Source: a virus. Taken from it: 28,880 bases of DNA. The stretch covers positions 1-28,880 of the IMG/VR virus record IMGVR_UViG_3300023176_001055; one strand, given 5' to 3'. Positions 1-28,880 of this stretch are shown piece by piece (positions within the stretch are counted from its first letter, which is position 1; every line of letters begins with the position of its first letter). Both the position numbers and the translations under genes were made by a program. The notes under the pieces were generated by a model that saw nothing but the letters and a program-made list of their open reading frames with translations, ran no database searches and was not told the DNA's origin.

Positions 1-672
1 CATCATTTCCTGTAATTCAGTTTTCCATAAATCTGAAAATTCACAATATCTATAGTTTTCAAACCAAGGACCGCCTTCTGTGTAGTGTATTAGTTTAGGA
101 GTTTCAATATCATTGTATACGCCAACCAGATAATTCCATGTATGATTTAGTTCACCAATTTCTTCATCTTTTAACCAACTAAATCTATGAAGATATTTTC
201 CTGTTGTTTTTTCATCATTTACTAAATCTGTTGTTACTATCTTATTGCTTGGATGTCCGCAGTTCCATAATACAACACTCGACCAGTTCTTTCGTGGATA
301 CACAGTTTGTTTTTGTCCATCCATCTTAAATCCTTCTTCAACTTTGTAATCGTGTTGTACACACATAACTGCATATTTGTCATCTGCTTGATCAAACAAT
401 TCTTTAATGTCTGTTGTAAGAATCATATCACAATCCATAAACAATGCCCACCCATTAAAGTTAGCAAGTTCTGGAATAAGAAATCTAGTGAATGTAAATT
501 CTGTTGATGCTAGTTTATCAACAGGGCGGGTATACCATCCTGCTTCTCTTAATTCGTTTTGTTTTAGCGGGTGTACTTCCGCATTAGGTTGTCTGCTTAC
601 AATACTGTGTTTGCATACCTGGTACGCAATATCTTCTCTAGTATCGTAGCCGACATATACTTTTAGTTCCAT
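1..672 (-). CDS. Glycosyltransferase with DxD motif (C-terminus cut by window edge)
   Basis: The frame is open for 224 codons from an ATG at 672 to the window edge, with no stop, so the C-terminus lies outside. The N-terminus has a short Rossmann-like strand (KVYVGYD), and residues 78-84 read FMDCDMI, a DxD motif (D80, D82) of the kind that binds Mn and the nucleotide-sugar in GT-A glycosyltransferases. An N-rich VLWNCGHPS region and a later H-x-G-G-P-W segment fit the GT8-like/capsular transferase style seen in marine myoviruses. Likely role: adding a sugar to a host or virion glycan in the cytoplasm. The start overlaps the stop of the upstream gene by 10 bp, so it is the third gene of a minus-strand glycan operon. 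The acceptor and sugar cannot be read from the sequence. Confidence 0.8.
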   Translation of the reverse strand, partial: MELKVYVGYDTREDIAYQVCKHSIVSRQPNAEVHPLKQNELREAGWYTRPVDKLASTEFTFTRFLIPELANFNGWALFMDCDMILTTDIKELFDQADDKYAVMCVQHDYKVEEGFKMDGQKQTVYPRKNWSSVVLWNCGHPSNKIVTTDLVNDEKTTGKYLHRFSWLKDEEIGELNHTWNYLVGVYNDIETPKLIHYTEGGPWFENYRYCEFSDLWKTELQEMM

Positions 673-1469
673 TGTTCCTCCAACATCCTTTTGGCTTTGC
701 CGGTTCTTAGTTCGCTTACATGGTATTGACCATATGATAGATGGCAACCCCATTTAAATACTTCATCCGTGTCCGGATAATATGGTGTTTCTATTTTAGT
801 TATGTCATTACAACCGATCGCAGCAGCAGCACTAGTAGGTGCTAAAGGAAACACCGGTATACCATGAAATACAGCTTCGACTGCTGCATTACTGTTATAC
901 GTAACTAAAGCAAATACATCCTTGTTTAATGCTTCTTCTAACGTATCAGTTAAACGATTAATTCTTAACTTATCTCTTTGCCTAACTTCGATTGGTCTGT
1001 CTGTATAACTCTTTAATGTGTTAACAGTTTTTGAAATCCAATCATCTAAATCCTGTCCGTAAAATTTCATAGGCTTTTCGTCAGGTGCAGCAATTAAAAT
1101 TTTTCTGCCTCCCTTTTTCATTTTATTAATCTTTTTGTTAAACTGTTTAAATCTATCACTCGGCCTATCAATAATTTTTGAATGTTGAAGATCATTCTTT
1201 ACAATTCTGTGCCAGTATTTCCATCCGTTAGGATTAGTAACCGAAGGTTCATTTCCAAAATATCCTGTGTCCATAAAGTAAAAGTTTCGATTGTCTTCCC
1301 AGCATCGATGTATAACTTTTTTCTTTAAAATGCCTCTTAAAACAATAGGATCTTCAGAAGCATCGTAATCAAAATCTGCACTGTCGATAGGATCTACTTT
1401 ACATCCTCTGGCAAATTCGTTAATGTACGGGTCTTCTAATCCTTTGCTTAAAAAAATCCAATTACTCAT
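663..1469 (-). CDS. KpsC/KpsS-like capsule polysaccharide transferase (putative)
   Basis: A 268-aa protein. The C-terminal part contains FALVTYNSNAAVEAVFHGIP (about residues 187-206), which resembles the nucleotide-sugar binding region of the capsule-synthesis KpsC/KpsS (GT-B) family, where a T-x-N-S-x-x-x-x-E-A-x-x-x-G-x-P-V pattern is typical. A basic middle section (KKINKMKKGGRKILIAAP) precedes it and could be the linker into the GT-B C-domain. It is short for a full two-domain GT-B enzyme. The start overlaps the upstream fusion gene by an ATGA, indicating translational coupling, and the gene sits between a nucleotidyltransferase-cupin and a second glycosyltransferase. A role in glycan assembly is inferred from this context; the exact reaction is unknown. 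Confidence 0.6.
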   Translation of the reverse strand: MSNWIFLSKGLEDPYINEFARGCKVDPIDSADFDYDASEDPIVLRGILKKKVIHRCWEDNRNFYFMDTGYFGNEPSVTNPNGWKYWHRIVKNDLQHSKIIDRPSDRFKQFNKKINKMKKGGRKILIAAPDEKPMKFYGQDLDDWISKTVNTLKSYTDRPIEVRQRDKLRINRLTDTLEEALNKDVFALVTYNSNAAVEAVFHGIPVFPLAPTSAAAAIGCNDITKIETPYYPDTDEVFKWGCHLSYGQYHVSELRTGKAKRMLEEQWN

Positions 1470-2239
1470 TTTCTCTCAATATCTTCCTCGACACAATCTT
1501 CCCCGTATTGTATTTCAACAATACGTAATGGTGTATCGTGTTCGTTTGATAGTTGATGCCATTCGTTTACTGGAATATGTAAACTTTGGTGTTGTTCAAA
1601 AACACCTCTTAATTCATAATCGGTTGCTCGATTAATTGTGTAAACTGTTGCCGTTCCTTCCGCTACAAACCAGTGTTCACTACGCTTTTGATGTCTTTGC
1701 ATAGATAACCTTTTACCTGGTTCTACAGTTAATTCTTTTACTTTGGTATGACTACCGTACTCATGAATCACTCTATAGTAACCCCATTCTCTTTTTGTTT
1801 TTGGTGCTTTCCATTCTTCAAGTATCCAACTACTCGAATTCATTTTGTTCTCACCACCAACACCAAATTTAAATCTTACATTTGGCTGGTCTTTGTAAAA
1901 CTCCATTTCTGGAATATTTTCTGATGTTCGATCTCCACCGTTTGCAAAAATAATTTGGGTATTTGAAGATGTTGTTGCCATTGTTTTGTATATAGCGCCA
2001 GTAGCACTACCGTCACTGTCGTCAAATGAAATAACTTTGTCTACTACACTTAATTCTTTTATAATAGCGACTCTTTCTGCCATAGGCATAAAAGGACGAC
2101 CTTTTTTATTAGTAAGCCATTCATCAGAATTTAAACCTACCCAAAGTTCGTCACCTAGTTTCTTCGCTGCTTTAAAATATTCGATATGCCCTGAATGTAA
2201 TGGATCAAAACCTCCAGTAACTAATACAATTGTTTTCAT
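1466..2239 (-). CDS. Nucleotidyltransferase fused to phosphomannose-isomerase-type cupin
   Basis: A 257-aa two-domain protein. Residues 1-140 are a cytidylyltransferase-like domain: GGFDPLHSGH at 9-18 is the HxGH nucleotide-binding motif, and SSSWIL near 135-140 resembles the second conserved motif (ISST-type) of RfaE/HldE-like enzymes. Residues 150-257 are a type-II mannose-6-phosphate isomerase cupin: PGKRLSMQRHQKRSEHW (174-190) carries the metal-ligand His/Glu pattern, and HQLSNE followed by VEIQYGEDCVEEDIER matches the conserved C-terminal motif. Known family roles are activating a sugar phosphate (NMP transfer) and isomerising or binding a sugar phosphate. The fusion suggests supply of an activated sugar to the two transferases downstream. 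A late-promoter-like box lies 25-32 nt upstream, with a weak AAAGG ribosome site. The substrate is unknown. Confidence 0.8.
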   Translation of the reverse strand: MKTIVLVTGGFDPLHSGHIEYFKAAKKLGDELWVGLNSDEWLTNKKGRPFMPMAERVAIIKELSVVDKVISFDDSDGSATGAIYKTMATTSSNTQIIFANGGDRTSENIPEMEFYKDQPNVRFKFGVGGENKMNSSSWILEEWKAPKTKREWGYYRVIHEYGSHTKVKELTVEPGKRLSMQRHQKRSEHWFVAEGTATVYTINRATDYELRGVFEQHQSLHIPVNEWHQLSNEHDTPLRIVEIQYGEDCVEEDIERK

Positions 2240-2263
2240 GTTATAACCTTTGAAATGCTAGTA

Positions 2264-2271
2264 ATATTTAT
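2264..2271 (-). promoter_or_regulatory. Late-promoter-like box for the glycan operon
   Basis: The minus strand reads ATAAATAT (CATAAATA if shifted by one), close to the T4 late box TATAAATA. It lies about 25 nt before the ATG at 2239, with AAAGG between. It is divergent from the box at 2288-2295, so a 77-bp gap drives both cassettes. Confidence 0.55.
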
Positions 2272-2287
2272 GTGCGTAGTTAATGCG

Positions 2288-2295
2288 ATAAATAT
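2288..2295 (+). promoter_or_regulatory. Late-promoter-like box for the kinase-sulfotransferase operon
   Basis: ATAAATAT in the context GCGATAAATATTAA. The expected start site leaves a leader of roughly 16 nt that contains a GCAGGAAA ribosome site before the ATG at 2317. Confidence 0.55.
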
Positions 2296-2316
2296 TAAAA
2301 TGGCAGGAAATTTCAA

Positions 2317-2766
2317 ATGAAAATATTAATATGCGGGTTACCCGGAAGTGGAAAAACAACTTTGGCAAAACCATTTGCTGAATTAATAGGCGGAATACAC
2401 ATTAATGCTGATCAAGTTAGAGAGCATTATAAAGATTGGGATTTTAGTTTGGAAGGTAGAATTAGGCAAGCACAACGTATGCGTCATTTAGCAGATGGCA
2501 TTGTTATGGCAGGTAAAATTGCTGTTGCAGATTTTGTTTGTCCTACGAAAGGTGCAAGATCAGAGTTTGATGCAGATTATACAATCTGGATGGATACTAT
2601 CAAAGAAGGTCGATATGATGATACTAATAAAATGTTTGTTCCATTAGAGAAAGGTGAATACAACTATCATGTTTCTCAATGGTTCAATGATACTCATCAA
2701 CAACTATTAAAAGTAGTAACTAACTACATTAATAACAAAAATGGAAAACATACAGAGAGGTTATAA
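2317..2766 (+). CDS. Adenylylsulfate kinase-like P-loop kinase
   Basis: A 149-aa cytoplasmic kinase. Residues 7-15 (GLPGSGKTT) are the Walker A loop. HINADQVREHY (about 28-38) corresponds to the D-x-x-R substrate region of APS kinase, and the segment ADGIVMAGKIAVADFVCPTK followed by GAR matches the conserved A-x-x-G-x-x-V-x-x-x-F-x-x-P-x-x-x-x-R stretch of CysC. Known CysC enzymes phosphorylate adenylylsulfate to PAPS, the sulfate donor for sulfotransferases. It is shorter than bacterial CysC (about 200 aa), and the CysC lid is reduced. It is the first gene of a three-gene plus-strand operon, joined to the next by TAATG and ending in a sulfotransferase, which supports the PAPS role. An alternative is a generic small-molecule kinase. 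Confidence 0.75.
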   Translation: MKILICGLPGSGKTTLAKPFAELIGGIHINADQVREHYKDWDFSLEGRIRQAQRMRHLADGIVMAGKIAVADFVCPTKGARSEFDADYTIWMDTIKEGRYDDTNKMFVPLEKGEYNYHVSQWFNDTHQQLLKVVTNYINNKNGKHTERL

Positions 2767-3155
2767 TGTTTGATTTAAAAAAGCCTACAGTGCAGTTATT
2801 AGGAAGATGGCAGCCTTGGCATAAAGGACACACTGAATTATTTAGAAAGGCTCTAGCAAAAACAGGCCAAGTTTGTGTAATGGTCAGAGATGTACACGGT
2901 GTTGATGCTGGTATGGGAAATGATGACAATCCGTTCGAACATACCGAAGTTGTAATTAATATTCAAGCCGCATTACTTGCAGAAGGATATACACACGGTG
3001 TAGAATATATTCTAGTTCAAGTACCAAATATAGTTGATATTAGTTATGGAAGAGGAGTAGGTTATACATTTACTCAACACGATTTAGGTGAAGACATACA
3101 TAATATCAGCGCAACAGACATACGTGCAGAAATGAGGTCTCAAGGCAAACTTTAA
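2766..3155 (+). CDS. NadM/ATP-sulfurylase-like nucleotidyltransferase
   Basis: A 129-aa single-domain nucleotidyltransferase of the HxGH superfamily. GRWQPWHKGHTELF near the N-terminus is the GRFQPxHxGH motif, the middle has DNPFEHTEVV (compare NPFTAGER of archaeal NMN adenylyltransferases), and the C-terminus has ISATDIRAEM, the ISGTxxR motif shared by NadM and ATP sulfurylase. The family moves AMP or CMP onto a phosphorylated or sulfated acceptor. Its position between an APS-kinase-like gene and a sulfotransferase suggests it could make APS from ATP and sulfate, but at 129 aa it lacks most of a classical ATP sulfurylase, and the NadM resemblance is at least as strong. Stop and start codons are fused (TAATG) on both sides. 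Confidence 0.7.
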   Translation: MFDLKKPTVQLLGRWQPWHKGHTELFRKALAKTGQVCVMVRDVHGVDAGMGNDDNPFEHTEVVINIQAALLAEGYTHGVEYILVQVPNIVDISYGRGVGYTFTQHDLGEDIHNISATDIRAEMRSQGKL

Positions 3156-3688
3156 TGGCAATACTTGTTAAAGAACCTAAAAGATTCACATACATACACA
3201 TTCCTAAAACTGCTGGTACAAGTGTTACAAATGCGTTATTATCTATAGGTGGTGAACTAATTGGACGTAAACATTCTCCTAGATCTGTATTAAAAGAAGA
3301 TTTAGGTTTTGTATTCACTATAGTTAGAAACCCGTGGGAAAGAATTGTTAGTGGTTGGACGCACGATAAAAAAGCATCATGGCGTAGCAAATATCCAATG
3401 CTAGAAAAAGAGTTTAACGATGGTATATATGAATATTTGGAAGTAAGAAAAACTTTAAAACATTCACAATTAAATTATATCAATAAAGATGATATGATTT
3501 TAAGATACGAAAATCTAAATGAAGATTGGCATCATCTACGAAATATCTTATTTGTTGAGATGCCAGACCTTCCTAGATTAGAAGTAGGATCACATAATCA
3601 TTATAGAGATTATTATAATCAAAAAACTAAAGATTATGTTTACCAAAAATATAAAATTGAAATTGATACTTTAGGGTATGAATTTTAA
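3155..3688 (+). CDS. PAPS-dependent sulfotransferase (Sulfotransfer_2-like)
   Basis: A 177-aa protein. IPKTAGTS (16-23) is the 5'-phosphosulfate binding loop and IVRNPWERIVSGW (56-68) is the 3'-phosphate motif of carbohydrate sulfotransferases. The conserved spacing and the later RYENL motif, which commonly closes the fold, support a true sulfotransferase. The reaction would be transfer of sulfate from PAPS to a hydroxyl of a glycan or other acceptor. It is the last gene of the trio begun by an APS-kinase-like gene. Its stop shares TTAA with the stop of the convergent uvsY gene. No signal peptide is visible, so it acts in the cytoplasm. The acceptor is unknown; a glycan made by the divergent operon is a natural candidate. 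Confidence 0.85.
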   Translation: MAILVKEPKRFTYIHIPKTAGTSVTNALLSIGGELIGRKHSPRSVLKEDLGFVFTIVRNPWERIVSGWTHDKKASWRSKYPMLEKEFNDGIYEYLEVRKTLKHSQLNYINKDDMILRYENLNEDWHHLRNILFVEMPDLPRLEVGSHNHYRDYYNQKTKDYVYQKYKIEIDTLGYEF

Positions 3689-4140
3689 AGTGTTGCATCA
3701 TCAAGGCCTGCTGTTCTTAACTTAACAATGTTTGATAACTGCCATTGTTTAATGTCTAAGCCTTTAATAATACCTAACCACTTATTTCTTAACAAAGCAA
3801 ATTCGTTGATAATTTTTTCAAAATCAACAACATCGGCTTCGCCGTCTACGAACTTCTCAGCATCTCTAGAACTTAATGCACGTTGATAGTTTTCAACATA
3901 CTTTCTAAAGTGAGTAGAACGTAGTCGACGTAGCTCAATATTTAAATATTCAAGAATTGCTTCTATTTCTTGTAGTTGATTAAAACGAGTTTCAACAATA
4001 GCAGGCATTGTTGCAGAAGCTGTTTCAATTCTGCCTTTGATGCCTGTTTCTTTTTTTGCTTCTAATAGTTCCGATTCGTAATAAGCTACTGCGTCAGGAA
4101 TATTAGAAATGTTCTTAGATACTTTATCGTACCAATTCAT
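3685..4140 (-). CDS. uvsY: UvsY-like recombination mediator
   Basis: A 151-aa helical protein. In T4, UvsY loads the UvsX recombinase onto gp32-coated single-stranded DNA. The C-terminal pattern here (RNKWLGIIKGLDIKQWQLSN) resembles the end of T4 UvsY, with charged helices throughout. Placement is strong support: it follows uvsX, which follows gp32. I chose the ATG at 4140 because it forms TAATG with the stop of the upstream gene; a GTG at 4149 would add only three residues. Identity to T4 UvsY is low by eye, so the assignment rests on both the pattern and the gene order. Confidence 0.75.
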   Translation of the reverse strand: MNWYDKVSKNISNIPDAVAYYESELLEAKKETGIKGRIETASATMPAIVETRFNQLQEIEAILEYLNIELRRLRSTHFRKYVENYQRALSSRDAEKFVDGEADVVDFEKIINEFALLRNKWLGIIKGLDIKQWQLSNIVKLRTAGLDDATL

Positions 4141-4376
4141 TAGTCCCACTCGTCATTATCATCAGGTTCATCATATGAGTCTTCATCGATAACATATTCA
4201 ACTGCTTCGTCGAGATATGTGTCAATGCCAAATAACCCCTCAATAACTTGTTCGCTCACACCATAGTCTAACAGTGTATTAATATACTCTTTTGCTAAAT
4301 CACGTTTTTTGTTTTCAGCAATATGTTCAGACATCATGTTCCAAATATCAGCGATTAAATCTTGATTCATATTCAT
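4140..4376 (-). CDS. Small acidic protein between uvsX and uvsY
   Basis: A 78-aa protein of unknown function with a helical N-terminal part (residues 1-58) and a very acidic tail (DEDSYDEPDDNDEWD). It starts directly after the uvsX stop, with the ribosome site GGAG inside the end of uvsX, and ends in a TAATG overlap with uvsY, so all three are translated as a unit. The acidic tail could mimic DNA or contact UvsX or UvsY, but that is a guess. A similar small gene is common at this position in marine T4-like phages. Confidence 0.75.
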   Translation of the reverse strand: MNMNQDLIADIWNMMSEHIAENKKRDLAKEYINTLLDYGVSEQVIEGLFGIDTYLDEAVEYVIDEDSYDEPDDNDEWD

Positions 4377-5459
4377 TTATTCTCCACTAGTTGCTACTTC
4401 AGCCTCCTTGCTAGTTTCCTCAACAACTTCTTCTTGATCAATGAGTTCTGGTTTAGCATTAAGGTCTGAGATTATCATATCTAATTTATCTCCAACCCAC
4501 GCTTTACGATACTCAATATGGTCATTGCCTGCAAGGTCAGTGTATTTAAGTCTATTGCCTTCTTTTTTCAAAATACCTTTACCTTCGAATAAATCAACCA
4601 GTCCTGAATAAGGATCCATTCCTGTTTCATATGGAATCTTAACCTGTACTGCTTCAAACGGTTTTGCGTAACGAGTTTTCATTACTTTACAAGCCGCTCT
4701 AATACCACGTACATCAGTTACTTTGTTACCGTCTTCATCTTCTTTCAGTTTCAATTTACGCATTGCTACTACAATTGAACTTGCATAGATAAAGCCTTGA
4801 CCACCTGAGATTTTATCATCTGGATCAAACATATCTTGTGATGCATAAGTGTGATTAGTTGCTACAAGTCCTACATTATGTGAACCAAACATATTAACCG
4901 AATTACGAACAAGTGCTGTTAGTGCTTTAGGCTTACGACCCATATCACCTTTTAAATCACCCTTGTCAAACTGATCAACATCTGTTGGAGTCAGTAGCAT
5001 ACCTAGTGAATCAATTACAAACAATACTTTCGGACGATCTTCTTCTGCCATTTCTCTATACTCTTTCATAAATTCTGAAATAGTTTTAGCGACATCGTCG
5101 ATCATACTCATGTTAAGTTTAAGTAATTTTTCTTCACTTGTATCAACATTAAGTGCCTGCAACCATTGTTCGTCAAGTGCGTTCTCTGAGTCAATAAGAA
5201 CTACAAAGATACCTTGATCTTGTGCTGCTTTAACAATATTTGCTGAACAGAAGTATGATTTACCACTACCTGATTCACCTGCAAATACAGTTACCTTTCC
5301 TAACGGAACACCTTTGTGAAAATCTCCACTGATCAAATAATTGAGTGCATAGTTACCTGTGCTAACCCAATCAGTGGGATCATTAAAACCAATACCAAGT
5401 CCGTCAATACTTTTAGTAAGGCTTTTTCTAAATTTACTAATATCAAATGGTTTTGCCAT
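4377..5459 (-). CDS. uvsX: UvsX RecA-like recombinase
   Basis: A 360-aa strand-exchange ATPase. Residues 61-68 (GESGSGKS) are Walker A, 145-150 (VLFVID) are Walker B, and the region NHTYASQDMFDPDDKISGGQ (202-221) is the DNA-binding loop L2 with its glycines. It forms filaments on ssDNA for homologous recombination and recombination-dependent replication together with gp32 and UvsY, both encoded beside it. I chose the ATG at 5459 because AAGGAG lies 7 nt upstream; an in-frame start at 5498 would add 13 residues and run through a hairpin. The C-terminus is acidic (EEVVEETSKEAEVATSGE), as in other UvsX and RecA proteins. Length is close to T4 UvsX. Confidence 0.95.
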   Translation of the reverse strand: MAKPFDISKFRKSLTKSIDGLGIGFNDPTDWVSTGNYALNYLISGDFHKGVPLGKVTVFAGESGSGKSYFCSANIVKAAQDQGIFVVLIDSENALDEQWLQALNVDTSEEKLLKLNMSMIDDVAKTISEFMKEYREMAEEDRPKVLFVIDSLGMLLTPTDVDQFDKGDLKGDMGRKPKALTALVRNSVNMFGSHNVGLVATNHTYASQDMFDPDDKISGGQGFIYASSIVVAMRKLKLKEDEDGNKVTDVRGIRAACKVMKTRYAKPFEAVQVKIPYETGMDPYSGLVDLFEGKGILKKEGNRLKYTDLAGNDHIEYRKAWVGDKLDMIISDLNAKPELIDQEEVVEETSKEAEVATSGE

Positions 5460-5480
5460 GTTTATCTCCTTCCATATACT

Positions 5481-5505
5481 ATAGGGAGTGACTAGCACTC
5501 CCTAT
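5481..5505. promoter_or_regulatory. Perfect 10-bp hairpin between gp32 and uvsX
   Basis: ATAGGGAGTG, loop of 5, then CACTCCCTAT. On the coding (minus) strand no T-run follows it; the only T-run is on the plus side (GTATTTTTT). It therefore does not look like a terminator of gp32 and is better read as a processing site, mRNA stabiliser or partial attenuator that lowers uvsX expression relative to gp32. Confidence 0.6.
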
Positions 5506-5515
5506 GTATTTTTTA

Positions 5516-6499
5516 TTAGCCTTGTTGTCTGTTACGAATCATTGCAAGAATATCTTGCGCTCTATTTGCGCTGTCATTACCTGCTGTAGATTCTTCAGCC
5601 GCTGGTGCTGCTGTTTCAGTTACTGGCTCTGCCGCTGGAGTTGGAGTTGCTGCTGCCGGTGCAGATGGTGCTGCCTTACTTGTTACATTCGGATCACCTG
5701 TCTGCTGTGACATACCTGCTGGACGGAAGTATTGTCCCCAACGTTCCATATCATATGCTTCACCGTCTACTGACGCTTCAAACATTTCTTTCATTACTTT
5801 AAGTTCAACTTCAGTTGGCTTCTTAGGTAAGAAGTCTGATAAGTTAAACAATCCATGACTATCAACTGCTGCTTGTTCTTCATCAGTTAATGATCTTTCT
5901 CTACGTGACCATTGTGATGTTGAGTAATCAGCATAGCCGCCTTTAGAAGTTTTCTTAATTCTAAAGTCTACGCCTTTTAGATAATCTGTTGGAAGTTCTT
6001 CCAACTCAGGATCCATTAAAGCACTTTTAATAATTTGGAAAATTTGTGGTCCAATAATAAAACGTCTAATTGGATTATCTGGGGTAGTTTCTTCGTTTAG
6101 TGGATCATCTGAAACAAAGCCTTGGAAAATGTATGAACGCTTTTTCCAATACTTACGGCCCATATCTTCTAGTGACTTGTCTTTAAACCAGCCACGTACT
6201 TCAGATAGGATCGGACAAGTAGTACCGTCATTGTACATTTCCACGCATGGAACCTGAACAATTGTTTGACGATTGTCTGACTCGCCTTTAACTCCCGCAA
6301 ATGGAAGTTTGATCATTGCACGTTCAACCCAAAAGAATGTGTTGGCTGAGTTACCATCTGGTAAGAACCTTACCACGGCTTCTTTGCCTTCTTGCATATT
6401 CCAATGTGGGTAAACTGCGTTATCGCCGCCACCTGTGTTTCCAGATGTACGTGTTTGAGCTTCTTGAAGTTTAGCTCGGATTTCTGCTAATGTTGCCAT
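5516..6499 (-). CDS. 32: gp32-like single-stranded DNA-binding protein
   Basis: A 327-aa protein that coats ssDNA during replication, recombination and repair. The core shows the gp32 order: a basic N-terminal helix for cooperativity (LAEIRAKLQEAQTR), then VVRFLPDG, FFWVERAMIKLPF, and PCVEMYNDGTTCPI (84-97), aligning with the zinc-binding segment of T4 gp32. Only C85 and C95 remain there; the T4 H-C-C-C ligand set is incomplete. After about residue 260 comes an Ala/Pro/Thr/Glu-rich linker and a short terminal helix (RAQDILAMIRNRQQG) that replaces T4's acidic tail. The ribosome site AAAGGAGG is strong. Transcription starts from a sigma70-like promoter at 6561-6589, and uvsX follows. Confidence 0.9.
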   Translation of the reverse strand: MATLAEIRAKLQEAQTRTSGNTGGGDNAVYPHWNMQEGKEAVVRFLPDGNSANTFFWVERAMIKLPFAGVKGESDNRQTIVQVPCVEMYNDGTTCPILSEVRGWFKDKSLEDMGRKYWKKRSYIFQGFVSDDPLNEETTPDNPIRRFIIGPQIFQIIKSALMDPELEELPTDYLKGVDFRIKKTSKGGYADYSTSQWSRRERSLTDEEQAAVDSHGLFNLSDFLPKKPTEVELKVMKEMFEASVDGEAYDMERWGQYFRPAGMSQQTGDPNVTSKAAPSAPAAATPTPAAEPVTETAAPAAEESTAGNDSANRAQDILAMIRNRQQG

Positions 6500-6560
6500 T
6501 TTTGTAGCCTCCTTTGTTGCCTAATGTAAAAATGTCATTTATGCCTAATGCACAATATGT

Positions 6561-6589
6561 ATTATGTGCTCTTTTATTTATCTTGTCAA
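6561..6589 (-). promoter_or_regulatory. Sigma70-type promoter for gp32
   Basis: On the minus strand TTGACA (6589-6584), a 17-nt spacer, then CATAAT (6566-6561). The -35 box is consensus and the -10 box is one base off. The leader to the gp32 ATG is about 55 nt. Confidence 0.75.
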
Positions 6590-6595
6590 CAAGAT
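6580..6595. promoter_or_regulatory. Palindrome over the gp32 -35 box
   Basis: ATCTTGT-CA-ACAAGAT, a perfect 7-bp inverted repeat that covers the -35 hexamer of the gp32 promoter. Its position is typical of an operator for a dimeric repressor. Chance cannot be excluded. Confidence 0.4.
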
Positions 6596-6621
6596 TCTTA
6601 AATTTTTTTATTCCAAAGTTT

Positions 6622-6786
6622 TTAAGCGCAGCCGTTTTCTTCCATACAAGGCCAATCTGTGTCATCTGTGTCGACCTTACACGCTGCTAAAACTACAGGA
6701 TCGTATGTTTCGCCTCTTTGCCATTCTATGTCATAACCTGCACAGCCTGACATAAGTGCAGCAATAAACATCATTCTACCTGTCAT
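6622..6786 (-). CDS. Small lipoprotein, possible outer-membrane spanin
   Basis: A 54-aa ORF. It begins MTGRMMFIAALMSGC: a basic residue, a short hydrophobic stretch and a lipobox-like L-M-S-G-C at 11-15, giving a mature lipoprotein of about 40 residues. The mature part is acidic with three more cysteines (C36, C47, C53). The ATG at 6786 overlaps the stop of the upstream membrane protein by 11 bp; internal ATGs at 6774 and 6771 are also possible. Overlap of an N-anchored membrane protein with a small lipoprotein is the layout of Rz/Rz1 spanin pairs, which join inner and outer membranes at lysis. The size is at the low end and the lipobox has Met at -3, so this is tentative. Confidence 0.6.
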   Translation of the reverse strand: MTGRMMFIAALMSGCAGYDIEWQRGETYDPVVLAACKVDTDDTDWPCMEENGCA

Positions 6787-7000
6787 AGTCTGATCCTTTA
6801 TTAAATGATTGTATGTCTATGCAGATTTCTAATTGTATGTTTGATAGTGTTTTAGGATCTTGATCGCAATGAATAGTACCGTGCTGTACACTTTCATGCA
6901 TATCAGGTTCTTTACTTATAGGTCCATACCAAATTAAAAATGCAAATAAACCAATGATTAACAATAAACCCCAACCGCTTGGGTTTGGTGCTTTATCCAT
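6776..7000 (-). CDS. Small membrane protein, possible inner-membrane spanin
   Basis: A 74-aa protein with one hydrophobic segment (GWGLLLIIGLFAFLIWYG, about residues 9-26) near the N-terminus and a soluble, mostly acidic tail of about 48 residues that contains two cysteines. This fits a single-pass protein with the tail outside the cytoplasm. The ribosome site AGGAAG is 5 nt before the ATG. The end overlaps the next gene, a small lipoprotein, suggesting coupled synthesis and possibly a spanin pair; the tail is short for an i-spanin and has no clear coiled coil. Otherwise the function is unknown. Confidence 0.7.
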   Translation of the reverse strand: MDKAPNPSGWGLLLIIGLFAFLIWYGPISKEPDMHESVQHGTIHCDQDPKTLSNIQLEICIDIQSFNKGSDYDR

Positions 7001-7009
7001 TTTTACTTC

Positions 7010-7171
7010 CTAAACGCAGTCGCCTATATCTAATAGTCTTAGATAGACTCCGCGATCATATTCATCTTTAGATAACCAATTTCCTTTACTAAAGACAGCA
7101 AGGTTACCATTTTGATCTAGTGCTTGTTGTCCTTCGAAAGGTTCAGGTATCTCCCTTACAACAACTTTCAT
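7010..7171 (-). CDS. Small 53-aa protein of unknown function
   Basis: A 53-aa ORF beginning MKVVVREIPEPFEGQQAL and ending LRLLDIGDCV. The ribosome site AAGGAA is 7 nt before the ATG. The stop lies within the ribosome site of the next gene (TAGGAAG), which supports an operon. The pattern of a short beta strand, QNGNLAVFSKGNWLSKDEYDR and a final helix suggests a small folded domain. I do not recognise the family. Confidence 0.65.
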   Translation of the reverse strand: MKVVVREIPEPFEGQQALDQNGNLAVFSKGNWLSKDEYDRGVYLRLLDIGDCV

Positions 7172-7201
7172 AATAATTCCTTTTGAGAATGTTAACTAAA
7201 A

Positions 7202-7226
7202 ATGCTCCGCTTTGTGAGCGGAGCAT
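7202..7226 (-). terminator. Terminator after the pqqA-like gene
   Basis: A perfect 10-bp stem, ATGCTCCGCT/AGCGGAGCAT with a 5-nt loop, followed on the minus strand by TTTTTAG. On the plus strand it is followed by AGTTTTTA. It sits 20 nt after the pqqA-like stop, so it makes a short separate transcript, perhaps with read-through to the next small genes. Confidence 0.8.
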
Positions 7227-7245
7227 AGTTTTTACGCAAATAAAA

Positions 7246-7317
7246 TTACTTGTTCATGATGTACATAGTAACTTCAAATCCAAAGCGCATTTCTTCTGCT
7301 ACTGGCTTAGTCCACAT
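7246..7317 (-). CDS. pqqA: PqqA-like peptide (PQQ precursor), 23 aa
   Basis: A 23-codon ORF whose product begins MWTKPVAEEM and continues RFGFEVTMYI. It has the same length as classical PqqA, the same MW-x-KP start and the core G-F-E-V-T-M-Y. E15 and Y19 are the Glu-x3-Tyr pair that PqqE cross-links when PqqA is turned into pyrroloquinoline quinone. The ribosome site AAGGAG lies 8 nt before the ATG, and a strong terminator follows. No PqqB, C, D or E is present in the window, so the peptide would have to use host enzymes, act as a decoy, or have another role. The match is close across the full length, so chance is unlikely. Confidence 0.85.
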   Translation of the reverse strand: MWTKPVAEEMRFGFEVTMYIMNK

Positions 7318-7404
7318 AATGTGTCTCCTTTTCAGATTAAATTATGTAAACAGTTCATCGGAGATGCTGACCCAAAGTCCGATTTGAGTTCACCTAGAAA
7401 ATAA
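7318..7404 (-). other. Leader region of the pqqA-like gene
   Basis: This stretch separates the terminator of the 750-aa gene from the pqqA-like start. Apart from the ribosome site I see no convincing -35/-10 pair and no late box. A CATAAT lies about 22 nt upstream of the ATG without a good -35. A promoter is expected here because a terminator lies just upstream. Confidence 0.3.
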
Positions 7405-7428
7405 AAGTGTAGTATTGCTACTACACTT
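7405..7428 (-). terminator. Terminator after the 750-aa protein gene
   Basis: Stem AAGTGTAGTA/TACTACACTT with a 4-nt loop, followed on the minus strand by TTATTTTC. It is 52 nt past the stop of the packaging-block gene and closes the late minus-strand operon. Confidence 0.7.
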
Positions 7429-7480
7429 CTATTTAACTCTATTATAAATGATTAATTAAAAAAATCAATAAAGAAAATCA

Positions 7481-9733
7481 TTAAAACTGTATAAGTGATT
7501 TAATACGTTCTAATTCTTCTAGTTCTTCTGCGCCTTGTTCTTGGTGTGGAGCCATTCTTTCTACCATTTTACGAGCAATTGTTCCAGCCTGTTCACCAAA
7601 CTTTTTGTCTACCATTACTGCAACGCCTTCTGGTCCTTTAGGGAATGTGCCTGAATTTGTATCATAAAACGAATGTACAAATTTTGCAACATCTTCTAGT
7701 GTATGTTCTTCACCGTCTGAAGTCTTAAACTTAGTGCCTTTCTTAGCACCCTGTGATTTTAGGTCCTGAACTTTTTTGCTAAATTCATTACCTTCGGGCA
7801 TATCATCCTGTCCTACATACTTGTAGTTGCCTTTGTCATCAAAGTCGTTTTCAATTGTATCGATGGCAAATTTGATCTCCATCGGATCCGCTTTCTCGCC
7901 CTTGATTGCATTAATGACTTCTTGCTTGGACATCTTAAGTCCACTTTCCTTGTCACCGTCGTTGGTATAGTCTGAAATTAATTCATCAACACCAATCATT
8001 ATGTCTGACATTCCGCCTTCTTTAGTAACGCCTTCTTCTGCATATGATTCTGCTTGATAACCTGCTTGTTCTAGAGCATCTAAAATTTTCTCTCTAGGAG
8101 TCATTGTATGAATTATAACGCCGCCTTGTTTGGCTTCGTCTGGTTCACAAGCAGCCTTAATACCTTTGCTTTGTAATTCTTTTTCCATTGATGCACAAGC
8201 CTTTTCATCAATGCCTCTATCTTCGTCATAGTCTCCGTCAACATAAATTGCATGAGCATATGGCTCTGATTGCCCTTCATATCCTGATGCTTCTTGTTGT
8301 GGTTCAACTTCATCTGCACCAACTGCTGGTTCATCAGTCATATCACCGAAATCTAATTCTTCAGCAACTTCAGGTGCATTTTCATCAATCCATGCTTTAA
8401 CTAAAGATCTAATATCTGCGTTAGCATCTTCTGAAGCTTTCTTTTTAATGTCTTGCTCTAATTTTGGATCTTCAATAATGCCTTCTAAACTTTGAATAGC
8501 ATTAGTACCATCTACGCCTGCTTGGAATTCTTGACCCACTAGTTCATTTAATTTTTTAATCATGTCAGCCTTTTCTTCATCGTCTGCCATTACTAATGGT
8601 GATTCTTCGCCTAGTGCAGTTGCCCAGTTTTCAAATTTATCAAAAATATCTGATTTTAATTGTTCTTCTGTTTGAGGTGCTTCAACATCCTTTGTCATTT
8701 CGACTATGTCGTCGTAGCCTACTGTTTCTTCTTCTTTCATCAATCTATATAAAACTGGAAAGACTTCTGCAATATCCTCTTTGAAATTTTTAACTGTAAA
8801 TTTTTCTTTAAATTGTTCCATTACATCATCAGGTACTTCATAACCTTGTTGTGCTGCAAAGGATTCTCTATATGATTCGTAATGTGCCTGTTTCGCTAAT
8901 TTAGCAACTGTTTCTCTTAGATTATCAAGTTGCATTTTACTACGCTCAACGATTGAATTTGTGTCGGAGTTCATTAAATCGTTTCTTACTACGTAATTTG
9001 TAAAACTTTTTAGTTGAGCAATTTCTTCACTCATCTTGATAATACTTTCACCAATTTCATCGTATGGTAATCCACCATTAGCAACGTGACGTTGCATAGC
9101 ACGAGCTCCTGCTAAATGGATAAATGGATATTTAAATCTTTCACCTGATGAATTTTCTACAAACAACGCAGCGATATTTCTTGATCTATCTCCTGGTCTT
9201 TGTTCATGATCATCAGCTAATGTTTTGCTGTGTTTAATAATTAATCTTGTATCTTCTAGTTTTTGGAAACTTTGCTTCTTCGTTCCATAAAGTGAGCTCT
9301 CATTCATTACGTTTTCTCCGACAGGCTTAGTAATTGTATCATTGTCTGCTTTAGGTGTTGCATACTGACTTAGGAAACTGTAGTCTCTTTTGTCTAGATT
9401 GTCTTTTGTAATATCTCTAGTATCAAATGCTAGTAATCTAAGTTTTGCAAATTGACGAAGTTCTCTTAAAAATTTATACCACCCTGTTTTTTGTTTATCG
9501 TCCATACCTTCAGTAATACCACTTGAAAAGTATACTTTCATTGAATTAGGCTCAGCTAGGCTAATGCTAACATGACCTAATCTTTTGTCATTTTCTACAT
9601 AATCAAAGTCAAAAAATCTAGCGTCTTCAGGGTTAATTGTAATCGCGCCAGCTGCTTCACCTAACTTTAAGCCAGTGAATCTACTTCTAATTTTGTAGAA
9701 CAAGTCTGTTGATATATTACCGGTTGCATCCAT
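7481..9733 (-). CDS. Large acidic protein, putative virion protein
   Basis: A 750-aa protein. Residues 1-125 look like a compact alpha/beta domain (FFDFDYVENDKRLGHVSISL). Residues 150-300 form a second conserved-looking part (SSGERFKYPFIHLAGARAMQ and following helices). From about 330 the protein is helical and acidic with many Asp/Glu, and near 505-570 a segment (HAIYVDGDYDEDRGIDEKAC to the IIHTMTPREKILDAL region) resembles another small alpha/beta domain. No catalytic motif was recognised. It directly follows gp17 in the late operon, with a late box GATAAATA 7 nt before the ATG and a terminator after it. A late virion or packaging-associated protein is inferred. Confidence 0.6.
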   Translation of the reverse strand: MDATGNISTDLFYKIRSRFTGLKLGEAAGAITINPEDARFFDFDYVENDKRLGHVSISLAEPNSMKVYFSSGITEGMDDKQKTGWYKFLRELRQFAKLRLLAFDTRDITKDNLDKRDYSFLSQYATPKADNDTITKPVGENVMNESSLYGTKKQSFQKLEDTRLIIKHSKTLADDHEQRPGDRSRNIAALFVENSSGERFKYPFIHLAGARAMQRHVANGGLPYDEIGESIIKMSEEIAQLKSFTNYVVRNDLMNSDTNSIVERSKMQLDNLRETVAKLAKQAHYESYRESFAAQQGYEVPDDVMEQFKEKFTVKNFKEDIAEVFPVLYRLMKEEETVGYDDIVEMTKDVEAPQTEEQLKSDIFDKFENWATALGEESPLVMADDEEKADMIKKLNELVGQEFQAGVDGTNAIQSLEGIIEDPKLEQDIKKKASEDANADIRSLVKAWIDENAPEVAEELDFGDMTDEPAVGADEVEPQQEASGYEGQSEPYAHAIYVDGDYDEDRGIDEKACASMEKELQSKGIKAACEPDEAKQGGVIIHTMTPREKILDALEQAGYQAESYAEEGVTKEGGMSDIMIGVDELISDYTNDGDKESGLKMSKQEVINAIKGEKADPMEIKFAIDTIENDFDDKGNYKYVGQDDMPEGNEFSKKVQDLKSQGAKKGTKFKTSDGEEHTLEDVAKFVHSFYDTNSGTFPKGPEGVAVMVDKKFGEQAGTIARKMVERMAPHQEQGAEELEELERIKSLIQF

Positions 9734-9740
9734 AGTAATG

Positions 9741-9748
9741 TATTTATC
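9741..9748 (-). promoter_or_regulatory. Late-promoter-like box before the 750-aa gene
   Basis: GATAAATA, ending 7 nt before the ATG at 9733. It begins inside the TGA stop of gp17. If the start site is spaced as in T4, the leader is about 2 nt. Confidence 0.5.
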
Positions 9749-11336
9749 AATATCCTCCGCTAACGAAGATCGGCATTGGGAACTGATCTTCAGTCAATCT
9801 TTCAGTCAATCTTTCGTATATTTTTGGATCCCAATCTGCTAATAGATTAGCCATTCGTACAATTAACAATACAGCTGACACTAAATCGTCGTGTTCACCG
9901 CTTTTGGCAGCATACCCTGTACCGTGCGATACAAATGTTTTAAGTTCTGATATAAGCGGTTTGCTGTATATTGTAAGTTTATTCTTTTCAAGTAGATTTT
10001 TAAATGAACTACACGCTGTAATTTTTGTTTTATGTGTGGTGTTAAACCCTTTTCTATAACGTCTTACGTGTCCTTTTCTAATAGGCTCACTTAAAAACAA
10101 TCCTGCGAAGTTTTCTTCACCAATATCTTTAATTACAACAAGTGCTGCTTCGCCTAGTGTATTGTTTTCAACACTATAGTAAATAACAGGATTGTCGTTG
10201 CCTTTTTCTCTCATTTGTTCAGAGATATATTGACAAAGATCTTTTAAAATTCTAATTTGTCCTTGTACAGGAGTTGTATTATGACGCCATTCTGCTACTT
10301 GAGTTAGACTAGGCATTTCAAATACTTGAATAGCAGCATAGTCACCACCTGTGCCTAAACTAGGATCTAAACTAATAAGATATGTTGCTCTTGGATTAAT
10401 ATCTTTATACCAACGTGTTTGACCCATCGACATTACAGGTTCAACACCTTCAAGCTCTGCTAGTTTAACTGAATTAATAAGTGTTTCATCAAAGATCAAG
10501 AACTCACAATCAAATTCTCGGCGGAATCTTTCTTCACCAATCTTGGCTTTTTCTTCTGCCGCCCATGCGTCATCTCTATCTGGATGTTCTTCCCAATGTG
10601 CAAAGTAAGGAAAGAAACCGTTAGTTCCTACCTTTTGATCGTTGCCATACTCGTCGAATTTTTTATTTGCTTCTGTCCATATCATAGCAAATTGATCTTC
10701 ATCTGAGTTTGGTGTTGAAGTTACAATTGCCTTACCGCCTGTTGATAGTGTAGGTGAAAGCGCAGTCCAAAACTCTCGAGCTTTTTCAGGAGGTTGCACA
10801 AACGCAAACTCGTCACAGTATATTAATGAAAGTGATTTACCACGTCCAGTATCTTCTGTTGTAGTAGTTGCTTGTATTCTACTACCGTTATCAAATTCAA
10901 TAGTGTTTCTGTTATAGGTATAGATACCTGCACGAATAAAGTCAGGTAAGTTTTCATAACCGAATCTATATCTGTTCATGATATCCTGCGCACCTGTATA
11001 TTTGTGTGCAGCAATTAGTACTTGTGCTTCTGGTGTAAACATACAATACCATAATAGATATGCCGCAGCACAAGTTGTTTTACCCATCTGTCTAGGTAAC
11101 ATTGCTACAGTATATCTGTAATCGTGATATGCTCTTAATAATTCTTCTTGATAACCGTAAGGAGCAAATTTCATTGAACCTTTAGTTGGGTGCTGGATCT
11201 TAATAAAGTTTTTAGCAAAGTATAATGGACCGTCAACAGGATCCATACACTTTTCTAAGTGATTTAATTCATCAATTGTGTATTTTATCTTACTATGGGC
11301 CTTCTTAATTTGAACGCCGTCTAAACTCTTTGCCAT
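9747..11336 (-). CDS. 17: Terminase large subunit gp17
   Basis: A 529-aa DNA-packaging motor and nuclease. The N-terminal ATPase has Walker A PRQMGKTT (81-88), Walker B LIYCDEF (171-177) and the coupling motif TSTPN (207-210 region). The C-terminal RNase-H-like nuclease has the acidic triad D324 (SLDPS), E390 (SVENN) and D483/D484 (EHDD). It cuts concatemeric DNA and pumps it into the prohead through the portal. Length is a little below T4 gp17 (610 aa). A late box AGTAAATA ends exactly 5 nt before the ATG and a terminator lies just upstream, so it starts its own transcript. There is no ribosome site at normal distance. Confidence 0.95.
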   Translation of the reverse strand: MAKSLDGVQIKKAHSKIKYTIDELNHLEKCMDPVDGPLYFAKNFIKIQHPTKGSMKFAPYGYQEELLRAYHDYRYTVAMLPRQMGKTTCAAAYLLWYCMFTPEAQVLIAAHKYTGAQDIMNRYRFGYENLPDFIRAGIYTYNRNTIEFDNGSRIQATTTTEDTGRGKSLSLIYCDEFAFVQPPEKAREFWTALSPTLSTGGKAIVTSTPNSDEDQFAMIWTEANKKFDEYGNDQKVGTNGFFPYFAHWEEHPDRDDAWAAEEKAKIGEERFRREFDCEFLIFDETLINSVKLAELEGVEPVMSMGQTRWYKDINPRATYLISLDPSLGTGGDYAAIQVFEMPSLTQVAEWRHNTTPVQGQIRILKDLCQYISEQMREKGNDNPVIYYSVENNTLGEAALVVIKDIGEENFAGLFLSEPIRKGHVRRYRKGFNTTHKTKITACSSFKNLLEKNKLTIYSKPLISELKTFVSHGTGYAAKSGEHDDLVSAVLLIVRMANLLADWDPKIYERLTERLTEDQFPMPIFVSGGY

Positions 11337-11341
11337 ACTAG

Positions 11342-11349
11342 TATTTACT
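11342..11349 (-). promoter_or_regulatory. Late-promoter-like box, 5 nt before gp17
   Basis: AGTAAATA then CTAGT then ATG. The box follows the T-run of the terminator at 11356-11377. T4-like spacing puts the transcription start on the A of the ATG. Confidence 0.6.
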
Positions 11350-11355
11350 CAAAAA

Positions 11356-11377
11356 AATAGGGCCTTGCGGCCCTATT
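11356..11377 (-). terminator. Strong terminator after the 142-aa protein gene
   Basis: AATAGGGCC/GGCCCTATT with a 4-nt loop, followed on the minus strand by TTTTTTT (stem T's included). A textbook intrinsic terminator. Confidence 0.9.
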
Positions 11378-11398
11378 GAATAACATAATGAAGCGTTA

Positions 11399-11827
11399 TT
11401 ATGCTAATTGGAAAGTTGTTTTAACAGTACAAGTAACAGCAGTCATATCAAAGTTGTTGTTACCGTATGTAGCACCTAATGCTTGAATCTCGTCTTCAAT
11501 TTGTTCAACAAGTGTTTCAGCGCCTGCTCCGTCCCAATCTAATGAATCGTTTGGAGTTTCAACTGCGAAACACATTTGAGTGTTTGTGTCAAATAAAGCA
11601 CCACGAATAACAATAGTAGCATACTTGCCGATAATTTCAACCACTGCTTGAATTGCTTCGTTAGCACCTGTTTCAGCATTTGCTGCTGCAACGAAGTCAA
11701 CGGTAAACATTGTTAAATCTTTGTTACCCATGTAATCAACTGTTGTTACATCTTCAACACTATTACGATTTGCAGCAACTAGTACTGAGCTACCGCCACC
11801 GATTGTTGCTGTTAATAAGTCTGCCAT
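11399..11827 (-). CDS. 142-aa late protein, possible capsid decoration
   Basis: A 142-aa protein of unknown function with Gly/Ala/Val/Thr-rich beta-type composition (TATIGGGSSVLVAANRNS at the N-terminus, MTAVTCTVKTTFQLA at the C-terminus). No enzyme motif is seen. It starts after a strong AAAGGAG site, one base from the end of the upstream gene, and is followed by the best terminator in the window, as expected for an abundantly made structural protein. Decoration or minor capsid protein is an inference from composition and position beside gp17. Confidence 0.65.
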   Translation of the reverse strand: MADLLTATIGGGSSVLVAANRNSVEDVTTVDYMGNKDLTMFTVDFVAAANAETGANEAIQAVVEIIGKYATIVIRGALFDTNTQMCFAVETPNDSLDWDGAGAETLVEQIEDEIQALGATYGNNNFDMTAVTCTVKTTFQLA

Positions 11828-12573
11828 TATTTCGCTCCTTTAGTTTCTGCTAATGCTTTTTGTAATTCTGATCTAATTTGATCAACTAGACTAACTTCTT
11901 CTTTTACTTTTTGCATTGGATTGTCAGCACCAGCGACTTTAGGATGTGTATCTTTACGTCTGTTCATACCGCCTGACATTTTGTTAACCATGTAGTCGAT
12001 ATCTTTTTCATCTTCATCTGGTTCGTTAGCCCATGCTTCGTCTTTTTCTTTTTCATCTTCATCATCTTTTTCCATGTCATGGTCATCCATGTCATGGTCA
12101 CCGTCGTCATCTCTGTCAACAGTTTTATGAAGTTTTTCTTCTTCGTCGTGATCTTTTTCGTGAGCGTCTAACTTTCCGTCATCGTCGTAATCGTTATCAT
12201 CTCCCTTATCACCAAGTGCTTTGATATCAATCATATCTTTTTCGCCACCTGGCATATCATCATTATCGCCATCGAAGTCTGGAATTAATTTATTAATTGG
12301 TTTAATAGCGATTGGCATTGGCGCTGATGGCATTGGTTCTGGAACCTTTGGCATCATGTCTGGATTTACTTTTTGAAAAAGTTTCATCGCATCTGCAATA
12401 GCATCACCTTCAGCAGAAATAGTTAAATTCATTCTTGGCTTTTCTTCTGGTTTAGGTGGCATAGTAGGTGCCATTGGTGCTGGCATTGGATCGCCGCAAG
12501 CCTCATCTGTTGGAACATCTACTCTTGCTGTGTCAAGTTCCTGCATTTTGGCCACTAATTCTTGAAAGTTCAT
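11827..12573 (-). CDS. Acidic low-complexity protein with EF-hand-like loop
   Basis: A 248-aa protein. Residues 28-100 are rich in Met and Pro, residues 100-180 are dominated by Asp/Glu/Lys/His, and the C-terminal 50 residues form a basic then helical segment (VSLVDQIRSELQKALAETKG). Residues 128-139 (DYDDDGKLDAHE) fit the 12-residue EF-hand loop D-x-D-x-D-G-x-L-x-x-x-E exactly, and a second DRDDDGDHDMDD follows at 153-164. Metal or calcium binding is a reasonable inference. A 15-bp tandem DNA repeat encodes part of the DHDM tract. It lies between gp16 and gp17 in the packaging operon, so a scaffold-like or head-internal role is possible. Function unknown. Confidence 0.65.
   Translation of the reverse strand: MNFQELVAKMQELDTARVDVPTDEACGDPMPAPMAPTMPPKPEEKPRMNLTISAEGDAIADAMKLFQKVNPDMMPKVPEPMPSAPMPIAIKPINKLIPDFDGDNDDMPGGEKDMIDIKALGDKGDDNDYDDDGKLDAHEKDHDEEEKLHKTVDRDDDGDHDMDDHDMEKDDEDEKEKDEAWANEPDEDEKDIDYMVNKMSGGMNRRKDTHPKVAGADNPMQKVKEEVSLVDQIRSELQKALAETKGAK
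12071..12100. repeat. 15-bp perfect tandem repeat, two copies
   Basis: TCCATGTCATGGTCA occurs twice back to back inside the acidic-protein gene. It encodes the D-H-D-M-D/D-H-D-M-E tract and is in frame, so slippage would add or remove five residues. Confidence 0.9.
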
Positions 12574-12574
12574 A

Positions 12575-13159
12575 TTAGTTACTCCCTACAGGACTTTTTA
12601 CGCCTGCTTTATCTGCTTTAATCTTAGGAACATCTTGATAAACATCAGCTTTTAATTTGTCAGTCCCTAACTCTTTACGTCTTTCTTTTGATTCCTTAGA
12701 AAGACTCTTTAAAAAATCTTTGTTGAAGTCGTCACCGAAGTAATCTTTATGCTTAGGCTTTAATGCTTCTTTATATTGATTATCGTGTAAAAGAGCACCT
12801 GTCATTTTGCTATCACCAACTGCTTGATCTTCTTCGCTAGGACTTGCGCTATTACGTACTTTGTAATAACCTGAATCGCAACATCCCATTTCGAAGATTT
12901 CTTTTTCAATTTCAGTTGTTGTTAATGGATACTCAGTTACAACATTAAAAGTATGAACTTCCACATTTTTAAGCGTAGGAAATTCCATAGGTGATTCTGT
13001 AACTGGCGTTGTTTTCATTTTTTCAAAATTAACAACACTTCTGCTTTCCAGTCTTGCTTTTAATTCGTCAGCAAAACTTTCTGGCACGTCGCCAGCAATC
13101 TTCACATTAAAACTATATGTTTTCTTGCTTTCAGCTAGATATTCTTTAAACGTCTTCAT
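12575..13159 (-). CDS. 194-aa late protein of unknown function
   Basis: Begins MKTFKEYLAE, a short amphipathic start frequent in late phage proteins. Residues 17-85 look like a small alpha/beta domain with alternating strands (YSFNVKIAGDVPESFADEL, NVEVHTFNVVTEYPL), followed by a Cys-Cys turn (EMGCCDSGYYKVRN). The last 70 residues are Lys-rich and helical (KDFLKSLSKESKERRKEL). No catalytic motif. It lies between gp16 and the acidic protein in the packaging operon. A late box AATAAATA ends exactly 5 nt before the ATG. Confidence 0.65.
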   Translation of the reverse strand: MKTFKEYLAESKKTYSFNVKIAGDVPESFADELKARLESRSVVNFEKMKTTPVTESPMEFPTLKNVEVHTFNVVTEYPLTTTEIEKEIFEMGCCDSGYYKVRNSASPSEEDQAVGDSKMTGALLHDNQYKEALKPKHKDYFGDDFNKDFLKSLSKESKERRKELGTDKLKADVYQDVPKIKADKAGVKSPVGSN

Positions 13160-13164
13160 ATGTA

Positions 13165-13172
13165 TATTTATT
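13165..13172 (-). promoter_or_regulatory. Late-promoter-like box, 5 nt before the 194-aa gene
   Basis: AATAAATA then TACAT then ATG. It includes the TAA stop of gp16, so it may be partly fortuitous. An AAAGGAA precedes it, too far from the ATG for a normal ribosome site. Confidence 0.4.
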
Positions 13173-13665
13173 CCTTTTCGCTCAATTTCTTGATTAATTC
13201 ATTGCGATCAAGCATAACATACCCTTTTCCGTCCAAAATATCGTCTTGATCACCGCTGTCTTTATCTATTTTAAGTTTTTTTAATTGTAAATCAACAGCT
13301 TTTAACTTCTTATCTACCTTAGCTGCTTTTGCTTCTATAGCATTTTTCATCATACTACTAGCAACTTCAAATATTCTACCACTGTATCTTACTTCTACGT
13401 TCATACCTAAATCCATTAAATCGTCATATGCTTTTTCTGCTTTTGTAGACAAATGATCTAGCTCTTCTTCTCCTAAAGAATCAAGTTCTTTAACTTGTGG
13501 TAAATCTCTTGTAATTTCTGCAACTTTGTTATAACTGTCTTCGGCGTTTTTAACAACTTTATGATTTTCTTCGACAGCCATAGGATCAACAACAATTTCA
13601 GTAGCTGTTTCTACTGCTTGTTCTTTATCTTCTAAATTAAACAGTTCTTCTAATTTCTTTGTCAT
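13168..13665 (-). CDS. 16: Terminase small subunit gp16 (putative)
   Basis: A 165-aa mostly helical protein. A central segment (YSGRIFEVASSMMKNAIEAK) and the following charged coiled-coil helix (KVDKKLKAVDLQLKKLKID), then a C-terminal GYVMLDRNELIKKL, parallel the layout of T4 gp16: central coiled-coil oligomerisation core and a conserved strand plus helix near the end (VFMGSPTELMDEI). gp16 forms rings that recognise DNA and regulate gp17. gp4 is upstream and gp17 downstream in the same operon. Primary identity is low, so the call rests on the pattern and position. Confidence 0.72.
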   Translation of the reverse strand: MTKKLEELFNLEDKEQAVETATEIVVDPMAVEENHKVVKNAEDSYNKVAEITRDLPQVKELDSLGEEELDHLSTKAEKAYDDLMDLGMNVEVRYSGRIFEVASSMMKNAIEAKAAKVDKKLKAVDLQLKKLKIDKDSGDQDDILDGKGYVMLDRNELIKKLSEKE

Positions 13666-13673
13666 AATACTAC

Positions 13674-14114
13674 TTATCTACGTTTGGTACCTTGATAAAA
13701 AATATCTTCTTCACTAACAACTCTAAATCTAACACCTTGTTGTTTACACCATTTATTAGCAGCTTCCCACTTTGCCATATTTTTTACATATTGTTCTTGA
13801 TTGTATCTGCTCTTTCCAACATTTTCTCTTAGTGTCTGATTCTTAGGTTTTACTTCAACTACTTCTGCGTGTTTCTTTCCATTTTTATCATTATACACTA
13901 TAAAGAAATCAGGAACATAAATTGTATACTTTCCTGTTAGCGGATCTCTGTAAGGAATCTTAATACTTTCACTAGCCCATTGAGAAACGCCAGGGTGCTC
14001 GTCTAGTAATCTCATAAAAACAGTTTCCCAACTTGATCTTGCAAGAGGTCTTCTAGTCCCGACATACTTCTCGGGGTTCTTCATGGTAAATCTTCCTTGT
14101 GCAAACTTTGGCAT
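13674..14114 (-). CDS. 4: Head completion protein gp4 (nuclease-fold)
   Basis: A 146-aa protein. Its start (KFAQGRFTMKNPEKYVGT) closely parallels T4 gp4 (KLYQGKFKPINPQKYIG). The conserved RSSWE (27-30), PDFFI (68-72, D69) and VVEVKP (E87, K89) have the spacing of a PD-(D/E)xK endonuclease core. In T4, gp4 completes the head before tail joining and affects DNA ends. It follows the small structural gene with a TAATG overlap, and its ribosome site GAGGG is inside that gene. The metal-site residues appear intact. Confidence 0.88.
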   Translation of the reverse strand: MPKFAQGRFTMKNPEKYVGTRRPLARSSWETVFMRLLDEHPGVSQWASESIKIPYRDPLTGKYTIYVPDFFIVYNDKNGKKHAEVVEVKPKNQTLRENVGKSRYNQEQYVKNMAKWEAANKWCKQQGVRFRVVSEEDIFYQGTKRR

Positions 14115-14491
14115 TACGCCCTCACGTTTCTTTGTTTGCTCACATCAGATAAGGCTTCTCTGAATCCTAAAGTAGAAATACTAGATCTATTATTGTTTAA
14201 AATTTCTGCAACCAAAGCACTTAAATTTAAATTGTCAAATCCTTTAATCTCATCTAAGATTTTAAAGATAGGTACTTCTTCGTACTTTGCTTGTTTTAAT
14301 AAAACTGATGCTGCTGTTGTTGCTGCTGCTCTTTGAAAACCATTCTTTTCAAAAAAGTTTACCGCTGCATCGACTTCAGTAGGATTATATGATATAGGAT
14401 CTTCACCATATGTATCAAAAAATAATCTAGATCTTGCAGCACTGTCTTGTACTTGTTTAGCTGGAAGATTTGAAGTTGTGTTTACTGGCAT
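14114..14491 (-). CDS. 125-aa conserved late protein
   Basis: A helical protein of unknown function. The centre (FFEKNGFQRAAATTAASVLL) and the C-terminus (LNLSALVAEILNNNRSSIST, then LGFREA and basic residues) are of a type widely seen in marine T4-like phages beside gp4 and the tail tube genes. No motif points to an enzyme. It lies between a tube-like protein and gp4 and is coupled to gp4 by TAATG; a virion assembly role is likely. Confidence 0.65.
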   Translation of the reverse strand: MPVNTTSNLPAKQVQDSAARSRLFFDTYGEDPISYNPTEVDAAVNFFEKNGFQRAAATTAASVLLKQAKYEEVPIFKILDEIKGFDNLNLSALVAEILNNNRSSISTLGFREALSDVSKQRNVRA

Positions 14492-14494
14492 ATT

Positions 14495-15577
14495 TTATAA
14501 TCCTTCTGGCACCATATTTTTCGGCGATGCATTTGTGCCTTCGTCGCCTGTATTATTCTTAGGAGTAATAATACCTGCAATGCCGCTTACTGTATTAGCA
14601 ATTTTTTGTGTACCTGCTGGACTTGTTAGAATATTAATTGCTTCTTGTTTAAGACTTTCTTTCGATAGTCCTTTAATATTTCTTGCTGTATTAATTGCAC
14701 CGATTGCTGTAGATAAAAATCCTGCTGGAGAATTAAATGCTGTTCCGTCACCAATTGCACCAAACACCTGTTCTAATCCATCAAGCACACCACCTTCTCC
14801 AACGAGGTTACTCACGCCGCCACCCGCAACACTTAATGGTGAAGGTGTATTGTCGTAGTGTAGTGTAGCAAACCCTTTAGGATTGCCTTCGCTTACTGTT
14901 CCTGCTGTGTATTGAACTGCTTCATATTGCAATGTCATTTGACTTTCTGCTGGCTCACTTGATGCAGTATAATCCATACTACCGTGAGACCAAGAAGTAA
15001 TTTTAGGATTAACTAAAGTATAACCTATAAATCTTCTTCTACCCATAGTATAAATTGTTACGCTTTTAAACAACGGTGCAGTAACGTTATTGTCTAAGCC
15101 ATATCTAAAATGTAAATTTTCTGTTGTTTGTCTGTATGCATTACTTTCCCATGCAGCATTAGGCAATGCTCTATCTTTAATATAGTATCCATAATATATT
15201 GCCCATAACGCTGACACTACACCTTGATTATCATCGTGGAATGTTAAGTTAACAGGATCATAGCTAATCATTTTATAAAGAATACGTTTTCTGTTATACT
15301 GATTTAAAGTTTCAGTTTCAAATGTAAACTTAGGTAAGTCTGCGGTTTTAACTAGCAGGCCAAATTCTTCACTATGTTTTTGTGAAAAGTTTGCAGCACC
15401 GTGTGCTGACTTATCTATTTCAAATCTAACATAATAGTTAAATTTAGTTTTAGGGGCTAATCTATATCCGTCGTCAAGGAATAGTCTTGTAGCGTGTTGA
15501 TAGTTCCCTACAAGTCCTTTAGGATTTGTTAACCCTGAAAAAACATCTGTTAAAAATCTTGTAAATTTGTTGGCCAT
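14495..15577 (-). CDS. Tail-tube-like protein (gp54/gp19 family, putative)
   Basis: A 360-aa protein. Residues 40-225 have the tail-tube fold pattern also seen in gp19: a strand (NYYVRFEID), TADLPKFTFETETLNQYNRK, then YDPVNLTFHDD, and a late strand (SQMTLQYEAVQYTAG). After 230 there is a Gly/Ala-rich, hydrophobic extension of about 130 residues (LNTARNIKG-type helices). In T4 the tube is initiated on the baseplate by gp48 and gp54, which share the tube fold; this protein, following the major tube gene, could be such an initiator or a second tube subunit. The start carries GCTAAATA exactly 5 nt upstream, with no ribosome site. Confidence 0.7.
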   Translation of the reverse strand: MANKFTRFLTDVFSGLTNPKGLVGNYQHATRLFLDDGYRLAPKTKFNYYVRFEIDKSAHGAANFSQKHSEEFGLLVKTADLPKFTFETETLNQYNRKRILYKMISYDPVNLTFHDDNQGVVSALWAIYYGYYIKDRALPNAAWESNAYRQTTENLHFRYGLDNNVTAPLFKSVTIYTMGRRRFIGYTLVNPKITSWSHGSMDYTASSEPAESQMTLQYEAVQYTAGTVSEGNPKGFATLHYDNTPSPLSVAGGGVSNLVGEGGVLDGLEQVFGAIGDGTAFNSPAGFLSTAIGAINTARNIKGLSKESLKQEAINILTSPAGTQKIANTVSGIAGIITPKNNTGDEGTNASPKNMVPEGL

Positions 15578-15582
15578 ACTAT

Positions 15583-15590
15583 TATTTAGC
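15583..15590 (-). promoter_or_regulatory. Late-promoter-like box, 5 nt before the tube-like gene
   Basis: GCTAAATA then ATAGT then ATG at 15577. It lies just after the terminator T-run and does not use any stop codon, so it is a clean example of the pattern. Confidence 0.6.
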
Positions 15591-15595
15591 CATAA

Positions 15596-15624
15596 AAAAA
15601 GCCCGGAAAAAATCCGGGCTTTTT
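15596..15624 (-). terminator. Strong terminator after gp19
   Basis: AAAAAGCCCGGA/TCCGGGCTTTTT with a 5-nt A loop. On the minus strand it ends in seven T. The flanking A and T runs make it look bidirectional. It closes the sheath-tube transcript. Confidence 0.9.
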
Positions 15625-15646
15625 AATTCTATTACTAGTACTAGTA

Positions 15647-16288
15647 TTAGCCTTGAGCAGCAGTAGCACCAGTTGTTGCTTCGCCGAGTGTTCTTTCGAC
15701 AGCAGCACCAATACCAACTCCAACTCCTTGCTCTCCAGCACCCCATTGTACCATGTTATCAAAGCGGATTGTTAGTGCAACCTGCATTGGTTCATTAGTA
15801 CCATAGTTTGCATCTCCGTAATCAACGTTAGTTAGGAAACAACCGTACATTACTTGAGTTTCAAGTACGTTTACACCTGATGGGTTGTTACCATTACCAC
15901 CGTCTAATACTTCGATCTTAGTAGTAAATTTGTAGTCAATACCTGATCTTGCAGAAGCCTGTTCAACAAAGTCAAATTGTTTCTGTACCTGTTGACCTAC
16001 AAGTTTCTGTACTTCTCCACTTGCATCGTCACGTAAGTTTAGAGCTAATGTCTCAAATGTATACTTACCTGCAAGGTATACACGTGAGTTGTAAATCTCT
16101 AACGGCATTTCTTCAAAACCAACTTTTGGTCTTGAAACATCAACAACTTGTTTTGTTAACTCAGTTGCAGCAGTAACTCCAAATCCTAATAAAGTAACGC
16201 GGAAGCGATACTTTAATTTAGGCATCAAGAGCACTTGGTTGCCTGCGTCTGTTGGTACTGAGAAGTTATTAAGTGATGTAATAGGCAT
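15647..16288 (-). CDS. 19: Tail tube protein gp19
   Basis: A 213-aa major tube subunit, stacked as rings inside the sheath for DNA passage. Pattern: N-terminal NFSVPTDAG, MPKLKYRFRVTLLGFG as first strand, VSRPKVGFEEMPLEIYNSRV (a typical kink before the loop), then YTFETLALNLRDD and a closing strand PMQVALTIRFDNMVQW. Immediately after gp18, 2 nt apart, as in T4-like phages. A ribosome site (AGGAG) lies inside the end of gp18. It is longer than T4 gp19 (163 aa), with a Gly/Ala-rich C-terminal tail. The strong terminator downstream fits high expression. Confidence 0.92.
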   Translation of the reverse strand: MPITSLNNFSVPTDAGNQVLLMPKLKYRFRVTLLGFGVTAATELTKQVVDVSRPKVGFEEMPLEIYNSRVYLAGKYTFETLALNLRDDASGEVQKLVGQQVQKQFDFVEQASARSGIDYKFTTKIEVLDGGNGNNPSGVNVLETQVMYGCFLTNVDYGDANYGTNEPMQVALTIRFDNMVQWGAGEQGVGVGIGAAVERTLGEATTGATAAQG

Positions 16289-16290
16289 GA

Positions 16291-19200
16291 TTAAATTTCT
16301 CCTGTGTTCTTGACACGCAATGGAATGTAGATGAATTCAATCGCCTTAACTGGTTCAATCGCAATATCAACATATAGTTCGTTGCGGTCGATTCTAGCAG
16401 GAGTATTATTTGTTTCATCACACACTACCGCGAAATCATACAGAGCTCTCAAACCAACCAACTCAAGTAGTAATGATTCTACCGCTTGTTTGATTTCGTC
16501 TCTTGTGATTTTATCATTTGGTTCAAAAATGTAAGGACGAGCCAATTTATTAAGCTGACTACGTAAGTACACTACCAAACGTGCTACGTTAATTCTATCT
16601 AGTGCAGAAGCATTTCTACCTCTAGTTTTCTGACCGTAGTTAACTAAACCAACACCATTAAAGAATGTAATTGGATTAATCTTTAGGTCATATAACGTAT
16701 CTCTTTGTCCTTCATTAAGTGCAACAGTTTGGAATTCGCCAGTTGCAGCATCAATGTATCCTACTGCTGTAGCGTTTGAAATTCCACCACGTCTTGTACC
16801 TGCTGGTGCAAACCATGGATAAGCAACTTGGTCACTTAGTGCAACTGTTCTCATCATCATGTGTGTAGCAGGAACAACTGCGTTTGCTCCACCTAAATCA
16901 GTTGTAAATCCGTTTGGATAAAACACTGCCAAGTATTCGTCGAATGTAACAAGACCATCGTCACTGTTATCTACAACAAGGTTAGCATTTGAACCGTAGT
17001 TGGTCAATGAAGTAGCATTTGCTGGAAGTCTTAAAGGTGTGTCACCTAATACAAATGCTGTTAAACCTCTGTCAATGTTTAGGTTAACAAGGTTTGACAT
17101 TACTTCAGTGTATCCTGGAGCAGCAATAATGTTGAAGTTTCTACGTTCTTCATCTCTAATCTGCTCACTTGTATCAATTACAGATTTCATAGCCTGTACT
17201 ACAACCATACGCTGTGCTTTACGTCCGAAGCTACCTGAACCATCTTCTTGGTTGCCTGACTGTGTTACCCAACGATCAGTTGCATAACCACTCATTGCTT
17301 CGTCGCCGTTGCGTGGGTTGTCTGCTGTTACATCAATGTAGTTGTTAGCATAACGTTTAACGTTACCGCCACTTCTACGTAAGTTCCATAACAACATTCC
17401 TTTCGGATATAGTGCTGGATCTGGAGCATCTGGGTCTAGGTAATTGTTTGTAAGCAAGTCTTTGATAGTTGCCTCTGTATTACCTGTTGCACCTGATAAA
17501 CCATAACGTGCATCAGCAAAAAGAACGCCTTCTTCTGTTGTTTGATCAGTTTTATCTAACTGTACCCATTCTAGTAATAAACCATTCCAACGATAAATTG
17601 TTGGGAAGTTTTCTAGATCAGCTGTTGAAATCCAAAGATCTCCATCAACTAGTGCAGTACCGTCGCTTTGTCCTGTTGTAGCACTTGGTGCTGTTGCAGA
17701 AACAATTGGACCTGCTGGACTTGCACTTGCGTAAACATTATGATATCCAACCCAATCACTGCCATTATGTACCATAATGTCAACTTCACTAAATTCTGGG
17801 TTGTACCATAATTGTCCATCAGCTGGTTCATTTTCTGGATTATTTGAACTTGCTTTAAAGTCTGCTGCTGCAAGTGGTTGCCAGTTAGAAGCAACATAAT
17901 CTTCATCTGCACCTGATGGAGCAGTGTAGAAGTTAGATGTTCCAATTAAAGTATTAATACTAAATGGTGTAAACACTCCACCGATTGGTGTGTTTGTACC
18001 GTCAGTAATTCTAAAGTCGCCGCCTAAGTTGTGTGAAATAACAACTTCGTTGTCAGCTGTAATAGAAGCTTGAATGTTTGTAAATCCTGCGGAGTTAACA
18101 GCATTTGCCATTAATTCAGCATCATCTGCATTACCAGCAGCAGTAAAGGATACTTCAACACCTGCGTTTAGTGTTGCTGAAGTTTTTACTGATTCAGCAA
18201 TTGTAAAAGTGTTTGATCCTACTGTAAATGAGCTACTTGTAATTTCATCTGAAGTAATTGATGTTGCTTCAGTTGCATTACGTCTCCACACTCTAAACGT
18301 TGCTGTTGCAGGAGTTGTATCATTGTTGCTGTTTTCGTTTGCATTTGATTGTACAAACAATGTATCAGCTGCAATGTTAACACCGCCACCGCTTCTATCT
18401 AATGTGTAAGTTGCTGTGCTACCGTTAGCATAAATCGGAGCATCAACTGCGCCCCATGATTTAGTAGCACTTGACCACTGATATGCTCTCCATCTTGCAC
18501 CATTGTTAGGTTCTGTAGTTTTAATCCATACAGAGCCTGTTGGGCGTGGTTCGCTATCATCTACTTTCCATTCTGGAACAGATGTGTGTGCTGACTGTTG
18601 CAATGCTGGACCATAGTATGTTGCTTTTGCAATACCTAGTGCATCAAAGTCCATGTTTGGTAAAGTATTACCGTCACCAATAACAATTGCATTAGCAAGT
18701 GAACTATCACCTACTGCATCGTCTAATGTGCCATCGCTGTAAAGATAAAGTTTACCGCTAACGTTTCTAGCAACAACACCTTGTGTTGCTGTAATAGCAC
18801 CGTTAATTGCTGTAACTAAGTCATCTAATGTACCTGTTACTTCAAAGTCTGTTCCGTTAATTGTAAAGTGGCCTGATGTTGCTGTAAATGTTGAGCCTTG
18901 TACTGTTGGATTACTAGCAGTCCAATCGTTACTACCTACTAATACCCAACTTCCTGAAGTTACTGTTGAACCGTTACCAGATGATTTATAGTAAATTCTA
19001 GCTGTTTCTTTTGAAGCAGTAAATGATCCACTTCCGTCAACAGTTTCAAAAACTACTGCATATTCGCCGATTGCACCAACTGACCCTTTTGGCACTCCGT
19101 TGTCAATTTTGGTTGTATCGTCATCTGTTAAAACTATTGGTGTTTTTGCAGCAAACTTTTGTCCACCGCTTGTTGTTACTGCTGCACCGTTCCATTCTTG

Positions 19201-19638
19201 AATACCGAATGTAGTGCCTCTAGTATCAATCCACCAAGTTCCATTGTCAGGATCCGCTCCCGGAGCCTCTGATGTACCTGCTAGTTGTGATAAGTCTACA
19301 TCGGCTCTAGTTACAAACGCTGCGTTAGAAACACCTAGCAAACTATATGCTGCTAGAAGTCCGTATTCATTTAATTCGCTACCGTGAATCGGTGTATTAC
19401 TTGCTGTCTTTTCAAAGTTTGGTACTCCAAAAAGATCTACTAATTCTTTCTGTGAAGTTACTTTAAATGCTGATCCAGCATTTGCTTTAGTTGTTGCCGC
19501 TGCTGTGCCTGTGCCTGCGGCGTTTTGTTTATCTTGTGCAGTTGCTACAATAATAAGTGGAGTTGTCCCTGGTTCTGCCGGGGTATAAAAACTCTCATCA
19601 ATTACCGTAACTTCTACTCCTGGTGATTGTAGTGCCAT
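16291..19638 (-). CDS. 18: Tail sheath protein gp18 with large insertion
   Basis: A 1115-aa contractile sheath subunit. The N-terminus (QSPGVEVTVIDESF) and C-terminus (PYIFEPNDKITRDEIKQAVE and IAIEPVKAIEFIYIPLRV) are typical of T4-type sheath proteins, which contract to drive the tube through the envelope. Residues about 125-700 are an insertion: T4 gp18 is 659 aa in total. The insertion contains several short modules with the pattern G-x-x-W-I plus a following NG-x-x-W (near 132-155, 367-396, 607-631, 665-691) and Thr/Ser-rich beta stretches between them. These are probably surface domains on the tail. A leader of about 50 nt with AGGAGAGA follows a late box. Confidence 0.93.
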   Translation of the reverse strand: MALQSPGVEVTVIDESFYTPAEPGTTPLIIVATAQDKQNAAGTGTAAATTKANAGSAFKVTSQKELVDLFGVPNFEKTASNTPIHGSELNEYGLLAAYSLLGVSNAAFVTRADVDLSQLAGTSEAPGADPDNGTWWIDTRGTTFGIQEWNGAAVTTSGGQKFAAKTPIVLTDDDTTKIDNGVPKGSVGAIGEYAVVFETVDGSGSFTASKETARIYYKSSGNGSTVTSGSWVLVGSNDWTASNPTVQGSTFTATSGHFTINGTDFEVTGTLDDLVTAINGAITATQGVVARNVSGKLYLYSDGTLDDAVGDSSLANAIVIGDGNTLPNMDFDALGIAKATYYGPALQQSAHTSVPEWKVDDSEPRPTGSVWIKTTEPNNGARWRAYQWSSATKSWGAVDAPIYANGSTATYTLDRSGGGVNIAADTLFVQSNANENSNNDTTPATATFRVWRRNATEATSITSDEITSSSFTVGSNTFTIAESVKTSATLNAGVEVSFTAAGNADDAELMANAVNSAGFTNIQASITADNEVVISHNLGGDFRITDGTNTPIGGVFTPFSINTLIGTSNFYTAPSGADEDYVASNWQPLAAADFKASSNNPENEPADGQLWYNPEFSEVDIMVHNGSDWVGYHNVYASASPAGPIVSATAPSATTGQSDGTALVDGDLWISTADLENFPTIYRWNGLLLEWVQLDKTDQTTEEGVLFADARYGLSGATGNTEATIKDLLTNNYLDPDAPDPALYPKGMLLWNLRRSGGNVKRYANNYIDVTADNPRNGDEAMSGYATDRWVTQSGNQEDGSGSFGRKAQRMVVVQAMKSVIDTSEQIRDEERRNFNIIAAPGYTEVMSNLVNLNIDRGLTAFVLGDTPLRLPANATSLTNYGSNANLVVDNSDDGLVTFDEYLAVFYPNGFTTDLGGANAVVPATHMMMRTVALSDQVAYPWFAPAGTRRGGISNATAVGYIDAATGEFQTVALNEGQRDTLYDLKINPITFFNGVGLVNYGQKTRGRNASALDRINVARLVVYLRSQLNKLARPYIFEPNDKITRDEIKQAVESLLLELVGLRALYDFAVVCDETNNTPARIDRNELYVDIAIEPVKAIEFIYIPLRVKNTGEI

Positions 19639-19689
19639 TCTAATCTCTCCTGGTAATGTTAAAAGTTCATTACGTAACTTATGCTAATG

Positions 19690-19697
19690 TATTTAGC
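19690..19697 (-). promoter_or_regulatory. Late-promoter-like box for the gp18-gp19 transcript
   Basis: GCTAAATA, about 51 nt before the gp18 ATG. Unlike several others it leaves a normal leader with a strong ribosome site (AGGAGAG). Confidence 0.6.
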
Positions 19698-19750
19698 GTA
19701 ATCTTTTAAAAATGGTGCTTTAAGGTGCATATATAAAGGGATTGAAAAGG

Positions 19751-19758
19751 TGTAAATA
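19751..19758 (+). promoter_or_regulatory. Late-promoter-like box, 5 nt before the HNH-like gene
   Basis: TGTAAATA then ACATT then ATG at 19764. An AAAAGG lies upstream, outside a usable ribosome-site distance. Confidence 0.5.
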
Positions 19759-19763
19759 ACATT

Positions 19764-20102
19764 ATGAGACCACTATGTAAAGGGTGCAATAAACGCCCAC
19801 GTGCAGTTAATTATAAGAAAGGTACTAAAACGTACTATCGCAAACTATGCGAAGGATGTTTAAAGTACGGCACTAACTATGGTATCACTATGTGGGAACA
19901 GTCAGGGTACAAGAAGAAGAAATCTTGCGACAAGTGCGGTTTTAAATCAACACACGATGACATATTCAAGGTATTCCATGTAGATGGAAACTTGAACAAT
20001 TGTAGACCAACTAATTTAAAAACAGTGTGCTCGAACTGTGCTGTAATAATATCAAAAGAAAATGTTACTTGGAAGCAAGGGGATCTTGTAGCAGATTTTT
20101 AA
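19764..20102 (+). CDS. HNH-type zinc-ribbon endonuclease (putative)
   Basis: A 112-aa protein with paired cysteines C5/C8, C29/C32, C55/C58 and C89/C92. The second half reads CDKCGFKS, then FHVDGNLNNCRPTNLKTVCS, where H72, D74, N78, N84 and the final C-x-x-C fit an HNH nuclease fold with a structural zinc. The N-terminal half is an additional Cys-rich, basic segment that could bind DNA. It sits alone on the plus strand among minus-strand tail and kinase genes, and its 3' end overlaps the dNMP kinase gene by 38 bp, as expected for a mobile free-standing endonuclease. A late regulator with a zinc ribbon is an alternative. Confidence 0.65.
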   Translation: MRPLCKGCNKRPRAVNYKKGTKTYYRKLCEGCLKYGTNYGITMWEQSGYKKKKSCDKCGFKSTHDDIFKVFHVDGNLNNCRPTNLKTVCSNCAVIISKENVTWKQGDLVADF

Positions 20103-20697
20103 CCTTATCGTACATCTCTTGAATAGTTCCGTCATTGTCTATTTCATGATCAAACTCAGTACCTACCCAAGCCCATTCTGAAGCATGGATTCCGAGTTGC
20201 TTCATAGCATTCATTGAAACATTAATACCAGCATTCGCTCTTTTAGCATCTTCGTACCAAGGAGGAAGATCACCTCTTTTAACCCAAATTATAGTGCCGC
20301 CGGCTTGTTTAATACTCTTAATTTCGTTAGGAAATCTACAGTCGGAGATTACAATGTTATCTTCGCTTTTTCGTAATTTGTTTTCTAAACTAGCAATCCA
20401 AATATCATCATGAAAGTTTTTACGTGCTACTTCTGTACCCCAATACTGCAATACCCATCTCGGTGTAAGTGTAGGCATATGTAATCTATCTGCCCACCAT
20501 TTGTCTACCTTTTCACGCCAAGCTCTTGCTTCTTTTGAACGTCCTTCTAATAGATCTCTATCCCAACCAAATACAGCCGCCACTGCATCTTTAAGAGTAT
20601 TGGCATAGCTCTCTCGTCTAAACTCGTGGAAATTAACAAGATAGTCCGCAACTGTATCTTTGCCAGAACCGATAAATCCACAAACACCGATAATCAT
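20065..20697 (-). CDS. Deoxynucleoside monophosphate kinase (gp1-like)
   Basis: A 210-aa cytoplasmic kinase that would phosphorylate dNMPs during phage DNA synthesis. GFIGSGKDT (7-15) is the P-loop; LTPRWVLQYWGTEVAR and IVISDCRFPNE are characteristic conserved segments of the T4 gp1 and related dNMP kinase family. The 3' end overlaps the convergent HNH-like gene. It has its own sigma70-type consensus promoter and a strong AAGGAG site, so it is probably expressed early although it lies inside the late tail region. Confidence 0.85.
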   Translation of the reverse strand: MIIGVCGFIGSGKDTVADYLVNFHEFRRESYANTLKDAVAAVFGWDRDLLEGRSKEARAWREKVDKWWADRLHMPTLTPRWVLQYWGTEVARKNFHDDIWIASLENKLRKSEDNIVISDCRFPNEIKSIKQAGGTIIWVKRGDLPPWYEDAKRANAGINVSMNAMKQLGIHASEWAWVGTEFDHEIDNDGTIQEMYDKVKNLLQDPLASK

Positions 20698-20724
20698 AAT
20701 AAAACTCTCCTTAGTATGAGTATT

Positions 20725-20753
20725 ATTATAACTGCTTATTTGCTAAATGTCAA
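20725..20753 (-). promoter_or_regulatory. Perfect sigma70 consensus promoter for the dNMP kinase gene
   Basis: TTGACA (20753-20748), a 17-nt spacer, TATAAT (20730-20725). Both hexamers match consensus. The ribosome site AAGGAG follows about 10 nt before the ATG. It begins 4 nt past the stop of the upstream gene. Confidence 0.88.
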
Positions 20754-20756
20754 GTG

Positions 20757-21095
20757 TTAATAATAAGGTTTTGGCTGACCAGCTTTGCCCGTATTGAGTT
20801 TACGAGCCAATACACTTGCTGTATTGATTGCTTTTGTACGCTGTTGACGTCTTGCTTGTGTAGGTGCTGTTCTAGCACGAGTACGCTTCATACGTTGTGC
20901 TTTAGCAACATCGTATTGCTGTACACATTTGGAAGGATGACTTACTTGTCTACCTGCTCTTGGTCCTGTTGAACAACGAAAACGCAGTTTGGTTTGTCCG
21001 CCACGCTGATTGTGTTTACCAACACCCCAAACCATTTTAGCGACTTCGGTGTACATTTGTTCATGTTCTTCTGTGATGAAATCTGATGCTTTCAT
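20757..21095 (-). CDS. Small basic protein of unknown function
   Basis: A 112-aa protein, using the ATG at 21095 that overlaps the gp13 stop (TAATG). After an acidic start (ASDFITEEHEQMYTEV) it is strongly basic: RFRCSTGPRAGRQVSHPSKC, then repeated K/R-rich helix (KRTRARTAPTQARRQQRTKA). Two Cys in the C-S-T-G to S-K-C stretch could bind metal. DNA or RNA binding is possible. This type of small basic protein is seen in other T4-like marine phages near the neck genes. I do not recognise a function. Confidence 0.65.
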   Translation of the reverse strand: MKASDFITEEHEQMYTEVAKMVWGVGKHNQRGGQTKLRFRCSTGPRAGRQVSHPSKCVQQYDVAKAQRMKRTRARTAPTQARRQQRTKAINTASVLARKLNTGKAGQPKPYY

Positions 21096-21853
21096 TATCC
21101 AATAATCCAACTGTATCCTTGGCCGCCTGGAACTTGTGTTACCAATTCGGCTGTTAATCTATCAATATCTGCAAATCCTTCTTGTTTCATAGAAGCACCA
21201 TTAAGAGCTGTGCCTCCTTGTGGACCTGCAATACTTGCAAACTTTTCTCTTGCTTGTCCTAACATAACTTTACAGTTTGCAAGAGTATAATCTCTAACCC
21301 ACTGACTTGCATATACATCTTGTAAAATAACAAAGTCGGGTTTATTGTTGTAGCACCAAAGCAATACATTTTCATCTGCTCTCGGTCTCTGCATAATTGT
21401 TAATTTTTTGCTTTGCGGATGCCATGTAAAGTTGATAAATGAACCAAACATCTTTCCAACAAGTTCTTGATATTGTGCAAACAATTCATATGTTGCTAGT
21501 CCGCCCATATTAGTGGAACTTAACAAATAGGTATTTGTGTAAGCGAGGTTAAATGGTTCAAACACTGTACCACCGGTTCCGCCGCCTGTGCGTGACCCTA
21601 CAGATCTTCTATAAATCTGTCTAACTTGCTGTATTTCGTCTGGTAAGATATATTCGTTTTTGTCTACTTCTAATGCAAGAGTAATATAACTTTCTTCGAC
21701 AGCATTGTCGGATCTTTGCTTAAAAACTCCAAGTGCTTTAGATAATGCAGTTTCGTAGTGTATAGGATCGAGCTCAACGTCGATCATGCCATCGCCGAGA
21801 AACGCTTTACAATAATCAAAAACTTTCTGTTTTTCTTGTTCAATTTGGCTCAT
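21095..21853 (-). CDS. 13: Neck protein gp13 (putative)
   Basis: A 252-aa protein of the neck/head-completion type. Pattern: YCKAFLGDGMIDVELDPIHY, YILPDEIQQVRQIYRRSVGS, FINFTWHPQSKKLTIMQRPR, and then WVRDYTLANCKVMLGQAREK, which is the conserved alpha-helical part. In T4, gp13 and gp14 form the neck that seals the packaged head and receives the tail. gp14 is encoded divergently next to it, across a 44-bp gap with two late boxes. Assignment as gp13 rather than another connector protein is by pattern and context. A late box CATAAATA ends exactly 5 nt upstream, and no ribosome site is visible. Confidence 0.75.
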   Translation of the reverse strand: MSQIEQEKQKVFDYCKAFLGDGMIDVELDPIHYETALSKALGVFKQRSDNAVEESYITLALEVDKNEYILPDEIQQVRQIYRRSVGSRTGGGTGGTVFEPFNLAYTNTYLLSSTNMGGLATYELFAQYQELVGKMFGSFINFTWHPQSKKLTIMQRPRADENVLLWCYNNKPDFVILQDVYASQWVRDYTLANCKVMLGQAREKFASIAGPQGGTALNGASMKQEGFADIDRLTAELVTQVPGGQGYSWIIG

Positions 21854-21858
21854 ATAAC

Positions 21859-21866
21859 TATTTATG
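21859..21866 (-). promoter_or_regulatory. Late-promoter-like box, 5 nt before gp13
   Basis: CATAAATA then GTTAT then ATG at 21853. Clean intergenic example, divergent from 21882-21889. Confidence 0.6.
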
Positions 21867-21881
21867 CCTTAAGCTAGAAAC

Positions 21882-21889
21882 GGTAAATA
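21882..21889 (+). promoter_or_regulatory. Late-promoter-like box before gp14
   Basis: GGTAAATA, ending 8 nt before the ATG at 21898. With T4-like spacing the leader would be about 3 nt. No ribosome site is visible. Confidence 0.55.
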
Positions 21890-21897
21890 AGTATACT

Positions 21898-23217
21898 ATG
21901 CCAAGATTAAGTTTATATCGTCCAGAAAAGGGCAAAGATTACAGTTTCATTGACAAAACTATTTGGGAAATGTTCCAGGTGGGTGGTACTGATATCTACC
22001 TACACAAATACCTAGGGTCAGGTGCTGCAATACAGGGTGATACACCTAGTACACCTGCATATTCTACTTTAGATCCTACGAATATACAAGATATGCTATT
22101 TCTGGAAAACAGAGACAGAAAATATGACTCTGATGTCCATGTTATGCGTGGTGTTTACAATGTTCAAGATATAGATTTCAATCTTAGTCAATTTGGTTTA
22201 TTTCTACAAAACGATGTATTGTTTATTACCTTTCATATTAACGATACTATTGAGCGTTTAGGAAGAAGAATTATATCAGGCGATGTTATAGAATTGCCTC
22301 ACTTAAAAGATTACAATGCAACAAACAATTTACAATTTGCTTTAAAAAGATTTTATGTTGTAGAAGATGTTAACAGAGCAGCAGAAGGTTTTTCAGTAAC
22401 TTGGTATCCTCATTTATATCGTGCAAAATGTAAACCACTAGTTGATTCACAAGAATTCAAAGATATACTTGATCAAATTGCTAATCAAGAAGGTTTCAAA
22501 GGCGAGTTCAATCAAGGCAACACATACTATCCGGGAGATGTTGTTTCATATAACAATGAGAAGTACGAAGCAACTTGCGAGACAACAGATGCTCCTCCAG
22601 GAGAATGTTGGAAACTTGCTGACACACTTAAAGACATCATGTCTACATACGAAAAAGAAATGCAAATTACACAGGCAGTTCTTGATCAAGCAGAAGCCGA
22701 TACACCTCAAAGTGGATATGATACAACTAAACTGTTTACGCTACAAAGAACAGAAGATGGCAAACCTGAATTAGTATCAGCAGATGATACTATTAATGAT
22801 GCAGATATTGATACAATCACTGCTGATACGGTATATGCTAATGCTGAAGCTAATGGATATGCAGGTTACATACTAGGCGACGGACTTCCACCTAATGGTG
22901 CTCCGTTTACACAAGGCATAGCGTTCCCATTGGGAGCATCAGAAGGGCAGTATCATCTTAGAACTGATTATAAACCAACAAGATTGTTTATCTATAGAAA
23001 AAATAGATGGGCTAAAGTAGAGGATGATGTGAGAACAAATATTACAAATCTAAGTGACAACGATGTTGCAGTAGGTGCTGACTTCGCAGGAAAAGTTACT
23101 AGAGAAACACAAAAAACTTCGTTTATTAATAACAACAACGAACAGGTCATCGACGGACAAACTGTTAAAGAAAAACAAAGTCTATCTAAAGCACTTAGAC
23201 CGGAGGCAGATAATTAA
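21898..23217 (+). CDS. 14: Neck protein gp14 with inserted carbohydrate-binding-like module
   Basis: A 439-aa protein. Pattern: LSLYRPEKGKDYSFIDKT, LFLENRDRKYDSDVHVMRG, VYNVQDIDFNLSQFGLFLQ and IELPHLKDYN, followed by RFYVVEDV and WYPHLYRAK, typical of gp14 in marine T4-like phages. T4 gp14 is 256 aa; the excess comes from a region after residue 200, which begins with GEFNQGNTYYPGDVVSYNNE and a conserved W near 238, resembling a chitin/cellulose-binding ChiC-type module (Y-x-x-G-D-x-V-x-Y, Y, W). The end is polar and disordered-looking. It is the first gene of a plus-strand late operon with gp15. Confidence 0.82.
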   Translation: MPRLSLYRPEKGKDYSFIDKTIWEMFQVGGTDIYLHKYLGSGAAIQGDTPSTPAYSTLDPTNIQDMLFLENRDRKYDSDVHVMRGVYNVQDIDFNLSQFGLFLQNDVLFITFHINDTIERLGRRIISGDVIELPHLKDYNATNNLQFALKRFYVVEDVNRAAEGFSVTWYPHLYRAKCKPLVDSQEFKDILDQIANQEGFKGEFNQGNTYYPGDVVSYNNEKYEATCETTDAPPGECWKLADTLKDIMSTYEKEMQITQAVLDQAEADTPQSGYDTTKLFTLQRTEDGKPELVSADDTINDADIDTITADTVYANAEANGYAGYILGDGLPPNGAPFTQGIAFPLGASEGQYHLRTDYKPTRLFIYRKNRWAKVEDDVRTNITNLSDNDVAVGADFAGKVTRETQKTSFINNNNEQVIDGQTVKEKQSLSKALRPEADN

Positions 23218-23396
23218 TGCGTATTGAAGAAATATTTGGTTTTACAACTAGTCGTCCAAAAAAAGTTTCGATAAAAAGACGTCCACAAAAAGACGATGAC
23301 GAACCTCTTGCAATTAAATTACAGCAAAGAAGAGCCGCTGCGGCAAAAGGTGATAAAACAGCGTTTACACACGATTTCAAAAAGGCAAGTAAGTAA
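23217..23396 (+). CDS. Small basic protein between gp14 and gp15
   Basis: A 59-aa ORF beginning MRIEEIFGF and rich in Lys/Arg (SRPKKVSIKRRPQK), ending FTHDFKKASK. Both ends are TAATG overlaps, with the gp14 stop before and the gp15 start after, so it is translated by coupling. This close packing supports a real gene. No known family recognised. Confidence 0.7.
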   Translation: MRIEEIFGFTTSRPKKVSIKRRPQKDDDEPLAIKLQQRRAAAAKGDKTAFTHDFKKASK

Positions 23397-24859
23397 TGGA
23401 TTTTTTCTACGACGGACAGCTTAGAAGATACGTAACACAGTTTATGAGAATATTCATAGGCTTTAAGTATCAAGCCGGTAATGGTGATCAACAGACTATT
23501 CCTGTTATGTATGGTGATCTAACAAGACAGGTAGCAAATATTATCCGTGAAAATTCAGAAAACAAAATGCCTACAGTTCCAAGAATGGCTTGTTATATTA
23601 CAGGCCTAACTATGGACACAACAAGATTAACTGATCCCACTTTTGTTAGTAAGGTAAACATACGTGAAAGAAAATATACAGTAGACGAAAGTGGAAATAG
23701 AACTTATACAGGTGCACCAGGTAAAAACGTAACAGTTGAAAGATTGATGCCAACACCATATAAGCTCACAGTAAGAGCTGATTTATGGACATCTAATACA
23801 GATCAAAAATTACAAATACTAGAACAAATTATGGTGTTGTTTAATCCTGCCTTTGAAATACAAACAAATGACAACTATATAGACTGGACTAGTTTGAGTG
23901 TTGTTTACCTAACAGGAACAAACTTTACATCTAGATCTATTCCAGCAGGAGCAGATTCAGATATTGATATTTGTAGTTTAGACTTTGAAATACCAGTATG
24001 GATTTCGCCTCCAGCTAAAGTTAAAAAATTAGGAATTGTAAGAAGTATTATTGCTAATATCTTTACTGAAGAAGGCAATGTAAAAGATCTTTCGCAATTA
24101 GTATTCAACAGTTCAAATCCAAATGCTGTTGCATACGTAAATGCAAGATATCCTGTGTTATTGTTCAAAGCAAATAATGGTCAAGATTATGATTATGAAT
24201 TAACAATATTAGATCAAACTGCTGCTATACAATCATTAGGATTAGATGTTAAAGAATTTTCAGACGGTAAAAAACTTGACTGGAACGGTGTAACAGCTAT
24301 GCTTGGCGGATTTACAACAGGCACAAGTATGGTACATTTCAGACAACCTAACGGAAATGAAATTTCAGGAACGTGTGCAATACACCCAACAGATCCTTTC
24401 ATAATGTTAGTAAGTATGGACCAAGATTCATTACCTGCAAACACAGCAATAGCTTCATCGAATAGATCAGCAAGTAGTCTAACTACAATAGATGCTGTTA
24501 TTGATCCTACTACATTTAATCCTATCGAAGCATGGGGAGGTTTAAGTAGTATTCCATTAGGAACTCGTTATCTATTACTAGAAGAAATTGGATACGAAGG
24601 AAATGTTGACGGAGCGGAAGCATGGAAGGGCAGTGATGGTTCTAGTCAAACATCTTATAAATTAAAACAAAACAGCATTGTTGAATGGGACGGATCTTCG
24701 TGGGAAACTGTAATGGATCCTGATACTTCTGTTTCGATCATCTACATAACCAATCTTAAAACTGGCATCCAATATAAATGGGATGGCATCCAATGGCTCA
24801 AATCATTCGAAGGAGAGTATGCCCCAGGTTTTTGGAGATTTGATCCAGAAGGCGCATAA
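23396..24859 (+). CDS. 15: Tail completion/sheath stabiliser gp15 with extra C-terminal domain
   Basis: A 487-aa protein. The N-terminal half parallels T4 gp15: FFYDGQLRRYVTQFMRIF, IPVMYGD, PRMACYITGL, MPTPYKLTVRADLWTSNTDQ and a closing strand IDICSLDFEIPVWISPP. T4 gp15 (272 aa) caps the tail end and docks to the neck. From about 260 an extra region begins with Asn/Asp-rich beta-type sequence and ends with W-x-G-x-x-W modules (VEWDGSSW, YKWDGIQW) like those of gp18. It follows a small gene by TAATG and precedes a Nudix-like gene by 8 nt. Confidence 0.87.
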   Translation: MDFFYDGQLRRYVTQFMRIFIGFKYQAGNGDQQTIPVMYGDLTRQVANIIRENSENKMPTVPRMACYITGLTMDTTRLTDPTFVSKVNIRERKYTVDESGNRTYTGAPGKNVTVERLMPTPYKLTVRADLWTSNTDQKLQILEQIMVLFNPAFEIQTNDNYIDWTSLSVVYLTGTNFTSRSIPAGADSDIDICSLDFEIPVWISPPAKVKKLGIVRSIIANIFTEEGNVKDLSQLVFNSSNPNAVAYVNARYPVLLFKANNGQDYDYELTILDQTAAIQSLGLDVKEFSDGKKLDWNGVTAMLGGFTTGTSMVHFRQPNGNEISGTCAIHPTDPFIMLVSMDQDSLPANTAIASSNRSASSLTTIDAVIDPTTFNPIEAWGGLSSIPLGTRYLLLEEIGYEGNVDGAEAWKGSDGSSQTSYKLKQNSIVEWDGSSWETVMDPDTSVSIIYITNLKTGIQYKWDGIQWLKSFEGEYAPGFWRFDPEGA

Positions 24860-24867
24860 GTAGTTTT

Positions 24868-25254
24868 ATGCAAAAACGTGCAGGTTTGTTATATCTATCA
24901 GCTGATACTCGACGAGTCCTTCTTATTTTAGAAAATGAGAAATGGACTGTTCCTACATTTGTCAGATCAGAAAATGTATTAGAAGATTCAAAAAATTTAC
25001 AAGAATCTTTTGCAAAAGGTAAAATTCTTCCTATTGAATTATATCTATCCAAAGATCAAGGATTTGAATATAGCACCTATATTTGCTTAGTACACGAAGA
25101 ATTTCTACCTACAGATGTTTATACATTTTGTTGGGCTACATTAGAATATCTACCCAAGAATATTCATGTAGGTTTAAAGAACACATTAAATAATAATCTA
25201 ATAAGAACAAAGATAGAAACAGTTTTGGAGTTAGAAAATGCATCGTTTACTTGA
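24868..25254 (+). CDS. Degenerate Nudix-fold-like protein
   Basis: A 128-aa protein. The N-terminus AGLLYLSADTRRVLLILENE looks like the first strands of a Nudix domain, and the end (TFCWATLEYLPKNIHVGLKN) resembles the last strands of Nudix-type phage proteins. The Nudix box (G-x5-E-x7-R-E-U-x-E-E) that binds metal is missing; at that place there is only a Ser/Asn-rich stretch (VRSENVLEDSKNLQESF). It may be an inactive Nudix fold. Family members hydrolyse nucleoside diphosphates linked to other groups, so loss of the box implies a binding role. The gene ends overlapping the next one. Confidence 0.5.
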   Translation: MQKRAGLLYLSADTRRVLLILENEKWTVPTFVRSENVLEDSKNLQESFAKGKILPIELYLSKDQGFEYSTYICLVHEEFLPTDVYTFCWATLEYLPKNIHVGLKNTLNNNLIRTKIETVLELENASFT

Positions 25255-25516
25255 TCAACCAAGAGTTAAAGAAGAACTTGCTAGTTTTAGAGAAAGAATC
25301 GAAAACGTTAAGAGCGAGTCGTTAAAACAAGAATGTGGATCTTTATTAACACAATTAGTCGGCGAGATTAAAAACCTCGATATGTATCATGATCAACTAT
25401 TTGTAAATCCACAAAAAAAATTATCAGGAATGTCTAACGACAGTAGAGAAAACGTTTCTATTTTACGTAGAAAATTAGAAAGTAAACTTAAAGATATTAA
25501 AAGAGCTAAACTATAA
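25238..25516 (+). CDS. Small coiled-coil protein
   Basis: A 92-aa mostly helical, charged protein (VKEELASFRERIENVKSESL at the start and a Lys/Arg-rich end). It overlaps the previous gene by 17 bp, indicating coupled translation, and its stop overlaps the convergent cupredoxin gene by 6 bp. Function unknown; a small assembly or chaperone-like helper is possible. Confidence 0.6.
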   Translation: MHRLLDQPRVKEELASFRERIENVKSESLKQECGSLLTQLVGEIKNLDMYHDQLFVNPQKKLSGMSNDSRENVSILRRKLESKLKDIKRAKL

Positions 25517-26392
25517 AGTTTGGAAACTTTTTACAGTTATACTGCCAACCATTGCGGCATGACTTGAACATTGATATCTGTAACCGCCTGATATAGACTC
25601 AGGAACCTTCCAGTATAAAACACCACCATAAGCAGCATTAGCAGAAGCACCTGTTGTTACAGTACCATTATCTAATACATGATACAAACCTTCATCATAG
25701 TTCGAACCTGCTGCTGTTTGTATCTGGAAAGGATGCGAAGCACTGACTCCAGATAAATCAAAGGCTATAGTTGTTCCTGAAATACAGTAAACTGTAGGAT
25801 TGTCATTTGCTGCACCATATTGATCGAATCTATATGCTACTGTTCCATTTACACTAACGCTTAACATTGTAATTGCAGGTAGATAAACTTTGTCAATGGT
25901 TAAAGATGCATTGCCAGCATCTTGTAGTGTAGAAAAGTTTGCTGCGCCGCCGCTTTGTGTATTAGTGATTGTAACGGTATCAGTTCCAGGAGTAGTTGTA
26001 ATTTGTATTCCTGTTCCTGCTGCAAGAGTTAAAGTATCAGTTGCAGAATCAGCAGTAACATCAGTTTGTCCGCTTACCGCTATAGTAGAAAAAGCATTCT
26101 GATTTGCTTCGCCACCACCTGCACCTACAGAGCTAATTGTAACTGTATCTGTTGTTGCATCTGTAGTGAGTGTTACATTAGAACCAGCAACTAATGTTAA
26201 TGTGCCAGTTGGACTATCTGCAACTACATTGTCTTGTGTTGCTACAGCAATTACTCCAAAACTACTAGCTTGTCCAGCACCTCCGCTGGTAAGAACGTTC
26301 CACACTCCGGCAGTGGCATCATATTGCCATGTGGTTCCGCTCTGTGAAAACTGTTGTCCGTTTGTTGGACTGTCTGGATAATTAATTGCCAT
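25511..26392 (-). CDS. Tail fibre-like protein with C-terminal cupredoxin-type domain
   Basis: A 293-aa protein. Residues 45-88 and 101-143 are two similar Thr/Asp-rich fibre repeats (both contain ADS-x-x-x-T-L-T-L and T-D-T-V-T-I). From about 160 the domain looks like a cupredoxin: the first His is in VSASHPFQIQ (H220), and YRYQCSSHAAMVGSITV (271-287) holds C275, H278 and M281, the Y-x-C-x-x-H-x-x-M-x-G-x-I-x-V pattern of type-1 copper sites. All four expected ligands are present. It is likely a virion surface or tail accessory protein. Upstream is the box ACTAAATA (26409-26416) and GAGGT before the ATG. Confidence 0.75.
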   Translation of the reverse strand: MAINYPDSPTNGQQFSQSGTTWQYDATAGVWNVLTSGGAGQASSFGVIAVATQDNVVADSPTGTLTLVAGSNVTLTTDATTDTVTISSVGAGGGEANQNAFSTIAVSGQTDVTADSATDTLTLAAGTGIQITTTPGTDTVTITNTQSGGAANFSTLQDAGNASLTIDKVYLPAITMLSVSVNGTVAYRFDQYGAANDNPTVYCISGTTIAFDLSGVSASHPFQIQTAAGSNYDEGLYHVLDNGTVTTGASANAAYGGVLYWKVPESISGGYRYQCSSHAAMVGSITVKSFQTL

Positions 26393-26408
26393 TTATGTAC
26401 CTCAGTAG

Positions 26409-26416
26409 TATTTAGT
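26409..26416 (-). promoter_or_regulatory. Late-promoter-like box before the cupredoxin-like gene
   Basis: ACTAAATA, 16 nt before the ATG, with GAGGT between. It overlaps the TAA stop of the protease gene. Confidence 0.45.
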
Positions 26417-28484
26417 ATTTCTTAACTCTTATATTTAAACCGTTTCTAGTGTTTAAATTTGACATAACTTTTCTAGGCCCGATCTTAAATCTCGCATCAA
26501 CAGCACCCTGATATAGAACTCTTGGAGATCCACCTTCTAAACTTCGATAGTCAGTCCAATTCGCATCGTTAGGAGTGGTTGATTCAGTACCATAATAAAA
26601 GTCCGAACTGTCTTGGGCTGTAAGTCCAAGGCACCATTCTTTTAATTCTTTCCATGTCCAGTCTCTGTTGTGTTCCATAATTGTTGCTAAAAATCCACAA
26701 GCAACAGGACAAGCAGCACTTGTTCCACTGAAAGCACAATCATATGCAGTTCCACCGTTATATGTAAATCCACTGTATGTAGCAGGATACTGTCCTTGAT
26801 TGGTATAAGCCTTGTTTGCTGCTAGTGTGCCATCAGCAGCAGCATACACATCTATACCTTCACCTCTATCGCTATAACTTACTTTAGTTTCAAGACTACC
26901 ATTATAATCATCATCTAATGCTCCGATGTTTATAGTTTTATAGTCAGTGGTTCCATCTTCTTTAATGTATCTTCCACCTTGTTGTGGAAATCCTGTTCTA
27001 TTTGTTGTTCCGTATACAGCAACACCAAATTCAAACATTACTGAACCTTCTAAACTTCCGCCGTCGGTTGTTGTAATGTAATTGTTGTAATCAGGATGAC
27101 CTTCTTTAACTACCTTTTGGTTAGAATTTCCAGCTGCACCTATGAATATCACACCTTCTTCTATCATCTCGTCCTCAGCAGTAGTCAGTGAATTATCAAT
27201 CATTTGACTTTTCCAACGTCCGCCGTCCCCCTGTGTTCCCATATGACTTAACCAAGCAATTCCAGTTTCTGTTGTATAGGATACATTGGCAGTTGCACGG
27301 TGAGTATAATATAAGGTTGATGCATTAGAAACATTGGCATTGGATCCGCTTGGAGCCTTGTTTGATCGAAACCCCCAACTGTTAGAACTTAGTGTTGGAT
27401 CTTTTGCACCAAAGAGAGGATTAACAGGTTTTAGTCTATGAAATAGTTTTTGTATATCAAATCCTTCTTCAATACCTGAACCATAAGCTCCATAAAGATC
27501 AAGCATCCATTTATTAGCATTGTACGCCCAGCCCTGTGTTCTTCCGAATGTTAATGCACCACAAGGTGTGCCGTGTTCTCCATCAGTGCCTGATGGTCTA
27601 ATAGTATTATCGCCACTTGTATTTAATCTGGTATAAGTTGCGCTAACTGTTACTGTTCCTTCGTTCGCAAACTTTGCGCTTCGCGCACCGGCATTCCCCC
27701 ACCAATCTCTTGCCACACTCTCCACAGGAACAGTTGTACCGTCCCAGCGTGTGGTTAATCTTGTACCTGGATCAGCATCAAACCATTCTGGATCAATATA
27801 ATAAGGTGCATCAAGAACAAGATCCAATACATCACAAGTACCGTTTCCTGGAAGTAAATTTCCGCCTGTATATCCTGTTGGCTTTTCAACTTCTGTTACT
27901 CCATCTGAAAGTAATACACAATTGTTTTGGAATTCGGGATGTCCTATCCACATTCCTTCGTCACATACAATAACATCAATATTTTTTCCTGTTCCGTACT
28001 GAGTAGGATTTATTTCAGGGATAGCATTATCTGCTAGTGAATTATCTACCCAAGGATCTAAAAACTGTTGATGTCTATAAAGTGAATAACTTGCACGATT
28101 AGAATCTGCTGCTGTAGGTATTCCACCTGGCAATGTATTAGAAACTGAAAACTCTCTATAGTTTTTAATTGTTCCGGAATAACGAGCTACTAATTCTGGA
28201 CGGACTGCTTGTAGTTCATCCTGTGGTGGTTTAAATTCTTCTGGATATTTAGAATAATCGATATTAATAAATCTTATTCTAGGATCATTTTTAAGTTGAT
28301 CTGCTTCTTCTTGTGTAAGTAGGTATGTACCGCGAGTTGAACTATGTAATTTATCATCATCACATTCAATACAACGTTCCGGTACTTCGTCACAATTATG
28401 GCCATCGTGTACAAGTTCGTGATGTAGTTCGTCCCATTGTTCTTCGGTATACGTACCAAGTTGGTAATATTTTTCCTCAGCCAT
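26412..28484 (-). CDS. Subtilisin-like serine protease (S8 family)
   Basis: A 690-aa protein. Catalytic residues fit S8: Asp in VIVCDEGMWI (D175), His in DGEHGTPCGA (H304), oxyanion Asn in FIGAAGNSNQ (N453), and Ser in FSGTSAACPVACG (S589). LSSNSWGFRS is the substrate-binding strand. Residues 53-83 (TYLLTQEEADQLKNDPRI and following) resemble an I9-like inhibitor prodomain, so it may be made inactive and self-cleave. The N-terminus has an acidic Cys-rich segment and no signal peptide. It lies between fibre-like genes, so a virion-associated protease that processes tail proteins or degrades a host surface protein is plausible. All catalytic residues are intact. Confidence 0.88.
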   Translation of the reverse strand: MAEEKYYQLGTYTEEQWDELHHELVHDGHNCDEVPERCIECDDDKLHSSTRGTYLLTQEEADQLKNDPRIRFINIDYSKYPEEFKPPQDELQAVRPELVARYSGTIKNYREFSVSNTLPGGIPTAADSNRASYSLYRHQQFLDPWVDNSLADNAIPEINPTQYGTGKNIDVIVCDEGMWIGHPEFQNNCVLLSDGVTEVEKPTGYTGGNLLPGNGTCDVLDLVLDAPYYIDPEWFDADPGTRLTTRWDGTTVPVESVARDWWGNAGARSAKFANEGTVTVSATYTRLNTSGDNTIRPSGTDGEHGTPCGALTFGRTQGWAYNANKWMLDLYGAYGSGIEEGFDIQKLFHRLKPVNPLFGAKDPTLSSNSWGFRSNKAPSGSNANVSNASTLYYTHRATANVSYTTETGIAWLSHMGTQGDGGRWKSQMIDNSLTTAEDEMIEEGVIFIGAAGNSNQKVVKEGHPDYNNYITTTDGGSLEGSVMFEFGVAVYGTTNRTGFPQQGGRYIKEDGTTDYKTINIGALDDDYNGSLETKVSYSDRGEGIDVYAAADGTLAANKAYTNQGQYPATYSGFTYNGGTAYDCAFSGTSAACPVACGFLATIMEHNRDWTWKELKEWCLGLTAQDSSDFYYGTESTTPNDANWTDYRSLEGGSPRVLYQGAVDARFKIGPRKVMSNLNTRNGLNIRVKKY

Positions 28485-28492
28485 AGATCACC

Positions 28493-28880
28493 TTATACTA
28501 AGTTTACCCAAGAACCGTTTTCATAACCTTGAAATTTATTAGTTGTTGTATTGTAAATTAAATCACCGTTTTGTGCAGTTAATAGATCTCGTTGAGCGGT
28601 TGTAAATGAAGCCATCTTAATAGGAGATGATGTTACTTCTACTCTGGTTCCTGCTGTTAATTGTATTTCATTATCTGAAAATAGTTCAGGTACACCCGAA
28701 CCTTGTGATATAACACTTCCTTGAACAGTAAGGTTATTGCTTACTGTTAAATCGTTGTTAACTGTTACATTGTTTTCAACAGTTAAATCACTGTTCATTA
28801 TTACTGCTGGAGTAAAGGATATTGCCGAACTATCACCTGTATCGATTATGTTTCCTGTAAATGTAAAGTTACCTACAGAA
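28493..28880 (-). CDS. Fibre-like structural protein, C-terminal fragment (start beyond window)
   Basis: The frame runs without a stop from the window edge to 28493. An internal ATG at 28798 is not the likely start, because upstream codons encode a continuous beta-rich sequence (GNFTFTGNIIDTGDSSAIS) of the kind repeated in long phage fibre proteins. The visible part has NDLTV/NNLTV beta-helix-like repeats, then a C-terminal segment (QRDLLTAQNGDLIYNTTTNK, ending NGSWVNLV), a common tail-fibre end. It is followed after 8 nt by the protease gene with an AAGGTGA site, so both belong to one late minus-strand unit. Confidence 0.75.
   Translation of the reverse strand, partial: SVGNFTFTGNIIDTGDSSAISFTPAVIMNSDLTVENNVTVNNDLTVSNNLTVQGSVISQGSGVPELFSDNEIQLTAGTRVEVTSSPIKMASFTTAQRDLLTAQNGDLIYNTTTNKFQGYENGSWVNLV

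Follow-up and report, generated by a model that had tools for sequence, protein, structure and literature searches.

A phage gene pair encoding an APS-kinase-like protein and a small nucleotidyltransferase as a candidate split PAPS synthase

A three-gene locus in a T4-like phage

The window, i.e. the entire stretch of DNA analysed here, is a virus record of 28,880 bases, assigned to a marine T4-like phage. T4-like and jumbo phages provide the matches to its terminase large subunit, and a tail sheath protein, UvsX and a gp32-like protein were picked out by eye from the list of open reading frames (ORFs). The terminase large subunit is encoded at 9747-11336 (minus strand), and among isolates its nearest counterparts (54.6%) are in PA5oct-type jumbo phages of Pseudomonas. 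In the structural region, 26412-28484 (minus strand) encodes a 690-aa protein whose sequence shows, by eye, an Asp, a His (HGTPCG) and a Ser (SGTSAACP) motif as in subtilase-type serine proteases. The features of the locus under study are the following:

1466-2239, minus strand: divergent neighbour in which a sugar-nucleotidyltransferase-like domain is fused to a mannose-6-P-isomerase-type cupin; it heads a glycan cluster
2265-2272, minus strand: divergent box CATAAATA, facing the glycan genes
2287-2294, plus strand: late-promoter-like box GATAAATA before kin; one mismatch
2317-2766, plus strand: kin, 149 aa, APS-kinase-like P-loop kinase with GLPGSGKT (P-loop), NADQVR, DWDFS..GR and FVCP
2766-3155, plus strand: NTT, 129 aa, HxGH nucleotidyltransferase and putative minimal ATP sulfurylase with GRWQPWHKGH, YGRGVGY and ISATDIR
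3155-3688, plus strand: sulfotransferase, 177 aa, PAPS-type, with HIPKTAGTS near the N-terminus and VRNPWERIVSGW

The original prediction described these last three ORFs as coupled genes for an APS-kinase-like enzyme, an HxGH nucleotidyltransferase and a PAPS-type sulfotransferase. This description holds: TAATG joins kin to NTT and NTT to the sulfotransferase gene, the first and third proteins score over the Pfam cut-offs for APS_kinase and Sulfotransfer_2, respectively, and NTT has the GRWQPWHKGH motif together with a C-terminal ISATDIR. Moreover, the three genes are not chance ORFs: homologues in IMG/VR number in the hundreds for kin and NTT (229 and 501 confirmed stretches, respectively) and ten for the sulfotransferase.

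A late-type box had also been proposed to precede the operon. The box has one mismatch. Overall, sites resembling TATAAATA are somewhat rarer in the window than chance predicts (63 one-mismatch hits versus 76 expected). Each of the six ATAAATA heptamers in the window (at 2265, 2288, 6575, 9741, 13165 and 21859), however, is followed within about 80 bases by a gene on the same strand, and the box recurs about 30 bases before kin in the related phages L023, L026 and L044. This placement is no more than suggestive of a possible late promoter of the phage.

The divergent neighbour matches Pfam CTP_transf_like (1.8e-15) and MannoseP_isomer (5.3e-25), and a family 8 glycosyltransferase is among the next genes of the cluster. 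A divergent glycosyltransferase cluster recurs beside kin and NTT in many phages. This adjacency suggests a glycan as the acceptor of the sulfotransferase, and the cluster may provide it.

Sequence families and predicted folds of the three proteins

Kin matches Pfam APS_kinase (PF01583) over the curated cut-off (7.8e-8; 32.9 versus 21.1 bits), tied with AAA_33 (8.2e-8), and is below the cut-off of the NCBI apsK equivalog TIGR00455 (26.1 versus 138.7 bits), against which fused relatives of kin reach 50 bits. The fused relatives in alphaproteobacteria match APS_kinase at 4.8e-14 and keep a segment such as NRDLGFSLPDRIEQARRMG, which ties the kin family to APS kinases. The best PDB match of a profile of 53 relatives is the APS kinase 2yvu (2.4e-11). 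Moreover, the AF2 model of kin (pLDDT 91.1) has its best predicted fold matches among APS kinases and proteins with an APS kinase domain (Z 16.6-15.4), with gluconate kinase at 15.3. In CysC of M. tuberculosis, the phosphosulfate ligands are R483 and R497, the adenine of APS stacks against F492, and D480 has been proposed as the base (PMC4373884). By motif spacing, these residues correspond to R35, R48, F43 and D32 of kin, respectively; R35, R48 and F43 do not vary across an alignment of 53 sequences, in at least 90% of which D32 is conserved. By contrast, kin has N-A-D in place of D-G-D, i.e. Asn for the first Asp, and its lid segment is shorter than the 30-residue APS kinase lid with its conserved Lys and Phe.

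The best match of NTT in Pfam is CTP_transf_like (0.0018, below the cut-off), and NTT corresponds to the C-terminal half of the fused protein family PHROG 10255 (3.4e-20). GR-x-QP-x-H-x-x-H, GR-x-VGY and S-x-T-x-x-R are invariant in the NTT family, including both His residues of HKGH (residues 19-22 of NTT). The HxGH motif is the nucleotide-binding motif of Sat-type ATP sulfurylases (PMC11697783) and is common to the whole nucleotidyltransferase superfamily.

The NTT profile is nearest to archaeal-type NMN adenylyltransferases (NMNATs), and its top PDB matches are all NMNATs; however, NTT is far below the NMNAT cut-offs (28.3 versus 127 bits for PRK01153 and 24.7 versus 181.2 bits for TIGR01527). 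The AF2 model (pLDDT 92.5) has a predicted PPAT/NMNAT fold (Z about 11); it is closest to PPAT/CoaD (Z 11.4) and matches the NMNAT 4yp7 with a Z of 10.8 over 115 residues. Between VPNI and ISxT, NTT is about 17 residues shorter than NMNATs, as judged from the flanking alignment rather than a residue-level superposition. NMNATs keep a nicotinamide-stacking Trp in this segment.

With the profile of Sat-type ATP sulfurylases (PF01747; cut-off 24.3 bits), NTT scored 12.3 bits (E 0.11), and no match to CysD (TIGR02039) was present among the NCBIfam hits with E up to 1; these profiles rule out a canonical ATP sulfurylase identity. Among the 50 solved structures listed for the NTT model, ATP sulfurylase was absent, an observation that is uninformative either way. 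Sat enzymes also have a GRDH segment and an SGT..R end, and our guess is that YGR-x-VGY in NTT could do the sulfate-binding work of GRDH, with its R96 as the conjectured sulfate ligand.

Finally, the sulfotransferase matches Pfam Sulfotransfer_2 (PF03567) over the cut-off (1.4e-8; 35.7 versus 22 bits) as well as PHROG 3347, 'Galactose-3-O-sulfotransferase' (5.1e-14). It shares its family and PAPS-binding motifs with other Sulfotransfer_2 enzymes of phages and bacteria, but differs from them in being translationally coupled to a proposed PAPS supply.

The kin-NTT pair in phages and bacteria

In nearly all of the 159 kin and NTT loci examined, the two genes were close together, i.e. their linkage is near-obligate, although gaps of about 170 bases to 1 kb separate them in some loci. 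In many phages (L012, L013, L016, L026 and others), the 170-200 bases or so between them leave room for a tiny gene. In phages of Stenotrophomonas, Xanthomonas and Clavibacter, which supplied the only five relatives in a search of isolate phages, kin and NTT form one protein (PHROG 10255), and such fusions are also present in some alphaproteobacteria and in SAR11. A NADAR gene overlaps the 5' end of the fused gene in Casjensviridae phages (L172, 7556-8732), an arrangement for which a PAPS role offers no explanation.

The sulfotransferase gene lies directly 3' of NTT in the window type, and a 29% identical protein is encoded in the same position in L023/L025. In L005/L100 and L003, a sulfotransferase gene overlaps the start of kin, while on the SAR11 chromosome L203 a sulfotransferase of another kind follows NTT. 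Direct adjacency to the pair is thus recurrent but infrequent, being limited to a handful of phage types. A stable cassette of three genes, as the original prediction had it, was not borne out: the three genes rarely co-occur, which had been named as an outcome that would refute the idea, whereas kin and NTT regularly do so. We conclude that the conserved unit is the kin-NTT pair and that the sulfotransferase is an occasional addition.

Within 1.5 kb, there were four sulfotransferase hits around 82 dereplicated kin anchors and none around 42 uvsX anchors; within 3 kb, the densities were 1.29 versus 0.99 hits per 100 kb for kin and uvsX anchors, respectively, and local enrichment could thus not be demonstrated. 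At the level of whole records, 12 of the 30 virus records with the pair contained PF03567, compared with none of 19 uvsX control records (p=0.001), or with p=0.04 against the eight longer controls only. This excess is suggestive only because the uvsX controls were shorter, some records are near-copies, and a custom sulfotransferase profile detected sulfotransferases in five other uvsX loci.

When the NTT alignment was used to scan genomes of bacteria and archaea, it retrieved chromosomes of SAR11, an abundant ocean bacterium. A QmoC-like gene lies beside NTT in 48 of 80 host loci, and AprA is encoded in 46 of these 48. The order is MetC, MFS, CADD, NTT, QmoC-like, AprB, AprA, u116 and TauE, the exporter being of the TauE/SafE type; alternatively, kin-NTT precedes CADD. 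In L175, whose NTT has 126 aa, AprA reaches 997 bits against TIGR02061 and AprB 188 bits against TIGR02060. In these apr operons, NTT is closely accompanied by the CADD-type gene, which is putatively folate-related (L175, 5277-5948, and others). In L254 and L255, kin-NTT is convergent on the genes for the QmoC-like protein, AprB and AprA. In the NTT tree, linkage to apr changes state at least three times, and the convergent type is placed within the phage group; this pattern indicates that pairs moved between phages and hosts and that apr linkage did not have a single origin. Losses could account for part of these changes.

Among 198 SAR11 genomes, aprA was detected over the cut-off in 164, NTT in 161, Sat in 11 and CysD in 7. 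NTT and aprA were both present in 149 genomes, with aprA only in 15, NTT only in 12 and neither in 22; thus, NTT tracks aprA (p=2e-11, uncorrected for ancestry in a set of related genomes whose completeness is not stated). CysD was present in none of the 161 NTT-bearing genomes and in 7 of the 37 others (p=5e-6, with related genomes that are not independent). Only in 26 of 132 listed cases was NTT within 8 kb of aprA. In most SAR11 genomes, kin-NTT lies away from aprA, near an enoyl-CoA hydratase-like gene and a gene that by eye is DmdA-like, i.e. for a DMSP demethylase (L256, L257, L258 and L228). In L258, a Sulf_transp gene is near the pair. A strong NadD-type match was found elsewhere in 10 of 13 genomes examined, so NTT is not needed for the NadD step there.

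For Ca. Pelagibacter ubique, AprBA has been described as present and cysDNCHIJ and sat as absent, while Table 3 of the same report lists one cysC in strains with aprA and cysD only in HIMB59 (PMC5069961). The text of that report, in which cysC is absent, disagrees with its table. The cysC and cysD distribution in the table is the pattern found here, and its cysC may be the kin gene. Similarly, the SAR11 sulfate pathways have been called incomplete, with aprAB core (PMC12636525). We did not find the NTT gene discussed in either report.

In alphaproteobacteria, four loci from four genomes (L215, L216, L274 and L275) have in one direction genes for a SirB/CbiX-like protein, CobA, CysI, CysH, an 88-aa protein, kin and NTT, with families assigned on L215, where NTT has 118 aa. 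L215 and L216 are on contigs of the assemblies G527 and G352, and searches of G527, G352 and G449 for Sat and CysD found neither; in G221, a Sat gene is on another contig. An operon with cysIH but no Sat or CysD leaves NTT and kin as the only visible candidates for the steps from sulfate to APS and from APS to PAPS. The host homologues are linked to enzymes of both APS and PAPS metabolism, and the cysIH operon context is the strongest single piece of evidence for an APS/PAPS role.

A candidate split PAPS synthase

The original prediction held that PAPS is made and then used at this locus, and left open whether the middle enzyme supplies APS. From the evidence above, we infer that kin and NTT most likely make PAPS, which the sulfotransferase would use, and the new evidence from the SAR11 aprBA and cysIH contexts makes APS the most likely product of NTT. 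Specifically, we consider it likely that kin and NTT are a split PAPS synthase in which kin is the APS kinase and NTT represents a third ATP sulfurylase type of minimal size. NTT would convert ATP and sulfate to APS and PPi, reversibly, through its HxGH/ISxTxxR site; kin would phosphorylate the 3'-OH of APS to give PAPS; and the coupled sulfotransferase would pass the sulfuryl group of PAPS on to an acceptor, for which a glycan made by the adjacent divergent glycosyltransferase cluster is a plausible candidate. The original prediction further suggested that a late product such as a glycan, a virion part or the host surface might be sulfated, and that this could mask virion or host from defences or superinfection. 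In SAR11, AprBA would form APS from sulfite and AMP, and NTT would then convert APS and PPi to ATP and sulfate.

A split PAPS synthase is the simplest account of all the gene contexts. In its favour are also the near-universal adjacency of kin and NTT, their fusion in other phages, and the several divergent kinds of sulfotransferase coupled or adjacent to them in phages and on one SAR11 chromosome. Against it count the similarity of NTT to NMNATs and its failure to match either ATP sulfurylase family, the NADAR gene beside the Casjensviridae fusion, the N-A-D motif, short lid and missed apsK cut-off of kin, and the mostly >8 kb distance between NTT and aprA together with the SAR11 genomes that have only one of the two.

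Like the bifunctional PAPS synthases (human PAPSS1/2 and the Sat-APS kinases of Aquifex and Thiobacillus), kin-NTT joins an APS kinase to a proposed APS maker, and kin matches their kinase domains in profile and fold; unlike them, the partner is an NMNAT-like nucleotidyltransferase of 115-150 aa rather than the large Sat, and kin departs from them in its lid and N-A-D motif. With Sat-type (PF01747) and CysDN ATP sulfurylases, NTT shares the proposed reaction and, with Sat, HxGH, but it has about one third of the length of Sat and matches neither family profile. NadM, the archaeal-type NMNAT, and bifunctional NMNAT/Nudix proteins have the same fold and GRxQPxHxGH ... NPF ... ISxTxxR pattern, but NTT differs from them in its low scores, its shorter VPNI-ISxT segment, the invariant YGR-x-VGY and the sulfur-gene context in hosts. 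Finally, the published account of the SAR11 aprBA sulfite-oxidation operon (PMC5069961, PMC12636525) includes no ATP sulfurylase for SAR11; NTT homologues, sometimes with kin, lie inside or beside this operon.

Alternatively, kin could be a true APS kinase that uses host APS while NTT does something else, such as adenylylating a different substrate, either sulfur-related or a sugar phosphate. The evidence on kin is indeed stronger than that on NTT, and in some SAR11 loci NTT has no adjacent kin and lies beside the folate-related CADD gene; however, even there it is in aprBA operons, CysD and NTT are mutually exclusive in SAR11 genomes, and no other APS source was found in G527, G352 and G449 although their operon needs APS. 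We regard this alternative as unlikely.

It is quite improbable that the pair serves NAD salvage or repair like a split NadR and thereby replenishes NAD+ that host defence has depleted; kin would then phosphorylate nicotinamide riboside or a comparable nucleoside, and NTT would adenylylate the product. Phage NadR, NadM and NadV systems provide precedents (PMC9503650), the top profile matches of NTT are NMNATs, and the NADAR gene beside the Casjensviridae fusion fits NAD or ADP-ribose metabolism. By contrast, NTT misses the NMNAT cut-offs by far and is shorter where NMNATs have the stacking Trp, kin is a relative of APS kinases rather than of the NadR-type kinase, the homologues in hosts are located together with AprBA, CysH and CysI, and a NadD-like gene is present separately in most of the NTT-bearing SAR11 genomes examined.

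Very unlikely, finally, is the synthesis of another 3'-phosphorylated adenylate, with NTT adenylylating some X-phosphate and kin phosphorylating the 3'-OH, in analogy to CoaD and CoaE in coenzyme A synthesis: the predicted fold of NTT and the shared 3'-phosphorylation chemistry would fit, but the host context (AprBA, CysH, CysI and TauE) is specifically that of APS/PAPS metabolism, and kin keeps the APS-clamping residues.

Returning to the split PAPS synthase, NTT (about 115-150 aa) is probably an ATP sulfurylase that belongs to neither the Sat nor the CysDN family. It would supply the step reported to be missing in SAR11 (from sulfite via APS to sulfate and ATP), support assimilatory sulfate reduction in some relatives, and form with kin a PAPS-producing pair exchanged between marine phages and hosts, which phages sometimes couple to a sulfotransferase. 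In the literature searched, with most subscription papers outside its scope, papers on phage PAPS cassettes, pelagiphage sulfotransferases and a SAR11 ATP sulfurylase yielded no description of the NTT family. Profiles name this small protein, if at all, as an NMN-type adenylyltransferase. If our proposal is true, NTT could close the gap in SAR11 between aprBA and the absent sat/cysDN, and some SAR11 relatives could use sulfate through NTT. Moreover, phages would bring their own supply of activated sulfate and could sulfate glycans or virions by a route undescribed in the literature found, and the pair would be a very small sulfate-activating system, practical for PAPS production.

Follow-up and report, generated by a model that had tools for sequence, protein, structure and literature searches.

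A pqqA gene upstream of gp32 in a T4-like phage

The DNA analysed here, referred to throughout as the window, is a single IMG/VR record of 28,880 bases (IMGVR_UViG_3300023176_001055) and is probably a fragment of a larger genome. It encodes gp32, UvsX, terminase, tail sheath, neck and baseplate proteins, which agrees with an earlier, sequence-only reading of the same DNA as a T4-like phage. On its minus strand, between gp32 and a predicted promoter, lies a very short gene with the following features, listed in the direction of transcription:

7468–7483, minus strand: promoter box TAATGATTTTCTTTAT, motif score 18.4, an operator type common to host pqqA promoters
7441–7446, minus strand: -10-like TATAAT of the predicted pqqA promoter, 37 nt from the box
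7406–7427, minus strand: hairpin AGTGTAGTAGCAATACTACACT and, after it, a T-rich stretch; both sit between -10 and leader and were read from the sequence
7346–7393, minus strand: structured leader RNA, matched by covariance model R1 at 7391–7346 with 49.9 bits and E=1e-7 (the window is one of the training sequences)
7325–7331, minus strand: ribosome binding site AAAGGAG, 7 nt before the ATG, read from the sequence
7246–7317, minus strand: pqqA, 23 codons plus TAA, peptide MWTKPVAEEMRFGFEVTMYIMNK, above the cut-offs of PF08042 and TIGR02107
7202–7226, minus strand: intrinsic terminator of pqqA, ATGCTCCGCT-CACAA-AGCGGAGCAT then TTTT, a 10-pair hairpin with a T run
5516–6499, minus strand: gp32-type single-strand DNA binding protein (PHROG 1192, E=7.7e-65), the next conserved gene downstream of pqqA

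The sequence-only reading had proposed a PqqA-like peptide at 7246–7317 from its length, MW-x-KP start and Glu15-x3-Tyr19 pair. The open reading frame is real; its strand, omitted at the time, is minus, and the plus-strand reading is meaningless and matches no profile. The peptide begins MWTKP and contains both Glu15 and Tyr19. It has the length, MW..P start and Glu15-x3-Tyr19 spacing of the PqqA family and scores well above the cut-offs, with 38.1 bits against PF08042 in Pfam (cut-off 21.1, E=1.4e-9) and 35.8 bits against the NCBIfam equivalog TIGR02107 (cut-off 20, E=5e-9). By these profile matches, the window gene is a genuine pqqA. The strong ribosome site (AAGGAG, 7 nt 5' of the ATG) and the gene's own terminator (7226–7202) were also recognized correctly.

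The claim that no other pqq gene accompanies pqqA holds for pqqC, pqqD and pqqE: in tblastn with OM43 queries, neither the window nor any of 264 related viral loci contained one of these or xoxF. For pqqB, the negative result in the same loci comes from an Acinetobacter query only. The TIGR02111 profile had no match in 20 viral records, but it had none in the control genomes either, and the absence of PQQ genes in phages is therefore based mainly on tblastn. The window copy is phage-encoded and separate from pqqC/D/E; host pqqA genes, too, are partly unlinked from pqqBCDE.

The order of pqqA and gp32 is the same in three syntenic relatives (L035/L258, L257 and L306). Among the first 80 gp32 relatives, only these carry pqqA near gp32. 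The others may infect different hosts or may carry pqqA elsewhere in the genome.

Phage pqqA is found in several unrelated lineages

A tblastn search of 50,697 phage genomes returned ten credible PqqA records: four of Melnitz, one each of Venkman, MEP301, MEP401, MEP402 and P19250A, and the podovirus ctXG6705. An Acinetobacter query returned the identical set. These records cover several unrelated lineages, and their hosts are Methylophilaceae (OM43/LD28) apart from the one uncultured podovirus, supporting the earlier suggestion of a non-cyanobacterial host. MEP431–434 and older isolates, known from taxonomy, lie outside this comparison. PqqA is annotated in none of the ten records. As had been predicted for so short a frame, gene callers left it unannotated in Venkman, P19250A, MEP301, MEP401 and MEP402; in Melnitz and ctXG6705, an opposite-strand frame is annotated where pqqA sits. 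Likely wrong-strand calls over a real pqqA are MZ577095.1 74848–74943 and MW202481.1 2067–2195. No PqqC, close PqqE or XoxF relative was found in the collection, save in mislabelled Acinetobacter DNA. The apparent whole pqq operon of Acinetobacter phage MD-2021a was rejected as phage sequence, as it is bacterial DNA adjoining ppk; the sequences concerned (CAKLQF020000010.1 and CAKLQH020000055.1) are apparently host DNA.

A DNA pattern for EMRFGFEVTMY matched IMG/VR contigs and bacterial genome loci, at least 120 of each, and the bacterial loci have mostly Methylophilaceae titles. By shared proteins, the pqqA loci form 18 groups, of which six have more than one member; the grouping uses short flanks and the lineage count is approximate. 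The T4-like group of the window has 73 members and the Venkman/P19250A/MEP301 group has 72.

Phage PqqA as such is not new. It was reported in 2020 as an auxiliary metabolic gene of a Lake Baikal T4-like population, VP_266, assigned to Methylophilaceae (PMC7678222). VP_266 and the window are both T4-like with PqqA; VP_266 also has a methanol dehydrogenase, whereas the window has no XoxF. The accessible text of that report describes no control elements, lineage breadth or introns. A keyword search of OM43 phage papers, in main texts rather than supplements, found no pqqA. What is new is the breadth of phage PqqA across unrelated lineages, the host-type promoter box, the leader RNA and the intron-split gene. 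The box, the leader, the split relatives and the Baikal report were also absent from the sequence-only reading.

Host pqqA genes and a shared promoter box

We found pqqA in 149 of 150 Methylophilaceae genomes, most with 2–12 copies. These counts agree with the 3–12 copies published for the family, in which the remaining pqq genes are usually single (PMC4109929). The host genomes hold extra orphan copies of peptides near-identical to phage PqqA. The OM43 genome G001 has three pqqA copies with pqqE far away, and its sole full-length TIGR03075 enzyme is XoxF. PqqC, PqqD and PqqE occur in OM43, the likely host group; the window phage's own host, we infer, is most likely an OM43-type methylotroph.

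The box upstream of pqqA is a 16-base motif with the ideal form TCATGA-N3-TCATGA. With a motif learned on these same sequences, the upstream regions of 94 of 118 pqqA genes in phages and 120 of 159 in hosts scored above 11, compared with 0.4% of shuffles. A matrix built from host sequences only gave scores above 10 in 55 of the 118 phage upstream regions versus 0.2% of shuffles, and its matches are about 127-fold denser upstream of phage pqqA than elsewhere in the contigs. Across seven host genomes, roughly half of the sites fitting the strict pattern lie directly upstream of pqqA copies. The 37-nt spacing between box and TATAAT is found in the window, in L102 and in other phage copies. Judged by motif and position, the window box is of the same type as that at host pqqA genes.

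Methylophilus methylotrophus has the same box at G004 C1:182165, about 2.3 kb 5' of pqqE and probably before pqqB, which suggests a wider PQQ regulon. Control of xoxF by the box was considered and rejected, as none was seen by eye within 500 nt upstream of OM43 xoxF. The hairpin at 7406–7427, which may be the terminator of the upstream gene or an attenuator, has a counterpart in the relative L306 and none in L258.

A conserved leader RNA precedes pqqA in some phages and in OM43

Between promoter and ribosome site, the window and its three syntenic relatives share a 5' leader that is also present in other phages and in OM43 genomes. In the window it consists of P0 (GUGAAC/GUUUAC), P1 (AUCGGA/UCCGAU), an internal loop and a short P2; the segments UCAA and GA-CUG are invariant. 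Across 21 sequences, P1 is paired in 98.4% of cells. The whole structure contains 46 cells changed on both sides, compared with 18.6 in shuffles, and slid controls fail. The compensatory-change result persists on 33 distinct sequences. Support for the outer helix P0 is moderate (0.83 paired versus 0.68 permuted). From these comparisons, the leader is a conserved secondary structure with compensatory changes.

A covariance model gave one strong match per genome in 20 of the 150 Methylophilaceae genomes, all 0.9–1.4 Mb in size and at most six of them the source of training sequences, and none in 273 other genomes sampled from the class. All 20 strong matches precede a tandem pqqA pair; one extra weak match (E=0.1) is without pqqA. 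We also searched viral contigs with a pattern that left out pqqA and left three of the six P1 pairs free. It found 61 contigs, 55 of them new. In all 55 the six P1 pairs are intact, with at least eight sequence versions among them. Wherever the contig reaches far enough, the leader is followed by pqqA or its first exon. Inspection by eye showed no leader in any of the ten annotated phage records, and the model detected none in the seven on which it was run. As the cultured methylophages have pqqA and no leader, the leader belongs to only some phage groups and is dispensable for phage pqqA in general.

Several identities for the leader were tried and rejected. It is not a DNA operator, as its arms vary with compensation, and it is not an Rfam riboswitch: in seven loci, the leader had no Rfam match at E of 5 or below, and nothing reached the gathering score in the window. 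By eye, there is no conserved GGA loop of the CsrA type. The GGAGA of the window ribosome site has its complement, UCUCC, in the 3' strand of P1. Of 53 leaders, 81% have at least five bases in this strand that are complementary to the ribosome site, compared with 15% after shuffling, a hint of a translational switch that stops short of proof.

Phage pqqA is under purifying selection and can be split by an intron

The set used for measuring selection was gathered by the leader RNA alone, without pqqA sequence, to avoid search bias. Over its 26 distinct pqqA copies, dN/dS is approximately 0.11. Glu15 and Tyr19 are kept in 26 of 26, among the invariant residues W2, T3, P5, E9, M10, R11, G13, F14, E15, V16, T17, Y19 and N22. 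The sequence-only reading had pointed to conservation in related phages and constraint at the protein level as checks on its proposal; the ten methylophage and podovirus records and the low dN/dS bear these out. Near-identical host and phage peptides, a dN/dS of 0.11 and carriage in ten phage records make pqqA a candidate auxiliary metabolic gene.

Group I introns occur in T4 genes. In at least eight leader contigs (L409, L420, L424, L436, L440, L441, L444 and L450), all relatives of the window, whose own gene is continuous, pqqA is interrupted after Gly13. The interruption matches the group I intron family RF00028 in three of the four tested (L441, L420 and L444; 65–66 bits, gathering score 50). 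The introns are 233 or 278 nt long and contain no open reading frame; the L420 locus spans 4148–4460, and this contig also carries a T4-type DNA polymerase. Splicing at GGGU/intron...G/UUGAA would restore the Gly-Phe-Glu frame. With gathering-level scores, a U at the end of the 5' exon and a G at the end of the intron, these elements resemble other group I introns; they differ in that the interrupted gene has only 23 codons and encodes a cofactor precursor. The restored frame and the splice-site bases indicate that the split copies are kept splice-competent. The literature searched, with most subscription papers outside its scope, contains no report of an intron in pqqA or of the leader RNA.

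Proposed role of phage pqqA

From the PqqA identity, the purifying selection, the absence of the tested PQQ enzymes, the host-type box and the leader, all of them read from DNA, we infer expression of the gene, conversion of its product to PQQ and a benefit to the phage. We propose, with a probability of roughly three in four, that pqqA is a single-gene auxiliary metabolic cassette that feeds host PQQ synthesis and keeps XoxF charged. Boosting of host PQQ synthesis, already put forward in the sequence-only reading, is the best candidate mechanism. After infection, phage pqqA would be transcribed from its own promoter, perhaps driven by a host factor that reads the TCATGA-type box. Pre-existing host PqqD and PqqE would cross-link the phage peptide at Glu15–Tyr19, and host PqqB, PqqC and PqqF would finish PQQ. 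The extra PQQ would keep the lanthanide methanol dehydrogenase XoxF charged, providing energy and carbon for phage replication. PqqA is the only stoichiometrically consumed component of the pathway, and its availability is reportedly rate-determining in Methylovorus MP688 (as stated in a passage of PMC11317620 citing Ge 2015), so this peptide is all that the phage has to provide. A tuning of translation is the probable role of the leader. The P1 3' strand has two possible partners, the P1 5' strand and the ribosome site, so anything that makes P1 more stable or melts it would set how much PqqA is made.

The orphan precursor could instead be a decoy that occupies host PqqD and PqqE and stops PQQ synthesis, methanol oxidation and host growth. 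The phage brings no biosynthetic genes, and a PqqA homologue should bind PqqD; yet Glu15 and Tyr19 are kept in every copy and dN/dS is low, as for a functional substrate. Host-type pqqA control elements on the phage copy fit added supply, and the host genomes themselves contain extra orphan copies of near-identical peptides. Because both the substrate residues and these control elements are retained, we regard the decoy idea, raised in the sequence-only reading, as improbable. Somewhat less remote, though still unlikely, is a purpose other than feeding XoxF, with PQQ acting as an antioxidant or signal, or the product serving in lanthanide handling. PQQ is able to bind lanthanides, and the orphan pqqA genes of Methylorubrum rise when the lanthanide supplied is poorly soluble (PMC11317620). 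However, XoxF is the only full TIGR03075 enzyme in OM43 G001 and xoxF is the top transcript in OM43 (PMC5120137), making XoxF the default destination of PQQ. A point against the feeding of XoxF is that an infection may end before PQQ turnover makes a difference. PQQ was added to OM43 medium in one phage study (PMC9004378), and some hosts may therefore take PQQ up. That pqqA is hitch-hiking host DNA with no phage role is hardly credible: the gene is small and hosts offer many copies to acquire, but the constraint was measured in a leader-selected set, pqqA recurs in six gene-sharing groups of two or more members and also in Melnitz and MEP401/402, and the intron-split copies would still splice in frame.

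For the leader, we tentatively entertain a dedicated OM43 riboswitch class that senses PQQ status, through PQQ itself, an intermediate or a lanthanide, and adjusts PqqA translation accordingly. Several phage lineages would have acquired sensor, pqqA and operator together, as a 23-codon cassette that reads and resets the host cofactor level. The leader might equally be a protein-binding or mRNA-stability element, its phage copy tuned for high expression, a reading that concerns only the role of the leader and leaves PqqA aside. The small fold (P0-P1-P2, about 48 nt), the lack of a known ligand and several invariant internal-loop bases, as in protein sites, speak for such an element, which is compatible with gene-specific control. 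The exclusive link to pqqA, with one leader per OM43 genome, and the complementarity of P1 to the ribosome site weigh on the other side, suggesting gene-specific control. This second reading, too, we hold as a possibility short of even odds.

Relation to known systems and significance

Cyanophage psbA supplies a fast-consumed component of the host energy machinery, and host enzymes do the rest. Phage pqqA would resemble it in this division of labour. It differs in that the gene product is a 23-residue precursor, used once per cofactor, and that a host-type regulatory RNA is attached. A c-di-GMP riboswitch has been described upstream of a pqqA in Methylophaga GP59 (PMC12530212). It and the OM43 leader are both structured and both 5' of pqqA; the OM43 leader differs from riboswitch-type leaders in having no Rfam match, a different fold and a range limited to OM43 and its phages.

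In coastal waters, OM43 relies on PQQ and XoxF to oxidise methanol. If the proposed supply holds, viruses of methanol-eating bacteria probably sustain methanol oxidation during infection. Should they supply the PQQ precursor routinely, they may steer a carbon flux that is invisible to current annotation, because pqqA lies below the size limit of gene callers. Cultured phage–host material is at hand in Melnitz and Venkman on H5P1, in MEP301, MEP401 and MEP402, and in P19250A. The identity of the host factor that binds the box and what the leader RNA senses can now be tested.

Other genes in the window and beside host pqqA

Two other window genes are possible further auxiliary genes: a heptose kinase/adenylyltransferase-like protein at 1466–2239 and a sulfotransferase-like protein at 3155–3688. 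The tandem pqqA of OM43 G001 has, at a distance of about 1 kb, a SoxY-SoxZ fusion (L337:10425–11216) that is possibly a quinoprotein-associated carrier. Between the tandem pqqA copies of many OM43 genomes (L346–L365) is a tiny open reading frame with a CxCPxC motif, for example MKLQRRRHTDITFWPFHNWQCTCPICSARSFN, which looks degenerate in a few genomes.
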